Positions 1 through 55,700 of a stretch of 55,700 nucleotides of DNA are shown one piece after another. Made by a program: the position numbers and the translations under genes. Source of the stretch: Clostridiaceae bacterium. Its GTDB lineage: Bacteria; Bacillota; Clostridia; Acetivibrionales; DUMB01. Position 1 is the first letter of the stretch, and each line of letters opens with the position of its first letter. The notes below the pieces were generated by a model. The model ran no database searches and was not told the DNA's origin. It worked only from the letters and a program-made list of their open reading frames with translations. The stretch spans positions 1 through 55,700 of the forward strand of contig DULF01000134.1 in assembly GCA_012840535.1 (NCBI GenBank), given 5' to 3'.

Positions 1-69
1 ACACATGTTGGACCGGTTCCGGACAGCGCAAATGCATGGACATTGGAAAAAGCAAATGCAACTTTATAA
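1..69 (+). CDS. possible C-terminal end of an upstream gene (partial)
   Basis: Frame 1 is open from the window edge and stops at a TAA at 67-69, giving 22 codons that read THVGPVPDSANAWTLEKA and four more residues. It lies on the same strand as the ROK regulator that follows, about 110 bases upstream of it. The other two forward frames are also open over this short distance, so the reading frame is not proven. I do not recognise a family from so short a tail. Confidence 0.25.
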   Translation, partial: THVGPVPDSANAWTLEKANATL

Positions 70-179
70 CTATAAAAATATTTGATTTTATCTATAACAT
101 ATGTATAATTTATTTAGTAATAAATTTATTAAGTAATATAAATTAAATAATTATTGAAGTATTGCTTAAGGAGAGAAAT

Positions 180-1355
180 ATGAAGGCTGCAAAACCTGAG
201 TTGATGAGCAAACTGAATAAAGACGCAATTCTATACCTGCTGCGAAATGAAGGACCGCTTTCAAGGGCTGATATAGCGAGAAAACTAAATATGAGTTTTC
301 CTGCGGTTTCGTCTAATGTAAAGTCATTACTGGAATCCGGATTTATTGTTAAAATTGGTGAAGGAGAAGGAAGCAGCGGCCTTGGAAGAAAATCAACACT
401 TTTTGCTTTTAATGCAAAGAGAGGATACGTTATTGGGATTGATGCAGGGAGAAGTCAGATTAGGGCATTATGCAGTGATTTGCTTGGAGAACCTGTCGCA
501 TCGGTAAAAAAGGATAACGATTTTGAAAAAGGCGGAGAATACTTGTATCAACAAATTGAAAGCGCGTTGCTGGAAGTTATAGAAAAAAGCAATATTTCAA
601 AAGAGAATATTGAATGCATATGCATAGGCTTGCCGGGTATTCGTGATGAAGATAAAAAAATAAACAGACTGGCACCTTTTATTGATAATTGGGAAAATAT
701 TGATGTGGCTGAAAGAATAAGAGAAAAAATTAACAGTGAAATTATTATAGACAATGGAGTAAATCTGGGAGCAATCGGGGAAAAGTGGAAAGGCGCTGCA
801 CAGGGTTATCAAAATATCGTTTACATTAATCTGGGTGTAGGTATTGGTGCCGGAATTATTATAAATAACGAGCTTTATAGAGGAAAAAACAACGCGGCAG
901 GAGAAATTGGATATATGACCCTTGATAAGCATTTTCTAAGGAAACGTTATAAAGAGGAAGGGTCGATGGAAGAGCTGATTTCTGTTCCCTCTTTAAATAA
1001 TACAATGAAATTTTTGACAAAGAGAACTCAGGATTTTAGCATGGAAGAAATTATAAAGCTGGCTGAATCGGACAATTTAATTGCAAAAGGCGTTATATAT
1101 GAAAGTTTAGTATATCTTAGCATGGCCATCACAAATATTGTAGCGGTATTAAACCCTGAGTTGATAGTAATAGCCGGCCGGGCTGGAAAGGTCTTAGCCG
1201 AAAAATACGGTGATTTAATAATAAAATATATTTCTGCAAATGTACCTTTTGTACCTGATTTTGTGGTATCAAAACTTGGTGACGATGCAAGTGTAATTGG
1301 CGCTGTAGGAGTAGCTATCAGGCACACAAAAAACAACTATAAAAGTTATATATAA
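180..1355 (+). CDS. ROK family transcriptional regulator (NagC/XylR type)
   Basis: The protein (391 aa) has an N-terminal winged helix-turn-helix (about residues 10-65, with SRADIARKLNMSFPAVSSNV as the recognition segment) followed by a ROK sugar-kinase-like domain that starts with an ATP/sugar fold motif (GYVIGIDAGRSQIRAL) and contains VYINLGVGIGAGIIINNELY. Such proteins are normally repressors that release DNA when they bind a sugar. The start is the ATG at 180, seven bases after AAGGAGAG; an in-frame TTG at 162 lacks a ribosome site. The Cys-rich zinc motif CxCGxxGC, usual after the GEIGH segment, is absent: the text reads AGEIGYMTLDKHFLRKRY, so zinc-dependent folding is unlikely. The likely targets are the sugar genes downstream, by position only. 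Confidence 0.88.
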   Translation: MKAAKPELMSKLNKDAILYLLRNEGPLSRADIARKLNMSFPAVSSNVKSLLESGFIVKIGEGEGSSGLGRKSTLFAFNAKRGYVIGIDAGRSQIRALCSDLLGEPVASVKKDNDFEKGGEYLYQQIESALLEVIEKSNISKENIECICIGLPGIRDEDKKINRLAPFIDNWENIDVAERIREKINSEIIIDNGVNLGAIGEKWKGAAQGYQNIVYINLGVGIGAGIIINNELYRGKNNAAGEIGYMTLDKHFLRKRYKEEGSMEELISVPSLNNTMKFLTKRTQDFSMEEIIKLAESDNLIAKGVIYESLVYLSMAITNIVAVLNPELIVIAGRAGKVLAEKYGDLIIKYISANVPFVPDFVVSKLGDDASVIGAVGVAIRHTKNNYKSYI

Positions 1356-1361
1356 AGTTAA

Positions 1362-1700
1362 TCAAACGAACACAAAGCGGATTAATATCATATAAACTAT
1401 GGTTCCGCCGGCGATGCTTAATAAAGTGTTCCTTTTCCACTTATGGAGGATAACAACAACCATAATGGAAAGAACTTCTGCAAAGCCTCCTGGAGGTTTC
1501 AACGAAATAGAGTTCCTCAGGCAGTAAACGATCAGAGTTGCGATTATTGCAGACGGTAATATAGTACCAAGGTATTTAATAATACCTGGTACTTCTTTTT
1601 TTCTGCCAAAAAGGGCAAAGGGCGCAACACGGGTAAGAATTGTACAGACAGAAGCTGTCAAGATAATCAAAACTGAATGTAAAGCAGCGTTCATAGTCAT
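1362..1700 (-). CDS. azlD: AzlD-like branched-chain amino acid exporter subunit
   Basis: A 112-residue protein of four hydrophobic segments. It contains the RVAPFALF segment near residues 25-32 and matches the size of AzlD proteins. AzlD works with AzlC to export branched-chain amino acids and analogues. Its start codon overlaps the stop of azlC by four bases (1697-1700), so the pair is translationally coupled. GGAGGAG precedes the ATG at 1700, and a second ATG six bases further on is an equally acceptable start. It converges with the ROK gene, leaving only six bases between the stops. Confidence 0.8.
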   Translation of the reverse strand: MTMNAALHSVLIILTASVCTILTRVAPFALFGRKKEVPGIIKYLGTILPSAIIATLIVYCLRNSISLKPPGGFAEVLSIMVVVILHKWKRNTLLSIAGGTIVYMILIRFVFV

Positions 1701-2398
1701 TTCTCCTCCCGGAATTTAATAAATGGCCTGCATACCGTTAAAAGGACAACCGTTGCAACTAATGAAGGCAGCAGAAAATTATCCGGCCCAAAGATAACCA
1801 GGAAAAATATTCCGCTTGCAAAACCTATCAAGGCAGGCGTATGGTTCCTGGATGATTTCCACTGCTCCAGAAAAATTACCACAAAAAGTGAGGTCATTGA
1901 AAAGTCTATGCCGGTGGCATCGAAAGGTATCATCTGCCCTATTAAAGCGCCAAGCACAGAGCCGGCAACCCAATAAACATGGTTTAACAAGGCAATCAAG
2001 AACATGACGGTGTTTTTATTTATACCGTCGGGTACTTTCAGAGAGCATAATACGGAATATGTTTCATCTGTTAAAGAAAAAACCATATATGGATATGCTT
2101 TTCCTGTCTCTTTAAACCTTTCTATGAAGGATAGACCATAAAAAATATGGCGGCTGTTAATAAAAAGGCTCATCAAGGCCACAGTAGTAAGGGCTGTTCC
2201 TAAAGACAGAAAAGAAACCAGTACAAACTGCAGGCTTCCGGCATAGACCGTAAGGCTTGCAAACATTGCCCATATATAATTGTAACCGGCCTTTTGCAGT
2301 AGAATGCCAAAGGCAGCGCCTAAAAAAACATATCCAAACAGTACAGGCACAGACTGTATAAAGGCATATTTAAATGCTTTAATGCTTTCTCTGCTCAC
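1697..2398 (-). CDS. azlC: AzlC family branched-chain amino acid permease
   Basis: A 233-residue membrane protein with the AzlC hallmarks: PVLFGYVFLGAAFG near the N-terminus, YAGSLQFVLV, and LTDETYSVL. It is predicted to be the pore-forming subunit of an amino-acid exporter with AzlD. The start is GTG at 2398; an AGGGTG sequence lies about 11 bases upstream, a somewhat long spacing. The two genes form an operon on the minus strand. The sequence gives no functional link to the carbohydrate genes around them. Confidence 0.85.
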   Translation of the reverse strand: MSRESIKAFKYAFIQSVPVLFGYVFLGAAFGILLQKAGYNYIWAMFASLTVYAGSLQFVLVSFLSLGTALTTVALMSLFINSRHIFYGLSFIERFKETGKAYPYMVFSLTDETYSVLCSLKVPDGINKNTVMFLIALLNHVYWVAGSVLGALIGQMIPFDATGIDFSMTSLFVVIFLEQWKSSRNHTPALIGFASGIFFLVIFGPDNFLLPSLVATVVLLTVCRPFIKFREEK

Positions 2399-2576
2399 TT
2401 TTGCTTCACACCCTATTCAACATAATCTGCTTCATATTTTAACATGATAAAAACAATTAATAAAATAGATTAATTTAACGCAAGCACAAAATTAAATAAT
2501 ATTAACTGAAAAATGATTTTTATCCGTTAATAAATTACTATCTATTATATGACTGAAACAAGTATTTGAGAAATGA

Positions 2577-2605
2577 TTGACATATATTAACAAAAATTGT
2601 AATAT
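2577..2605 (+). promoter_or_regulatory. sigma-A type promoter
   Basis: TTGACA at 2577-2582 and TAATAT at 2600-2605 are separated by exactly 17 bases. It points toward the glycosidase cluster about 500 bases away, so the transcript would carry a long untranslated leader. Confidence 0.55.
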
Positions 2606-3053
2606 ATGTTTAGAAGAGATATGAAGTACAATCTTATATCATGGTGATAATATGATAAATAATAAAAGGTGATAGCACAGCTCTATCAAATTTGTTAGGT
2701 ATTCACAAAGCTTAATTAAAGTTATTCTTCTAAAAAAAGTCCTAAGCAAGTGTTAGCGGAAAGTATAAAGACCAAGTATAGGCAACTATTATTTCATATT
2801 TTTTACTTAAGTTATTTAAGCATTACTAAATAATTTGTTTATTAACAATTTAATAAATATTAATAATTAAATAAATTTTAAATTAGTATGAATCTCTGCG
2901 AATTTATTCTACAACTATCTCAGCAATGAGACATACCATAACATGCCACTATTTACCTTTACAGTGCTTTCATATTTGTACTTTACACAAAAAGAGAAGG
3001 CTATTGTTTTCTGACAACAGAAACCTCTGCAGCCCTTGAAAGTAAGTTATTAA

Positions 3054-3078
3054 AATCTATTTACATTTTAAATAGATT
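3054..3078. promoter_or_regulatory. inverted repeat next to glycosidase start (candidate operator)
   Basis: AATCTATTT at 3054-3062 and AAATAGATT at 3070-3078 form a perfect 9-base inverted repeat with a 7-base spacer. A -10-like TATAAT (3078-3083) overlaps its right edge. A regulator bound here would block this proximal promoter. The left-side -35 is weak. Confidence 0.4.
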
Positions 3079-3110
3079 ATAATTACAAATTTTAAAGGGA
3101 GGTAGTGTTT

Positions 3111-6008
3111 ATGAAAACAAAAGCAAAGCACATATGCTCGTTATTATTAGCATTGTGCCTGACTGCTTCACTATTTGTAGGTACGCCTACGGTAGCAGCA
3201 GCAGAATCTGATATTTGGTTGATGGGGGGTGGAATTGCTGTAGAGGTAGATAATCGCACATCTATAGCTGTTTATCTTGTTGATGAAGCAGGTAATATGA
3301 TACCCCTTACCCAGTCTCTTGATACAGCAGCGCAAACAGGCTATATCAGACTCGATAACACGGATCAGAATAACATCACCGACTTTGTGATGAGCGATTC
3401 AAGTTTAGTACAAAATGTTTCAACAATGAAGGGAAAAGCATTGGGAGATCGTCTTACCGTTAAAGGCATAAGTCAGTCGACTGGTATTATAAGAACGATC
3501 ATTTTAGAAACGGATTATTCAAATCCTAACGTTGTATATATGACAACAAGTTATTGTGCGCCACAGGATACAGAAATTTTTGAGTTTGTTGAAAATGATT
3601 TTGCCGTTATACCCGTAGATCCCCCGGAAACAGGACCTAAGCTTTATGCTTATATGGGCGCGGCAGTTAAATGGGGAGATGATGATGTATTTCCGGTTCC
3701 TAATGGTAGTATCACATCGTGGCCAAATAGATTCTCTGAGTTTGGTGGCACTCCGATTGTTGATCTTTGGAGCAGAGGCGGAGGCATTGCCATAGCATCA
3801 GCTGCAGAAACCAACATTGCCGGTCTTTCACTGCCTGTTAAAAGTGTTGGTGACAATGCGACAGTTAGCATCAGGTGGCGTACACCTACATTTGACTTCA
3901 ATGATGATACGACAAGGATCACCCTTGCAGAAGGAGTTGACACGGTTGCTGGAACCAGTCTTTTAATAGCCCACACAGGTGATTTTTACAACGGTGTAAA
4001 AGCATATGCAGCAGCAATGAAACATTTTGGCGTTGGTGCGCCTCCAATTTCGGAACTTACTGAAGAGGCTTACAGCCCGCGCTGGGAATCCTGGGGATAC
4101 ACAACAAATTGGACAGTAGATACAATAATTAATCAAATACCGATTCTTCAAAGGTTAGGGATAAAAGAGGTCACAATTGATTTTGGTTGGTATATTGAAA
4201 CCAGAAACACAGCTGAAAATAATGGCGTTCCTGGTCCAGGAGTCGGGGACTATATCCCTGACCCGGAAAAGTTTCCTAATGGTGAGGACGATATTCGCAG
4301 GATGGTTAAAGCATGTCATGATGCAGGGATGCTGATTACACTTTGGATTAAATCTTCCAATACAGGTTATACCAACGGTAAATCAGGTGCAGCTTTCATA
4401 GGTACTCCCTCACTACAAATGCAGGAGCAACATGACCCGAGACAGATTCCTCCTTATCTGAACGATCCACACATAGTAATACGCAATCCAGATGGTTCCC
4501 CTAGCTGGGCAAGAACACCTTGGGGCGATGTTAATGATTACCATCTTTGCCTTGCATATGAGCCAGTATGGGACTGGATGAAGAAGTGGGTTGAAAAGGT
4601 TATAACCCCTGAAGACCAATTAACCTCCTATGGAGAAAAAGGCTGGGGCTTTGATGGTTTTAAAAATGACTCAATCGTCAATGCTGCTCCTTGTTATGAT
4701 CCTACTCATAATCACGAGTCTCCTTGGGATCCTGTGCATCAATGGGGTCCATTCCACAAGATGATATATGACACAGCCCGTTCAATCAAGCCGTATGCCC
4801 TTATCGAGATATGCAACTGCGGTGTTCCGCAAAACATATATAATTTTTGTGGTCAGAATCAACCAATTCCAGGCGATTACGCTGGCACATACAGGTCAAG
4901 GCAGGCCCGTTTACGTATTAAGGTGCTAAAAGCAATTTACGGCCCGACTTACCCTGTGCTTGGCGATCATGTTGAACTTGCAGGATTTACTCCAAGTACA
5001 CGCGATTTTGCATACCAGCTTGGTGCAGGTGCTGTACTTGAAACAAAATTCACAACCTTGACAGAATCTGAAGAAGCATACTATAAGAAATGGTTTGATC
5101 TTGGTAATGAACTTAAGCTTTCAAGCGGCGAGTATATAGGCGATCTATACACCTACGGTTTTGACTTCCCGGAGGCCTATGTGATTAAGCAGAACGGTAA
5201 TATGTACTACGCATTCTATACTGCTTATCCAAGGAACGGATATGTTGATTATAATGGTGATGTGGAACTTCGTGGATTGACACCTGGCCAATTCTATAAG
5301 ATTACCGACTATGTAAACGATATTGAATATGGGGTAATAAAAGCGACTTCTTCAACAATCACACTTACCGATGTAAGTTTCACAAATAGCTTACTTCTCT
5401 GTGCGGAGCCCATAACTCCAGATGGAATTGTGTGTGTAAGTGATGCTACAACTTTATCCAATGAGGAAGTTTCTGTTAAAGTAAGTCTTAAGAATTTTGC
5501 AAACATTGGCGGTATAAAGGTTACACTCAATTACGATGCAAGCAAGCTCCAGGTTGAAAATATTGAGCAATCGCCACTTATTACCGGTGCCGTTAATGCA
5601 ACAGAACCTGGAACTATTATATTTAATGCTATTAACGCAGATGGCATACCTGTTGGAGGAACGTCATTCGATGTCGCCACAATAACCTTCAAAGCGGCAA
5701 GTCTTGAGGAAGATGTCCACACACCTGTTTCTATTGTAGCGGTTGAAGCATGTGATGACAACGTGAATCCTCTCCAGACAATCAACGTCGAGAATGGTAG
5801 TGTATGGATTATCTGTGATAAGCTCGGTGATGTAAATAGTGACGGCAGGGTTAACTACATGGATGCACTTATAATACTTAAGAGTATAAACCGCAAGATT
5901 ACTCTAACTGATAGACAGGCTTTCCTTGCTGACTATAACAGAAACAACAGTATCAACATTGACGATGTTATATGTATTTTACGTGCCGATGTCGGACTGC
6001 CTAATTGA
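3111..6008 (+). CDS. secreted clan GH-D (alpha-galactosidase-like) hydrolase with cohesin-like module and dockerin
   Basis: A 965-residue exported enzyme. Signal peptide residues 1-31 (ends PTVAAAES); N-terminal beta-sandwich about 35-320; TIM barrel about 325-670; C-terminal beta domain to about 770; cohesin-like module about 775-900; dockerin 903-965. GH27/GH36-like marks include TIDFGWY, DGFKND (candidate nucleophile D520), EICNCG and PGDYAG (candidate acid/base D589). The dockerin has two F-hand repeats: GDVNSDGRVNYMDA is canonical, the second is weaker (ADYNRNNSINIDD). Start ATG at 3111 follows AGGGAGG by eight bases; a GTG at 3105 is too close. The natural substrate cannot be read from sequence; alpha-galactoside side chains of plant glycans are the simple guess. 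It is paralogous to the gene at 7961. Confidence 0.85.
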   Translation: MKTKAKHICSLLLALCLTASLFVGTPTVAAAESDIWLMGGGIAVEVDNRTSIAVYLVDEAGNMIPLTQSLDTAAQTGYIRLDNTDQNNITDFVMSDSSLVQNVSTMKGKALGDRLTVKGISQSTGIIRTIILETDYSNPNVVYMTTSYCAPQDTEIFEFVENDFAVIPVDPPETGPKLYAYMGAAVKWGDDDVFPVPNGSITSWPNRFSEFGGTPIVDLWSRGGGIAIASAAETNIAGLSLPVKSVGDNATVSIRWRTPTFDFNDDTTRITLAEGVDTVAGTSLLIAHTGDFYNGVKAYAAAMKHFGVGAPPISELTEEAYSPRWESWGYTTNWTVDTIINQIPILQRLGIKEVTIDFGWYIETRNTAENNGVPGPGVGDYIPDPEKFPNGEDDIRRMVKACHDAGMLITLWIKSSNTGYTNGKSGAAFIGTPSLQMQEQHDPRQIPPYLNDPHIVIRNPDGSPSWARTPWGDVNDYHLCLAYEPVWDWMKKWVEKVITPEDQLTSYGEKGWGFDGFKNDSIVNAAPCYDPTHNHESPWDPVHQWGPFHKMIYDTARSIKPYALIEICNCGVPQNIYNFCGQNQPIPGDYAGTYRSRQARLRIKVLKAIYGPTYPVLGDHVELAGFTPSTRDFAYQLGAGAVLETKFTTLTESEEAYYKKWFDLGNELKLSSGEYIGDLYTYGFDFPEAYVIKQNGNMYYAFYTAYPRNGYVDYNGDVELRGLTPGQFYKITDYVNDIEYGVIKATSSTITLTDVSFTNSLLLCAEPITPDGIVCVSDATTLSNEEVSVKVSLKNFANIGGIKVTLNYDASKLQVENIEQSPLITGAVNATEPGTIIFNAINADGIPVGGTSFDVATITFKAASLEEDVHTPVSIVAVEACDDNVNPLQTINVENGSVWIICDKLGDVNSDGRVNYMDALIILKSINRKITLTDRQAFLADYNRNNSINIDDVICILRADVGLPN

Positions 6009-6050
6009 AAAAAATTACGCTAAAAATTTAGCTTGAAAGGGAGAATAACA

Positions 6051-7874
6051 ATGCACAAGAACAAAACTTTATTGCTTGTGACAGCACGCAAAAGACTCAG
6101 TGTATTTATTATACTAGCACTTGTGATTGGCGTTTTGGGGAATACTTTTGCGGCTGAAGAAAACGTACCAACGCTAAAAATAAGTTCCGTAACTGGAAAG
6201 CCTGGTGAACGGGTGACTGTTGAAATATCGGTAGATAATCCACAGGGTATAGCAGGAATGCAGTTTTCAGTGAATTATGATCCGTCAATACTTGCTGTCT
6301 CTGACGCAGATGTCAAAGCAAATACTATTTCTGGGTGGATTTTTGATACAAACGTGATTCAGGAGGAAGGCAAGGTATATTTTGCAGGGGCAAGTGCAAA
6401 TGCAATTACAGTTTCATCGGAGATGACGGTATGCTCTATAGCATTTACAATAAGTAAGAGCGCCGATATCGGTAATACAGAGGTTACCATTGCTGATTTG
6501 TATGTAGCCAATGATGTGCCACAGAAAATTGAGATGAATATTCAAAATGGGAAAATCACCGTAAGCGGAGAAAGTAGCGATCCAGGTAATAATGACCCAG
6601 GAAATAATGATCCAGGTAATAACTATCCCGGTAATAACGTTCCCGGCAGTAAGGAGCAATCATCTACAGAAACAGTTGATGAAAATGCTTCAACTGATAT
6701 CAATGCGCAAACGATAGTAGATAACTTAGGAAATGTAACAGTTTCAGTTACGCAGGATCAAATTAATAATGCTATTTCAGCAGCTGAATTGTCAGCATTA
6801 CCTACTGGTATAAAAATTAAAGCAGATTGTGTAAAAGATGCCATGAAGGTGACGATTAACATCCCGGCACAATCTTTCAGAAAACTTGCTGAAAATGACA
6901 GGATATCATTTGTTTTAATTCAAACGTGTACAGCAACGATAACACTTGACAAGAAGGCATTAGCCAGCATCAGTAATAATGTGACGAGTACAAGCAATAA
7001 TATAAGCATAATAATTGAAAAGGTCAGCAATTCAGCATTTTTGTCAGAAATTAAGAATCAAGTTGGCAACAGACCGGCATACAACTTCTTTGTTTATGTT
7101 GATGATAGAGATGTTCCAAACTTGAGCCAGGGTAATGTTATTATAAGTCTTCCTTACACATTAGCTTCAGAAGATGACCCAAATGCTGTAATTATTTATT
7201 GTATTGATAGAAATGGGAATGCATCCATAGTTCCTAATTGTGTATATGATACAGAAGAAAACGCAGTAGTATTTACAACTTCACGTTTTCTAATGTATGC
7301 AATTGGCTATAACAAAAGAGTATTCTCAGATGTATCCGGATGGGCAACTGATTATATCACTTATCTTGCAGCTCGTGAGATTATCAGCGGAATAGGAGAT
7401 GGTAAATTCGCACCAAATGTAAATATAAAACGTTGTGAGTTTGTTAAGATGCTTGCTGGAATAGCTGGTGCTGATGTAAGTGTTTATAGCGGCAGCAAAT
7501 TTAAGGATGTGAAATCATCTGATTGGTTTGCACCGTACGTAGCTTGGGCTGCAGAGATGGAAATTGTATTCGGTGTTGGTAACGGGATGTTTGCACCTTA
7601 TGACGACATAAGCCGTCAGGATATGGCAGTTATGATAGACCGCTTTGCAATATATGTTAATTATTCTTTGCCAGAAGTTACAGCAGAGGTAACCTTCTCT
7701 GACAATGATAGTATTAAAAGCTATGCACTGGAGGCAGTAAAAAGATTACAACGGGCAGGAATTATCAGCGGTATGAGCGATGGTACATTTGCACCAACTA
7801 AGGGTGCAACACGTGCTGAATCTGCAAAGATGCTTGCAGTATTTCTACAGGGAATGGCTAAGACAATAAAATAA
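6051..7874 (+). CDS. cohesin-containing S-layer anchoring protein (mini-scaffoldin)
   Basis: A 607-residue secreted protein. N-terminal signal or membrane segment at about 12-35; one cohesin at about 40-170 (begins LKISSVTGKPGERVTVEISV, contains FSVNYDPSIL); a PGNN linker at about 177-201; a beta-rich middle region of unknown family to about 410; then three SLH repeats (VFSDVSGWATDYITYLAA, FKDVKSSDWFAPYVAWAA and a third with FSDNDSIKSYALEAV). SLH repeats bind pyruvylated secondary cell-wall polymer, so the single cohesin would be displayed on the cell surface to hold a dockerin-bearing partner. It starts at ATG 6051 after AAAGGGAGA, 42 bases past the first glycosidase, and is probably co-transcribed. 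The two glycosidases around it supply obvious dockerins. Whether this cohesin binds those dockerins is inferred from position. Confidence 0.88.
   Translation: MHKNKTLLLVTARKRLSVFIILALVIGVLGNTFAAEENVPTLKISSVTGKPGERVTVEISVDNPQGIAGMQFSVNYDPSILAVSDADVKANTISGWIFDTNVIQEEGKVYFAGASANAITVSSEMTVCSIAFTISKSADIGNTEVTIADLYVANDVPQKIEMNIQNGKITVSGESSDPGNNDPGNNDPGNNYPGNNVPGSKEQSSTETVDENASTDINAQTIVDNLGNVTVSVTQDQINNAISAAELSALPTGIKIKADCVKDAMKVTINIPAQSFRKLAENDRISFVLIQTCTATITLDKKALASISNNVTSTSNNISIIIEKVSNSAFLSEIKNQVGNRPAYNFFVYVDDRDVPNLSQGNVIISLPYTLASEDDPNAVIIYCIDRNGNASIVPNCVYDTEENAVVFTTSRFLMYAIGYNKRVFSDVSGWATDYITYLAAREIISGIGDGKFAPNVNIKRCEFVKMLAGIAGADVSVYSGSKFKDVKSSDWFAPYVAWAAEMEIVFGVGNGMFAPYDDISRQDMAVMIDRFAIYVNYSLPEVTAEVTFSDNDSIKSYALEAVKRLQRAGIISGMSDGTFAPTKGATRAESAKMLAVFLQGMAKTIK
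6579..6653 (+). repeat. five 15-base tandem repeats encoding a PGNN linker
   Basis: Five consecutive 15-base units encode DPGNN, DPGNN, DPGNN, YPGNN and VPGSK. They form the flexible linker between the cohesin and the middle region. Such units expand and shrink easily by slippage. Confidence 0.85.
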
Positions 7875-7884
7875 GATGCTGGAA

Positions 7885-7922
7885 TTAAATCCAACTGCAC
7901 CATGTGGTGCAGTTGGATTTAA
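7885..7922. promoter_or_regulatory. perfect 17-bp stem-loop between anchoring protein and second glycosidase
   Basis: The arms 7885-7901 (TTAAATCCAACTGCACC) and 7906-7922 pair perfectly around a 4-base loop (ATGT). There is no T-tract after the stem, so it is a poor intrinsic terminator. It could tune transcript stability or processing between the two genes, partly terminate, or both. The second glycosidase starts 38 bases later. Confidence 0.7.
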
Positions 7923-7960
7923 TCACTAAACACAATTTTGAAAGAAAGGAGTTGTTTTTA

Positions 7961-10900
7961 ATGAAGAAAATATGTATTAAATGTACCTTAACTTTTACAA
8001 TTATACTTTGTATATTGCTTACCTCTTTTACCAGCATGGTAACATACGCAGAGGGTACACCTACAATTGCTACGCTTGATGGAGAGGGGATATCTATTTC
8101 TGTTGATTCTAATATGTCAATGACAGTATTCCTTGTTAAACAAGATGGCACTAAAATACAATTGACCCAAAAGCCAGATATGCCAAACCCCTGGTCGACA
8201 TATTCGGATGCCAATACTGCTTCAGCCGTACTTTCAAGTCAGTCCGGTTATGTAACAATAGGCCCTAGCCGTAGCGATGAAGTGGCAATAGATGATTTTG
8301 TACTTACAGATATCAAGAAGGAAACTGACGTAGATACGTACTTCGGAAAAGGTGATCGCCTTACTGTTACTGGTCATAGTGAATCGCTTAATTTAACCCG
8401 TATTATCATTATTGAAACTGCTTATGGACATCCGGGAGTTGTATCTGTAACGTCGAAATACTGCTACGATGGAGATGGGACACTTAAGATCCACAAGTTT
8501 GTAGAGAATAACTATAAAATAGTTGGTGCTCCTCTACCTGAGGTAATTCCAGGTAAGGTTGAAGCATCTCTATGGTCCTGGCAGGGTAGTGCAATAAGAT
8601 GGGGAGCCGATGATCTTATCCCAGTTTACGATACAATGGGCAGTGGCATAGCATCAGACCATGACGTGGATAGAGCTAGGGCATCTGATTTAACTTCCAG
8701 AAACAATAATCTCTGGTCAACCAATGGCGGAACTCCATTTATGGATTTCTATGGTCTTAACGGAGGCATTGGTATTGGTTCTGCAATGCCTTACCATTTA
8801 TACAATTTGGAAATTCCGGTTAAAGGAAGCGGTATTCCTGGTCAGCATGATACTGCTTACACATGGATTGGATGGCCAGGTAAAGAACTACAGGCTGGTG
8901 TTCTTACTGATGTTGGAACAAGCATTGTAGTTGCACACACAGGTGACTTTTATAATGGCTGTCGGGCATATGCAAATGCCATGAAGGAAATCGGCCATTG
9001 TAATATTCCATCTAGCAGCCTACCAGATTGGGCATATGATCCTCACTGGGAAACATGGGGCTATGGCGAGGATTTTCTCCCAGAGATTGTGCTTGCAATG
9101 CTACCTGAACTAAAGTCTCTAGGTGTCAAATCCATAACACTTGATGCAGGTTGGTATAAAAGAGATGAAATAAATGGCGAAGGTATGTATATTCCAGACC
9201 CAGAAAAGTACGCTAACGTAGGAGGCTTTAAAGCCTTTGTCGATGCTATCCATGATGCAGGCCTAAAGGTGCTTGGCTGGTGTGCTCCATCTGTTGGTAG
9301 ACTTGGGGGAACCCCGCTTACTAGTCCGTTAATGGCTCAGCATCCCGATTATTTTATTAGCAGTTCAGCGTCGGAAATCGTACCTGTTAGAGCAGGTGGC
9401 TATTACCCAATCTCAAGTAGATGTTACGATCTCTGCCTTGGAAATCCAGTAGTTCTGGATGACTTTACAACAGATTTTGTAAATTTGTTTATAGGGGAAT
9501 ATGACCTTGATGGATTTAAAATGGATTCAGTATGGGGGACACATCAATGTATGGCAGAAGGACACGGGCATGATGGTGACCCGGATGCGTCAATTAAGGG
9601 TTGGTCTGTATTTTTCAAAAATATTTATGAAAAAGCAAAGGCAATTAAACCTGATGTCATGATTATTAACTGTAATTGTGGTACTCCCATGAATTTTTAT
9701 GATTTCAATGGCACAAACTGGCCAATTCCGGGAGATTGTGTCGGCTCAAGGCAAATGCGTTATCGTATTAAACTTTACAAGGCCTTCTATGGCTCGGATT
9801 TTGCGGTTCTTGGTGACCATCTTTACCTTAGCACTCTCAGAAACTATAATGAGGGCACAAGACCAGGTCCTGTTGATTTTATTTCCTACTTTGGTACAGG
9901 TGCAGTTTTAGATACAAAATATATTTCGTTGAAATATGGTGAACTTAACGAAGATACCGATCTTCCTAAATCAAAAGCTATGAGATATCCTGGGGACCCA
10001 GATTATGATACTGCCGTATTCAAATTTGGAGATTTCCAGAGATGGTTCAGCCTCTATAACGATTTGAAACTTTCAAATGGTGAATTTATTGGTGACCTTT
10101 ATATGTATGGATTTGATTATCCAGAAGCATACGTAATAAAGAAAAATAATAATATGTTCTATGCGTTCTACGCCACAGACAATTCAGTTGCGAACTTCAA
10201 AGCGAACACTTCAGCTCCGGTTGTTGATCCTTGGGGCAGCAATTATGTCAGTGCCAATACATACAACGGAGATGTGGAGCTTCGTGGGTTGGTGCCTGGT
10301 CAGTTCTATAAAATTACCGACTATATAAATAATGTCGACTATGGGGTAATAGAAGCGACCTCTTCAACAATCACGCTCCCGAACGTAAATTTCACAACAG
10401 GATTGCTTCTCTGTGCAGAGCCTGTATCTTCAAACGGATCTGTAGTTGTAAGTGAGGCCAGGACAGTAGCTAATAGTAATATTGATATTAAAGTAAGTCT
10501 TAAAAATTTTGCTAATGTTGGTGGCATAAAGGTTACACTAAATTACGATGCAAGTAAGCTTCAGGTTGAAAATGTTGAACAATCACCTCTTGTGTTTGGT
10601 GCTGTCAACACAGAAGAACCTGGAACCATTATATTCAATGCAATTAAGTCTGATGGTATACCTGTAGGTGAAACATCTTTCGATGTTGCCACTATAACCT
10701 TTAAGGTAGCAGATTCTGTTGAAGATGGCTTTATACCTATAATTATTGCAGAAGTTGAAGCATGCGATGACAATGTAGATCCCCTTCCTGCAATCAATAA
10801 AGTAAATGGTGGTATATGGATTTATAGTGGTGAGCCAGGAGATGTAAATAGTGATGGAAAAGTTAATTTTATGGATGCACTTATAATACTTAAGAGTATT

Positions 10901-11014
10901 AATAATAAGATTACTCTAACTGATAAGCAGACTCTCCTTGCTGACTATGATGGAAATGGTATTATTAATATCGAGGACGTTATAGCTATCTTGCGTTTTG
11001 ATGTTGGGTTATAA
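7961..11014 (+). CDS. second secreted clan GH-D (alpha-galactosidase-like) hydrolase with cohesin-like module and dockerin
   Basis: A 1017-residue paralogue of the gene at 3111 with the same layout: signal peptide (about 1-30, ending VTYAEG), beta-sandwich, TIM barrel, C-terminal beta domain, cohesin-like module (about 828-950) and dockerin (last 60 residues; GDVNSDGKVNFMDA and LADYDGNGIINIED). Candidate nucleophile is D522 in DGFKMD; candidate acid/base is D592 in PGDCVG. The start is ATG 7961 after AAGAAAGGAG; an upstream GTG at 7904 sits inside the stem-loop and is unlikely. The C-terminal third is very close to the first enzyme even at DNA level, while the barrel has diverged. That pattern suggests duplication followed by a shift in substrate range, or recent exchange of the shared tail. 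Confidence 0.85.
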   Translation: MKKICIKCTLTFTIILCILLTSFTSMVTYAEGTPTIATLDGEGISISVDSNMSMTVFLVKQDGTKIQLTQKPDMPNPWSTYSDANTASAVLSSQSGYVTIGPSRSDEVAIDDFVLTDIKKETDVDTYFGKGDRLTVTGHSESLNLTRIIIIETAYGHPGVVSVTSKYCYDGDGTLKIHKFVENNYKIVGAPLPEVIPGKVEASLWSWQGSAIRWGADDLIPVYDTMGSGIASDHDVDRARASDLTSRNNNLWSTNGGTPFMDFYGLNGGIGIGSAMPYHLYNLEIPVKGSGIPGQHDTAYTWIGWPGKELQAGVLTDVGTSIVVAHTGDFYNGCRAYANAMKEIGHCNIPSSSLPDWAYDPHWETWGYGEDFLPEIVLAMLPELKSLGVKSITLDAGWYKRDEINGEGMYIPDPEKYANVGGFKAFVDAIHDAGLKVLGWCAPSVGRLGGTPLTSPLMAQHPDYFISSSASEIVPVRAGGYYPISSRCYDLCLGNPVVLDDFTTDFVNLFIGEYDLDGFKMDSVWGTHQCMAEGHGHDGDPDASIKGWSVFFKNIYEKAKAIKPDVMIINCNCGTPMNFYDFNGTNWPIPGDCVGSRQMRYRIKLYKAFYGSDFAVLGDHLYLSTLRNYNEGTRPGPVDFISYFGTGAVLDTKYISLKYGELNEDTDLPKSKAMRYPGDPDYDTAVFKFGDFQRWFSLYNDLKLSNGEFIGDLYMYGFDYPEAYVIKKNNNMFYAFYATDNSVANFKANTSAPVVDPWGSNYVSANTYNGDVELRGLVPGQFYKITDYINNVDYGVIEATSSTITLPNVNFTTGLLLCAEPVSSNGSVVVSEARTVANSNIDIKVSLKNFANVGGIKVTLNYDASKLQVENVEQSPLVFGAVNTEEPGTIIFNAIKSDGIPVGETSFDVATITFKVADSVEDGFIPIIIAEVEACDDNVDPLPAINKVNGGIWIYSGEPGDVNSDGKVNFMDALIILKSINNKITLTDKQTLLADYDGNGIINIEDVIAILRFDVGL

Positions 11015-11074
11015 TGCCTTGATTCATAAAAAATTTTTCGATTGTAGATAATTTTCCTACATCTGCGGCGTTTC

Positions 11075-11159
11075 AACGAAGCGGAAGGTATGTTCACCAC
11101 CTGGATACCAAACCGGTACCCACCACCTATAGGGGTGGAGGACATCTTTCCGCTTCGTT
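11075..11159. repeat. long compound palindromic element
   Basis: Outer arms AACGAAGCGGAA (11075-11086) and TTCCGCTTCGTT (11148-11159) are perfectly complementary. Pairing continues imperfectly inward (GGTATGTTC with GGACATC). The interior holds smaller stems such as CCACC/GGTGG at 11121-11137. The whole 85-base unit would fold into a branched structure. It resembles a mobile palindromic (REP- or MITE-like) element more than a terminator. Confidence 0.5.
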
Positions 11160-11195
11160 ATAATTTGATCAATGTGTTAAGAAAGTAAGATAAGG

Positions 11196-11248
11196 AAATA
11201 ACTCCTTCTTGGCAGGAATAAACAATAAATGCCGAAAAGGAGTTATTT
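11196..11248 (+). promoter_or_regulatory. hairpin covering the ribosome site of the transposase remnant
   Basis: AAATAACTCCTT (11196-11207) pairs perfectly with AAGGAGTTATTT (11237-11248); GGCA/TGCC inside adds a second short stem. The right arm contains the AAGGAG ribosome site of the degraded transposase. Stems that hide the ribosome site from read-through transcripts are known in insertion sequences (IS10, IS200). Confidence 0.5.
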
Positions 11249-11249
11249 T

Positions 11250-11393
11250 ATTGGAACAATACCAAAGGACGTATTACGGGAAATAATTAAGGAGAATGAT
11301 TAACCTATGCATACTTTAGATGCATTTGAAGATATGCTTCAGGAGATGCCAGAAGCCGAAATGGATGTACATTTAGGATCTGAAATAAGATAG
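11250..11393 (+). pseudogene. IS256-family (Mutator type) transposase remnant, N-terminal part
   Basis: Reading from 11250, the frame gives TIPKDVLREIIKEND, an in-frame stop at 11301-11303, then DAFEDMLQEMPEAEMDVHLG and a stop at 11391. This matches the N-terminus of IS256-family transposases (pattern PKDVLREIIKE ... LQEMLEAEMDVHLGY). The remaining roughly 350 residues, including the DDE catalytic region, are missing. The copy is dead. It lies in the junction between the glycosidase cluster and the CUT1 transporter, so the two blocks may have been brought together by transposition. Confidence 0.75.
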
Positions 11394-11454
11394 TGACAGG
11401 GCAGGCATTTAGATGTCATATATCCCTTTGTTTTCAAGAATACTATACATTTAC

Positions 11455-11498
11455 TCAATAAAACAAAACCAGCGGGCAATCTGAAGACCGCCCGCTGG
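11455..11498 (-). terminator. intrinsic terminator of the CUT1 transporter operon
   Basis: On the minus strand the stem CCAGCGGGC/GCCCGCTGG (11469-11498) is followed by TTTTGTTTTATTG. It lies about 75 bases past the stop codon of the binding-protein gene. Confidence 0.85.
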
Positions 11499-11571
11499 GA
11501 AAATATTGCGATATTTTATTCTACTAGAGGCTCTACCTCAACTATTGACATAGAGCCAATACTTTTCGTTT

Positions 11572-12942
11572 CTATTCCATTACTCTCTTTAATTGTTCTT
11601 CTATACTCTTAAGACCATCTTCTACAGAGGTTTGACCTATTAGTATGTTTTGAACTTCAACTTGGATTATGTTAGCAAACTGGTCGTACCAGGTGATATC
11701 AGGCAAACCTCTGGCGTTTTCGGCCTGTTTTCCGAAATTCTCCCAATACGGGTAGAGTTTTAGGAGGTCAGGATCGTTGTACAACTCTTTCCATATCGGA
11801 AGAGCTCCTATTTCAAGCGCTTTTCTCTTGTCAAATTCCTTGCTGGACATATACCTGATATACTTCCATGCATTTTCCTTATTTTTGCTTGTAGCCGGTA
11901 TAGCCATAGCTTCAGGCAGTGTTAACACTATATTTGTTTTCTCATCAACACCGATTGCATAAGGAGCTACTTCTATCTGTCCTACAATCTGTGAAACGCT
12001 GGGGTCATTGGCGTAAGCATAAACTCCTGGCCATGCTTGCAGGAAAAATGCCGTATCTCCTTTAAAGAATACATTGGCAATAGCTTCGTAATCCGAGGTA
12101 AGTGAAGCCGGATCAATAAACTTATCTTCATTCAAACCCTTTTGCAAGAACTCCAATGCATTTTTGACTCCAGGATCGCTTGCGATAATAAGGTTGCCAT
12201 TTTCATCAAAATAGTTTCCGCCAAAGGAGTAAATTGCATATGTTATTTCATTGACACCTACCTGGGATTGCGGGTAAGCATCAATAAAACCGTATTTTGC
12301 TATACCTTTTTCCTGCAGTATTTTTGAGTATTCCTTCACTTCAGCCCATGTCTTGGGTGGTTTTGATATACCGGCGTCTTCAAGCATCTTTTTATTGTAC
12401 ATGAAGAACCTTGTATCGTTATTCCAAGCAACCCCATAAAACTTTCCACCAATAGAGAACTTATTCACTAATCCTGATAAAAGGCCGTTCTTTATTTCAT
12501 CAGCGCCTTCGTAACCGTCTAAGGGTTCCAACCAGTTGTTTTTGTTGAATTTTGCAACCCATGCGTTGTCAAATTCAACAACATCGTAAGAACTTCCTCC
12601 GGCGGCCATTTCCTGGGTAACCCTTTCTGCTACGTTTTCCCATGCCATATTTATAAGTTCAACTTTTACACCCGATTCACTTTCAAATTGTCTGGTCTCT
12701 TTTTCCCAGAAACCCTTGGTATCCATTTCGTGTTTTGGAAGCAAGACCGTTATTTTTTGCTCGCCCGAAGTTGCCTGGCTTCCACTGTCTTGCGTATCTT
12801 GCTGAGCAGGTTGTCCTGAGTCGGTTGACTTACTGCTATCACCTGTTTCACTTGACTTTCCACAACCGGTTAATATAAGGCTTGCTACTAATAACACAAT
12901 TGTCATTAGGGTAAAAAGCTTAACGAACCTTGACTTTAACAT
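11572..12942 (-). CDS. sugar ABC transporter substrate-binding lipoprotein (CUT1 / family 1)
   Basis: A 456-residue lipoprotein: a signal sequence ending in the lipobox LILTGCGKSS, a Ser/Thr/Gln-rich tether (about 28-60), then a bacterial family 1 solute-binding fold (EFDNAWVAKFNKNNWLEPLD, FYGVAWNNDTRFFMYNKK, FFLQAWPGVYAY). It should capture an oligosaccharide outside the membrane and deliver it to the two permeases encoded upstream. The start ATG at 12942 follows AAGGAGG by nine bases. Gene order on the minus strand is permease, permease, binding protein, with no ATPase gene. CUT1 systems often share an MsmK-type ATPase encoded elsewhere. Position suggests the glycosidase products as cargo. 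Confidence 0.88.
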   Translation of the reverse strand: MLKSRFVKLFTLMTIVLLVASLILTGCGKSSETGDSSKSTDSGQPAQQDTQDSGSQATSGEQKITVLLPKHEMDTKGFWEKETRQFESESGVKVELINMAWENVAERVTQEMAAGGSSYDVVEFDNAWVAKFNKNNWLEPLDGYEGADEIKNGLLSGLVNKFSIGGKFYGVAWNNDTRFFMYNKKMLEDAGISKPPKTWAEVKEYSKILQEKGIAKYGFIDAYPQSQVGVNEITYAIYSFGGNYFDENGNLIIASDPGVKNALEFLQKGLNEDKFIDPASLTSDYEAIANVFFKGDTAFFLQAWPGVYAYANDPSVSQIVGQIEVAPYAIGVDEKTNIVLTLPEAMAIPATSKNKENAWKYIRYMSSKEFDKRKALEIGALPIWKELYNDPDLLKLYPYWENFGKQAENARGLPDITWYDQFANIIQVEVQNILIGQTSVEDGLKSIEEQLKRVME

Positions 12943-13074
12943 TTTTTTTACCTCCTTGAAATTTTAATAAATTACAGCCACAGCATAGTTGTTGTTATTA
13001 GGGTAAAGCATCAGGATAAATATAGTAATGTACCCCTCCGCTTCTTACAAGAATTACCACCTCCTTTTTGTTTT

Positions 13075-13941
13075 TTAGCCCTTAATTGCACCTGCTGTGA
13101 GACCGGCTATAATGTATTTCTGGAATACTAGTGCTAATAATACAGGAGGGAGACTTGCTATTACACCTCCCGTGCTTGTCATAATATAGTCAGCTCCATG
13201 CTTGCTGCTGAACTCGGTTATGACTACGGGAAGCGTCTTGGCTCTTATTGTAGATGTAAAGTTCAATGCGTAGAAAAACTCATTCCACGCGATTATAAAC
13301 GCAAATATTGTTGTTGCTGCCAGCCCTGGGGATGCCAATGGGAGTATTATCCTTACGAAGGATTTCATTCTTGAGCAGCCGTCAATTCTTGCCGATTCCT
13401 CAAGTTCAACGGGAATACTGGCAAGATAGCCTTTCATAATCCAGATTACAAATGGCAATACAAGTGAAAGATAAACTATAATTAAGCTTATTTTTTTATC
13501 CATCATATTAAACTTAAGAAGCAGCATATACATAGGAATAATAAGTGCTATAGGCGGTACCATCTGCGTAAGCAGGATCAAGTAGAATGAAGGTTTCTTA
13601 AATCTGAATCTCATTCTGGCAAAGGCGTATGCAGCCAAAAGTCCTACAACCATTGACAGTGCAGTAACGGATATTGCTACTACAGCGCTATTTGCCAAGG
13701 CATATTTAAATTGGCTTGCAGCATCTGTAGTGCTGCTGCTGGTACCCGCAAGAATTGTATAATAGTTTTCCAAAGTGGGTTTTCTTGGTATCCAGTTTAG
13801 CGGAACCTTTAACAAGTCAGCCTTTGTAGATATGCTTGAAATAATCAGCCAAAGATAAGGCGCCAATACGTAAATTACTATCAGAGCAGCAAGTATATAA
13901 ATAACCGCCCTGTTAATAATCTTTCTGGTATTGCTTCTCAT
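13075..13941 (-). CDS. CUT1 sugar ABC permease (MalG/YcjP-like)
   Basis: A 288-residue inner-membrane protein with six predicted helices and the permease EAA loop (ELEESARIDGCSRMKSFVRI) that docks the ATPase. It follows the first permease after 45 bases. The ATG at 13941 has ATAGGAGGGC just upstream, so I take it over the TTG at 13983. It is the MalG-type partner because it ends in the characteristic FQKYIIAGLTAGAIKG. Confidence 0.9.
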   Translation of the reverse strand: MRSNTRKIINRAVIYILAALIVIYVLAPYLWLIISSISTKADLLKVPLNWIPRKPTLENYYTILAGTSSSTTDAASQFKYALANSAVVAISVTALSMVVGLLAAYAFARMRFRFKKPSFYLILLTQMVPPIALIIPMYMLLLKFNMMDKKISLIIVYLSLVLPFVIWIMKGYLASIPVELEESARIDGCSRMKSFVRIILPLASPGLAATTIFAFIIAWNEFFYALNFTSTIRAKTLPVVITEFSSKHGADYIMTSTGGVIASLPPVLLALVFQKYIIAGLTAGAIKG

Positions 13942-13986
13942 ATACAGCCCTCCTATAAAGGTATACGTGTGTGAGAATTGCAAATG

Positions 13987-14913
13987 CTAAATTATTTCTC
14001 CCTCTTTTGAAAGGGATTTTATATATAAATATGATAGTAAGAATGTTACAAGTGTTAGTATGTAAGCCATTGCAGAGCCATAACCGAACTCTAAAAACTT
14101 AAATGTAGACTTGTGGATGTAATAGGTTATAAGCTCGGTTCCGCCTGCCGGCCCGCCAGCGGTTAATATATATACAAGGTCAAAGGTCTGTATAGCCCAA
14201 ATTGTTTTTGTTATTGTAAGTATTAGTATTACAGGCTTTATCATTGGCAAAGTGATTTTCCAGAAAGACCTCCATCCGCCGGCACCATCGACTTTTGCCG
14301 ATTCATACAGCTCTTTTGGTATTGTTGAAAGCCCTGCTAAAGCCAAAAGGACAACATATGGCGTTTCCTTCCATATGTTGGCGAATATCATGAGATTTAA
14401 AGCTGAAGAAGGATTTCCAAGCCATACTTGATACTCTTTAATGATCCCTAATTGTGAAAGCAGTGCATTTAGCGCTCCGTAATTTGAGTTGTAAATCCAC
14501 TTCCACATAATACCGTTTACAACACCCGGGAGAGCCCAGGGGAGGATCATTATTCCTCTTACAAATCCTCTGCCTTTGAAATCCTGCTTTAACACCAGAG
14601 CCATTGCGGTACCGAGCACAATTTCAGCAAATACGGTAACTATAGTAAAATATATTGTCAGTCTGATAGCGTTAAAAAAATATTTGTCTGTAAACATGTT
14701 CAGGTAATTCTTGAGACCTGCAAATTCAAATTGCCTTTGAGCAAAATTAATTTTGTTAAAACTCATGTACAATGAATAGCAGATTGGATAAATGAGGACT
14801 CCGAATACTATTATGATACTAGGTAAAATCAATAGCAAGGCTAAATTCTTATTAGAGTCGGAGAAAGACAAGTTTCTTAGTAGTGCATTTCTTTTTTTTA
14901 TATCCGGCAGCAT
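13987..14913 (-). CDS. CUT1 sugar ABC permease (MalF/UgpA-like)
   Basis: A 309-residue membrane protein, first gene of the CUT1 operon. It has an N-terminal helix after a cytoplasmic tail, the WKWIYNSNYGALN periplasmic motif typical of MalF/UgpA permeases, and the EAA loop ELYESAKVDGAGGWRSFWKI. The ATG at 14913 is preceded by GGGTGAT; an in-frame GTG at 14925 is an alternative. Upstream of it (14926-15145) the DNA is very AT-rich, with repeated TTAGTA/TACTAA sequences that could be operators, but I cannot define a clear promoter. Confidence 0.88.
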   Translation of the reverse strand: MLPDIKKRNALLRNLSFSDSNKNLALLLILPSIIIVFGVLIYPICYSLYMSFNKINFAQRQFEFAGLKNYLNMFTDKYFFNAIRLTIYFTIVTVFAEIVLGTAMALVLKQDFKGRGFVRGIMILPWALPGVVNGIMWKWIYNSNYGALNALLSQLGIIKEYQVWLGNPSSALNLMIFANIWKETPYVVLLALAGLSTIPKELYESAKVDGAGGWRSFWKITLPMIKPVILILTITKTIWAIQTFDLVYILTAGGPAGGTELITYYIHKSTFKFLEFGYGSAMAYILTLVTFLLSYLYIKSLSKEGEII

Positions 14914-15145
14914 TTTATCACCCACTCAGCAAAATAATTATTAAATTTTGTTAAATAAATTTTACCAAGTAATAAATTCTAATGTCCCTGCCAAAACTAA
15001 ACATTAATTTATTATTATTATATTTGAGATGAAATAAATACTAAATTATTTATTAACTTTACTAATTAATATATATTCTGCGAAAGTACAAAAAATCCTG
15101 CATATGTTTTTGAAATTTTAAAATTTTTTATACCTTGGAAATTTG

Positions 15146-15177
15146 AAAAAAAGGGAACTTGCCTTATGGCAGTTCCC
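15146..15177 (-). terminator. intrinsic terminator of adhE
   Basis: On the minus strand GGGAACTGCC, a 4-base loop and GGCAAGTTCCC (15153-15177) are followed by seven T residues (15146-15152). The stem has one mismatch. It lies 20 bases past the adhE stop. Confidence 0.9.
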
Positions 15178-15196
15178 TAATCAGGCTATCATTATT

Positions 15197-17911
15197 TTAT
15201 GCATTTATTGCCCGTTTCTCTTCGCGGCCTTCGGTTTTGGATGGCAGTATAGTGATTACCTTATCAAGCTTTATTCGGATATCTTTATCTTTTTTTCCAT
15301 AGTATGCTTTAAGATACATATCTTTGATTTCTCTCATCAACGGATATCTGGGGTTGGTACCGGTGCATTGGTCATCAAAAGCCTGTTCAACCATCTCGTC
15401 CAAATGTTCAAGGAATGTCCATTCGTCTATGTTATATTCTTTAATCGTCTTTTTGATACCGACTTTTGCTTTTAAATCTTCAATTGCCTTTATTAAGTTT
15501 TCCAGCTTTTCCTCATCATTATTACCTTTTATGCCGATAAAGTCTGCGATTTCGGCATATCTTGCCAGGGCATGAGGATATTGATACTGTGGAAATGTTC
15601 CCATCTTAGAAGGAGATTCAGACGCATTAAAGCGTATAACCTCACAAATCATAAGGGCATTGGCAATTCCGTGAGGCAGGTTATAAAATGCGCCTAACTT
15701 GTGAGCCATTGAATGGCATACCCCAAGGAATGCGTTAGCAAAAGCCATACCTGCCATTGTAGAAGCGTCAGCCATTTTTTCCCTGGCTTTTGGATCAGCT
15801 GCTCCAAACTCGTAGGCACGGGGCAGGTATTCAAAAATTGTCTTAATTGCTTTAAGGGCAAGGGCATCTGTATAGTCAGTAGCCATAACAGATACATAAG
15901 CTTCCAGCGCGTGGGTTAGGGCGTCTATGCCTGAAGCGCTTGTAAGCCCCTTTGGTTGGTCCATCATCATATCTGCGTCTACAATCGCCATATTAGGTAG
16001 AAGTTCATAGTCGGCAAGCGGATACTTGATACCGGTCTGTTCATCGGTGATTACAGCAAAAGGCGTAACTTCGCTTCCGGTACCCGAGGTAGTTGGGATA
16101 GCGACAAAGTAAGCTTTTTCACCCATTTTTGGGAAGGTGTATATTCGTTTCCTTATATCCATAAAGCGCATTGCCATGTCCATAAAGTCTACTTCTGGGT
16201 GTTCGTACATGACCCACATTATTTTGCCTGCGTCCATTGCCGAACCTCCGCCGACAGCGATTATGCAATCCGGTTCAAATGCAGCCATTGCAGCAGCTCC
16301 TTCCTTGGCGCAAGCCAAAGTCGGATCAGGCGTAACATTGAAAAATGTAGCATGTTTAATGCCCATTTTATCAAGCTTGTCAGTGACGGCCTTTGTATAC
16401 CCGTTTTTATACAGGAATGTATCAGTAACAATAAACACCTTTTTCTTATTATAAACGTTTTTAAGTTCCTCAAGGGCAACAGGCAGACAGCCCCTCTTTA
16501 TATAAACCTTCTGCGGGGTCCTGAACCAGAGCATGTTTTCTCTTCTTTCGGCGACAGTTTTTATGTTCAGGAGATGCTTTACACCGACGTTTTCGGAAAC
16601 AGAGTTTCCGCCCCATGAACCGCAGCCTAGGGTAAGGGATGGCTCAAGCTTGAAATTATACAGGTCACCGATTCCGCCATGGGATGATGGGGTATTAACG
16701 AGAATGCGGCACGTTTTCATTCTTGCCTCAAATTCTTGCAGCTTTGCCTTTGCTGTATGAGGGTTCAGATATACGGATGCCGTATGGCCGTACCCACCGT
16801 CTGATATAAGTTTTTCGGCTTTATCCAGCGCTTCTGAAAAGCTTTTTGCTTTATACATTGCCAGGACAGGGGAGAGCTTTTCGTGGGCAAACTCTTCTGT
16901 CAGATCGACACTTTCAACCTCTCCAATCAATATCTTCGTATTTTGCGGCACTGATATGCCTGCCAAGGAAGCAATCTTTGCCGCCGGTTGTCCGACAATT
17001 TTAGCGTTTAACGCTCCATTTACAATTATAGTCTTGCGGACTTTTTCAGTTTCTTCGTCATTCAGGAAATAACAGCCGCGTCTTTCAAACTCAGCTTTTA
17101 CTTTATCATATATGTTGTCCAGCACTATTACGGATTGTTCTGAAGCACATATCATGCCGTTGTCAAAAGTCTTGGAATGAATTATTGAATTAACAGCCAG
17201 CAATATATCTGCCGAATCGTCTATGATAGCTGGAGTATTTCCGGGTCCGACGCCTATGGCAGGCTTGCCTGACGAATATGCCGCTTTAACCATGCCGGGA
17301 CCTCCGGTTGCAAGGATCATATCAGCAGATTTCATCAAATGGTTTGTTGCTTCAAGGGACGGAACGTCAATCCAATCGATGATTCCTTCAGGGGCTCCTG
17401 CATTGACGGCAGCTTCAAGAATAATTTTTGCAGCTTCAATGGTGCAGTTTTTAGCCCTGGGATGAGGACTGATGATTATTCCGTTTCTGGTTTTCAGTGC
17501 TAACAGGGCCTTGAATATTGCAGTAGACGTCGGGTTTGTGGTTGGAATAACAGCGGCAATAACGCCGACGGGTTCAGCTATCTTCTTTATGCCATACGCC
17601 TTGTCTTCCTCAATAACACCACAAGTTTTTGTATTTTTATATGTGTTGTAAATGTATTCAGCAGCGTAATGGTTTTTAATCACTTTATCTTCCACAACGC
17701 CCATGCCGGTTTCAGATACTGCCATTTTTGCGAGGCGTATACGCTCTTTATCAGCGGCAACGGCTGCGGCAAAAAAGATTTTATCAACCTGTTCCTGAGT
17801 ATAGCCTGCAAATATTTTTTGGGCGTTTTTCACGCGAATAAGCGCTTCATTAAGCTTTTCAACACTATCTATAATATTGCGGTCTGTATTGTAATCCTTT
17901 AAGTTTTTCAT
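15197..17911 (-). CDS. adhE: bifunctional acetaldehyde-CoA / alcohol dehydrogenase
   Basis: A 904-residue enzyme that reduces acetyl-CoA to acetaldehyde and then ethanol, regenerating two NAD+; it forms spirosomes in the cytoplasm. The N-terminal aldehyde dehydrogenase half (about 1-440) contains the catalytic cysteine in FDNGMICASEQ. The C-terminal iron-dependent alcohol dehydrogenase half has GGGSAMDAGK, THALEAY and HSMAHKLGAFYNLPHG, with the iron-binding histidines. Length and sequence agree with the C. thermocellum enzyme as I recall it. Start ATG at 17911 follows AAAGGAGG. Three Rex-like sites upstream imply repression at high NAD+/NADH ratio, so it would be switched on when NADH builds up. 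It appears monocistronic. Confidence 0.97.
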   Translation of the reverse strand: MKNLKDYNTDRNIIDSVEKLNEALIRVKNAQKIFAGYTQEQVDKIFFAAAVAADKERIRLAKMAVSETGMGVVEDKVIKNHYAAEYIYNTYKNTKTCGVIEEDKAYGIKKIAEPVGVIAAVIPTTNPTSTAIFKALLALKTRNGIIISPHPRAKNCTIEAAKIILEAAVNAGAPEGIIDWIDVPSLEATNHLMKSADMILATGGPGMVKAAYSSGKPAIGVGPGNTPAIIDDSADILLAVNSIIHSKTFDNGMICASEQSVIVLDNIYDKVKAEFERRGCYFLNDEETEKVRKTIIVNGALNAKIVGQPAAKIASLAGISVPQNTKILIGEVESVDLTEEFAHEKLSPVLAMYKAKSFSEALDKAEKLISDGGYGHTASVYLNPHTAKAKLQEFEARMKTCRILVNTPSSHGGIGDLYNFKLEPSLTLGCGSWGGNSVSENVGVKHLLNIKTVAERRENMLWFRTPQKVYIKRGCLPVALEELKNVYNKKKVFIVTDTFLYKNGYTKAVTDKLDKMGIKHATFFNVTPDPTLACAKEGAAAMAAFEPDCIIAVGGGSAMDAGKIMWVMYEHPEVDFMDMAMRFMDIRKRIYTFPKMGEKAYFVAIPTTSGTGSEVTPFAVITDEQTGIKYPLADYELLPNMAIVDADMMMDQPKGLTSASGIDALTHALEAYVSVMATDYTDALALKAIKTIFEYLPRAYEFGAADPKAREKMADASTMAGMAFANAFLGVCHSMAHKLGAFYNLPHGIANALMICEVIRFNASESPSKMGTFPQYQYPHALARYAEIADFIGIKGNNDEEKLENLIKAIEDLKAKVGIKKTIKEYNIDEWTFLEHLDEMVEQAFDDQCTGTNPRYPLMREIKDMYLKAYYGKKDKDIRIKLDKVITILPSKTEGREEKRAINA

Positions 17912-18016
17912 AAAACTTCCTCCTTTGCTATTGGTGGTAATTTTTCTTTAATGCTTTACCACATGGTTTGTATGTATAGGAAATAGACCATGTTGCTGGT
18001 TCACATATAATTTATT

Positions 18017-18101
18017 TTGTTAAAAATTTAACCAATCCTGACAAAAAAATAACCAACAATGATAAATTTTTAACAATCTTTCTTTGATAAAATTTTAACA
18101 T
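18017..18101 (-). promoter_or_regulatory. three Rex-like operator sites upstream of adhE
   Basis: Against the Rex consensus TTGTTAA-N4-TTAACAA there are three matches: 18017-18034 (TTGTTAAAAATTTAACCA, 13 of 14), 18059-18076 (ATGATAAATTTTTAACAA, 12 of 14) and 18084-18101 (TTGATAAAATTTTAACAT, 12 of 14). All lie 106-190 bases before the adhE start. Rex senses NADH/NAD+, and adhE is a classic Rex target in clostridia. Confidence 0.7.
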
Positions 18102-18186
18102 AATATTTCTTAAAAGAGGAAATATAAAAAAAGCATAACAACATGTATTAATTGATATATATGTTTAGAGAGAGGCTGGCCAGTGA

Positions 18187-19131
18187 TTAATTATTTTTTA
18201 AAATTTTGTACAAGGCTTCATTCTTGGCATTTTCCAATTCTTCTACAAACATTTTATCGAGTTTGCTGAACTGGTAATCATTCTTGAAAATTAGGATGTC
18301 CCTGTATTTCATTGTTGCTTCCTTGCAACTTTTTTCAACGAGGGAGTACCGGTTTATAAATTCAGAAGGATTGGCTGAGTCCCACATAAAAGTATTCGGT
18401 ATTGTGGAAACCAAATTAAACAGGCTGCCGATTCCGGTTACAGAAATACGTCTATTGATAATATCATGGTGATTTGCCTGTTTAATATCGGGGTTTTGAA
18501 GAGAAGGTATATTTAGGTCGCCATTGGCTATTTCTACAAAATCCTTTAGGTCAGTGCAGGTAATGTCCATCTTGTGCGCAAGAGGGTTAGAATCGGACAT
18601 CAAAACCTGGTATTGAAACTCCCATATTGGTTTCATACTTAACTTTCTTTCAGCAAGCATTTTAATAATATGTTTTTCCTGGGAAGAAGGGTAGCGAAGG
18701 ATCCCAAGACCGCAATTTCCTTCCGATACATTTTTAATTACATCCATATTGCCGGCTTCTGTAAAGTTGAACTCTATTGCCTTTGAAAGGTCGAGCTTTT
18801 CCGCCGTCTTGATAAACGCATAAGCAATATATCCAGCTGAAGGACATGATACGCTAAATAAAAGCTTATCGCTTTGTGCCGGATGGTAAAGCGATTCTAT
18901 TTTTTCTACTTGCTCCAGTATATTTTTTGCATAGCCGAGAAATTCTTTGCCCTGTGCCGTAGGAATGACTCCCCTGGAAGTGCGCTTAAATATCTGTATG
19001 CCTATGTTTTGTTCCAGTTCCCTGATTGCACGGCTTAAATTCGGTTGTCCCATAAAAAGGTTTTCTGCGGCTTTTGTTATTGACCTTGTTTTTTCAACTT
19101 CAATTGCATATTTTAAATGAATGAGGTTCAT
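18187..19131 (-). CDS. LysR family transcriptional regulator
   Basis: A 314-residue protein with a canonical LysR winged helix (residues 1-60: IEVEKTRSITKAAENLFMGQ, NLSRAIRELEQNIGIQIFKR, then PTAQGKEFLGYA) and a C-terminal effector domain starting about residue 90. The ATG at 19131 follows AAGGG. It lies 275 bases upstream of adhE on the same strand, so a role in adhE control is possible but not shown. LysR proteins more often control a divergent neighbour, and here there is none. The effector is unknown. Confidence 0.9.
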   Translation of the reverse strand: MNLIHLKYAIEVEKTRSITKAAENLFMGQPNLSRAIRELEQNIGIQIFKRTSRGVIPTAQGKEFLGYAKNILEQVEKIESLYHPAQSDKLLFSVSCPSAGYIAYAFIKTAEKLDLSKAIEFNFTEAGNMDVIKNVSEGNCGLGILRYPSSQEKHIIKMLAERKLSMKPIWEFQYQVLMSDSNPLAHKMDITCTDLKDFVEIANGDLNIPSLQNPDIKQANHHDIINRRISVTGIGSLFNLVSTIPNTFMWDSANPSEFINRYSLVEKSCKEATMKYRDILIFKNDYQFSKLDKMFVEELENAKNEALYKILKNN

Positions 19132-19249
19132 TTCAAATCCCTTTGCTTTAGTAATGTTTCCGAATATTATACCATAAAAAGCCGAAAAGCTGTATAAAAT
19201 ATGACCTTTAGTATTTATAACATGTAGTGATGTTCAAACCAAACATGCT

Positions 19250-19288
19250 GGTAAATGGCTGCAATGCTACTGACTGCAGCCATTTACC
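19250..19288. terminator. 14-bp perfect hairpin between M24 gene and LysR gene
   Basis: GGTAAATGGCTGCA (19250-19263) and its complement (19275-19288) are perfectly paired around an 11-base loop. The T-rich tail (TTTTGCTTTTTATTTTTT) is on the plus strand, although both flanking genes run on the minus strand. Read on the minus strand, the same tract is an A-run before the stem. It most likely ends the M24 transcript weakly or also stops plus-strand antisense transcription. Confidence 0.55.
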
Positions 19289-19304
19289 TTTTGCTTTTTA
19301 TTTT

Positions 19305-20480
19305 TTATAAACGGATTATTTCACGGGCGTAGTTTGTAAGAATATCAATTCCGTTTTCGGTAACAACGATACCGTCTTCGTAACGTACGCCATACTTGCC
19401 GTCAGATAGCCAGATATCAACATTAAAGACCATATTGGGCTTGAATACCAAATCGCCCCTGTTGTCTACCCAGGGTTCCTCACATTCCTGGAGACCGGTG
19501 CTGTGAGCAGGTCCATACAGGTTTGTTCCAAAGAAACCGTTTTTCTCGAGGCGAGCCTGGAATTTGTCATAAACCTCAGCGAAACTTACTCCGGGTTTTA
19601 TTAATTCAAGAGTTTCGTTCAAGCACTCGAGGCAAACTGAAATCATTCTTTCCTGCTCCTGCGGAATTTTTCCTATTATAACGGGACGGCACATATTACC
19701 GCAGTATCCGTTGTACTTTGCTCCAAATGTAAGCTGTACCACTTCATTGTTTCCGATGACGCGATCGGTGGACCTGCAAAGGCTTTGGTAAGTCTTGTCT
19801 CCGGAAGTTACCCAAATAGGATAACTTGTACCTTCTGCGCCCATTGTGTAAGCAACGCTGCGCCACTTGGCCTCAAGCTCCCATTCTCTCATGCCGGGCT
19901 TCATATATTCTACAGTTTGTTTCAAAGCTTCTTCAGTTATCCTGTATGCTTCCCTCAAGAGTTCTATTTCCTTAGGAGACTTAAATGTACGCTCTTTTAT
20001 TATTATATCGTCGCGTAATATTATTTCAGCGTCGCCTGCTCCTTTTTTCAGGTCTTCGAAAATAATGTGGGGAATTATGTTGCTGTTGGCAACAGCAATT
20101 TTTTTGATGGGGAAGTTTTTCCTGAATTCATCGAGTATCTGTTTGAAGTCATATGGATTTGTTGGTTTATCCCACTCTGGAGCGCATGTTTCAACGTACA
20201 TTGGATGAATTCTTATATCGTCTATGTTTGCAAACTGGACTGCAAAATCATATGACTCTGGTCCTCCGGTCAGCAATATTGCATTACCTTCCCGCGGTAC
20301 CAGGACCCCGGCAAAATCAAAGACTGCCCAAAAACCGCTAAGATATCTTACATTCGCTGATTCACATTCGCATGCGTGAGTCAGCAATATATCGATATCT
20401 TCAGCCCGCATCCGCTTTTGAAGGTTTTTAATTCTTTGAAGATATTCTTCTTTTGGAATATACTTCCTGCTTTCAACCAT
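19305..20480 (-). CDS. M24 family creatinase/Xaa-Pro peptidase-like protein with altered metal ligands
   Basis: A 391-residue pita-bread-fold protein: an N-terminal creatinase domain (about 1-150, with ADIDILLTHACECESANVRYLSG) and an M24 catalytic domain. The conserved catalytic-type histidine (GPAHSTGLQE) and the last glutamate (VRYEDGIVV) are present. The two aspartates that bind metal in aminopeptidases appear replaced: VVQLTFGAKYNGYCGNMCR has Q and N where DFG and SDM would be expected, and FNVDIW has Asp for Glu. That pattern fits metal-free creatinase-type hydrolases better than peptidases. The ATG at 20480 follows GAGGTG by eight bases. It lies downstream of the ROK gene on the same strand and probably belongs to the catabolic locus. 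Confidence 0.8.
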   Translation of the reverse strand: MVESRKYIPKEEYLQRIKNLQKRMRAEDIDILLTHACECESANVRYLSGFWAVFDFAGVLVPREGNAILLTGGPESYDFAVQFANIDDIRIHPMYVETCAPEWDKPTNPYDFKQILDEFRKNFPIKKIAVANSNIIPHIIFEDLKKGAGDAEIILRDDIIIKERTFKSPKEIELLREAYRITEEALKQTVEYMKPGMREWELEAKWRSVAYTMGAEGTSYPIWVTSGDKTYQSLCRSTDRVIGNNEVVQLTFGAKYNGYCGNMCRPVIIGKIPQEQERMISVCLECLNETLELIKPGVSFAEVYDKFQARLEKNGFFGTNLYGPAHSTGLQECEEPWVDNRGDLVFKPNMVFNVDIWLSDGKYGVRYEDGIVVTENGIDILTNYAREIIRL

Positions 20481-20715
20481 TTTATACACCTCACTAATTA
20501 TTTTATTTAAGCGTTCAGTATTACTGAACCTTTTTGTTACGTAAGCCAGCAAATGCTGCGTCGGCATATTGTAAAAGAATATTATAAGAAATGACATTTT
20601 AACGGGTAATTACAAGTTGTCAGCTTTAGCTGCAGAAAAAAGCTTGTTTGTATTGTTTCTCTTTTTTGGGCCAACGCAGCTGGTTAAATCAGCTGATTGT
20701 ATTAATATGTTTGTA

Positions 20716-21939
20716 CTAATATATATAGAGGTTGTTTTCAAGGTCAATGCTTATAGTCATGATATTGTCGATAAAATATCTTACAGCTCCGAGGCAGGCT
20801 CCGCTGTTGTCCAGAGTAGAGAAGGCAATGGAGCATCTCTCAAACATTTTGTTAATTCCAGCACGTGGTTGTAAGTGTTTCCTAACCTCATCCAAAAACT
20901 GAATGCCGAATTTTTGTATCCCGCCGCCGATAATTACAATATCAATGTTTAACAGCGTAATAACATTGTAAAGGCCAAAAGCAAGAACATGAGCTACTTC
21001 ACGGATAGTCTCGGATGCAACCGGATCGTTGTTGCTATATGCAGTTGCTACTTCATCAATGCTTTTTACAGGCGGAAGTCCCTTGCTTTCAGCACGGCTG
21101 GAATAATTTTTTACGATAGAAGGAAGGCTGAGATAGTTCTCAAGACACCCATGATTGCCACACTCACATTCCACGCCGTTCAAATCAATAGTTGTATGTC
21201 CGAATTCGCCTGCAAAACCTGTACTTCCTTTGTAAAGCTTGCCATCTAGTATAATGCCGGCTCCAACACCATCAGAAATGTTAACATAGAATAAATTTTT
21301 TGTGTTTTTTGCGCATCCGCATTCCTTTTCGGCATACGTGAAGAAAATGGATTCATTACCTATAATAATAGGAAGAGAAGGAAATAATTCAATCAATTCG
21401 GGAATTATATTTTTGTTGTCTTTCAATCCAACGGCGCTGGAAAAAAGAGCATAATTGGTATTGTCTATCATTGCTGGAATAGAAATGCAAACTGCAAGCA
21501 ACTTCTGCTTTTTAATTTTTCGAAACGTATTATTTAGTATTGTTTCATATATGGTTCTTGCAAAATTTTCAGCTCCATCGATTGGAATAGTCTGATGCTC
21601 GACAATATTGCATCTTAAATCGTAGAGATAATACTGCAATCCATTCCGGCACCATCTAAAAGCTGCAAAGTATGCGCCGCTCGGATTGATCTCAAGCATG
21701 ATAGGCTTTCTGCCAATATTTTTTGTGTCGCCAGTCCCGACAGAGATTACAAGCCCACCTTGGATTAGCTCGTCTACAAGCGATGAAACCGTAGTTGGAC
21801 GCAAGTCTGTCAGTTCCGAAAGCTCTGAGCGTGAAATAGGCTGCCTGTGGTATATTAAACTGAACAGAGCTTTAAGGTTGCCTTCCTTTATTAAAGATTG
21901 ATTAATAATGTTTTTCCTGGCATTATTAATAATTGGCAT
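20716..21939 (-). CDS. ROK family transcriptional regulator
   Basis: A 407-residue repressor-type ROK protein. The winged helix is at about 20-75 (QPISRSELSELTDLRPTTVS). The sugar-binding ROK domain includes FYVNISDGVGAGIILDGKLY, the zinc-site histidine region (GEFGHTTIDLNG) and an intact cysteine motif CECGNHGC. It is transcribed divergently from the CUT2 importer operon with 530 bases between, the normal arrangement for a local repressor. The inducer is presumably a phosphorylated or free sugar produced by the neighbouring enzymes. A ribosome site (AGAGGAG) lies about 11 bases before the ATG. Confidence 0.92.
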   Translation of the reverse strand: MPIINNARKNIINQSLIKEGNLKALFSLIYHRQPISRSELSELTDLRPTTVSSLVDELIQGGLVISVGTGDTKNIGRKPIMLEINPSGAYFAAFRWCRNGLQYYLYDLRCNIVEHQTIPIDGAENFARTIYETILNNTFRKIKKQKLLAVCISIPAMIDNTNYALFSSAVGLKDNKNIIPELIELFPSLPIIIGNESIFFTYAEKECGCAKNTKNLFYVNISDGVGAGIILDGKLYKGSTGFAGEFGHTTIDLNGVECECGNHGCLENYLSLPSIVKNYSSRAESKGLPPVKSIDEVATAYSNNDPVASETIREVAHVLAFGLYNVITLLNIDIVIIGGGIQKFGIQFLDEVRKHLQPRAGINKMFERCSIAFSTLDNSGACLGAVRYFIDNIMTISIDLENNLYIY

Positions 21940-22155
21940 TATAAAGTGTACTCCTCTGTATGTAATTAATTAATATCATAGCATAAATTAATTATAATTT
22001 CAATAGTATCTCCTTTATGTGTAATATTTCACATAAAAAATACTAGAATAGATTTGTATATATTAGTTGTAATATCAAGCAATTTTCCTGGCTGAAGCAT
22101 CAATCTTCGCAAAATATGGACGTTGCAAATTAGTATTGAAACATTGGAAAAAGTA

Positions 22156-22184
22156 TTGACAATAATTTTTTTCAATGTTATTAT
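22156..22184 (+). promoter_or_regulatory. sigma-A type promoter of the CUT2 operon
   Basis: TTGACA at 22156-22161 and TATTAT at 22179-22184 with a 17-base spacer, oriented toward the importer genes. An AT palindrome covers the -10, so a repressor could act there. Confidence 0.6.
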
Positions 22185-22282
22185 TTAATTAATAAGTTCG
22201 ATGATAATAATTAAAGTTAAATTATTAATCAAAGAACATTAATAAATAAGGCTAAAACTGCATAACTAAATATTTTACCAGA

Positions 22283-22296
22283 TTCAAACGTTTGAA
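22283..22296. promoter_or_regulatory. 14-base palindrome (candidate operator)
   Basis: TTCAAACGTTTGAA is a perfect palindrome inside the leader of the CUT2 operon, roughly 100 bases downstream of the promoter. A roadblock operator is one possibility. No matching second copy was noticed nearby. Confidence 0.4.
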
Positions 22297-22470
22297 GATG
22301 CAGTTGAATCCGCGTTTAAATCCGCGATTGAATCAGCAGGCTGGCTTAGCTATTTCAAATTTATGCAATTTGGATTAGATTCATGAGATTTAAAAGGCGG
22401 CAGTGTTATATTACAAATTCTTGGAATAAGTTTCTTTTCCAAAATATTCTTTACTTGAGGAGTGTCTTTC

Positions 22471-23472
22471 ATGAGAGCAGAAACCAGTATTGAATCAAGC
22501 AGATTGAATGGAGTAAACCGCGTTTTTGAAACTATCTCAAAGATTACAAAGAATTATGCAATCATTATAGGAATATTCATACTCACTGTTATTTTCTCCC
22601 TGGCCTCGCCTTATTTTTTCACCTACAATAATATCAGGAACATATTTCAGCAGACAACTACAATTGCCATAGTTGTTATAGGCCAGGCAATGATTGTCAC
22701 ATCAGCAGAGTTTGACCTGTCCCTTGGACAAAACGTATGTCTGACTTCGTGTATTCTTGCATGGTTAATCAAGTTTGGCGGAGTCAATCCATGGATAGCC
22801 ATATTGGTTACTCTGGTTGTAGGTACAGCTGTTGGCGCATTTAACGGAGTGTTTGTATCGTATGTTAAAATTCCTGCGTTTATAGTTACATTAGGCTCTC
22901 AAATGATATCCAGAGGTTTTGCCAAAATAATTACGCAGGCTTCTCCTATACCGGGAATGCCTAAAGAAATCCAGTTTTTTGGGAGAGGTTTTATCGGAGG
23001 AAGCCAGTATGGAGTGCCGGTAAGCGTTGTAATTATGATATCCTTTTATGTGATATTCATGCTGTTAATGCATTATACCAAGTTCGGACGTTCGCTGTAT
23101 GCCATAGGCGGAGGAGCGGAGGCTGCATATTTTGCAGGAATAGATGTTAAGAAATATAAAGCGATTACATTTACCATAGCCGGCACGTTATGTGCAATAT
23201 CGAGTGTCATCTTGGTAACAAGGCTTGACAGCGCTGCTCTCACAAATGGAAATCTATATGAATTTGACGCAATGATATCCTGTATTATTGGCGGAATAAG
23301 CTTAGCCGGTGGCAGAGGTAAAATCATTCAGGCGCTTTTCGGTGCTATATTCCTTACGCTGTTCTTCAACGGAATGACAATGCTCAATGTTGACCCCTTC
23401 GTGCAGGACGTGCTAAAAGGTTGTGTGCTTATTGGCGCGGTAGTTATTGACGTAATCCGTAATAAACGCTGA
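22471..23472 (+). CDS. CUT2 sugar ABC permease (RbsC-like)
   Basis: A 333-residue BPD_transp_2 family permease with many hydrophobic helices. Family marks are TTIAIVVIGQAMIVTSAEFDLSLG near residues 60-85, the ATPase-docking segment YAIGGGAEAAYFAGIDVKKYK, and IIGGISLAGGRGKIIQALFG. It forms the membrane channel for a monosaccharide-type substrate. The ATG at 22471 is eight bases after GAGGAG; an in-frame GTG at 22462 overlaps that site. Gene order permease, ATPase, binding protein is unusual compared with rbsACB but common in clostridia. Confidence 0.92.
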   Translation: MRAETSIESSRLNGVNRVFETISKITKNYAIIIGIFILTVIFSLASPYFFTYNNIRNIFQQTTTIAIVVIGQAMIVTSAEFDLSLGQNVCLTSCILAWLIKFGGVNPWIAILVTLVVGTAVGAFNGVFVSYVKIPAFIVTLGSQMISRGFAKIITQASPIPGMPKEIQFFGRGFIGGSQYGVPVSVVIMISFYVIFMLLMHYTKFGRSLYAIGGGAEAAYFAGIDVKKYKAITFTIAGTLCAISSVILVTRLDSAALTNGNLYEFDAMISCIIGGISLAGGRGKIIQALFGAIFLTLFFNGMTMLNVDPFVQDVLKGCVLIGAVVIDVIRNKR

Positions 23473-23499
23473 ATTATCTAAAAGAAGGTGTTTCAAGCA

Positions 23500-24981
23500 A
23501 TGAATAATAACTTGCTTATATTAGACGGCATATCGAAGAGTTTTCCCGGTGTAAAAGCTCTTGACAGGGTGAGTTTTGAGGTTAAAGAAGGAAGCATACA
23601 TGCGCTTGTCGGTGAAAACGGCGCCGGCAAGTCAACCCTCATTAAAATTCTCGCCGGAATATATCAACCGGATGAAGGAACTATAACCCTTGCCGGGGAA
23701 AAGGTGCGCTTTAAAACTCCATATGAATCCCTATGCAAGGGAATAAGTGTAGTGCACCAGGAATTAAAGCTTTCTGAACCGCTTTCGATTGCTGAGAATA
23801 TTTTCTTAGGCAACCTGATATATAAAGGAATACGTGTTGATTGGAAGAGTATGCGGAAGAAAGCCAGGGAGTTGCTGGACAAATTTGGAATGTCCATAGA
23901 TGTGAATGAGCCTGTCATTAACCTCTCAGTTGCCCAAAAGCAGATGATTGAAATATGCAAAGCTGTCAATCATAACTGTAGGTTGCTTATAATGGATGAG
24001 CCTTCGGCAACTTTAACTGAAAAAGAGCAAAAGATAATGTTTGAAACTGTACGTAAACTGCGTGCGAATGGTATCACCATAATATACATATCGCACAGGT
24101 TGGAAGAAATTTTCGACCTTGCTGATAATGTAACGGTGCTTCGTGACGGCAAATGTATAGGTACTGTGCCGGTCAAAGACATAGATAAACGTACTTTGAT
24201 ATCTATGATGGTTGGCCGCGAACTTGTGAATGAATATCCTAAAGAAAAATTTGAAGTAGGAGAAACAGTGCTTGAAGTAAGAAATCTTTGCCGGAAGGGA
24301 GTTTTGAAGAATATAAGTTTTAAAGTGCGGAAAGGCGAACTTGTCGGCATAGCTGGTCTTGTCGGCTCAGGAAGAACTGAGCTTGCGCGTGCAATACTGG
24401 GTATAGACAAAATTGATTCCGGTGAGGTTTTATTATACGGCAAGCCTATTAAGTTCAGCAATTTCCGGGCAGCTATCAGCAGCGGTTTTGGTTTGGTGCC
24501 TGAAAGCAGGAAGACACAGGGTCTTGTTCAAATATTAAGTGTCAGAAACAACATATGTATGGCAAGTATGGAAAAGGTACTCTCACCTTCAGGTCTGGTC
24601 AGCAAAAGGAAAGAAAAAGAGTACAGTAATGAATATGTCAAGAAGCTGGATATTTCTACACCTTCTATTGAGACAGAGGTACAGTATCTGTCAGGAGGAA
24701 ACCAGCAGAAGGTTGTAGTTGCCAAATGGTTGCTTAAAGGAAGTGATATAATCTTTCTGGACGAACCGACTCGCGGAATAGACGTAGGTGCAAAAAGGGA
24801 AATATACTTGCTCATTAATGATCTCATCAGACAGGGCAAAGTTGTAATAATGATATCATCAGAGCTTCCTGAAATTTTAGGTATGAGTGACAGGATACTT
24901 GTTATGCATGAAGGAGAATTGAAAGGCGAACTTACACGGGAAGAAGCAACGCAAGAAAAAATACTTGAGTTATGCGTTTAG
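23500..24981 (+). CDS. CUT2 sugar ABC transporter ATP-binding protein (RbsA/MglA-like, two ATPase domains)
   Basis: A 493-residue cytoplasmic ATPase with two fused nucleotide-binding domains. The first has an intact Walker A (GENGAGKSTLIK) but a weak signature (LSVAQKQ); Walker B is RLLIMDEPSATL. The second has a degenerate Walker A (GLVGSGRTELAR) and a perfect signature (LSGGNQQK) with IIFLDEPTRGIDVGAK. This asymmetry is typical of the RbsA/MglA/XylG family. The ATG at 23500 is nine bases after AAGAAGGTG. It is 27 bases past the permease gene. Confidence 0.93.
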   Translation: MNNNLLILDGISKSFPGVKALDRVSFEVKEGSIHALVGENGAGKSTLIKILAGIYQPDEGTITLAGEKVRFKTPYESLCKGISVVHQELKLSEPLSIAENIFLGNLIYKGIRVDWKSMRKKARELLDKFGMSIDVNEPVINLSVAQKQMIEICKAVNHNCRLLIMDEPSATLTEKEQKIMFETVRKLRANGITIIYISHRLEEIFDLADNVTVLRDGKCIGTVPVKDIDKRTLISMMVGRELVNEYPKEKFEVGETVLEVRNLCRKGVLKNISFKVRKGELVGIAGLVGSGRTELARAILGIDKIDSGEVLLYGKPIKFSNFRAAISSGFGLVPESRKTQGLVQILSVRNNICMASMEKVLSPSGLVSKRKEKEYSNEYVKKLDISTPSIETEVQYLSGGNQQKVVVAKWLLKGSDIIFLDEPTRGIDVGAKREIYLLINDLIRQGKVVIMISSELPEILGMSDRILVMHEGELKGELTREEATQEKILELCV

Positions 24982-25072
24982 TGTCACTGTTTTATAAAGA
25001 GTATAAATTCTGGTCATATCGCATAACGCGATATAGATAATAAAAACAAAAAAACAATAAGGGGGAAGGATG

Positions 25073-26149
25073 ATGAGTAAAAAAAGCCTAATTTCTCTGG
25101 TACTTGTAGTGCTGATGGTGGTTGGTATCCTTTCTGGCTGCGGAGGAGCCAAGAAGGAGGAACCTGATACTGCCAAAACTGAGCCTGCAACTACTGCAGA
25201 GGAACAGAAACCTGCTGAAACTACAGATAAAGAAGAAACTACTACAACAGAAGAAAAGAAACCTTGGGAAGGAAAGCGTCTTGGTATTGCTCACATTACA
25301 TTGTATGATGAATGGTGTACAGAAGTAAAAAGGCAGTTTGAATTACAGGGTGCTGAAATGGGGTTCGGCGAGATAAACGTCCAGGATGGCAACCTGAATG
25401 CAGAAACCCAGCAGAAGCAAGTCGAGGACTTTATCAGCAAGAAATATGACGCCATAATTGTAGACCCTGTCAGCTCAGAAGGTATAATTCCAACTCTTGA
25501 AGCTGCTACTGCTGCTGGCATACCTGTATTTGCATTCGACTCTTACACACCGTACGAAGATCTTGTTGCATGGGTTGCATGGGATCACGCAAAAACCGGT
25601 GAAATTGCAGCACGTTGGGTAGCAAACTATGCAAGGGAAAAACTCGGCGGAAAAGTAAAAGTAGGTCTTTTGGCTATGTTAAATGCAGATCACACCCGTG
25701 TTCGTGGAGAAAGGTTCCTTGAGGTACTTAAAGAAGAATTAGGCGAAGAGAACATTGAGATAGTCTTCAATCAGGACTTCGGCGAAACACGTGAATCTGC
25801 TGCAAACATAGTTAACAACAATATAATGAAGCCAATCGATGTTATTTGGTGCGCAGTTGACAATGGAGCTATGGGTGCTGTGAGCGCTCTCGAAACAAAC
25901 GGTATTAAGGGAACTATAGTAGTTTCTTCAGGTTGTAATGGCGCTGAACCATTAAGAATGATTGCTGATCCTGAGGCCTACTACAGAATGGGCGTAGGAG
26001 CTCCGGATTCACCTGAGCAGGTAGTAAGACTCGTATTGCAGGCAGTTGCTGATTACTTCTCAGGCAAGGAAGTTGAACCTGTACAGTATGTTGAGTTCTT
26101 CCCAATAGACTCTACAAATATAGACCAATACAGGGAGTATTTTGAATAA
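25073..26149 (+). CDS. CUT2 sugar-binding lipoprotein
   Basis: A 358-residue lipoprotein with signal and lipobox GILSGCGG, a Glu/Thr/Lys-rich tether (about 27-64), and a Peripla_BP_4 (RbsB-like) domain: VEDFISKKYDAIIVDPVSSEG, IPVFAFDSYTP, and a hinge segment AVDNGAMGAVSALETNG. It binds a sugar or sugar derivative at the outer face of the membrane. Two ATG codons at 25070 and 25073 both follow GGGGGAAGG; the choice changes one residue. Ligand residues cannot be assigned from sequence alone. Confidence 0.92.
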   Translation: MSKKSLISLVLVVLMVVGILSGCGGAKKEEPDTAKTEPATTAEEQKPAETTDKEETTTTEEKKPWEGKRLGIAHITLYDEWCTEVKRQFELQGAEMGFGEINVQDGNLNAETQQKQVEDFISKKYDAIIVDPVSSEGIIPTLEAATAAGIPVFAFDSYTPYEDLVAWVAWDHAKTGEIAARWVANYAREKLGGKVKVGLLAMLNADHTRVRGERFLEVLKEELGEENIEIVFNQDFGETRESAANIVNNNIMKPIDVIWCAVDNGAMGAVSALETNGIKGTIVVSSGCNGAEPLRMIADPEAYYRMGVGAPDSPEQVVRLVLQAVADYFSGKEVEPVQYVEFFPIDSTNIDQYREYFE

Positions 26150-26197
26150 TAATTCTCTTTAAATGCTTGACATACTGAAAAGTTATAATTTTCATGG

Positions 26198-26226
26198 AAA
26201 GCGCCACTGTTAAGTGGCGCTTTCTG
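26198..26226 (+). terminator. terminator/attenuator after the sugar-binding protein gene
   Basis: AAAGCGCCACT (26198-26208) pairs perfectly with AGTGGCGCTTT (26213-26223), 4-base loop, followed by CTGT with the T's partly inside the stem. It lies 48 bases past the binding protein. The next gene starts 53 bases later, so partial read-through could lower expression of the enzymes relative to the importer. Confidence 0.75.
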
Positions 26227-26278
26227 TAAAAATGGGTTATGAATGATGTGACAAAACTTATGTAAAGAGGGTATGGCT

Positions 26279-27532
26279 ATGAAAAACAAGTATATTTTTA
26301 CAGATAATTATAAACAGCAGTTGCTTGACCTTATTTGCGATTTAGTACGAATACCTACCGTGAATTTTCCTCCTGACGGCAATGAAAAGCCAGGGCAAGA
26401 ATATTTAAAGAAGTACCTGGAAAATATGCAATTTATCATAGATGAATTTTCACCTAAAGATTTACCAGAATACAACCACAATCCTGAATTTTTACATAGA
26501 AACTTCGAAGGACGCAATAATATTGTGGCAGTGTGGAAAGGTACCGGTGGCGGAAAATCATTGCTCTTGACAGGGCACATGGATGTTGTTCCGATTGAAC
26601 CATTGCCCTGGACAATAACACAACCTTTTGAACCGTTGATTAAGGACGGGAGATTATACGGCAGGGGTTGCGCTGACATGAAAGGTGGCCTCGCCCTTGC
26701 GGTTGTGGTCCTTAAAATGCTTAAAGAAAACGGTTTTGTACCGAAAGGCGATATAATATTTGAATCCGTTGTAGATGAGGAATACGCAGGGGCAAATGGA
26801 ACCATAGCGTCACGGCTGAAAGGATATAACGCTGATTATGCTGTATTGCTTGAATTTTCAGGTCTTAAGATAAATCCTGCCTGTGTCGGAGGTATAATAT
26901 TTAAAATAACCCTTGAAGGCGAGGCAGGTATGCCGTATACCGGCGTTAAAATAAAAAATCCTGCATATGGTATTGCCGAGGTAATAAACCTTATAGGGGA
27001 GTACGCAGAAAAACGAATAAAAGAAACACCTGTGCCTGAACTATGGAAAAACGTTGATCAAAAAATACAGACAATAATTACCAAGGTGAAAGCCGGAGAA
27101 GCTTATGAGAGCGGGCAGCTTTCCGTACCTATCAACGCTTGGATAGAGGTAATCCTGCAGTCATATCCTGGCGAAACTGCGGAAAGTCTTGAAGCAGGGT
27201 TCAAAGAGTTCCTGTATTCGCGTTTCTCTGAACCTAAGGCGCTTAGCGTTGAGCTTGAATACCACTACTGCCGTCCAGGCTATAGTGATCCTAATCATCC
27301 CGGCACGCAACTGTTAGCTGAATGCGCGAGACGATACACTGATAAGGCGGTGATTTGCGGAGGCCTTGCTTCATGTGATTTATTTGCAATAACTGAAATA
27401 GGCGGTATGAACGCTGCAATTTTCGGACCTATCGGCGGAAATGTGCATGCCCCTGATGAGTGGTTGGATATAGAAAGTCTTGGTATTTGTGCTCAAAGCC
27501 TGGCAGACTTTATTGTAGAATGGTGCGGATAA
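26279..27532 (+). CDS. M20 family amidohydrolase (ArgE/DapE-like deacylase or peptidase)
   Basis: A 417-residue co-catalytic zinc hydrolase. The metal ligands are all visible: H in LLTGHMDVV, D in GRGCADMKGG, E E in VVDEEYAG, an acidic residue in LLEFSG and H in GNVHAPDEW. It removes acyl or aminoacyl groups from amide bonds. The lid domain lacks the common KxAHxG histidine motif (it reads LEGEAGMPYTGVK), so it is a divergent subgroup. The ATG at 26279 is eight bases after GAGGG; the ATG at 26273 is too close. Its place between a sugar importer and a NagA-like gene suggests a sugar-linked amide as substrate. Confidence 0.88.
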   Translation: MKNKYIFTDNYKQQLLDLICDLVRIPTVNFPPDGNEKPGQEYLKKYLENMQFIIDEFSPKDLPEYNHNPEFLHRNFEGRNNIVAVWKGTGGGKSLLLTGHMDVVPIEPLPWTITQPFEPLIKDGRLYGRGCADMKGGLALAVVVLKMLKENGFVPKGDIIFESVVDEEYAGANGTIASRLKGYNADYAVLLEFSGLKINPACVGGIIFKITLEGEAGMPYTGVKIKNPAYGIAEVINLIGEYAEKRIKETPVPELWKNVDQKIQTIITKVKAGEAYESGQLSVPINAWIEVILQSYPGETAESLEAGFKEFLYSRFSEPKALSVELEYHYCRPGYSDPNHPGTQLLAECARRYTDKAVICGGLASCDLFAITEIGGMNAAIFGPIGGNVHAPDEWLDIESLGICAQSLADFIVEWCG

Positions 27533-27588
27533 GGGTTAATACCAGGTAATGGGCAAAATGTTGCCATACAGGCAAAAAGGGGGATATT

Positions 27589-28752
27589 ATGAAAACAATA
27601 TTTTATAACGGAAGTGTAATAACACCTGAAACAGTTTTTCACGGTGGCGTCGAGGTGGAGGGCAGTAAGATAATTCGCGTCTTTAAGGGAGATGACTTTG
27701 AAAAAACAGGAACACTTGTAGACTGTAAAGGCAACTTTATAAGTCCAGGTTTTGTTGATCTCCATGTACATGGTGCTTATGAAGCCCCGTTTTTTTCGGG
27801 TAATTTGGAGGATTTACACCGGGGTACCAAATTTCATGCCATGCACGGCACGACATCCATTTTGCCTACAACAGCGTCTGCTTCGCATGATGAGGTTCTG
27901 GCGGCGCTTAAATGCATTAAAGAGGCAATGGGCATGCCTAACGAAGGAGCAAGAATATTAGGAGCGCATATTGAAGGCAATTATATGAACCCTGTATGTG
28001 CAGGCGCACAAAATCCGGAATACCTCTATAAGGCGGACCCGTCTGAATACATGGAGCTCATTGATACAGGAATTGTCCGTCGTGTATCTGCTTCTCCGGA
28101 GGTCGAAGGTGTGCTGGATATGGCAAGAAGGTTGGCACCTCAGGGAATTCTAATGTCAATAGCACACTCAAACGGGGATTATTCCATGTTCATGCGTGCC
28201 ATTGAAGCAGGATTTACTCATATAACTCATATATACAATGCCCAGTCTATGCTTTCAAACTGTTATTTCTATCCACAAATCGGCGTTTGTGAAGCAGCGT
28301 TGCTCCATGATGAAATAACAGTGGAAGCCATATGTGACGGAAGACACGTTCCGGCTGAGCTGCTGCGGTTAATTCATAAAGTAAAGGGGCCTGACAGAAT
28401 GCATGCTACAACTGATGCGATACTTTCAGGGGCTCCTGATGGCAGTTTCAGATGTTTTGACATGGATTTGCTGGTTGAGGATGAAGTGTGCATGCTTGCA
28501 TCGAGAGTGGCATTTGCAGGCAGTGTTGCAACTACCGACAGGCTGGTAAGGACACTTTATAAAGATGCCCATATTCCTATTGTAGATGCTGTAAAGATGA
28601 TAACTCTGACGCCAGCGCGTATGATAAATGAGCAGAATCATATTGGCCGCCTGGCTGAAGGCTATGATGCTGACATCAATGTCTTTGACGATAATATTAA
28701 TATTCTTGCCACAATGATTTTGGGAAAAATGTTTTTCAATAAATTAAGCTGA
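27589..28752 (+). CDS. N-acetylglucosamine-6-phosphate deacetylase-like amidohydrolase (NagA family)
   Basis: A 387-residue amidohydrolase-superfamily enzyme. NagA marks: the metal HxH in FVDLHVHGAYEAPF, the glutamate ligand in GAHIEGNYMNP, histidines in SIAHSNGDY and THITHIYNAQS, and the catalytic aspartate in ATTDAI. NagA removes acetate from GlcNAc-6-phosphate. Here the motif wording is divergent (EGNY rather than EGPF, IYNAQS rather than LFNAM), so the true substrate may be another N-acyl amino sugar. No nagB deaminase is present; an aldolase follows instead after 27 bases. The ATG at 27589 follows AAAAGGGGGA. Confidence 0.82.
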   Translation: MKTIFYNGSVITPETVFHGGVEVEGSKIIRVFKGDDFEKTGTLVDCKGNFISPGFVDLHVHGAYEAPFFSGNLEDLHRGTKFHAMHGTTSILPTTASASHDEVLAALKCIKEAMGMPNEGARILGAHIEGNYMNPVCAGAQNPEYLYKADPSEYMELIDTGIVRRVSASPEVEGVLDMARRLAPQGILMSIAHSNGDYSMFMRAIEAGFTHITHIYNAQSMLSNCYFYPQIGVCEAALLHDEITVEAICDGRHVPAELLRLIHKVKGPDRMHATTDAILSGAPDGSFRCFDMDLLVEDEVCMLASRVAFAGSVATTDRLVRTLYKDAHIPIVDAVKMITLTPARMINEQNHIGRLAEGYDADINVFDDNINILATMILGKMFFNKLS

Positions 28753-28779
28753 AATTACAACGAAAACAGGAGGGATACA

Positions 28780-29751
28780 ATGCCTTTTATAACAGACAGA
28801 GAACAGGCTTCTGATGCCATTAACCGTTTGATACGCAGTAAAGCAAGCATGGCGATATTTTGTACAGCCAGCCATTGGAACGTTGAAGCAATATTGCGGG
28901 CGGCAGACAAATTTGCGGCTGACCATAACATAAAAGATATACCAGTAGCTGTGGCTATGACGTCCCACTACCAGTATATGCAGCAGGCCAAGCGGGTAAC
29001 ACGAAGCGGGAATCATAAAATCGGTATAATGGCTGTAATGCAGTATTGCAAACTGCTTTGCGACGGTCCAGATGCGCCGTATGCCAATGTTTGCGTATTA
29101 CCGCATCTTGACCATGCAGATCCTATAAAGGACCGCTGGGAATTGACAGAAGGACTGGATTACTTTGCCAGCGTAATGTTTGATATGCAGCAATATCCGA
29201 TTGAAGAGAAAATGGAAGCTACAGCAAAGTACGTAAAAGAATACGGACATCGCGTGCTGGTGGAAGGAGCCCTGGAGAGCCTTGGAGTAAGCGGGGCCAA
29301 AGAGTCTCATCAAGTTGATAACTATGTAGAAAAAGCTGTTGAATTTGTAAAAAGGACCAAGGTTGACTTTCTCGTAGCAGATCTTGGTACAGAGCAGCAA
29401 TCTACCAGTACCGGAAAAGTATATTTAAAAAAGCGTGCACAGGAATTGACGGCAAACCTGGGCAGGCCAATGCTGGTTCTGCATGGCACATCCAGCCTGA
29501 AAGACGAAGATATCCGCGGATTTTCCGAGGATGGAGTGGTTCGTGTAAACATGTGGACGCGTATTGTGCGTGAAGCCGGGAAAAAAGCTGCCAAATCGCT
29601 TTGTGCCCGGATGGACGCGATTGAAGCCAACGATTTTGAGGCATGCGAAGCACGCCAGTATATAGAAGATAATATTGACCATGCAGCAGATATCATGTAC
29701 GATATACTATCATCGCTTAATTATGCCGCATTGTCCGAAAAATGCAGATGA
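28780..29751 (+). CDS. divergent class II fructose-bisphosphate/tagatose-bisphosphate aldolase-like protein
   Basis: A 323-residue TIM-barrel protein whose landmarks line up with class II aldolases: CVLPHLDHADPI (zinc histidine), VMFDMQQYPIEEKM (in place of VMIDxSxxPFEEN), VLVEGALESLG (in place of VEAELGxxGG), LVLHGTSSLKDEDI (in place of HGGSGIPDE) and VVRVNMWTRI. The zinc and phosphate-loop positions are partly changed, notably HGTSS for HGGSG, so the phosphate group of the substrate may be held differently or absent. It is the last gene of the operon, followed by a clear terminator. It should cleave a keto-sugar or sugar derivative formed by the preceding deacylases. Confidence 0.72.
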   Translation: MPFITDREQASDAINRLIRSKASMAIFCTASHWNVEAILRAADKFAADHNIKDIPVAVAMTSHYQYMQQAKRVTRSGNHKIGIMAVMQYCKLLCDGPDAPYANVCVLPHLDHADPIKDRWELTEGLDYFASVMFDMQQYPIEEKMEATAKYVKEYGHRVLVEGALESLGVSGAKESHQVDNYVEKAVEFVKRTKVDFLVADLGTEQQSTSTGKVYLKKRAQELTANLGRPMLVLHGTSSLKDEDIRGFSEDGVVRVNMWTRIVREAGKKAAKSLCARMDAIEANDFEACEARQYIEDNIDHAADIMYDILSSLNYAALSEKCR

Positions 29752-29794
29752 AGGGGTATAAACAGTTTAAAGCATCATTTTTAATTAATATCAT

Positions 29795-29826
29795 GGACAT
29801 TCTTTGATACAGAGTGTCCTTTTTTT
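29795..29826 (+). terminator. intrinsic terminator of the CUT2 catabolic operon
   Basis: GGACATTCT (29795-29803) pairs with AGAGTGTCC (29811-29819) with one G-U pair, followed by seven T residues. Confidence 0.9.
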
Positions 29827-29884
29827 AGGCACTTATAAAGTTGTTATTAAGTAAAGTAAATTTATACCTTTTGCATAAAACCGA

Positions 29885-29913
29885 TTGACAAATATAAGAG
29901 TATTGTATAAAAT
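29885..29913 (+). promoter_or_regulatory. sigma-A promoter of the liv operon
   Basis: TTGACA at 29885-29890 and TAAAAT at 29908-29913 with 17 bases between. The predicted start site falls directly before the T-box leader. Confidence 0.7.
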
Positions 29914-29932
29914 TACTACAAAAATAAATAAA

Positions 29933-30209
29933 CTTGCGATGATTGGGGAAAAATCATATGACTGCAAGTACAGAGAACTTATCATTTGCTGAGAGATAAG
30001 TCTTGGGTCTATGACATAGCTCTCCCATGAGCAGTCGGCTGAAGAACGTTTATGTTTGTGTAGGTTTGACCGGTTGACAACCGTTAGAATGTTGCGTCGA
30101 AGGGCTTGTGCTCTGAGATGCGCTGAGGGGTCGGCTTTTTTGCCGGCAATTGAGAGTGGTACCGCAGAACGAACAGTTTTGTCTCTATTTTTGAGGCAAA
30201 GCTTTTTTT
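29933..30209 (+). ncRNA. T-box riboswitch leader, probable leucine specifier
   Basis: Stem I starts with TGCGATGA (29935-29942), matched by TGAGCA at the 3' side (30028-30033). It carries an AGAGA-type bulge and an apical hairpin CTTATC/GATAAG. The specifier position aligned with known T-boxes reads TAG-CTC-T-CCCA-TGAGCA, so CTC (30020-30022, Leu) is the best candidate codon. The antiterminator contains the T-box AGAGTGGTACCGCAGAA (30153-30169); its TGGT would pair with an ACCA tRNA end carrying discriminator A. The competing terminator is TTTTGTCTC/GAGGCAAAG (30177-30201) plus seven T. Uncharged tRNA(Leu) would therefore turn on the transporter. The specifier assignment is less certain than the T-box itself. 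Confidence 0.9.
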
Positions 30210-30254
30210 ATACAATTAAGATAAATGAAAATATAAAACAGGGGGTAAATAAAT

Positions 30255-31481
30255 ATGAAAAAAATTATTAGTATTCTGCTTATAGCTGTATTGACTATTA
30301 CACTTTTTGCAGGCTGCTCAGGTTCAGGAGCAAAAGACAATGAGGACACAAAAGGCACTGAATCGCAAAAAGAAGAACAGGTCAAAGGAGAAAAAGATGA
30401 AAAAACCGAAGATGTGATCAAAATAGGCATTAACTATGAGCTGTCAGGTCCAGCCGCAACATATGGGCAGGGTTCTGTGGAAGGCATAAAGCTGGCGGTT
30501 GATAAAATCAACTCTGAAGGCGGCATAAACGGCAAAAAGATTGTATTGGTTGAGTATGACAACAAGTCTGAGCCTGCTGAAGCAACTGCTCTTTCCACAA
30601 GGTTGATGACCAAAGACAATGTTCTTGCAGTAATCGGCCCTGCAACTACAGGTTGTTTCAAAGCAACAATACCTGAAGCAATAAAGCACAAGGTTTCTGT
30701 TATTTCAGGTTCTGCAACGGCAGATGATGTAACCGCCGATGCTTCCGGTGTCAAGGAATACGCTTTCCGCATCTGTTTCAGCGATTCATACCAGGGAACT
30801 GCAATGGCAAACTTTGCACTCAATAATCTTTCAGCAAAGAAAGCCGTTATTATCATGGACAGTGCAAGTGATTACGCAAAGGGCTTGGCAGAGAACTTCA
30901 CCAAAACTTTTGAAGCAGGAGGAGGTTCTGTTGTTACCAGGGAAGCATATGTTGCCGGAGACAAAGATTTCAATTCAATTATAACAAAGATTAAAGGACA
31001 GCAATTTGACGTTATCTTTGTTCCCGGATATTATGAGGAAGCAGGCCTTATCATCAAGCAGGCCCGCGCGCAGGGAATCAATGTTCCTATTTTAGGGGCA
31101 GACGGTTTTGATTCTCCCGTACTTCTTGATCTTGCCGGCGCAGAAGCTCTCAATGACATTTATTTCTCAAACCATTATTCATCACTTGATGAGAGCAATG
31201 TAGTTAAAGACTTCATTGAGGAATTTAAAGCAAAATATAATAAAGAGCCGGATGCATTCAACGCACTTGGTTATGATGCAGCAATGTTTGTTGCAGACGG
31301 TATTCGCCGTGCTGCAGCCCTTAATGGAGAGTCTATTAAGGACGCGCTTGAAAAAACAACTAATTTTGAAGGCGTAACAGGTACCATCAGCATCGATGAA
31401 AATCACAACGCCGTAAAGAAACTGGTTGTTATCAAATTGGCAAACGGTAAGCAGGATTCGGTTATCAGGGCCGGTGAGTAA
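30255..31481 (+). CDS. livJ: branched-chain amino acid ABC transporter substrate-binding lipoprotein
   Basis: A 408-residue lipoprotein: signal plus lipobox TLFAGCSGSG, a charged tether (about 25-55) and a Peripla_BP_6 domain (IKIGINYELSGPAATYGQG, ATTGCFKATIPEAIKHKVSVISGSATADDVT, FVPGYYEEAGLIIKQARAQG). It captures leucine, isoleucine or valine for LivHM. GGGGGT precedes the ATG by eight bases. Control by an upstream T-box with a likely Leu codon supports a branched-chain ligand. It is separated from livH by a strong stem-loop, which would leave the binding protein made in excess. Confidence 0.93.
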   Translation: MKKIISILLIAVLTITLFAGCSGSGAKDNEDTKGTESQKEEQVKGEKDEKTEDVIKIGINYELSGPAATYGQGSVEGIKLAVDKINSEGGINGKKIVLVEYDNKSEPAEATALSTRLMTKDNVLAVIGPATTGCFKATIPEAIKHKVSVISGSATADDVTADASGVKEYAFRICFSDSYQGTAMANFALNNLSAKKAVIIMDSASDYAKGLAENFTKTFEAGGGSVVTREAYVAGDKDFNSIITKIKGQQFDVIFVPGYYEEAGLIIKQARAQGINVPILGADGFDSPVLLDLAGAEALNDIYFSNHYSSLDESNVVKDFIEEFKAKYNKEPDAFNALGYDAAMFVADGIRRAAALNGESIKDALEKTTNFEGVTGTISIDENHNAVKKLVVIKLANGKQDSVIRAGE

Positions 31482-31532
31482 ATTCTGTTTAATAAGAAAG
31501 AATAGTTGCTAAAGATAAATATTGGAACTTAG

Positions 31533-31571
31533 GCATACAAGTAGGGACATAAAAAGTCCCTACTTGTATGC
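31533..31571 (+). terminator. 16-bp perfect stem-loop between livJ and livH
   Basis: Arms 31533-31548 (GCATACAAGTAGGGAC) and 31556-31571 are perfectly complementary around ATAAAAA. There is no continuous T-run after it (ATGCTGTTATTTTC), so it probably terminates only in part, or protects the livJ message from 3' decay. Confidence 0.65.
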
Positions 31572-31664
31572 ATGCTGTTATTTTCAGTATAATTTAATTA
31601 TAACCCGGTAAATTTTATTATAACCCGAAAAGAGTAGACTAACGACCGAAAGAAGGGATAGAAT

Positions 31665-32549
31665 ATGGAACAGCTGTTACAACAGGTTATCAACGGTATA
31701 TCGTTAGGCAGTATTTATGCGCTGATTGCTTTGGGCTATACTATGGTATACGGAATTATAAAATTAATTAATTTTGCCCATTGTGATGTATATATGATTG
31801 GCGCTTATGTAGGATATTTTTGTATGACCACTTTCCGCCTTGGGTTTGTTCCATCCCTGTTGATTGCTATGGTGGTTTGCACCTTACTTGGTGTTGCTAT
31901 TGAAAAAATAGCATATAAACCTTTAAGAAATGCGACAAGAATTGCAGTGCTGATAACCGCAATAGGCGTTTCAATGTTTCTGGAATATGGTACTATGTTT
32001 TTTGTCAAGGCGACTTCACGTTCTTACCCGGAAATGACAGGAATAATGACAGAAAGATTCAATTTTGGAAACGTTGTAATTACTATGCAGCAAGTAATGA
32101 TACTGGTCATTACCGTAGTTTTAATGATACTTCTGCAGTTTATAGTAAGGAAGACAAGGATCGGCAAAGCGATGCGTGCAGTTTCAATGGACCGTGATGC
32201 TGCAGAGCTTATGGGAATCAATATTGACGGAACCATCAGTTTTACATTTGCTTTAGGTTCTGCTCTGGCCGGGGCTGCAGGCGTTTTGGTCGGCGTTTAT
32301 TACAATTCAATCAATCCGCTTATGGGGGTCCTTCCGGGACTTAAAGCTTTTGTCGCTGCGGTTTTCGGAGGTATCGGAATCATACCTGGAGCTATGATAG
32401 GTGGATACTTTATAGGTATGGTGGAAGTGTTTGTTTCAGGTTACGGTGGTTCTTTGTATAGAGATGCGGTCGTGTTTGGAATCCTAATTCTGATTCTGAT
32501 AGTGAAGCCAACCGGGTTGCTTGGTAAAAACACAGGAGAGAAGGTGTAA
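31665..32549 (+). CDS. livH: branched-chain amino acid ABC permease LivH
   Basis: A 294-residue membrane permease of the LivH type, with the N-terminal family motif NGISLGSIYALIALGYTMVY and the ATPase-contacting loop TRIGKAMRAVSMDRDAAELMGIN. It ends with VKPTGLLG, typical of the family. It pairs with LivM, whose gene starts three bases after the LivH stop. Confidence 0.95.
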   Translation: MEQLLQQVINGISLGSIYALIALGYTMVYGIIKLINFAHCDVYMIGAYVGYFCMTTFRLGFVPSLLIAMVVCTLLGVAIEKIAYKPLRNATRIAVLITAIGVSMFLEYGTMFFVKATSRSYPEMTGIMTERFNFGNVVITMQQVMILVITVVLMILLQFIVRKTRIGKAMRAVSMDRDAAELMGINIDGTISFTFALGSALAGAAGVLVGVYYNSINPLMGVLPGLKAFVAAVFGGIGIIPGAMIGGYFIGMVEVFVSGYGGSLYRDAVVFGILILILIVKPTGLLGKNTGEKV

Positions 32550-32552
32550 ACG

Positions 32553-33554
32553 GTGAAAAAGATATTCGAGAAACAAGCAGTAAGAAAGCTGATTTTCCTT
32601 GCTCTCACCTTCATTATTGTTCAGTTGCTGATTTATGCCGATATTATTGATGCATATTTGCAAAACACACTGACGGCCATTTGCATTAATATTATTTTAG
32701 CTGTCAGTTTAAACCTGATTACGGGTTTTACAGGCCAGTTCTCTTTAGGGCATGCAGGCTTTATGTCCATAGGAGCTTATACCTGCGCCATAATTACACT
32801 AAGAATGCCTACTATCTTTGGATTTTTCCTGGGTGTTTTTGCAGGAGCCATCTTTGCTGCTTTGGTGGGCTTTATAGTCGGTTTGCCGACACTGAGGTTA
32901 AGAGGTGACTACCTTGCCATTGCAACTCTTGGTATGGCGGAAATCATTCGCATTATCTTCATTAATTTAAAAATTACCAATGGAGCAGCCGGCTTGCAGA
33001 ATATTCCAAGATTTACCAATTGGACCTGGTTGTTTATTTTTATGGTAGGCACTGTTTTGCTCATTACCAACTTTTTAAAATCCACTCACGGGCGTGCCTG
33101 CATTGCTATACGTGAGGATGAGATTGCAGCTGATTCAATGGGTATAAATACAACAAAGTACAAGGTTATAGCCTTTATTATCGGAGCATTTTGTGCTGGC
33201 ATTGCAGGAGCTCTTTATGCGTCCTATTTTTATTTTTTGAAGCCCAATATTTTTGACTTTTTAAAGTCGGTTAACGTTCTGGTTATCGTAGTGCTTGGCG
33301 GACTAGGAAGCGTGTCCGGTTCAATTCTGGCGGCCATACTTCTGGAGATTATATCCACGTTTTTGCAGTCTTTTTCTGAGCTCCGTATGGTTATTTATGC
33401 GTTGCTTTTAGTTGTTATAATGCTTTTCCGTCCACAGGGACTAATGGGATCGAAGGAAGTTACCCTTGCAGTTTTTAACAGGCTGGGTGGAAATCTGAAA
33501 TCCGGCATGAGCAAGCTGGAGCAACGTTTTAAGTCTAAGAAAGGAAGGGTTTAG
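32553..33554 (+). CDS. livM: branched-chain amino acid ABC permease LivM
   Basis: A 333-residue permease of the LivM type: NLITGFTGQFSLGHAGFMSIGAY near residues 50-75, GLPTLRLRGDYLAIATLGMAEIIRI, and the coupling loop GRACIAIREDEIAADSMGIN. The GTG start at 32553 is preceded by GGAGAAGGTG. The C-terminus after FRPQGLMG carries an extra basic tail of about 30 residues. Confidence 0.95.
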   Translation: MKKIFEKQAVRKLIFLALTFIIVQLLIYADIIDAYLQNTLTAICINIILAVSLNLITGFTGQFSLGHAGFMSIGAYTCAIITLRMPTIFGFFLGVFAGAIFAALVGFIVGLPTLRLRGDYLAIATLGMAEIIRIIFINLKITNGAAGLQNIPRFTNWTWLFIFMVGTVLLITNFLKSTHGRACIAIREDEIAADSMGINTTKYKVIAFIIGAFCAGIAGALYASYFYFLKPNIFDFLKSVNVLVIVVLGGLGSVSGSILAAILLEIISTFLQSFSELRMVIYALLLVVIMLFRPQGLMGSKEVTLAVFNRLGGNLKSGMSKLEQRFKSKKGRV

Positions 33555-33557
33555 GTT

Positions 33558-34346
33558 ATGTCCGTTATTTTAAATATAGAAAAATTGACTAAATCCTTTG
33601 GCGGCTTAACAGCTGTTTCCAATGTAAATATCAAGCTGGAACAGGGAGAACTTGTCGGGTTGATAGGTCCGAACGGTGCGGGGAAAACAACGGTGTTCAA
33701 CCTGTTAACCGGTGTTTATGTGCCGACTGCCGGTACTATTACCCTTTCAAAAGAAGGCAAAAACACAGCTCTGCAAGGGTTAAAACCTTACAAAGTCTGC
33801 ATGAACGGAGTGGCAAGGACATTTCAGAATATTAGGCTGTTTAAGGATTTGACAGTGCTTGATAATGTACGCATAGCCATGCACAAGAATGTAAAATATG
33901 GTTTGCTGTCAGGTTTCCTTCATTTGCCTTCTTACCACAGGGAAGAAAAGAAATTGATGGAGAAGAGCATTGAACTGCTTAAGATTTTTAAACTTGATGA
34001 TAAAAAGGATGAATATGCTAAGAACCTTCCCTATGGTGAACAGCGGCATCTTGAGATTGCACGCGCGCTTGCGACAAATCCTGTTCTCCTGCTGCTCGAT
34101 GAGCCTGCTGCCGGAATGAACCCGGCAGAGACAGCAAAGCTGACAGAACTTATAAAATGGATAAGGGAAAAGTTCAACCTGACTATAATTCTTATTGAGC
34201 ATGATATGTCATTGGTTATGAAAATCTGTGAGCGTATATATGTTCTGGACTACGGAATGGTAATTGCCAAAGGAACTCCGGATGAAATTAAAACGAATAA
34301 GCGGGTAATAGAGGCTTATTTAGGAGAGGATGTTAGCAATGCTTGA
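33558..34346 (+). CDS. livG: branched-chain amino acid ABC ATP-binding protein LivG
   Basis: A 262-residue ATPase with Walker A GPNGAGKTT, a signature region that reads YGEQRHLEIARAL in place of LSGGQ (normal for LivG), Walker B VLLLLDEPAAGMNP and the switch histidine IEHDMSLVM. It energises LivHM together with LivF. Its end overlaps livF by eight bases, implying coupled translation. Confidence 0.95.
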   Translation: MSVILNIEKLTKSFGGLTAVSNVNIKLEQGELVGLIGPNGAGKTTVFNLLTGVYVPTAGTITLSKEGKNTALQGLKPYKVCMNGVARTFQNIRLFKDLTVLDNVRIAMHKNVKYGLLSGFLHLPSYHREEKKLMEKSIELLKIFKLDDKKDEYAKNLPYGEQRHLEIARALATNPVLLLLDEPAAGMNPAETAKLTELIKWIREKFNLTIILIEHDMSLVMKICERIYVLDYGMVIAKGTPDEIKTNKRVIEAYLGEDVSNA

Positions 34347-35043
34347 AATTAGAAATATGGATGTGCATTACGGAGTAATCCATGTATTAAAGGGAATTTC
34401 TTTTATGGTAAACGACGGGGAGATAGTTACGTTGATTGGAGCCAACGGTGCTGGCAAAACTACAACCCTGCGCACCATTTCAGGTTTAAAAAAGCCCAGA
34501 AACGGAACAATTTTACTTGATGGGGAGGATATCACAGCAACTTCCGCACAGGAAAGGGTCAAGAGGGGTATTTCCCATGCTCCGGAGGGCCGCAGGATTT
34601 TTCCTGATATGACGGTGCTTGAAAATCTTGAATTAGGCGCATACCTTCGTAAGGATAAAGAAGGAATAACCAGGGATTTGAAAATGGTTTATGAACATTT
34701 TCCAATTCTTTCAGACAGGAAAAAACAATTAGCCGGCACTTTATCCGGAGGAGAACAGCAGATGCTGGCTATAGGCCGTGCACTTATGAGCCGTCCAAAA
34801 ATTCTTTTCCTTGATGAACCATCCATGGGGCTTGCGCCGTTCCTTGTTCAGGAGATCTTTAATATAATAAAAAATATAAACAAGGCCGGAACTACAATAT
34901 TGCTGGTAGAACAAAACGCAAGCATGGCATTGCAAGTCGCCCACCGTGCATATGTATTAGAGACAGGGTCTATTGTTCTTTCAGGGACAGGATCCGAATT
35001 GATGCAGAGTGATGAGATTAAAAAAGCATATTTAGGGGGGTAA
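34339..35043 (+). CDS. livF: branched-chain amino acid ABC ATP-binding protein LivF
   Basis: A 234-residue ATPase with Walker A GANGAGKTT, signature LSGGEQQMLAIGRAL, Walker B KILFLDEPSMGLAP and the LivF-specific GISHAPEGRRIFPDMTV. I take the ATG at 34339, nine bases after AGGAGAGG; an in-frame ATG at 34330 overlaps that site. Confidence 0.95.
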   Translation: MLEIRNMDVHYGVIHVLKGISFMVNDGEIVTLIGANGAGKTTTLRTISGLKKPRNGTILLDGEDITATSAQERVKRGISHAPEGRRIFPDMTVLENLELGAYLRKDKEGITRDLKMVYEHFPILSDRKKQLAGTLSGGEQQMLAIGRALMSRPKILFLDEPSMGLAPFLVQEIFNIIKNINKAGTTILLVEQNASMALQVAHRAYVLETGSIVLSGTGSELMQSDEIKKAYLGG

Positions 35044-35047
35044 AATT

Positions 35048-35689
35048 ATGTTTGTAAGAAATAAGATGACTGCAAACCCATTTACCATCTCTCCTGACCA
35101 AACAATTCCTGATGCTCATGAATTAATGGAGCAACACGGCATTAAAAGGTTGCCCGTAGTAAAAAATGGAAAACTGATAGGGATAGTTACAAAAGAGGAT
35201 ATTCTGCGCGCCACTCCTTCAAAAGCGACTACTTTCAGCATTGGTGAGTTGACATATTTATTGTCTAAGACTAAAGTAAGCCAGATTATGACAAAAGACA
35301 TAATCACTATTTCTCCTGACGCTCTTCTTGAGGAGGCGGCAACCCTGATGAGAGACCACGATATAGGCTCTCTCCCGGTAGTTGATGGCAACAAACTTGT
35401 AGGTATTATCACAGAAAGTGACATTTTTGATTCATTCATTCAGTTGTTAGGATTCCGTGAGCCGGGAACCCGTCTTACAGTTGAAGCAATTGATGCGCCC
35501 GGAACTTTGTCCAGGCTGACCAGTATTATCGGGGAGTTTGGTGTGAATATTACCCATGTTGCGGTTTATCGCGGTACCAGCGGCAAGAGCGCAATAGTAA
35601 TAGGAATTAATTCATTAAACACATTGGAAATTGAGAAAGCTATAGAAGATCAGGGCTTTAAAATCATGTACAAACTCCAGAATAAATAG
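35048..35689 (+). CDS. CBS-CBS-ACT domain protein (AcuB-like)
   Basis: A 213-residue cytoplasmic protein. Two CBS motifs (about 1-60, ending KLIGIVTKEDILR; about 76-135, with VGIITESDIFDSF) bind adenine nucleotides in other proteins, and a C-terminal ACT domain (about 140-212, LTVEAIDAPGTLSRLTSIIG) typically binds amino acids. Five bases separate it from livF, so it shares the T-box-controlled transcript. The arrangement suggests a sensor of energy state and branched-chain amino-acid level; its target is unknown. The name AcuB comes from a B. subtilis homologue family, and I do not infer acetoin function here. Confidence 0.85.
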   Translation: MFVRNKMTANPFTISPDQTIPDAHELMEQHGIKRLPVVKNGKLIGIVTKEDILRATPSKATTFSIGELTYLLSKTKVSQIMTKDIITISPDALLEEAATLMRDHDIGSLPVVDGNKLVGIITESDIFDSFIQLLGFREPGTRLTVEAIDAPGTLSRLTSIIGEFGVNITHVAVYRGTSGKSAIVIGINSLNTLEIEKAIEDQGFKIMYKLQNK

Positions 35690-35712
35690 AGTAATTCTTA
35701 ATAATCTTAGTT

Positions 35713-35758
35713 AATAAAGCCGGTTGAGGTGTTATAACAAGCTTCAACCGGCTTTATT
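35713..35758 (+). terminator. terminator of the liv operon
   Basis: AATAAAGCCGGTTGA (35713-35727) pairs perfectly with TCAACCGGCTTTATT (35744-35758) around a 16-base loop. The U-run is short and lies within the stem end. Confidence 0.8.
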
Positions 35759-35871
35759 CAAGAAAGGGACACACCACTTTGAGGAATGTCATTTTCAAGG
35801 TTTTATCAACTGACTCAAATATGTGCTACAATAATATAGAATGATAAATAAATGAAAAGGAGTTAATGGGA

Positions 35872-36411
35872 ATGTTTAAAAATATTGTGGTCGTAAATGG
35901 AAGCCCCAGAAAAGGCGGAAACACTGAGGCACTTGCAGATGCTTTTGTTGAAGGAGCTAAGGAAGCTGGACATACAGTTGTCAAATTCAATGTTGCGAGA
36001 ATGAAAATAAATGGATGCCTGGATTGCAAACATTGTTTTACTCATAGGGGGGAATGTGCTCAAAAAGATGAAATGCAGGAAATCTACAAAGAATTATACA
36101 AAGCTGACATGCTTGTTTTAGCAAGTCCAATTTACTGGTGGGGTTTTTCTGCTCAATTAAAGGCTGTGATCGATAGAATGTTTGTGAATGAATCGAAGCC
36201 TTTGCCTATAAAGTCTTCAGCATTATTACTGGTCTGTGCGGATACCGATGCAACAACGGTAGAACCGGTAATTAGCCAATACAAAAAAATTATCAGTTAT
36301 ACAGGCTGGAAGGATGTGGGCATTATTGCTCAGAAAGGAGTCAGTGATAAAGGAGATATTACCGGTTGTCAGAGCCTGATTGATGCAAGGGAATTGGGAA
36401 GGAGTATTTAG
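35872..36411 (+). CDS. NAD(P)H-dependent FMN reductase / iron-sulfur flavoprotein-like
   Basis: A 179-residue flavodoxin-fold protein with the FMN phosphate loop NGSPRKGGNT at residues 8-17 and ASPIYWWGFSAQLKAVIDR as the second flavin contact. Between them lies C-x2-C-x2-C-x6-C (CLDCKHCFTHRGEC), the compact motif that holds a [4Fe-4S] cluster in archaeal iron-sulfur flavoprotein. It may pass electrons to an unknown acceptor. The ATG at 35872 is nine bases after AAAAGGAG. It stands alone between terminators. Confidence 0.85.
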   Translation: MFKNIVVVNGSPRKGGNTEALADAFVEGAKEAGHTVVKFNVARMKINGCLDCKHCFTHRGECAQKDEMQEIYKELYKADMLVLASPIYWWGFSAQLKAVIDRMFVNESKPLPIKSSALLLVCADTDATTVEPVISQYKKIISYTGWKDVGIIAQKGVSDKGDITGCQSLIDARELGRSI

Positions 36412-36505
36412 CAAAAACACACATGCATCAGAAGTTAATAACGTTTGTTCATTAAATGTTGCTGAACAAACCGGTATAACAGGCCGGATTGATAGTGTAA
36501 GCCGC

Positions 36506-37072
36506 TTATTGCGCACTCAGGTGCTCAATCAATATTTTTATTCCGATAAAAATCAAGACAAAGCCACCTGCAATTTCAGCCTTGCTTTTGTATTTGACGC
36601 CGAACCTGTTGCCGACAACCACACCTGCAAAGCAAATGGCAAATGTAATAAATCCTATGATAGCAATAGCGGGCAGAATAATAACCCGCAGGAATGCAAA
36701 AGTGATACCCACTGCAAGGGCGTCAATACTGGTTGCTATTGCCAGAATGACCAGTTCTTTTAAATCGAGTAGCATGGTACATTTTGGACATTCTTCATCC
36801 TGCTTGAATGCCTCAACCAGCATCTTTCCCCCGATGAAAGACAACAAGGTGAAAGCGACCCAATGGTCATATTTGGTTATATATTGATCAAACTGATGTC
36901 CCAACAGCCAGCCAAGAAGCGGCATTAATGCCTGGAATCCTCCAAAGAAAGCGGCAATTATCACTGCATGACGGTAATTTATCTTTTTCATGCAAAGTCC
37001 TTTGCAGAGTGAAACAGCAAAAGCATCCATTGACAAGCCTATAGCGACCATAAACAATTCAATTAATCCCAT
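36506..37072 (-). CDS. mntP: manganese efflux pump MntP (DUF204)
   Basis: A 188-residue six-helix membrane protein with two DUF204 repeats, each marked by an SxDAxAVxxxxG motif: GLSMDAFAVSLCKG near residue 12 and ATSIDALAVGITF near 115. The intramembrane aspartates are needed for Mn(II) export in the family. AGAGG is seven bases before the ATG at 37072, so I prefer that start to the one at 37078. A possible upstream promoter and leader are described separately. Confidence 0.92.
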   Translation of the reverse strand: MGLIELFMVAIGLSMDAFAVSLCKGLCMKKINYRHAVIIAAFFGGFQALMPLLGWLLGHQFDQYITKYDHWVAFTLLSFIGGKMLVEAFKQDEECPKCTMLLDLKELVILAIATSIDALAVGITFAFLRVIILPAIAIIGFITFAICFAGVVVGNRFGVKYKSKAEIAGGFVLIFIGIKILIEHLSAQ

Positions 37073-37088
37073 TTCCATCCTCTTTCAT

Positions 37089-37191
37089 GGCAAACCAGAC
37101 CGAAAGCAGCCTGTATGCTGATTTGCCGCTTTGTACCAACATTTTTCCAATGAACAGGAAAAAATATATCATAATCATAAGGTCAAGTCAA
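37089..37191 (-). promoter_or_regulatory. promoter and leader hairpin of mntP
   Basis: On the minus strand, TTGACT (37186-37191) and TATATT (37163-37168) are 17 bases apart. The leader then holds a stem GGCAAA/TTTGCC (37122-37127 with 37089-37094). I looked for the yybP-ykoY manganese riboswitch, common before mntP, and did not find its core. The rest of the 37073-37393 gap holds only the palindromic TATAAT box CTATAATATTATTATAG (37328-37344) before proA. Confidence 0.5.
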
Positions 37192-37393
37192 CATTTTAGT
37201 TTTAATGCATCATACATATTTTATGCGCTCCTGTTGCGGAATAGACATTGCGGAAATGCAGCTTATATGGTATTTTTTATTTCTTAAAAGAAACCACTGG
37301 GGTATTTTTGTTGCGTAAAGGAAACTGCTATAATATTATTATAGTAATACTGTGCTGATTTTAGGAAAATTAGTTTGTTAAAGGTGTGATATT

Positions 37394-38680
37394 ATGTCAG
37401 ATATAATAAAAAAGGCCGAACTTGCCAAAAAAGCGTCCATTGAACTGGCCGCAGCCGGCACTCAATTGAAGGACAGCGCATTGAAGAAAATTGCAGAAGC
37501 CCTTAATGAAAGAAAAGATGAAATAGTAAAGGCGAACAGTGAGGATTTGGAAAGAAGCGAGAAGGAGAAACTTGCCCTTCCGCTTCTTAAGAGACTGAAA
37601 TTTGATTACGGCAAGATACAGGATGTAATTGACGGTATAAACAGCCTTATAAAGCTGCCTGATCCGGTGGGAAAGACATTGGCTGCCACCGAATTGGACG
37701 AGGGGCTGACGCTTTATAAAGTAAGCTGTCCCATAGGAGTTATTGGAATTATTTTTGAGTCAAGGCCGGATGCCCTGGTCCAGATATCCACATTATGCCT
37801 GAAAAGCGGGAATGCTGTTTTGCTCAAGGGCGGGAGCGAGGCAAAAAATACAAACAGGATTCTGGCGGAAATTATAAAAGAAGCCACTGAAAAGGCAGGC
37901 ATACCGTCAGGCTGGATTCAGCTTCTTGAAACAAGGGATGACGTGAATGAAATGCTAAAGCTTGACGAATACATTGACCTTATAATCCCAAGAGGGTCAA
38001 ACGAGTTCGTAAAATATATTATGGACAACTCAAACATCCCGGTGCTGGGGCATGCAGACGGAATATGCCATTGCTATGTCGATGAATACGCAGATATAAA
38101 TAAAGCATTGGATATTGTTATTGACTCAAAAACGCAGTATGTAGCCGTATGCAATGCATTGGAGACATTATTGGTCCACGGCAGTATTGCTGAAAAGTTT
38201 TTGCCTTTGCTGAAAAGTGAAATGGAAAAAAGAAATGTTGAACTTGTGGGATGTGAAAAGACCAGGAAATTTATTGAGGTTAATCCTGCCACAGAAGCTG
38301 ACTGGAAAACGGAATATCTTGATTACAAGCTTTCTGTGAGAGTGGTGGACAGCATACAGGAAGCTATTGACCATATTAATATGTATGGTTCAGGGCATAC
38401 TGATTCAATAGTGACGGAGAACAAAGAGAACGCGGAACTTTTCATGAACCTGGTGGATTCAGGCAATGTGTTCTGGAACTGTTCCACACGATTCAGCGAC
38501 GGTTTCAGATACGGTTTTGGAGCAGAGGTCGGCATAAGCACCAATAAAATTCATGCAAGAGGACCTGTAGGCCTGGACGGGCTGATTATTTACAAATATA
38601 AGCTTATCGGAAACGGACACATGGTTGCGGACTATGCAAGCAGGAAAAGGACGTTCAAACACAGGAAACTGGACATTTAA
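37394..38680 (+). CDS. proA: gamma-glutamyl phosphate reductase
   Basis: A 428-residue cytoplasmic enzyme that reduces glutamyl-5-phosphate to glutamate semialdehyde with NADPH in proline synthesis. Marks: IGVIGIIFESRPDALVQIS, LKSGNAVLLKGGSEA, IIPRGSNEFVKYI, the catalytic cysteine in YVAVCNALETLLVH, and the C-terminal RFSDGFRYGFGAEVGIST. Length is normal for the family. The usual partner proB is not beside it; terminators on either side suggest a single-gene transcript. The ATG at 37394 follows AAGGTG. Confidence 0.96.
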   Translation: MSDIIKKAELAKKASIELAAAGTQLKDSALKKIAEALNERKDEIVKANSEDLERSEKEKLALPLLKRLKFDYGKIQDVIDGINSLIKLPDPVGKTLAATELDEGLTLYKVSCPIGVIGIIFESRPDALVQISTLCLKSGNAVLLKGGSEAKNTNRILAEIIKEATEKAGIPSGWIQLLETRDDVNEMLKLDEYIDLIIPRGSNEFVKYIMDNSNIPVLGHADGICHCYVDEYADINKALDIVIDSKTQYVAVCNALETLLVHGSIAEKFLPLLKSEMEKRNVELVGCEKTRKFIEVNPATEADWKTEYLDYKLSVRVVDSIQEAIDHINMYGSGHTDSIVTENKENAELFMNLVDSGNVFWNCSTRFSDGFRYGFGAEVGISTNKIHARGPVGLDGLIIYKYKLIGNGHMVADYASRKRTFKHRKLDI

Positions 38681-38741
38681 TGTTTTATTTAATGCTAATA
38701 AAGTTCACTAAATTATTTAAATTTAATTCATATTTAAGTTT

Positions 38742-38790
38742 AAAAGCCTGGATAAATTTGTGAATAGCAGATTTATTCAGGCTTTTGCTG
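38742..38790 (+). terminator. terminator of proA
   Basis: AAAAGCCTG-GATAAAT (38742-38757) pairs with ATTTAT-TCAGGCTTTT (38771-38786), nearly perfect, followed by GCTGTTTTC. Confidence 0.8.
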
Positions 38791-38805
38791 TTTTCATATA
38801 AACTA

Positions 38806-38865
38806 TTGACACTGTATATATAAAGTGTTATATTGTATATAAAGCAATATATACAGTATAACACT
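38806..38865 (+). promoter_or_regulatory. GntR-gene promoter with two interleaved inverted repeats
   Basis: TTGACA (38806-38811) and TATATT (38829-38834), spacing 17. Overlapping this are two perfect inverted repeats: CTGTATATAT (38812-38821) with ATATATACAG (38847-38856), and AGTGTTATA (38824-38832) with TATAACACT (38857-38865). They interlock, so two dimers or a tetramer could bind and block the promoter. Autoregulation by the GntR protein is the obvious model. Confidence 0.7.
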
Positions 38866-38888
38866 ATTGCGGAACTTGAGGTGATGTT

Positions 38889-39266
38889 TTGTTTATTGCA
38901 TTGTCAAACAGTGATCCTACGCCGCTGTATGAACAAATTGAAAAGCAGATTATTGATCTGATAATGAACGGCAAACTGGAAGCAGGTTTTGAACTTCCCT
39001 CAATAAGAGCTCTTGCAAGGGAACTGGGGATAAGCGTAATTACCGTTAAAAAGGCGTATGAAAATCTTGAAGCCGGAGGTTACATTATTACAAGACCGGG
39101 AAAAGGTTCGGTTGTAGCCGAGGCAGGCGCCGAATTTGTAAGGGAGGCAATACTTAAAGATATTCAGGCAAGTTTTGAAAATGGCATAGACGGGTGCAGG
39201 AAACTGGGCATGGACGATGAAGAAATACTCAGTACCTTCAAACTGATTTTGGAAGAGAAGGATTAA
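38889..39266 (+). CDS. GntR family regulator (YtrA subfamily)
   Basis: A 125-residue protein with an N-terminal GntR winged helix (TPLYEQIEKQIIDLIMNGKL, LPSIRALARELGISVITVKKAY, GGYIITRPGKGSVVA) and only a short C-terminal helix region for dimerisation, as in YtrA. YtrA-type regulators typically repress a linked ABC transporter, which here starts 14 bases downstream. The TTG start at 38889 is preceded by GAGGTGAT; no in-frame ATG is better placed. Confidence 0.9.
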   Translation: MFIALSNSDPTPLYEQIEKQIIDLIMNGKLEAGFELPSIRALARELGISVITVKKAYENLEAGGYIITRPGKGSVVAEAGAEFVREAILKDIQASFENGIDGCRKLGMDDEEILSTFKLILEEKD

Positions 39267-39280
39267 AAGAGGTGAGCTTT

Positions 39281-40264
39281 ATGGACGATATGATTTTGAG
39301 AGTAAGCAACTTGGTAAAAAAATATGACAATTTTTCACTCAAGAATGTCAGCTTTAATGTACCAAAGGGATATATCATGGGTTTTATCGGACAAAACGGA
39401 GCGGGCAAAAGTACGACTATTAAAGCAATTATGAATCTTATAGATTTTGACGGAGGCAGCATAGAAATCTTTGGCCTTGACAACAGAAAGCATTGCAACG
39501 AAATAAGGAACAGGATCGGGTATGTAAGCGAGGAGCAGTATTTTTATGAAGATATGACGGTAGAGTGGACGGGTAAGTTTATCGGAAGCTTCTATTCCAA
39601 ATGGGATGAGGGGTATTTCAGGAAATTGCTTGAACAATTTAGTCTGGATAGCAGGAAAAAAATTAAAGAACTGTCAAAGGGTATGAAAACGAAACTTTCA
39701 TTAGCCCTTGCCCTTGGACACAGGCCTGAGCTGCTGATACTTGATGAACCTACGTCAGGACTTGACCCGGTTGTAAGAAGCGAATTTCTGGAGATATTTC
39801 TTGAAATAGTCCAGGATGACAGCTGTTCAATATTTTTTTCATCACATATAACAACTGATATTGAAAAGGTTGCAGATTATGTAACCATAATAGACAACGG
39901 CAGAATTATATTGAGCGAGGAAGAAGTTGGTGTTGGCATAGTTTCATTTTTTATAATTATACTGTTTTTCATAATATTGGTCTCAATTTATCTTCCGCTA
40001 GCTTATAAGCTTGGTTATATAAAGGCTAATTCCATAAACAGGTTCTTCTTAATAGGAATATTTGCTGTATCAACAGCTGCAGGGCTTGTTTTAGAAAATA
40101 TTTCAGGGAGTTCTCCTCCGGCGTTTATTTCCAGAATCAGTGAATTTTTATCGTCAGTTAACCCATATACAATGCTGATTCTTGCAATTGCTTTTACCGT
40201 AGCCATATATTTTATATCCATGGAGCTGTCGATAAAATTCTTTAAGAAAAGAAATCTGTTTTAA
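39281..40264 (+). CDS. ABC ATPase fused in frame to the C-terminal half of an ABC-2 permease (deletion fusion)
   Basis: Residues 1-213 are an ABC ATPase with Walker A GQNGAGKST, signature LSKGMKTKLSLALAL, Walker B LLILDEPTSGLDP and switch histidine SSHITTD. It stops at DNGRIILSEE, before the usual C-terminal 70 or so residues. From about residue 217 the sequence becomes three or four hydrophobic helices (IVSFFIIILFFIILVSIYLP, NRFFLIGIFAVSTAAGLV, MLILAIAFTVAIYFIS) ending in KFFKKRNLF, like the second half of an ABC-2 permease. The related loci carry two separate genes, so an in-frame deletion near 39917-39940 is the simple explanation. No separate permease gene remains. The ATG at 39281 follows AGAGGTGA. 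Whether the product works is unknown. Confidence 0.75.
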   Translation: MDDMILRVSNLVKKYDNFSLKNVSFNVPKGYIMGFIGQNGAGKSTTIKAIMNLIDFDGGSIEIFGLDNRKHCNEIRNRIGYVSEEQYFYEDMTVEWTGKFIGSFYSKWDEGYFRKLLEQFSLDSRKKIKELSKGMKTKLSLALALGHRPELLILDEPTSGLDPVVRSEFLEIFLEIVQDDSCSIFFSSHITTDIEKVADYVTIIDNGRIILSEEEVGVGIVSFFIIILFFIILVSIYLPLAYKLGYIKANSINRFFLIGIFAVSTAAGLVLENISGSSPPAFISRISEFLSSVNPYTMLILAIAFTVAIYFISMELSIKFFKKRNLF

Positions 40265-40436
40265 TTGATGCAAGCGTTAATGCAATTATAAAAGAATTAA
40301 TTTTTCTGAAATCTGTGAAACTTTTATTAAGCTCCTTCGTCAAACTTATAGTTTTGCTTATAATAAATGATAATTATTTGAAATATATATCTATTATATA
40401 TGAATTTAATGATTTAACACCAGGGGGACTCTTGAG

Positions 40437-40607
40437 TTGAGGTACTACAGTTTTTCAGAAATTGGAATGCTTATTGGAATGGCAATCGGAGGAGCAATAG
40501 CTTCAATAGGTATTTTGGCTACAGGCAGTGCCTTATTTCTTGGATTTGGGGCAATTTGCACCGCAGCGGGGATAATAACCGGTTCAATGTTTGACAAAAA
40601 GCATTAG
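40437..40607 (+). CDS. small glycine-rich membrane protein (56 aa)
   Basis: The frame from TTG 40437 encodes 56 residues: a short polar start (RYYSFSEIG), two hydrophobic stretches rich in small residues (GMLIGMAIGGAIASIGILA and ALFLGFGAICTAAGIITG) with GxxxG-type spacing, and a basic end (DKKH). CAGGGGG lies about nine bases upstream. It is too short for usual ORF calling. I do not recognise a family; the glycine-zipper pattern suggests a helical hairpin that packs or oligomerises in the membrane. A terminator follows 50 bases later. Confidence 0.6.
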   Translation: MRYYSFSEIGMLIGMAIGGAIASIGILATGSALFLGFGAICTAAGIITGSMFDKKH

Positions 40608-40659
40608 ATATCCAATCTGCTTTTTTCTGCTCATAATAAGTTAAAAAGATAATTGACAT

Positions 40660-40712
40660 GGCATTTACACTGTTTGAAACAGCAAGGCAAATGCCATTAT
40701 TTATTTTTTTAA
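40660..40712 (+). terminator. terminator after the small membrane protein
   Basis: GGCATTT (40660-40666) pairs with AAATGCC (40689-40695); an inner CTGTT/AACAG stem extends it. It is followed by ATTATTTATTTTTTT. Confidence 0.8.
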
Positions 40713-40861
40713 AACAAATATGCATGTTCATTGAAAAATCATAAGACTTCGGAAACTAAATAACGTATAATTATATAAAAAAGTACATAAATTCGTTCAT
40801 AGCAATTAGTCAGCACGCTTTGTATGCCGCGCTGATAAGAAGGGCAGGGAGTGGTAATCTA

Positions 40862-41416
40862 TTGGAAGCATCTGACCATGAACTGGTAAGAAGATGCCTG
40901 GCCGGCAGCCAGGATTCTTTTGCGGAGCTTGTAACAAGATACAAAAAGTTAATATATGGTGTGGTATATAATATGATAAATGACAAAGAGGAAGCAAATG
41001 ATGTATCTCAGGAAGCATTTCTAAGAATATATAAAGCGCTAGCAAGATACAATCCTGAGTACAAATTTTCTACCTGGGCCGTGAAAATAGCAACAAATCT
41101 GTGCCTTGATATTTTAAGGAAGAAAAAGCATGATTCAATGCCTATAGAAGAGATAGAGAACGCTTCCAATGATGCTGACACTCCCGAAGAGAGCTATCTT
41201 AAGAAAGAGAGGTTGGAATTGATACGCAAAGCAGTGTCAGAATTGCCTGATAAATACAGGATTCCGATTATTCTCTTTCACCAGAACGGTTTGTCATATG
41301 AGGAAATAACCAAGGTTTTGGGTGAACCTATGACTATAGTAAAAAACAGGCTCTACAGGGCAAGATTGATGCTTAAAGAAAAGCTGTCGGAGGAAAGGAA
41401 GGAGGAAATATTATGA
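40862..41416 (+). CDS. ECF-type RNA polymerase sigma factor
   Basis: About 184 residues with sigma region 2 (FAELVTRYKKLIYGVVYNM ... DVSQEAFLRIYKALARY ... FSTWAVKIATNLCLDILRK) and region 4 (LPDKYRIPIILFHQNGLSYE, VKNRLYRARLMLKEKL). Region 3 is missing, as expected for ECF factors of the SigW group. The start is uncertain: TTG at 40862 has GGGAG ten bases upstream; an earlier in-frame TTG at 40820 has no ribosome site. Its stop overlaps the anti-sigma start by four bases (ATGA). Confidence 0.9.
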   Translation: MEASDHELVRRCLAGSQDSFAELVTRYKKLIYGVVYNMINDKEEANDVSQEAFLRIYKALARYNPEYKFSTWAVKIATNLCLDILRKKKHDSMPIEEIENASNDADTPEESYLKKERLELIRKAVSELPDKYRIPIILFHQNGLSYEEITKVLGEPMTIVKNRLYRARLMLKEKLSEERKEEIL

Positions 41417-41985
41417 ACTGCGAGCAGTCACAGGAACTAATGATGAAGTATTTCGACGGCAATTTAAACGATATTGAGAGCCGGCAGTTCAAACAGCACT
41501 TAGTGGTATGCGGAAAGTGCAACGAGGATTTCAAGAAGCTTGACAGTATTTTGAACTCTTTGGAAAATGCAGCTATTGCAGAGCCTCCGCAGGATTTCGA
41601 AGCAAATGTAATGGAGAAGGTACGTGCCTTTGAAATGGAAGAAAAGAAGAAAACAGGTAATATGCTGATGTTGCTATACAATCTGACTGCAGTAATTTCT
41701 GTCGCATTGATGGTTGCTTTCTTTGCGGGCACAAGGGGGATAACCTTGCCGGAGTCATTGAAACTGGCAGATATATACGCCCGCTCTCTGGCAGGTACCA
41801 TTTCTGCAGTGTTAAGCGCTTTAACGGCTGTTCTCAGCCTTGTGACCGAGGTAGCCGGGACGCTGTTTCAGGTTGGTTTCTCAATTATTATAGACTATTA
41901 TTACGTTTTTTTGACCTTGATGGCTATATTGGTGGCAATACAAAAAATGTTTTTTGTGCTTGTTGAGCAGGACAGAGGGAGGTAA
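41413..41985 (+). CDS. membrane anti-sigma factor with zinc-finger (ZAS) domain
   Basis: A 190-residue protein. The N-terminal part has the anti-sigma zinc motif H-x3-C-x2-C (QHLVVCGKC, residues 29-37), which folds around the sigma factor. Three hydrophobic segments follow (about 78-105, 118-148, 155-180), anchoring it in the membrane. It is translationally coupled to the sigma gene. It presumably holds the sigma factor inactive until an envelope signal arrives; the signal is unknown. Confidence 0.88.
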   Translation: MNCEQSQELMMKYFDGNLNDIESRQFKQHLVVCGKCNEDFKKLDSILNSLENAAIAEPPQDFEANVMEKVRAFEMEEKKKTGNMLMLLYNLTAVISVALMVAFFAGTRGITLPESLKLADIYARSLAGTISAVLSALTAVLSLVTEVAGTLFQVGFSIIIDYYYVFLTLMAILVAIQKMFFVLVEQDRGR

Positions 41986-41995
41986 TTGAAGGAAA

Positions 41996-42892
41996 ATGAA
42001 ACGGTTAGCAATCTTGTTGCTGCTTTTAGTGCTGTTTATAACCGGATCTTCAGTACATGCTTCCGGGATATCTGTATCATCCAATAACGGCGATACGGTG
42101 GCTGTGATGAGAAATATCAAAATTAACAGAACTACTACCGGAAATATTGTAGTTGTTATGGGGGATTTGGATATTGAAGGAAACGTATTTGGAAACGTAC
42201 TTGCAATAATGGGCAATGTGAAAGTGGACTCCAGAGTTACAGGCCAAATAGTATCTGTTTTGGGGGATGTGGAACTGACAGAAGGGGCTGAGGTATACGG
42301 GAGCGTTATTTCTGTTATTGGAGCAATTAAAAAAGCTGGCGGGGCCAGGATAATCGGTGAAGAAATGGAGATAATAGGGCAAAGTTTTAATGTTAAGGCA
42401 GACTTATTTTTGTTTATAGGAACTGTCCTGACAATTGTTTTTTCTGTTTTTACTCTTTTAATAGGACTTTTGTTAATAACCGTTTCCAAAGAAAAGTACG
42501 TGAGAATATCGTCAAATATAGAAAAGAGAACAGGCAGAAAAATTTTAATGGGATTTCTTGGTTTTATAGGCTTATCCATACTGGCATTAGTGCTTTTTAT
42601 AACGCTGGTTGTCCCGGTAATATATGTAATTTTGCTGATCATAGGCGGAATATTCTCAAGCATTTATTTCGGCAAAGTGATACTTGGAACGTTGAATGCA
42701 GGAAATAACGTTTATGGCGGATTTATTACAGGTCTTACAACAATAACGCTTATCAAGGTGTTGTTAATACTCTTTGTGCCACAGAGCGGATTTGTTTTAA
42801 ATGTTGTATTATATTTCCTGTTCACTGCATTTATTGATTCATTGGGCATAGGAATAATGCTGGATTCATGGTTTTCAAGAAGAGAAAGCTGA
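41996..42892 (+). CDS. bactofilin-like membrane protein
   Basis: A 298-residue protein. After a signal sequence (1-22, ending VHASG) comes a repetitive beta-helix-like segment (about 30-125) with turns such as VVVMGDLDIEGNVFGNVLAIMG and SVLGDVELTEGAEVYGSVISVIG, as in polymer-forming bactofilin domains. Four hydrophobic helices follow (about 140-165, 187-215, 215-240, 250-285). It starts ten bases after the anti-sigma gene and is the third member of that operon, so an envelope or shape-related role under the ECF sigma factor is likely. Bactofilins are usually cytoplasmic; here the signal peptide places the beta part outside. Confidence 0.7.
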   Translation: MKRLAILLLLLVLFITGSSVHASGISVSSNNGDTVAVMRNIKINRTTTGNIVVVMGDLDIEGNVFGNVLAIMGNVKVDSRVTGQIVSVLGDVELTEGAEVYGSVISVIGAIKKAGGARIIGEEMEIIGQSFNVKADLFLFIGTVLTIVFSVFTLLIGLLLITVSKEKYVRISSNIEKRTGRKILMGFLGFIGLSILALVLFITLVVPVIYVILLIIGGIFSSIYFGKVILGTLNAGNNVYGGFITGLTTITLIKVLLILFVPQSGFVLNVVLYFLFTAFIDSLGIGIMLDSWFSRRES

Positions 42893-43023
42893 TTTGACGT
42901 GGAAAAAATTGAATTGCGCCTCCTTTTCATATATAGAAAATTAAACAAGGGATATTAACTCATTAATTAACCATAATAATTTTGAACCGCTTATTTTAGT
43001 TCAAAAAAAGGGAGGTGCATGAT

Positions 43024-43932
43024 TTGAAAAAACATTATTTAGGTTTTTTTAGAAAGAACTTGATACCTCTGTCCTTTTTTGCTTTGGTATTTTTTGTAAC
43101 CGGGGCTTTACTTACTGCATGCAGTCCCCAGGAAAGAAGGGTCAAAAGGAATGTTTATCTGGAAGACCAAAACGTTGGGGGGATGACCGAATCTGAAGCA
43201 CGTGAAATAATTAATGAATATGCTGCTAAAATTGATTCAGATACAGGAGAATTCATGACTTATGACAATGCACTGCAGGTACGGCAGAGCGCAGGCAAAA
43301 AAGTTAATGTTGAAAAGACCCTTGAATTGTTGTTAAATGCAAATGAAGGAGAGAGGATTAAACTTGTGGTTGAAAACGTTAATCCACCTGCCACACCTGG
43401 TACCATGCAGGAAATTACACCTCCAAAAACTGAACATGAGACTACTAAGCGTACAACAAGGAGGAAGCTTGTAGAAATTGCAAGCTATACGACAAAGCTG
43501 TTAAACAGAAGCGAGAACAGGGTTAACAATATTGAACTGGCATCAAATAAACTGGACAATCTGGTAATTGAACCGGGTGAAGAGTTTTCTTTCAATAAGG
43601 TTGTTGGAAGAAGGACGAAGGCCAAAGGTTATGAGGAAGCTCCGATTATTGTACAAACAGAGGAAGGCCCAAAGGAATCCATAGGTATAGGCGGAGGAAT
43701 ATGCCAGGTTTCCACGACTTTATATAATGCCGTGGAAGAAGCCGGCCTAAAGGTGACGGAACGGCATATGCACTCCAAGGATATAGGTTATGTGCCGGAG
43801 GGGGAAGATGCTACAGTTGCCTATGGCACTGCAGATTTTAAATTTGTAAATACCAGGGACAATCCAATTATTATAAGGACATACCTGTCAAAAAACAAAC
43901 TTACTGTAAAATTATTTGAGGATAGGTCTTGA
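43024..43932 (+). CDS. VanW family lipoprotein/membrane-anchored protein
   Basis: A 302-residue protein with an N-terminal membrane segment containing a possible lipobox (GALLTACSPQ), a PG_binding_4-like region (NVGGMTESEAREIINEYAAK) and a VanW domain at about 155-300 (LASNKLDNLVIEPGEEFSFNKVVG, IGIGGGICQVSTTLYNAVEEAGL, FVNTRDNPIIIRTYL). VanW proteins occur at cell walls; their biochemical role is unclear. The TTG at 43024 is eight bases after GGGAGG and is taken as start over GTG 43015, which lies in the ribosome site. The gap to the bactofilin gene (131 bases) shows no clear terminator. Confidence 0.85.
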   Translation: MKKHYLGFFRKNLIPLSFFALVFFVTGALLTACSPQERRVKRNVYLEDQNVGGMTESEAREIINEYAAKIDSDTGEFMTYDNALQVRQSAGKKVNVEKTLELLLNANEGERIKLVVENVNPPATPGTMQEITPPKTEHETTKRTTRRKLVEIASYTTKLLNRSENRVNNIELASNKLDNLVIEPGEEFSFNKVVGRRTKAKGYEEAPIIVQTEEGPKESIGIGGGICQVSTTLYNAVEEAGLKVTERHMHSKDIGYVPEGEDATVAYGTADFKFVNTRDNPIIIRTYLSKNKLTVKLFEDRS

Positions 43933-43952
43933 GAAGAATAGATATAAATGTT

Positions 43953-43996
43953 AAAATCCGGTATGATATATACACTTATCGGATTTTATTTTTTTT
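43953..43996 (+). terminator. terminator of the VanW gene
   Basis: AAAATCCG (43953-43960) pairs with CGGATTTT (43980-43987), then ATTTTTTTTG. Confidence 0.8.
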
Positions 43997-44005
43997 GTTA
44001 TAATT

Positions 44006-44025
44006 TTGTTATAATATTATAACAA
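44006..44025. promoter_or_regulatory. 20-base perfect palindrome before crh-like gene
   Basis: TTGTTATAATATTATAACAA is its own reverse complement. It contains a TATAAT -10 element, and the sequence TTTTGTTATAAT occurs twice in tandem just before and within it. It is therefore a likely operator over the promoter of the crh-like/uvrC genes. It resembles a Rex site with two extra central bases, but I do not claim Rex binding. Confidence 0.6.
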
Positions 44026-44071
44026 TATGGCATGTGTTTGCTTTTACTGAATTTTTTGGGAGGTTTGTAAA

Positions 44072-44341
44072 ATGGTAATAAGAGATGTTGTGGTAAAAAG
44101 TGAAACAGGCTTGCAGTCAAAAACAGCGGCAGTTTTTATACAAAAAGCTTCAAATTATAAATCCAGCATTTGGGTCGAGAAAGCTGAAAGAAAAGCAAAT
44201 GCCAAAAGTTTGCTTGGGCTTTTGTCTCTCGGAATCGGGCATGGCGCCAAGGTTACATTAATTGCCGAGGGGGAAGATGAAGAAAAGGCGGTGACTGAAC
44301 TGGAAGAGTTCCTCAACTCGGGAATCGAGGGAAATTTATAA
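44072..44341 (+). CDS. crh: HPr family protein of the Crh type (active histidine replaced by Gln)
   Basis: An 89-residue HPr-fold protein. The phosphorylatable His15 of HPr (TGLHARP) is replaced: the text is ETGLQSKTAAVF, with Gln at the same place as in B. subtilis Crh. The regulatory serine is kept in NAKSLLGLLSLGIG. Such proteins cannot pass phosphate from PEP to PTS permeases but, when serine-phosphorylated by HPr kinase, act as CcpA co-regulators in carbon control. GGGAGG lies before the ATG at 44072. It is followed by uvrC after three bases, rather than sitting in the whiA cluster where crh is usually found. Confidence 0.85.
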   Translation: MVIRDVVVKSETGLQSKTAAVFIQKASNYKSSIWVEKAERKANAKSLLGLLSLGIGHGAKVTLIAEGEDEEKAVTELEEFLNSGIEGNL

Positions 44342-44344
44342 AAC

Positions 44345-46225
44345 ATGTTTGATATATATGAAGAGTTAAAAAAGCTGCCCGATAAACCGGGCGTTTATAT
44401 TATGAAGGATAAAGACGGAAATATAATTTATGTGGGAAAAGCTTCAGTGCTAAAAAACAGGGTTAGGCAATACTTTCAGTCTTCATCCAATCACTCGCCT
44501 AAAGTAGCCGCCATGGTTTCACGGATAAAAGAATTTGAGTATATAGTTACCGATTCTGAGCTTGAAGCGCTGATACTTGAGTGCAATTTAATCAAAAAAC
44601 ATAAGCCGAAGTTTAATGTTCTTTTAAAAGACGATAAAAGCTATCCTTATATAAAGGTGACAATGAATGAGGAATATCCTCGTATAATGATGACCCGCAG
44701 AGTTTTGAAAGACGGGGCAAAGTATTTCGGACCATATTCAAATGTAACTGCGGTAAAGGAAACTATTGATTTAATAAAAAAGATATTTCCAATAAAAACA
44801 TGCAATAAAGTACTGCCGCGTGATATCGGAAAGGGCAGGCCTTGCCTGAATTACCACATTCTCCAGTGCCTGGCTCCATGCCAGGGGGATGTGAACAAAT
44901 TTGAATACAGGAACTTAATGAAGGATATTTGCAGTTTTCTTGGGGGCAAACAGGAAAATATAATAAAGAGGCTTGAAGAGCAGATGAAAGCAGCCGCTGA
45001 AAATATGGAATTTGAAAAAGCGGCAAGGTTGAGGGATAAGATAAACAGCCTGAAACATATTTCAGAGAAACAGAAAGTCCTTTCAACCGCGATGGAGGAC
45101 CAGGATGTGATAGCATTTGCCAGAGAACAAACAGATGCTTGTATCCAGGTTTTCTTCATAAGGGGAGGTAAACTGATAGGAAGGGAACATTTCGTATTTG
45201 AAGGTACGGGTGATGTAGACGACCGTGAACTTATGACATCCTTTGTGAAACAGTTTTACAGCTCAGCCGAGTATATACCCCGTGAAATAATCCTGCAGGA
45301 GGAAATAGATGAGATAAACCTGGTAGAAGATTGGTTGACCCGAAAAAGAGCTGCGAGGGTTAACGTAAAGGTGCCCAAAAAAGGAGATAAGGCAGAGTTG
45401 GTTAAAATGGTGGCGGAAAATGCTGTTGTTGCGCTGAATCAGTTCAGGGAAAAGGTAAAAAATGAGGAAGCGGTTGTCAAAGAGGGACTTGAAGAACTAA
45501 AGTCAATTTTGGGACTGGCCAGAAAACCTCAACGTATAGAAGCCTATGATATATCAAATACGGGTGTATCCGAGAATGTTGGATCAATGGTGGTATTTTT
45601 CAATGGGCTTCCTTTGAAAAAGGAATACAGGAGATTTAAAATAAAAACCGTAGAAGGCCAAAACGATTATGCAAGCATGCAGGAGATAATTTACAGAAGG
45701 TTCAGACATGTTAAAGAGGAGAGGGACGTTCCCGCACAATTGCAGGAAGAAACCTCACAGGAAAAACGCAATAAGAAGAAAAAAATTGACGCAATGCCGG
45801 ATCTGATATTAATTGACGGTGGATGGGGACATTTGAATGCGGTTTGCGAGGTTTTGAGGGAACTGGACATAAATGTGCCTGCCGCAGGCATGGTGAAAGA
45901 TGACAGGCATAATACGAGAGGATTGGTGTTTTCAGAAGGCGAAGTTGAATTGGCAAACAGGATTCATGCGTTAAGGCTGGTTACGGCTATACAGGAGGAA
46001 GCTCACAGGTTTGCTGTGGAGTATAATAGAAAGCTCAGAGGAAAAAGATATACTAAATCCGTGTTGGATGAAATAGAGGGTATAGGACCGAAAAGAAAAA
46101 AAATGTTGCTGAAGCATTTCGGATCTATAAACAGGATAAAAGAGGCCGGCGTTGATGATTTGCTGAAAGTTAAAGGGATTAACAGGAGTGTTGCAGAAAA
46201 AATATATGAATTTTTCCATGGTTGA
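44345..46225 (+). CDS. uvrC: UvrABC excinuclease subunit C
   Basis: A 626-residue nuclease that cuts DNA on both sides of a lesion marked by UvrAB. Domains in order: GIY-YIG nuclease (about 12-95, PGVYIMKDKDGNIIYVGKA), UVR/UvrB-binding motif (about 200-240, EKAARLRDKI), the RNase H-like UvrC nuclease (about 380-540, with YDISNTGVSENVGSMVVF and LILIDGGWGH) and two C-terminal helix-hairpin-helix motifs (EGIGPKRKKMLLKHF, VKGINRSVAEKIYEFF). Full length, in an operon with the Crh-like gene and the phosphoesterase. Confidence 0.97.
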   Translation: MFDIYEELKKLPDKPGVYIMKDKDGNIIYVGKASVLKNRVRQYFQSSSNHSPKVAAMVSRIKEFEYIVTDSELEALILECNLIKKHKPKFNVLLKDDKSYPYIKVTMNEEYPRIMMTRRVLKDGAKYFGPYSNVTAVKETIDLIKKIFPIKTCNKVLPRDIGKGRPCLNYHILQCLAPCQGDVNKFEYRNLMKDICSFLGGKQENIIKRLEEQMKAAAENMEFEKAARLRDKINSLKHISEKQKVLSTAMEDQDVIAFAREQTDACIQVFFIRGGKLIGREHFVFEGTGDVDDRELMTSFVKQFYSSAEYIPREIILQEEIDEINLVEDWLTRKRAARVNVKVPKKGDKAELVKMVAENAVVALNQFREKVKNEEAVVKEGLEELKSILGLARKPQRIEAYDISNTGVSENVGSMVVFFNGLPLKKEYRRFKIKTVEGQNDYASMQEIIYRRFRHVKEERDVPAQLQEETSQEKRNKKKKIDAMPDLILIDGGWGHLNAVCEVLRELDINVPAAGMVKDDRHNTRGLVFSEGEVELANRIHALRLVTAIQEEAHRFAVEYNRKLRGKRYTKSVLDEIEGIGPKRKKMLLKHFGSINRIKEAGVDDLLKVKGINRSVAEKIYEFFHG

Positions 46226-46240
46226 TCAGGAGGTAAAACT

Positions 46241-46951
46241 ATGTCCATATATGCTATTTCCGACCTTCACCTCGCATTGAGCATGGACAAGCCAATGGAT
46301 ATATTTGGTGAAAGGTGGGAAAATTATATGGAAAAACTGCGCATAATGTGGGAACAAACCGTTACAAGCGATGATTATGTGATAGTGCCGGGAGATATAT
46401 CTTGGGCGACTTACCTGGAACAGGCGGTGGAAGATTTTAAGTTTATTGATTCGCTGCCGGGGAAAAAAATAATAAGCAAGGGAAACCATGATTACTGGTG
46501 GACAACAATGAGCAAGCTGGAGGGTTTTATTTACAGGAACAATTTTTCTACAATCAGTTTTATGCACAATAACAGCTTCAGAATAGAGAATGTGACATTA
46601 TGCGGAACAAGGGGGTGGAACAGTCCAGGAGACAACGGCTTTACTGCTGATGACAACAAAATTTACAACAGGGAACTTCAAAGGCTGGAACTGTCTTTGA
46701 AAAGTTCCATCGAAAAAGGCGGGGACATTATAATTGCAGCTTTGCATTATCCTCCTTTTAACTCCAAAGGAGAACCAACTGAGTTTGTCAATATAATGGG
46801 TAGATATGGCGTTAAAATATGTGTCTATGGACATTTGCACGGGGAAAGCATAAAGAGTGCGTTTAACGGAGAGATGGACGGAATTGAATACAGGCTGGTT
46901 TCAGCGGATTTTTTGGATTTCAAACCTTTGCTGCTGAATACAATGATATAA
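46241..46951 (+). CDS. calcineurin-like metallophosphoesterase
   Basis: A 236-residue hydrolase with the metallophosphoesterase signature set: AISDLHLA (D, H), PGDISWA (GD), KGNHDYWW (GNHD), ALHYPPF (H) and VYGHLHGE (GH-x-H). These bind two metal ions. It resembles the YkuE-like family of Firmicutes, whose substrate is not settled. It follows uvrC after 15 bases with AGGAGG before the ATG. Confidence 0.9.
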   Translation: MSIYAISDLHLALSMDKPMDIFGERWENYMEKLRIMWEQTVTSDDYVIVPGDISWATYLEQAVEDFKFIDSLPGKKIISKGNHDYWWTTMSKLEGFIYRNNFSTISFMHNNSFRIENVTLCGTRGWNSPGDNGFTADDNKIYNRELQRLELSLKSSIEKGGDIIIAALHYPPFNSKGEPTEFVNIMGRYGVKICVYGHLHGESIKSAFNGEMDGIEYRLVSADFLDFKPLLLNTMI

Positions 46952-46978
46952 AACAAATATTTTTTCAGTCTTATTTTG

Positions 46979-47007
46979 TTGGAATTTGTATATGTTTATG
47001 TTATAAT
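46979..47007 (+). promoter_or_regulatory. sigma-A promoter of tig
   Basis: TTGGAA at 46979-46984 and TATAAT at 47002-47007, spacing 17. It directs transcription into the trigger factor gene about 100 bases downstream. Confidence 0.7.
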
Positions 47008-47103
47008 GTATTGGTTGATTTAAATCCGGATTGGTATGGCGCATATCAGCGCCTTGGAAAACTAAATGGGAAAACTAAATATATGGGAGGACAGGTTTGC
47101 AAA

Positions 47104-48423
47104 ATGAATGTTAAAGTGGAAAACATTGAAAAAAATGTAGTGCAGCTCGAGATAGAGGTAGATGCAGCAAAATTTGAAGAGGGTATGCAAAAATCATTTT
47201 TAAAAAATGCTAAAAAGTTCAATGTTCCTGGATTTAGAAAAGGAAAGGCGCCCAGAAACATAGTAGAGAGGTATTACGGCGAACAGGTGTTATATGAGGA
47301 TGCAATTAACTTTATATGTCCTGAAGCCTACGATGAAGCCATTGAAAAAAATGACATCCACCCTGTTGACAGACCGGAGATTGATATTAAGCAAATAGGT
47401 AGCGGACAAAGTTTTATTTTCACTGCAAAAGTTACTGTAAAACCGGATGTTATACTCGGGGATTACAAGGGCGTTGAAGCTGAAAAAGTTGAAGCAAACG
47501 TAACAGATGAGGATGTGGAGAAGGAACTTAAAAGGGTAGCTGAAAGGAATTCCAGGTTGATAACTGTTGAGGACAGGGGCATCCAGAAGGATGACATAGC
47601 AATTATTGATTTTAACGGATTTGTTGACGGCAAGGAATTTGAGGGAGGAAAAGGTACTGATTATCATCTTACAATTGGATCAGGACAGTTCATCCCGGGA
47701 TTTGAGGACCAGCTTATTGGTGCGAAAACCGGTGATGAGGTTGATGTTAATGTAGTATTCCCTGAAGATTACCATGCAACTGAGCTTGCAGGAAAGCCCG
47801 CTCTCTTTAAAGTAAAGGTTAAGGAAATCAAGGTGAAGGAGCTTCCTGTACTGGATGATGAATTTGCAAAGGATATCAGCGAGTTTGATACACTGGAAGA
47901 ATACAAAGAGGACCTGAAAAAGAAGCTCCGTGAGAGTGCTGAACATAAGGCTAAGCATGAGACCGAGGATAATGTTATCAATAAAGTTGTTGATAATGCC
48001 AGTGTTGATATTCCAAAAGTTATGATAGACAAGCATATAGACAGGCTGGTTTATTATTTTGGCATGAGGCTTCGCTACCAGGGACTTGACTTGGACAGGT
48101 ACCTCAACATAATGGGTATGGACATGGATACGTTCAGGGGACAGTTTGAAAAAAAGGCTGAAAAAGAAGTCAAGACGCAGCTGGTTCTGGAGAAAATATC
48201 GAAAGTTGAGAATATTACCGCTTCAGATGACGAAGTGAATGAAGAAATAAAAAAACTTGCAGAAAGCTATAAGCAAAATGAGGAAGATTTTAAGAAACAT
48301 TTGAGCAAGGATGATATAGAATATATTAAGGGAAATATTGTAGTCAGGAAGACTGTAGATATGCTGGTGGAAAACGCTAAACTGACGGTTAAGAGCGGGA
48401 ATGAGCAAGAAGAGGAAAAATAA
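47104..48423 (+). CDS. tig: trigger factor (ribosome-associated chaperone and prolyl isomerase)
   Basis: A 439-residue chaperone that binds the ribosome exit tunnel. The N-terminal domain has the ribosome-docking signature GFRKGKAP (about residues 43-50); a FKBP-type isomerase domain lies at about 160-245 (IAIIDFNGFVDGKEFEGG, IPGFEDQLIGAKTGDE); the C-terminal helical arms follow. The ATG at 47104 agrees with the usual family N-terminus (MNVKVENIEKN), even though the frame stays open upstream to a GTG at 47011. GGAGG is 13 bases before the start, somewhat far. Confidence 0.96.
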   Translation: MNVKVENIEKNVVQLEIEVDAAKFEEGMQKSFLKNAKKFNVPGFRKGKAPRNIVERYYGEQVLYEDAINFICPEAYDEAIEKNDIHPVDRPEIDIKQIGSGQSFIFTAKVTVKPDVILGDYKGVEAEKVEANVTDEDVEKELKRVAERNSRLITVEDRGIQKDDIAIIDFNGFVDGKEFEGGKGTDYHLTIGSGQFIPGFEDQLIGAKTGDEVDVNVVFPEDYHATELAGKPALFKVKVKEIKVKELPVLDDEFAKDISEFDTLEEYKEDLKKKLRESAEHKAKHETEDNVINKVVDNASVDIPKVMIDKHIDRLVYYFGMRLRYQGLDLDRYLNIMGMDMDTFRGQFEKKAEKEVKTQLVLEKISKVENITASDDEVNEEIKKLAESYKQNEEDFKKHLSKDDIEYIKGNIVVRKTVDMLVENAKLTVKSGNEQEEEK

Positions 48424-48510
48424 ATAAGAAATATTTTAGTTTATTTTTAAAAAATCATGGGGAAGAATAATTGAAGTATAAACATTTTCATTGCCTGAAC
48501 CGTAAAATAT

Positions 48511-48573
48511 TAAGAGGTAAAGAGGTAATTGGCAAGAGGTAATGAATAATAGGCAATAGGCAACGGGCAATAG
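48511..48573. repeat. degenerate short repeats (AGAGGTAAT / AATAGGCAATAGG) before clpP
   Basis: The segment is built of variants of a 7-10 base unit: AAGAGGTAA, AGAGGTAATT, AGAGGTAAT, then ATAGGCAATAGGCAACGGG. Similar units occur after clpX at 50539-50617. It lies between tig and clpP and contains no gene. Confidence 0.6.
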
Positions 48574-48636
48574 AAATTGTGTTTGTATAAGATGATATAA
48601 TTGTGATATATAGATTGTTAAGAAGGAGGAATTGTT

Positions 48637-49227
48637 ATGAGCAGTCTTGTGCCGATTGTTGTTGAACAAACCAACCGCGGTGAGCGTTCTTATGACATCT
48701 ATTCCAGGTTATTAAAAGATAGAATCATAGTATTGAGCGATGAAATAAACGATGTAACCGCGAGCTTGGTTGTAGCGCAGATGCTTTTCCTGGAAGCTGA
48801 GGACCCGGATAAGGATATACTGCTTTACATTAACAGTCCAGGCGGTTCTATCACTGCCGGGTTTGCAATATATGATACCATGCAGTACGTGAAACCTGAC
48901 GTGTCTACTATATGTATCGGTATGGCTGCAAGTATGGGGTCATTCCTGTTGGCTGCCGGTGCGAAGGGTAAGAGATATGCACTTCCCAACAGTGAGATTA
49001 TGATTCACCAGCCATGGGTCAGGGGCATTGGCGGTCAGGCAACTGATGTAAAAATACGTGCAGAGTGGTTATTAAAAACAAAAAACAAGCTGAACAAGAT
49101 TTTGAGCGAACTGACCGGCCAGCCACTAGAAAAGATTGAACGGGACGTTGAAAGGGATTTCTTTATGTCGGCAGAAGAAGCAAAAGCATATGGTATAGTG
49201 GACGAAATAATGGCTAGAAGAAAATAA
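48637..49227 (+). CDS. clpP: ATP-dependent Clp protease proteolytic subunit
   Basis: A 196-residue serine protease that forms the 14-subunit chamber used by ClpX and other Clp ATPases. The catalytic triad is Ser in GMAASMGSF, His in IMIHQPW, and Asp in the [13 protein letters not shown] segment. Start ATG at 48637 after AAGGAGG. It is followed by clpX after 12 bases, an operon arrangement seen in many clostridia. Confidence 0.98.
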
Positions 49228-49239
49228 AGAGGTGGAGAT

Positions 49240-50535
49240 ATGTCCAGATATGATGAAAAAAGGCAGTTGAAATGCTCCTTCTGTGGTAAGTCCCAGGAAC
49301 AGGTGAAAAGATTGGTAGCCGGTCCTGGGGTGTATATTTGCGATGAATGTATAGAGCTTTGCTCTGAAATAATAGAAGAAGAATTTGAGGAAGCAAGAGC
49401 TGATGCAGAGCTTAATGATATACCGAAGCCGAAGGAAATAAAAGAAATACTCGACCAGTATGTAATCGGACAGGAGAGTGCGAAAAAGACTCTTGCTGTC
49501 GCAGTATACAATCACTATAAGCGCATAGGATCGGAAGTAAAAGCCGGAGACGTGGAGATTCAGAAAAGCAATATTGTAATGCTTGGACCTACAGGATCCG
49601 GAAAGACTTTGCTTGCCCAGACCCTTGCAAAGATTCTCAATGTTCCTTTTGCAATTGCTGATGCTACATCGCTTACAGAAGCTGGATATGTAGGCGAGGA
49701 CGTTGAAAATATTCTTTTAAAGCTTATACAGGCTGCTGATTATGATATTGAAAGAGCGGAAAAAGGAATAATCTACATTGATGAAATAGATAAAATTGCA
49801 AGGAAGTCAGAAAACCCTTCCATAACCAGGGATGTAAGTGGTGAAGGTGTACAGCAGGCATTGCTTAAAATACTTGAAGGAACGATTGCCTCAGTTCCGC
49901 CGCAAGGAGGCAGGAAACATCCTCATCAGGAGTTTATACAGATTGATACCACAAATATTTTGTTCATATGCGGCGGAGCATTTGACGGAATTGAAAAGAT
50001 AATTCAAAACAGAATAGGGAAAAAGACAATGGGATTCGGGGCAAAGATAGAAAGCCCCAGGGAGAAAGATATAGGCGAAATTTTAAAGCAAATCCTGCCG
50101 CAGGATTTGTTGAAGTTTGGGCTTATACCGGAATTTGTCGGAAGATTGCCGATTATTGTAACGCTGCATTCACTTGACAAGGAGGCTCTGATAAAGATAT
50201 TGACCGAGCCTAAGAATGCCCTTGTAAAGCAGTACCAGAAGCTTTTTGAAATGGATGATGCCATATTGGAGTTTGAAGACGAGGCGCTTGAAGCAATTGC
50301 AGAAAAGGCAATTATAAGGAATACGGGTGCCAGAGGCTTAAGGGCAATACTTGAAGAAGTTATGCTTGATGTTATGTACGAAATACCCTCCCAGGCAAAT
50401 GTCGAGAAATGCATCATTACAAAGGAGACAATTGAAAAAAACATTCCTCCGAAACTGATTATAAACGAGAATAAAAAGTCCCTGAGAAAACCTGCAAACA
50501 GGAAATCGAGGGTAAAGAGGGAATCAGTATCATAA
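49240..50535 (+). CDS. clpX: ATP-dependent unfoldase ClpX
   Basis: A 431-residue AAA+ unfoldase that feeds ClpP. The N-terminal zinc domain has C-x2-C (CSFCGK) and C-x2-C (CDECIELC). The AAA+ core has Walker A GPTGSGKT, Walker [12 protein letters not shown], pore loop GYVG, and the GGRKH loop. The ClpP-docking loop usually IGF reads MGFG here. GGTGG precedes the ATG. The last 20 residues are basic ([17 protein letters not shown]). Confidence 0.98.
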
Positions 50536-50538
50536 ATC

Positions 50539-50617
50539 GGGTAATAGGTAAGAGGTAAGCCTTACGGCAGGTTATAGGTAAGGGGTCATAGGTAATAAAA
50601 TCATAGGTAATTGGTAG
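50539..50617. repeat. degenerate short repeats (AATAGGTAAGAGGTAAG) after clpX
   Basis: Variants of ATAGGTAA and AGAGGTAAG recur about seven times over 79 bases. It is the same family as the repeats before clpP (48511-48573), 2 kb away. Confidence 0.6.
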
Positions 50618-50662
50618 CTTAAGCAGATAAAGGTTAATGCAAAACAAGAAGAAGTGTTGTAG

Positions 50663-50682
50663 GGGCTTGATTTATCAAGCCC
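50663..50682. repeat. REP-like hairpin GGGCTTGA-TTTA-TCAAGCCC
   Basis: A perfect 8-base stem with a 4-base loop, flanked by GTAG on the left. Similar GTAGGGGC... palindromes are widespread in Firmicutes intergenic DNA. It lacks a T-run, so it is not a convincing terminator by itself. Confidence 0.5.
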
Positions 50683-50721
50683 TTCAAGTTAAGAAAATAA
50701 AAGTTTGGGTAAATAACAATA

Positions 50722-50748
50722 GGGCGGAACAATGTATCCGCCCTTTTT
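50722..50748 (+). terminator. terminator after clpX
   Basis: GGGCGGA (50722-50728) pairs perfectly with TCCGCCC (50737-50743), followed by five T residues. Confidence 0.85.
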
Positions 50749-50924
50749 ATGCGTCTGTGCTTTTTGTTTTTCCTCCATATGGAATTTTTTTAAATAGGAT
50801 AAATTTAATTACACAGCAAATAATATTTATTAAGAGTAAGCTGTATTTACCGCCGTTTAAGGCAGATAAAAAAGTAGCGCTGATAAAGCTTGAGATAATA
50901 CTTATGTAATGGGGAGGAAAAAGA

Positions 50925-52607
50925 ATGCTTACCAGCACTTTTTTTATTATACAGTTCTTTTTCTCAATAATAATTGGGATTTATTTTCTCAATTTGCTTA
51001 AATCACAGCAGGTTAACAAAGGAGCCATTGAAAGGGAATCAAAAAAGGAATTGGAGAAGCTGAGGAAGCTTAAAGAAATTCGCTTGACAGAACCCCTGTC
51101 TGAAAAAACAAGACCTTCATCATTAAGTGATATAATTGGACAGGAACAGGGAATAAGGGCCCTACGCGCAGCATTGTGCGGACCAAACCCGCAGCATGTC
51201 ATTATCTACGGTCCGCCTGGAGTCGGGAAAACTGCTGCTGCCAGGGTAATATTGGAGGAAGCGAAACGTATACCGATTTCACCGTTCAAAAAGGAAGCAA
51301 AGTTTGTCGAGGTAGATGCGACTACCCTGAGATTTGATGAAAGAGGAATAGCGGACCCTCTTATTGGGTCTGTACATGATCCAATATATCAAGGAGCCGG
51401 TGCTTATGGAATGGCAGGTATACCGCAACCTAAACCGGGAGCAGCGACAAAAGCCCATGGCGGCATACTTTTTATTGATGAAATAGGTGAGCTGCATCCT
51501 GTTCAGATGAATAAACTGCTTAAGGTCTTGGAAGACAGGAGGGTTTTTCTCGAAAGCGCTTATTACAGTTCTGAAGATACCAATATTCCACCCCATATAC
51601 ATGAGATTTTTCAGAAAGGGTTGCCTGCAGACTTCAGACTTGTTGGCGCAACAACAAGGACTGCAGACGAAATTCCTCCTGCGATACGCTCCAGATGTGT
51701 TGAAATATATTTCAGGCCACTTACACAAAGTGAAATAGCTGTAATTGCCAGAAACGCATCAATAAAAGGCGGTTTCAGACTGGAAGCAGGCTCAGAGGAA
51801 CTGGTTGCCCGTTATGCTCAAAACGGAAGAGATGCGGTAAACATTATACAGATAGCAGGCGGCATTGCCCAGATAGAAGGAAGGAATTTAATAACAAGAA
51901 AGGATATAGAATGGATAATTGAATTCGGCCACTATAGTCCCAGAATTGACAAAAAGATAAGTGCAGGCGAGCAAGTAGGCTGTATAAACGGCCTTGCCGT
52001 GTTTGGGAATTCCGTTGGGACGGTTATAGATATTGAAGTGTTGGCAATCAAAGCACCTAATGGCAAGGGTTCAATAAAGATAACCGGAATCGTTGATGAA
52101 GAAGAGGTGGATGGAAAGGGGCATAAACTGAAAAAGTTGAGTTCAGCCAGGGCATCGGTTGAAAACGTGCTTACCGTTTTACGCAGATTTCTTGACATAG
52201 ACACCAGGGAGTATGACATCCATATTAACTTTCCGGGAGGCATACCAATTGACGGTCCGTCAGCCGGTATAGCAATAGCGACTGCAGTTTATTCGGCTAT
52301 CGAGAACATTCCCGTAAGCACTTGCATAGCCATGACAGGGGAGATATCCATAAGAGGAAAAGTAAAACCTGTCGGTGGAGTGGTAGCAAAGGTGGAGGCT
52401 GCCAGACTTGCCGGCATAAAGAAGGTTTTAATACCGGCGGAAAACTGGCAGGAGTTGTTTAACGATATGAATGATATAGAGGTAATTCCGGTTAGTGATA
52501 TAAACCAGGTTTTTGATATAACCTTTGGAAGAAATGAAAAGAGAGCAAAAAGCGAAATATCCATACAAAATACATCTATCAGCGTAATCAGCGCCTCGGG
52601 TGTGTGA
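50925..52607 (+). CDS. lonB: ATP-dependent protease LonB-type
   Basis: A 560-residue protease. An N-terminal membrane helix (about 4-26) precedes an AAA+ ATPase domain with Walker A GPPGVGKT and Walker B ILFIDEIGELHP. The C-terminal Lon protease domain has the catalytic Ser in DGPSAGIAIAT and Lys in GGVVAKVEAA. The N-terminal Lon substrate domain is absent, as usual for LonB. It follows clpX as in B. subtilis (clpX-lonB-lonA), but no lonA gene follows here; a PHP gene on the other strand comes next. GGGGAGG precedes the ATG. Confidence 0.95.
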   Translation: MLTSTFFIIQFFFSIIIGIYFLNLLKSQQVNKGAIERESKKELEKLRKLKEIRLTEPLSEKTRPSSLSDIIGQEQGIRALRAALCGPNPQHVIIYGPPGVGKTAAARVILEEAKRIPISPFKKEAKFVEVDATTLRFDERGIADPLIGSVHDPIYQGAGAYGMAGIPQPKPGAATKAHGGILFIDEIGELHPVQMNKLLKVLEDRRVFLESAYYSSEDTNIPPHIHEIFQKGLPADFRLVGATTRTADEIPPAIRSRCVEIYFRPLTQSEIAVIARNASIKGGFRLEAGSEELVARYAQNGRDAVNIIQIAGGIAQIEGRNLITRKDIEWIIEFGHYSPRIDKKISAGEQVGCINGLAVFGNSVGTVIDIEVLAIKAPNGKGSIKITGIVDEEEVDGKGHKLKKLSSARASVENVLTVLRRFLDIDTREYDIHINFPGGIPIDGPSAGIAIATAVYSAIENIPVSTCIAMTGEISIRGKVKPVGGVVAKVEAARLAGIKKVLIPAENWQELFNDMNDIEVIPVSDINQVFDITFGRNEKRAKSEISIQNTSISVISASGV

Positions 52608-52659
52608 AAGCGTGTCAAGGGTGTGTCAAAGGAAACGTCCCCTTGACACATCCTTCACA
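52601..52659. terminator. large hairpin between convergent lonB and PHP genes
   Basis: GTGTCAAGGG (52612-52621) pairs with CCCTTGACAC (52640-52649), with outer pairing TGTGTGAA/TTCACA. It overlaps the end of both genes and should stop transcription from both sides. The inner wording (CAAAGGAAACGTCCCC) resembles a common REP-type element of Gram-positive and delta-proteobacterial genomes, by memory only. Confidence 0.6.
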
Positions 52660-53494
52660 ATAACGATTTAAGTTCTTCAAGCAGCTCATACGGGACATAC
52701 AGATTGCCATAACCTTTTCCAATCTCGATATCAGGTTTGTAACTGCCATGATAATCACTTCCGCCTGTTTTAATGAAACTGTATTTGTCCGCAAGCCTTA
52801 CAAGATATTCAGTGTCTTCCGGACTGTTTTCAACATAGTAAGCTTCTATTCCTATTAACCCGTCTTTCTTCAGCGAAGCTAAAGTTTCATCGAGCTCATG
52901 GTAGCTCATGTCAAGCATGGAAGGATGGGCTAGAACCGGAACTCCACCTGCTTTTAGGATTTCCTCAATACATTCTTTAGGCGTAAGTTTATTCTTTTTG
53001 AAATAGGCAGGCCTGCCGATTGAAAGATATTTGTCAAACGCTTCTTTTATACTACTTACAAATCCCTTTCTAAGCATTACTTTAGCGATGTGCGGCCTTC
53101 CGATAATTTCGCCGAAAGCCTCCCGCTTGACTTCTTCCATGCTGATGTCAAATCCCATTTCCCTAAGTTTGTTCACTATTTTGGGATTGCGTTTCTCCCT
53201 GCTTTCCCTTAGTGATAAAAGAGTCGGCTGTATATTTTTATATTTGGACTTGGGGAAATAACCCAATATGTGCATTTCAAGCTCAAACTCAGCGCTGATT
53301 TCAAGGCCCGGTATAACCTCAATGCCTAATGTTTCTCCGTATTCTAATGCCTCCGCAACACCGTCGATTGTATCGTGATCTGTTATTGAAATTGCTGATA
53401 ATCCACATTCTTTGGCATGCTTTACAAGCTCACCCGGAGACATGCTTCCATCCGAAGCAGTGCTGTGAGTATGCAGGTCAATACATTTTCCCAT
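52655..53494 (-). CDS. PHP-domain phosphoesterase (RNase AM / nucleotide phosphatase-like)
   Basis: A 279-residue metal-dependent phosphoesterase. PHP motifs: DLHTHSTASDG at the N-terminus (HxH), ITDHDTIDG, VIPGLEISAEFE, and near the C-terminus GGSDYHG. It matches the YciV/TrpH family that includes 3',5'-nucleoside bisphosphate phosphatase and the 5'-3' exonuclease RNase AM. The ATG at 53494 follows AAGAAAGGAG; the frame is open upstream but without a ribosome site. Monocistronic, convergent with lonB. Confidence 0.9.
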   Translation of the reverse strand: MGKCIDLHTHSTASDGSMSPGELVKHAKECGLSAISITDHDTIDGVAEALEYGETLGIEVIPGLEISAEFELEMHILGYFPKSKYKNIQPTLLSLRESREKRNPKIVNKLREMGFDISMEEVKREAFGEIIGRPHIAKVMLRKGFVSSIKEAFDKYLSIGRPAYFKKNKLTPKECIEEILKAGGVPVLAHPSMLDMSYHELDETLASLKKDGLIGIEAYYVENSPEDTEYLVRLADKYSFIKTGGSDYHGSYKPDIEIGKGYGNLYVPYELLEELKSLL

Positions 53495-53719
53495 ACAGTA
53501 CTCCTTTCTTAAAAAAATCAGGTTTCCTGCTATATTATATACCACGAAAAATTTTTTTAAAATGACCGTTTAAACTGTAGGCAAAAAGCATGGAATTTAC
53601 ATTTCCGCGATATTTCCCATATTATTCCATTTTTAACTATGCAATGTTATAATTGTATTGGCTTTGTGATTATTAATAATGTGCTAATGCAGCTATGAAA
53701 ACTCAGGAGGGAACCAAAG

Positions 53720-54037
53720 ATGAAACAAAAAAAATCGTGCAGCAACTGTATAAAAGGTTCTGCCGTTTTGGTTAATAATGATATCCTCTGCAGGGAGAAA
53801 GGTATTGTTTCACAGGACTACGTTTGCAGAAAACATAGATTCAACCCGGAGCCAAAATCTTTTAAGGAGATGAACTACAAGTGCATTGACTGCTCAAATT
53901 TCATTGCAAATAATAAAGACAACGAAACTGAGCCATCAAATGGCCTGTGTCAACTGTTTTCAGTAAGGGAGTTTAACGGGAGAGAAAAAAGCGCCTGCTC
54001 AAAATTTGTTAAAAAACCCATTTCAATTGTTTCATGA
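53720..54037 (+). CDS. small cysteine-rich protein with two four-cysteine motifs
   Basis: A 105-residue soluble protein of unknown family. Eight cysteines fall in two similar sets: C7-x2-C10-x13-C24-x11-C36 (ending CRKHRF) and C55-x2-C58-x18-C77-x15-C93 (ending CSKF). This looks like an internal duplication of a zinc- or iron-sulfur-binding unit. There is no signal peptide, and the residues between are polar. CAGGAGGG precedes the ATG. It is a single gene between PHP and the transglycosylase. Confidence 0.75.
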   Translation: MKQKKSCSNCIKGSAVLVNNDILCREKGIVSQDYVCRKHRFNPEPKSFKEMNYKCIDCSNFIANNKDNETEPSNGLCQLFSVREFNGREKSACSKFVKKPISIVS

Positions 54038-54159
54038 CATTATGCAGCAAAAGCAGGACCATATACAATTGTGCGGCCTATGAGGCGCACTTTATAAATC
54101 TCATATTTATACTAAAGCTTTAAACCTTAATATCCGATATTATTCTAGAGGTGAAACCG

Positions 54160-54861
54160 GTGATTCCACGTGTATCGGATATTTTTAATTCCAAACTTAG
54201 CGAAATACAGGGAAGAGTTCCTGTTCGTATAATCAATAATAATGGTGGCATACCATTTCAGGAATACCTTGACAGCGCTGTTAAAGAGGTATCTTCTGAA
54301 GTTAACCCAATTAGCGTATCTTCAATAGCAAAACCAATTGTCTCATCTGCAAGTGTTGCTAGAGCTATAGATAAAGAAGGCAATGACAGGAGCAAGGATG
54401 TTGCAAGAGCAAAGGCCGCTTTGGCAAGGAGCAATGCATATATTCCGACAGATAAGGAAGAACTGGCCCGGCTTATAGATAAATGCATTGAAACTTCTGC
54501 AAGGAAGTATAATGTTGATCCAAATCTTATCAGGGCTGTTATCAAGCAAGAATCGAACTTTAATCCGTATGCCCTGTCACGTTCAGGCGCCCAGGGATTA
54601 ATGCAGCTTATGCCGGATACTGCAGATATCCTTGGCGTTGACGACCCGTGGGATATTTCGCAAAATATTGATGCAGGGACAAGACATTTGAGGGATCAGT
54701 TGCTGAATTTTAACAACAATATCCCGTATGCGCTGGCTGCATATAATGCAGGAGGCAACAGAGTAAGGCAGTACAATGGAATTCCTCCTTATCCGGAGAC
54801 TCGTAATTATGTGGTAAAAGTGATGCAGTACTATGATTATTATTCAAAAAATAATACATAA
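54160..54861 (+). CDS. soluble lytic transglycosylase (SLT, GH23)
   Basis: A 233-residue protein with a C-terminal SLT domain (about 110-230): catalytic Glu in [14 protein letters not shown], then [18 protein letters not shown] and [14 protein letters not shown]. It cleaves peptidoglycan between MurNAc and GlcNAc. There is no signal peptide; the first 100 residues are a polar region of unknown role, as in B. subtilis CwlQ-like enzymes. GTG 54160 is seven bases after GAGGTG; the GTG at 54151 lies in that site. A strong terminator overlaps its stop codon. Confidence 0.92.
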
Positions 54862-54886
54862 TCCTGGGGGATTATGTATTTTTTTT
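54853..54886 (+). terminator. terminator of the transglycosylase gene
   Basis: AATACATAATCC (54853-54864) pairs perfectly with GGATTATGTATT (54869-54880), followed by six further T residues. The TAA stop codon (54859-54861) is part of the stem. Confidence 0.9.
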
Positions 54887-54901
54887 TAATTGTATTAAAA
54901 T

Positions 54902-55198
54902 TAATCCACAATATCCACACTATTATCCACACACGAGAATATTACATTCTACCGTAATTCTCTACAATTTCCACAATATTCACAGCCTTAATTTCAACAA
55001 TTATCGACATGTTCACAAATATGTTAAAATAGGTCCAAGGTCTCATTTTAAGCTTATTTTAGGACTAAGCATTTACATAAAAGCATTTTCGATATATTAC
55101 TAATAATGTAAAATAATGTAACACGATTTTTTTATAAATAATGTACATATAAATGATTTATACCGTGAAAATATGTGGATAATTGAAAGTTATCCACA
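54902..55198. other. cluster of DnaA-box sequences in a convergent intergenic region
   Basis: Perfect TTATCCACA boxes occur at 54923-54931, 55174-55182 (reverse) and 55190-55198. One-mismatch boxes against TTATNCACA are at 54902, 54911, 54976 and 55001. The two right-hand boxes form an inverted pair, 7 bases apart. Between the groups lies a 150-base AT-rich stretch. The region is bounded by the ends of two convergent genes, so it holds no promoter for them. Candidate roles: DnaA titration or reactivation site, or a replication origin. The inverted pair could also serve as a weak tsaD terminator. Confidence 0.7.
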
Positions 55199-55200
55199 AG

Positions 55201-55700
55201 CTATTTTTCTCCAAGCTTTAGATTAGGTATGGCATTTAAACTTAAATCTGACATGATTCCGTTTTTAAATTCATAGTATGCGGCACAGGCTATCATTGCA
55301 GCATTATCAGTGCACAGGACAGGCTTGGGATAGAATACGTCAATTTCATACTCGCGGGCTGCTGACTTCATCTGGCTTCTTAGCAGAGAATTGGCTGCCA
55401 CTCCTCCGGCAATTGTCACATTCTTGGCTTTTTTCAGTCTTGCTGCAGAAATCGTATTTCTGACTAAAACGTCGACTACAGCTTTCTGAAAACTGGCGGA
55501 AATATCCTCGATAGGAACTTCTTCGCCTTTTTGCCTGATACTGTTTACATGGTTTAAAACGGCTGTTTTTAAACCGCTGAAGCTAAAATCAAAACTCCCG
55601 TCATCAAAATATACCCGTGGGAAGTTGACAGCGTTTTCGTTGCCTTTTTGTGCCGCTTTATCAATAAGAGGGCCGCCCGGATATCCAAGTCCCAACATTC
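55201..55700 (-). CDS. tsaD: tRNA N6-adenosine threonylcarbamoyltransferase, C-terminal part (runs off the window)
   Basis: The C-terminal 165 residues of TsaD, which adds threonylcarbamoyl to A37 of ANN-decoding tRNAs. Marks: [39 protein letters not shown] and [10 protein letters not shown] (metal and nucleotide contacts). About the first half of the protein lies beyond the right edge. The stop TAG is at 55201-55203, directly after a DnaA-box. Confidence 0.95.

Follow-up and report, generated by a model that had tools for sequence, protein, structure and literature searches.

How might two enzymes be held at a cell surface when each carries both a cohesin and a dockerin, and the anchor encoded between them offers a single cohesin? 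This question is raised by a three-gene cluster (positions 3111–11014, forward strand) in the window, the 55,700-nucleotide stretch of contig DULF01000134.1 from Clostridiaceae bacterium that was analyzed here.

Layout of the cluster

Open reading frames and Pfam domains bore out the order proposed in the first-pass annotation, namely an enzyme with a dockerin, a protein with one cohesin and three SLH repeats, and a second enzyme with a dockerin. Enzyme 1 (3111–6008; assigned by ORF, Pfam and phmmer) consists of a signal peptide, a GH36-like, FpGalNase-like catalytic region (3183–5423), a cohesin (5442–5801) and a C-terminal dockerin (5823–6005). The anchor (6051–7874) comprises a signal peptide, one cohesin (6171–6563), a P/N-rich linker, an unnamed domain and three SLH repeats (7323–7820; individually 7323–7442, 7497–7628 and 7695–7820). 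Enzyme 2 (7961–11014) again combines a signal peptide, a GH36-like catalytic region (8009–10429), a cohesin (10442–10813) and a C-terminal dockerin (10835–11011). All three ORFs showed a ribosome-binding-site-like sequence followed by a signal-peptide-like N-terminus (judged by eye). The frame of the anchor opens at TTG 6033, with an ATG preceded by a ribosome-binding site at 6051, and that of enzyme 2 opens at GTG 7904, with the corresponding ATG at 7961. Stop-to-ATG gaps of 42 bp (enzyme 1/anchor) and 86 bp (anchor/enzyme 2) on one strand make it likely that the three genes form a single operon. Upstream lie a ROK-type regulator (162–1355) and an AzlC-family membrane protein (1697–2398), the latter encoded on the other strand; a sugar ABC importer (11572–14925) follows downstream on the opposite strand.

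The cohesin, dockerin and SLH matches passed the curated Pfam cut-offs, giving three cohesins and two dockerins (enzyme 1, Cohesin E 8e-12 and Dockerin_1 E 4e-8; anchor, one Cohesin E 2e-17 and three SLH E 5e-37; enzyme 2, Cohesin E 6e-13 and Dockerin_1 E 3e-8). The enzymes had previously been credited with "cohesin-like" modules. Such modules are indeed present, but this wording understated them, since their Pfam scores and the agreement of the enzyme 2 model with the type I fold mark them as genuine cohesins. The model of the enzyme 2 cohesin matched type I cohesins with Z of about 18 over about 130 residues (rmsd 1.9–2.0), a comparison that covers the cohesin of the Coh-Doc model and barely tests its dockerin part. 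Of the two Coh-Doc tandem predictions, the first was poor (pLDDT 54) and the second good (pLDDT 83, pTM 0.75). By definition, the anchor is thus an SLH-anchoring scaffoldin (at least one cohesin plus SLH domains), while both enzymes qualify as monovalent adaptors (a single protein with one dockerin and one cohesin).

The two enzymes are unequally related along their length. Their last ~270 residues shared about 70% amino-acid identity with a third-position identity of about 0.6, compared with about 40% and 0.35 upstream of this region. These sequences suggest that the catalytic parts diverged first and that exchange or homogenisation of the docking end came later. Alternatively, stronger constraint on the docking end would explain its likeness at the amino-acid level, although it explains the third-position identity less well. 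That the docking ends are more alike than the catalytic parts fits one shared docking specificity.

Kinship and recurrence of the docking modules

The genome assembly (3.19 Mb, 240 contigs, 96.7% complete) encodes six cohesins in six proteins, one each. Three dockerins scored above the cut-off, and a weak one was present in a 1773-aa protein on contig 163. All four dockerin proteins of the genome carry a cohesin of their own, so the enzyme cohesins are left without another obvious dockerin partner. Neither a multi-cohesin scaffoldin nor a cohesin-free dockerin protein was found in this genome. Since no multi-cohesin protein was found, a conventional cellulosome was ruled out, with the reservation that a scaffoldin could be missing from an assembly of this fragmentation and completeness. 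On contig 163, a 633-aa Coh-3xSLH protein is followed by the 1773-aa protein, whose C-terminus combines a cohesin, a stretch matching the 2jnk/2ozn region of Clostridium perfringens, and the dockerin; the match to the C. perfringens C-terminal FIVAR-dockerin-type region reached E 3e-19. The N-terminal part of this protein aligned marginally to the window enzymes and is not claimed as clan GH-D. With this second locus in the genome and one in many relatives, the design cannot be regarded as a one-off.

To place the modules, a profile of the Coh-Doc end from the window was searched against 58 genomes of the order, and the best relatives came from genomes G028, G019, G005 and G026. G028 contains 81 cohesin matches, adjoining 11- and 10-cohesin proteins and three proteins that carry both a cohesin and a dockerin; it is very probably Pseudobacteroides (Bacteroides) cellulosolvens. 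Its 867-aa relative bears a GH44 domain and is encoded 8 kb from a gene for a three-cohesin protein, which fits the published neighbourhood of ScaR3 and ScaS (PMC5590126) and the GH44 domain of ScaR3. We therefore assigned the modules of the window enzymes to the type of group R, the proteins ScaR1–3 reported in 2017 (PMC5590126). In a tree of 53 cohesins, the two enzyme cohesins clustered with six R-type cohesins (support 95/98). The anchor cohesin grouped, less firmly (88/62), with the Coh-3xSLH proteins of G028 (423 aa, not equated with ScaF1) and G026 (612 aa), and the whole set of enzyme and anchor cohesins with their relatives formed one clade (92/95). Enzyme and anchor cohesins of the second system were likewise sister clades in this tree.

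The dockerins pointed in the same direction, as they are of the R kind. Those of the window shared 36–52% identity with most R-type dockerins, 30–32% with one G026 dockerin and 20–24% with the other dockerins of the genome (contigs 163 and 34). An aromatic residue at position 10 of repeat 1 is common to the window dockerins and most R-type dockerins, and overall the window dockerins are nearer to the C. thermocellum Xyn10B type than to the C. perfringens type. Their recognition positions are nearly the same in both enzymes (YM/FM in repeat 1, ID/IE in repeat 2), so the two dockerins should be interchangeable. The two repeats of each dockerin are unlike, which makes a symmetric dual-binding code improbable, as far as the sequence tells.

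A similar layout was looked for in other genomes and was encountered repeatedly. In G026, which belongs to another family, two enzymes precede an anchor (1881-aa Coh-Doc, 565-aa Doc, 612-aa anchor). Cohesins were present in 26 of 40 relatives. Nine genomes, including that of the window, were chosen for their low cohesin counts, and their regions for cohesin/dockerin hits, so the following counts are a census of such loci and not of all genomes: 23 of 26 dockerin proteins carried a cohesin, and single-cohesin 3xSLH proteins directly adjoined a Coh-Doc gene in 8 of 8 cases. The domains attached to the Coh-Doc proteins vary and include GH2 and GH53; in G001, GH2, GH53 and GH2-type proteins surround one anchor, a composition that suggests a beta-galactan system. 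Matches to the whole Coh-Doc tandem were rare in a sample of 398 genomes from the phylum.

Probable surface display and possible chain growth

We propose that the SLH protein would sit non-covalently on the cell wall and that its single cohesin would capture the dockerin of either enzyme. The exposed cohesin of the captured enzyme could in turn receive the dockerin of a further enzyme, giving short mixed chains on each anchor. Acting on a glycan, the enzymes would remove an alpha-linked sugar, and the neighbouring sugar ABC importer may take up the product. Taken as a whole, this stand-alone, wall-tethered two-enzyme display built from group R-type modules, with mixed chains, is in our estimation an evenly balanced proposal, and its parts differ in strength. 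The dockerin–anchor step is the firmest. In a published ELISA, the ScaR3 dockerin of P. cellulosolvens strongly bound the single cohesin of ScaF1 (PMC5590126), a single-cohesin SLH anchor (PMC6507058); the authors interpreted this interaction as connecting group R with the cell surface (PMC5590126), although ScaR3 was not detected in the proteome (PMC6507058). By analogy, dockerin–anchor binding in Clostridiaceae bacterium is quite probable, and surface display of the enzymes is likely. Together with the one-cohesin-per-protein inventory and the layout in relatives, this homologous binding upheld the earlier proposal of a single-cohesin, wall-anchored display distinct from a multi-cohesin scaffold.

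Growth of chains through the enzyme cohesins is a closer call that we would place slightly on the doubtful side. In its favour, these cohesins have been kept, are sister to the anchor cohesins and share the genome with no dockerin protein found to lack a cohesin. Against it, the cohesin of a comparable GH31 protein of C. perfringens bound no dockerin, and the enzyme and anchor cohesins of the window are only 21–24% identical, so one dockerin need not bind both kinds. Carried further, the same logic would give a self-propagating co-polymer, in which the wall anchor seeds a linear enzyme chain and the enzymes serve as their own scaffold, making a scaffoldin unneeded; we mention this form tentatively, as a possible but doubtful one.

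The simplest alternative is a plain 1:1 display, with one enzyme per anchor cohesin, enzymes competing for it, and their own cohesin acting as a spacer, docked to itself or non-binding. This fits the single cohesin of the anchor, and it has a precedent in the C. perfringens GH31 protein with cohesin and dockerin, whose cohesin bound no dockerin in ELISA and was predicted by AlphaFold3 to bind its own dockerin (PMC12997984). The few residues that separate cohesin from dockerin at the C-terminus of each window enzyme can also be read in its favour, although so short a linker may hinder self-docking. Speaking against the 1:1 display are the retention of cohesins in most dockerin proteins of the low-cohesin genomes, the full type I fold predicted for the enzyme cohesin, and the sister relationship of enzyme and anchor cohesins. 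We consider this display rather unlikely.

Less probable still is that the enzymes work as monovalent adaptor scaffoldins, their cohesins recruiting proteins with dockerins of another kind, encoded in the same genome or supplied by bacteria nearby. Proteins of known cellulosomes that have a single dockerin and a single cohesin are interpreted as type-switching adaptors, and scavenging of foreign dockerin proteins has been proposed for Paenibacillus guangzhouensis (PMC11557425). Against such a role, the genome yielded no cohesin-free dockerin protein, and the dockerins of contigs 163 and 34, which differ in type from those of the window, have matching cohesins at their own loci. A loss of docking function, with free enzymes and modules surviving as remnants of ancestry, is highly improbable: binding in Clostridiaceae bacterium is so far a prediction from sequence, yet neither dockerin has lost its calcium-loop residues, single-cohesin SLH anchors adjoin Coh-Doc genes in the low-cohesin genomes and also in G026, and the ScaR3 dockerin binds such an anchor in vitro (PMC5590126).

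Three known systems come closest to the proposed wall-tethered display. ScaR1–3 and ScaF1 of P. cellulosolvens share the cohesin clade, similar dockerins, a protein joining enzyme, cohesin and dockerin, and the single-cohesin SLH anchor (PMC5590126, PMC6507058, PMC6780208). There, however, group R sits inside a cellulosome with about 80 cohesins, whereas the window holds a three-gene unit for which no scaffoldin was found; ScaR proteins carry a PF23197 domain between cohesin and dockerin, whereas these modules are directly joined in the window enzymes; and ScaR3 bears GH44 instead of a GH36-like domain. P. guangzhouensis, for which Coh-Doc proteins with GH domains and SLH anchors were reported in 2024, likewise has enzymes with one cohesin and one dockerin, places nearly all dockerins in cohesin proteins, and possesses SLH anchors and no large scaffoldin. 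Unlike the window, it has 28 such proteins, five anchors and other GH families, and the likeness is one of layout (PMC11557425). In C. perfringens, single-cohesin glycosidases bind dockerin glycosidases and one protein has both modules (PMC12997984; PDB 2jnk/2ozn), whereas cohesin and dockerin mostly reside on separate enzymes (PMC12997984).

Coh-Doc GH proteins with SLH anchors and group R proteins were already known. The new elements are a group R-type unit that stands alone as three genes and has GH36-like enzymes, the recurrence of this unit, and evidence that two separate systems share one design; in the literature searched on FIVAR, noncellulosomal and polymerising cohesin/dockerin proteins, no operon of this type was directly described. 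Group R had been reported as three unusual proteins of the most complex known cellulosome, a setting that makes its role hard to disentangle. The three-gene unit is a small model for the question of polymerisation, with Coh+Doc enzymes at the cell surface, and a sequence-distinct second system built on the same plan occurs across the order. Should polymerisation hold true, multi-enzyme surfaces could be built without a scaffold; otherwise, some other reason must be sought for the retention of the enzyme cohesin.

Catalytic domains and the intergenic repeat

The proposed membership of the enzymes in clan GH-D stood in part. Both matched solved chains of the FpGalNase type in phmmer (E about 1e-80 for enzyme 1 and 1e-74 for enzyme 2) and keep the catalytic Asp of this GH36 structure, but their Pfam Melibiase (GH36) scores of 20.0 and 24.8 bits missed the curated cut-off of 27, for which reason we use the label "GH36-like". 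FpGalNase is the GH36 galactosaminidase of Flavonifractor plautii, known from a cryo-EM structure (PMC11762096; PDB 9awt). Similarity to it spans most of the catalytic region, and checked numbering placed equivalents of W317, D346, K461, D463, C513 and D532 in both enzymes, with D463/D532 corresponding to D520/D589 in enzyme 1 and D522/D592 in enzyme 2. By contrast, Y464 is replaced by Ser in both, and at D347 enzyme 1 has Phe and enzyme 2 has Ala (TIDFGW and TLDAGW versus TLDDGW). The D346 D347 pair is listed as conserved with GH36 alpha-galactosidase (PMC11762096); neither window enzyme retains the Asp-Asp pair of a classical alpha-galactosidase. Both thus look active in sequence and need not be alpha-galactosidases. 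Galactomannan- and raffinose-type substrates had been suggested earlier; this suggestion is weakened by the changed Asp pair, and with a galactosaminidase as the closest characterised enzyme and one active-site Asp replaced, these sugars are not obvious substrates. Among the 58 genomes of the order that were searched, just one other has the catalytic domain, which makes it rare there, and in all 16 contigs found with it as a query, mostly from other phyla, the matching ORF lacked cohesin and dockerin.

Between the anchor and enzyme 2 lies a perfect 19-bp inverted repeat (7884–7923). Rfam gave no match within the window, and promoter-like or terminator-like sites across the operon were no more frequent than in shuffled sequences. 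The repeat is possibly an mRNA-stabilising or attenuating hairpin. In R. cellulolyticum, intergenic stem-loops help to set the ratios of cellulosome subunits (PMC4423207); by analogy, the repeat could favour the levels of anchor and enzyme 1 over those of enzyme 2.

Docking ends and intergenic repeat of the trio

The two GH36-like enzymes, enzyme 1 (3111-6008) and enzyme 2 (7961-11014), were far more similar to each other in their C-terminal 270 residues than in the remainder. This likeness included the third codon positions, and the docking end is probably the product of exchange or gene conversion. In the gap between the anchor gene and enzyme 2, a perfect 19-bp inverted repeat was found (7884-7923; folding z of -6.9 versus shuffles). 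It is similar to the stem-loops of cellulosomal operons, which help to adjust subunit ratios there (R. cellulolyticum, PMC4423207).

Further loci in the same genome

Contig 163 carried another locus that pairs an anchor with an enzyme (L011, 3426-11235); in it, a Coh-3xSLH protein was followed by a 1773-aa protein whose C-terminal part comprised a cohesin and a FIVAR-dockerin-like region; a sugar ABC importer adjoined this locus. ABC importer genes also adjoined a Coh-Doc protein on contig 34 (L010, 3541-4967). Its N-terminal part was apparently divided over two overlapping frames (3541-3819 and 3777-4967), which seem to represent a frameshift or an assembly error.

Variants and R-type proteins in relatives

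Genome G001 harboured a cluster (L124, 1719-11471, and L125, 3-3629) of a GH2 protein with two cohesins and a dockerin, GH53, a Coh-3xSLH anchor and a further GH2-type Coh-Doc protein, which looks like a surface beta-galactan system with the design of the window trio. The G023 variant (L138, 5153-11003) combined a cohesin and three SLH repeats within a single large protein, and the adjoining gene encoded a dockerin without a cohesin. The relatives' proteins of the ScaR1-3 type known from Pseudobacteroides cellulosolvens (group R; L202, L203, L205, L206, L207) mostly lacked cellulases and had domains of the phosphoesterase, nucleotidase, PHP-like or phosphodiester-glycosidase kind instead, so the R system may be used for other kinds of scavenging at the surface.
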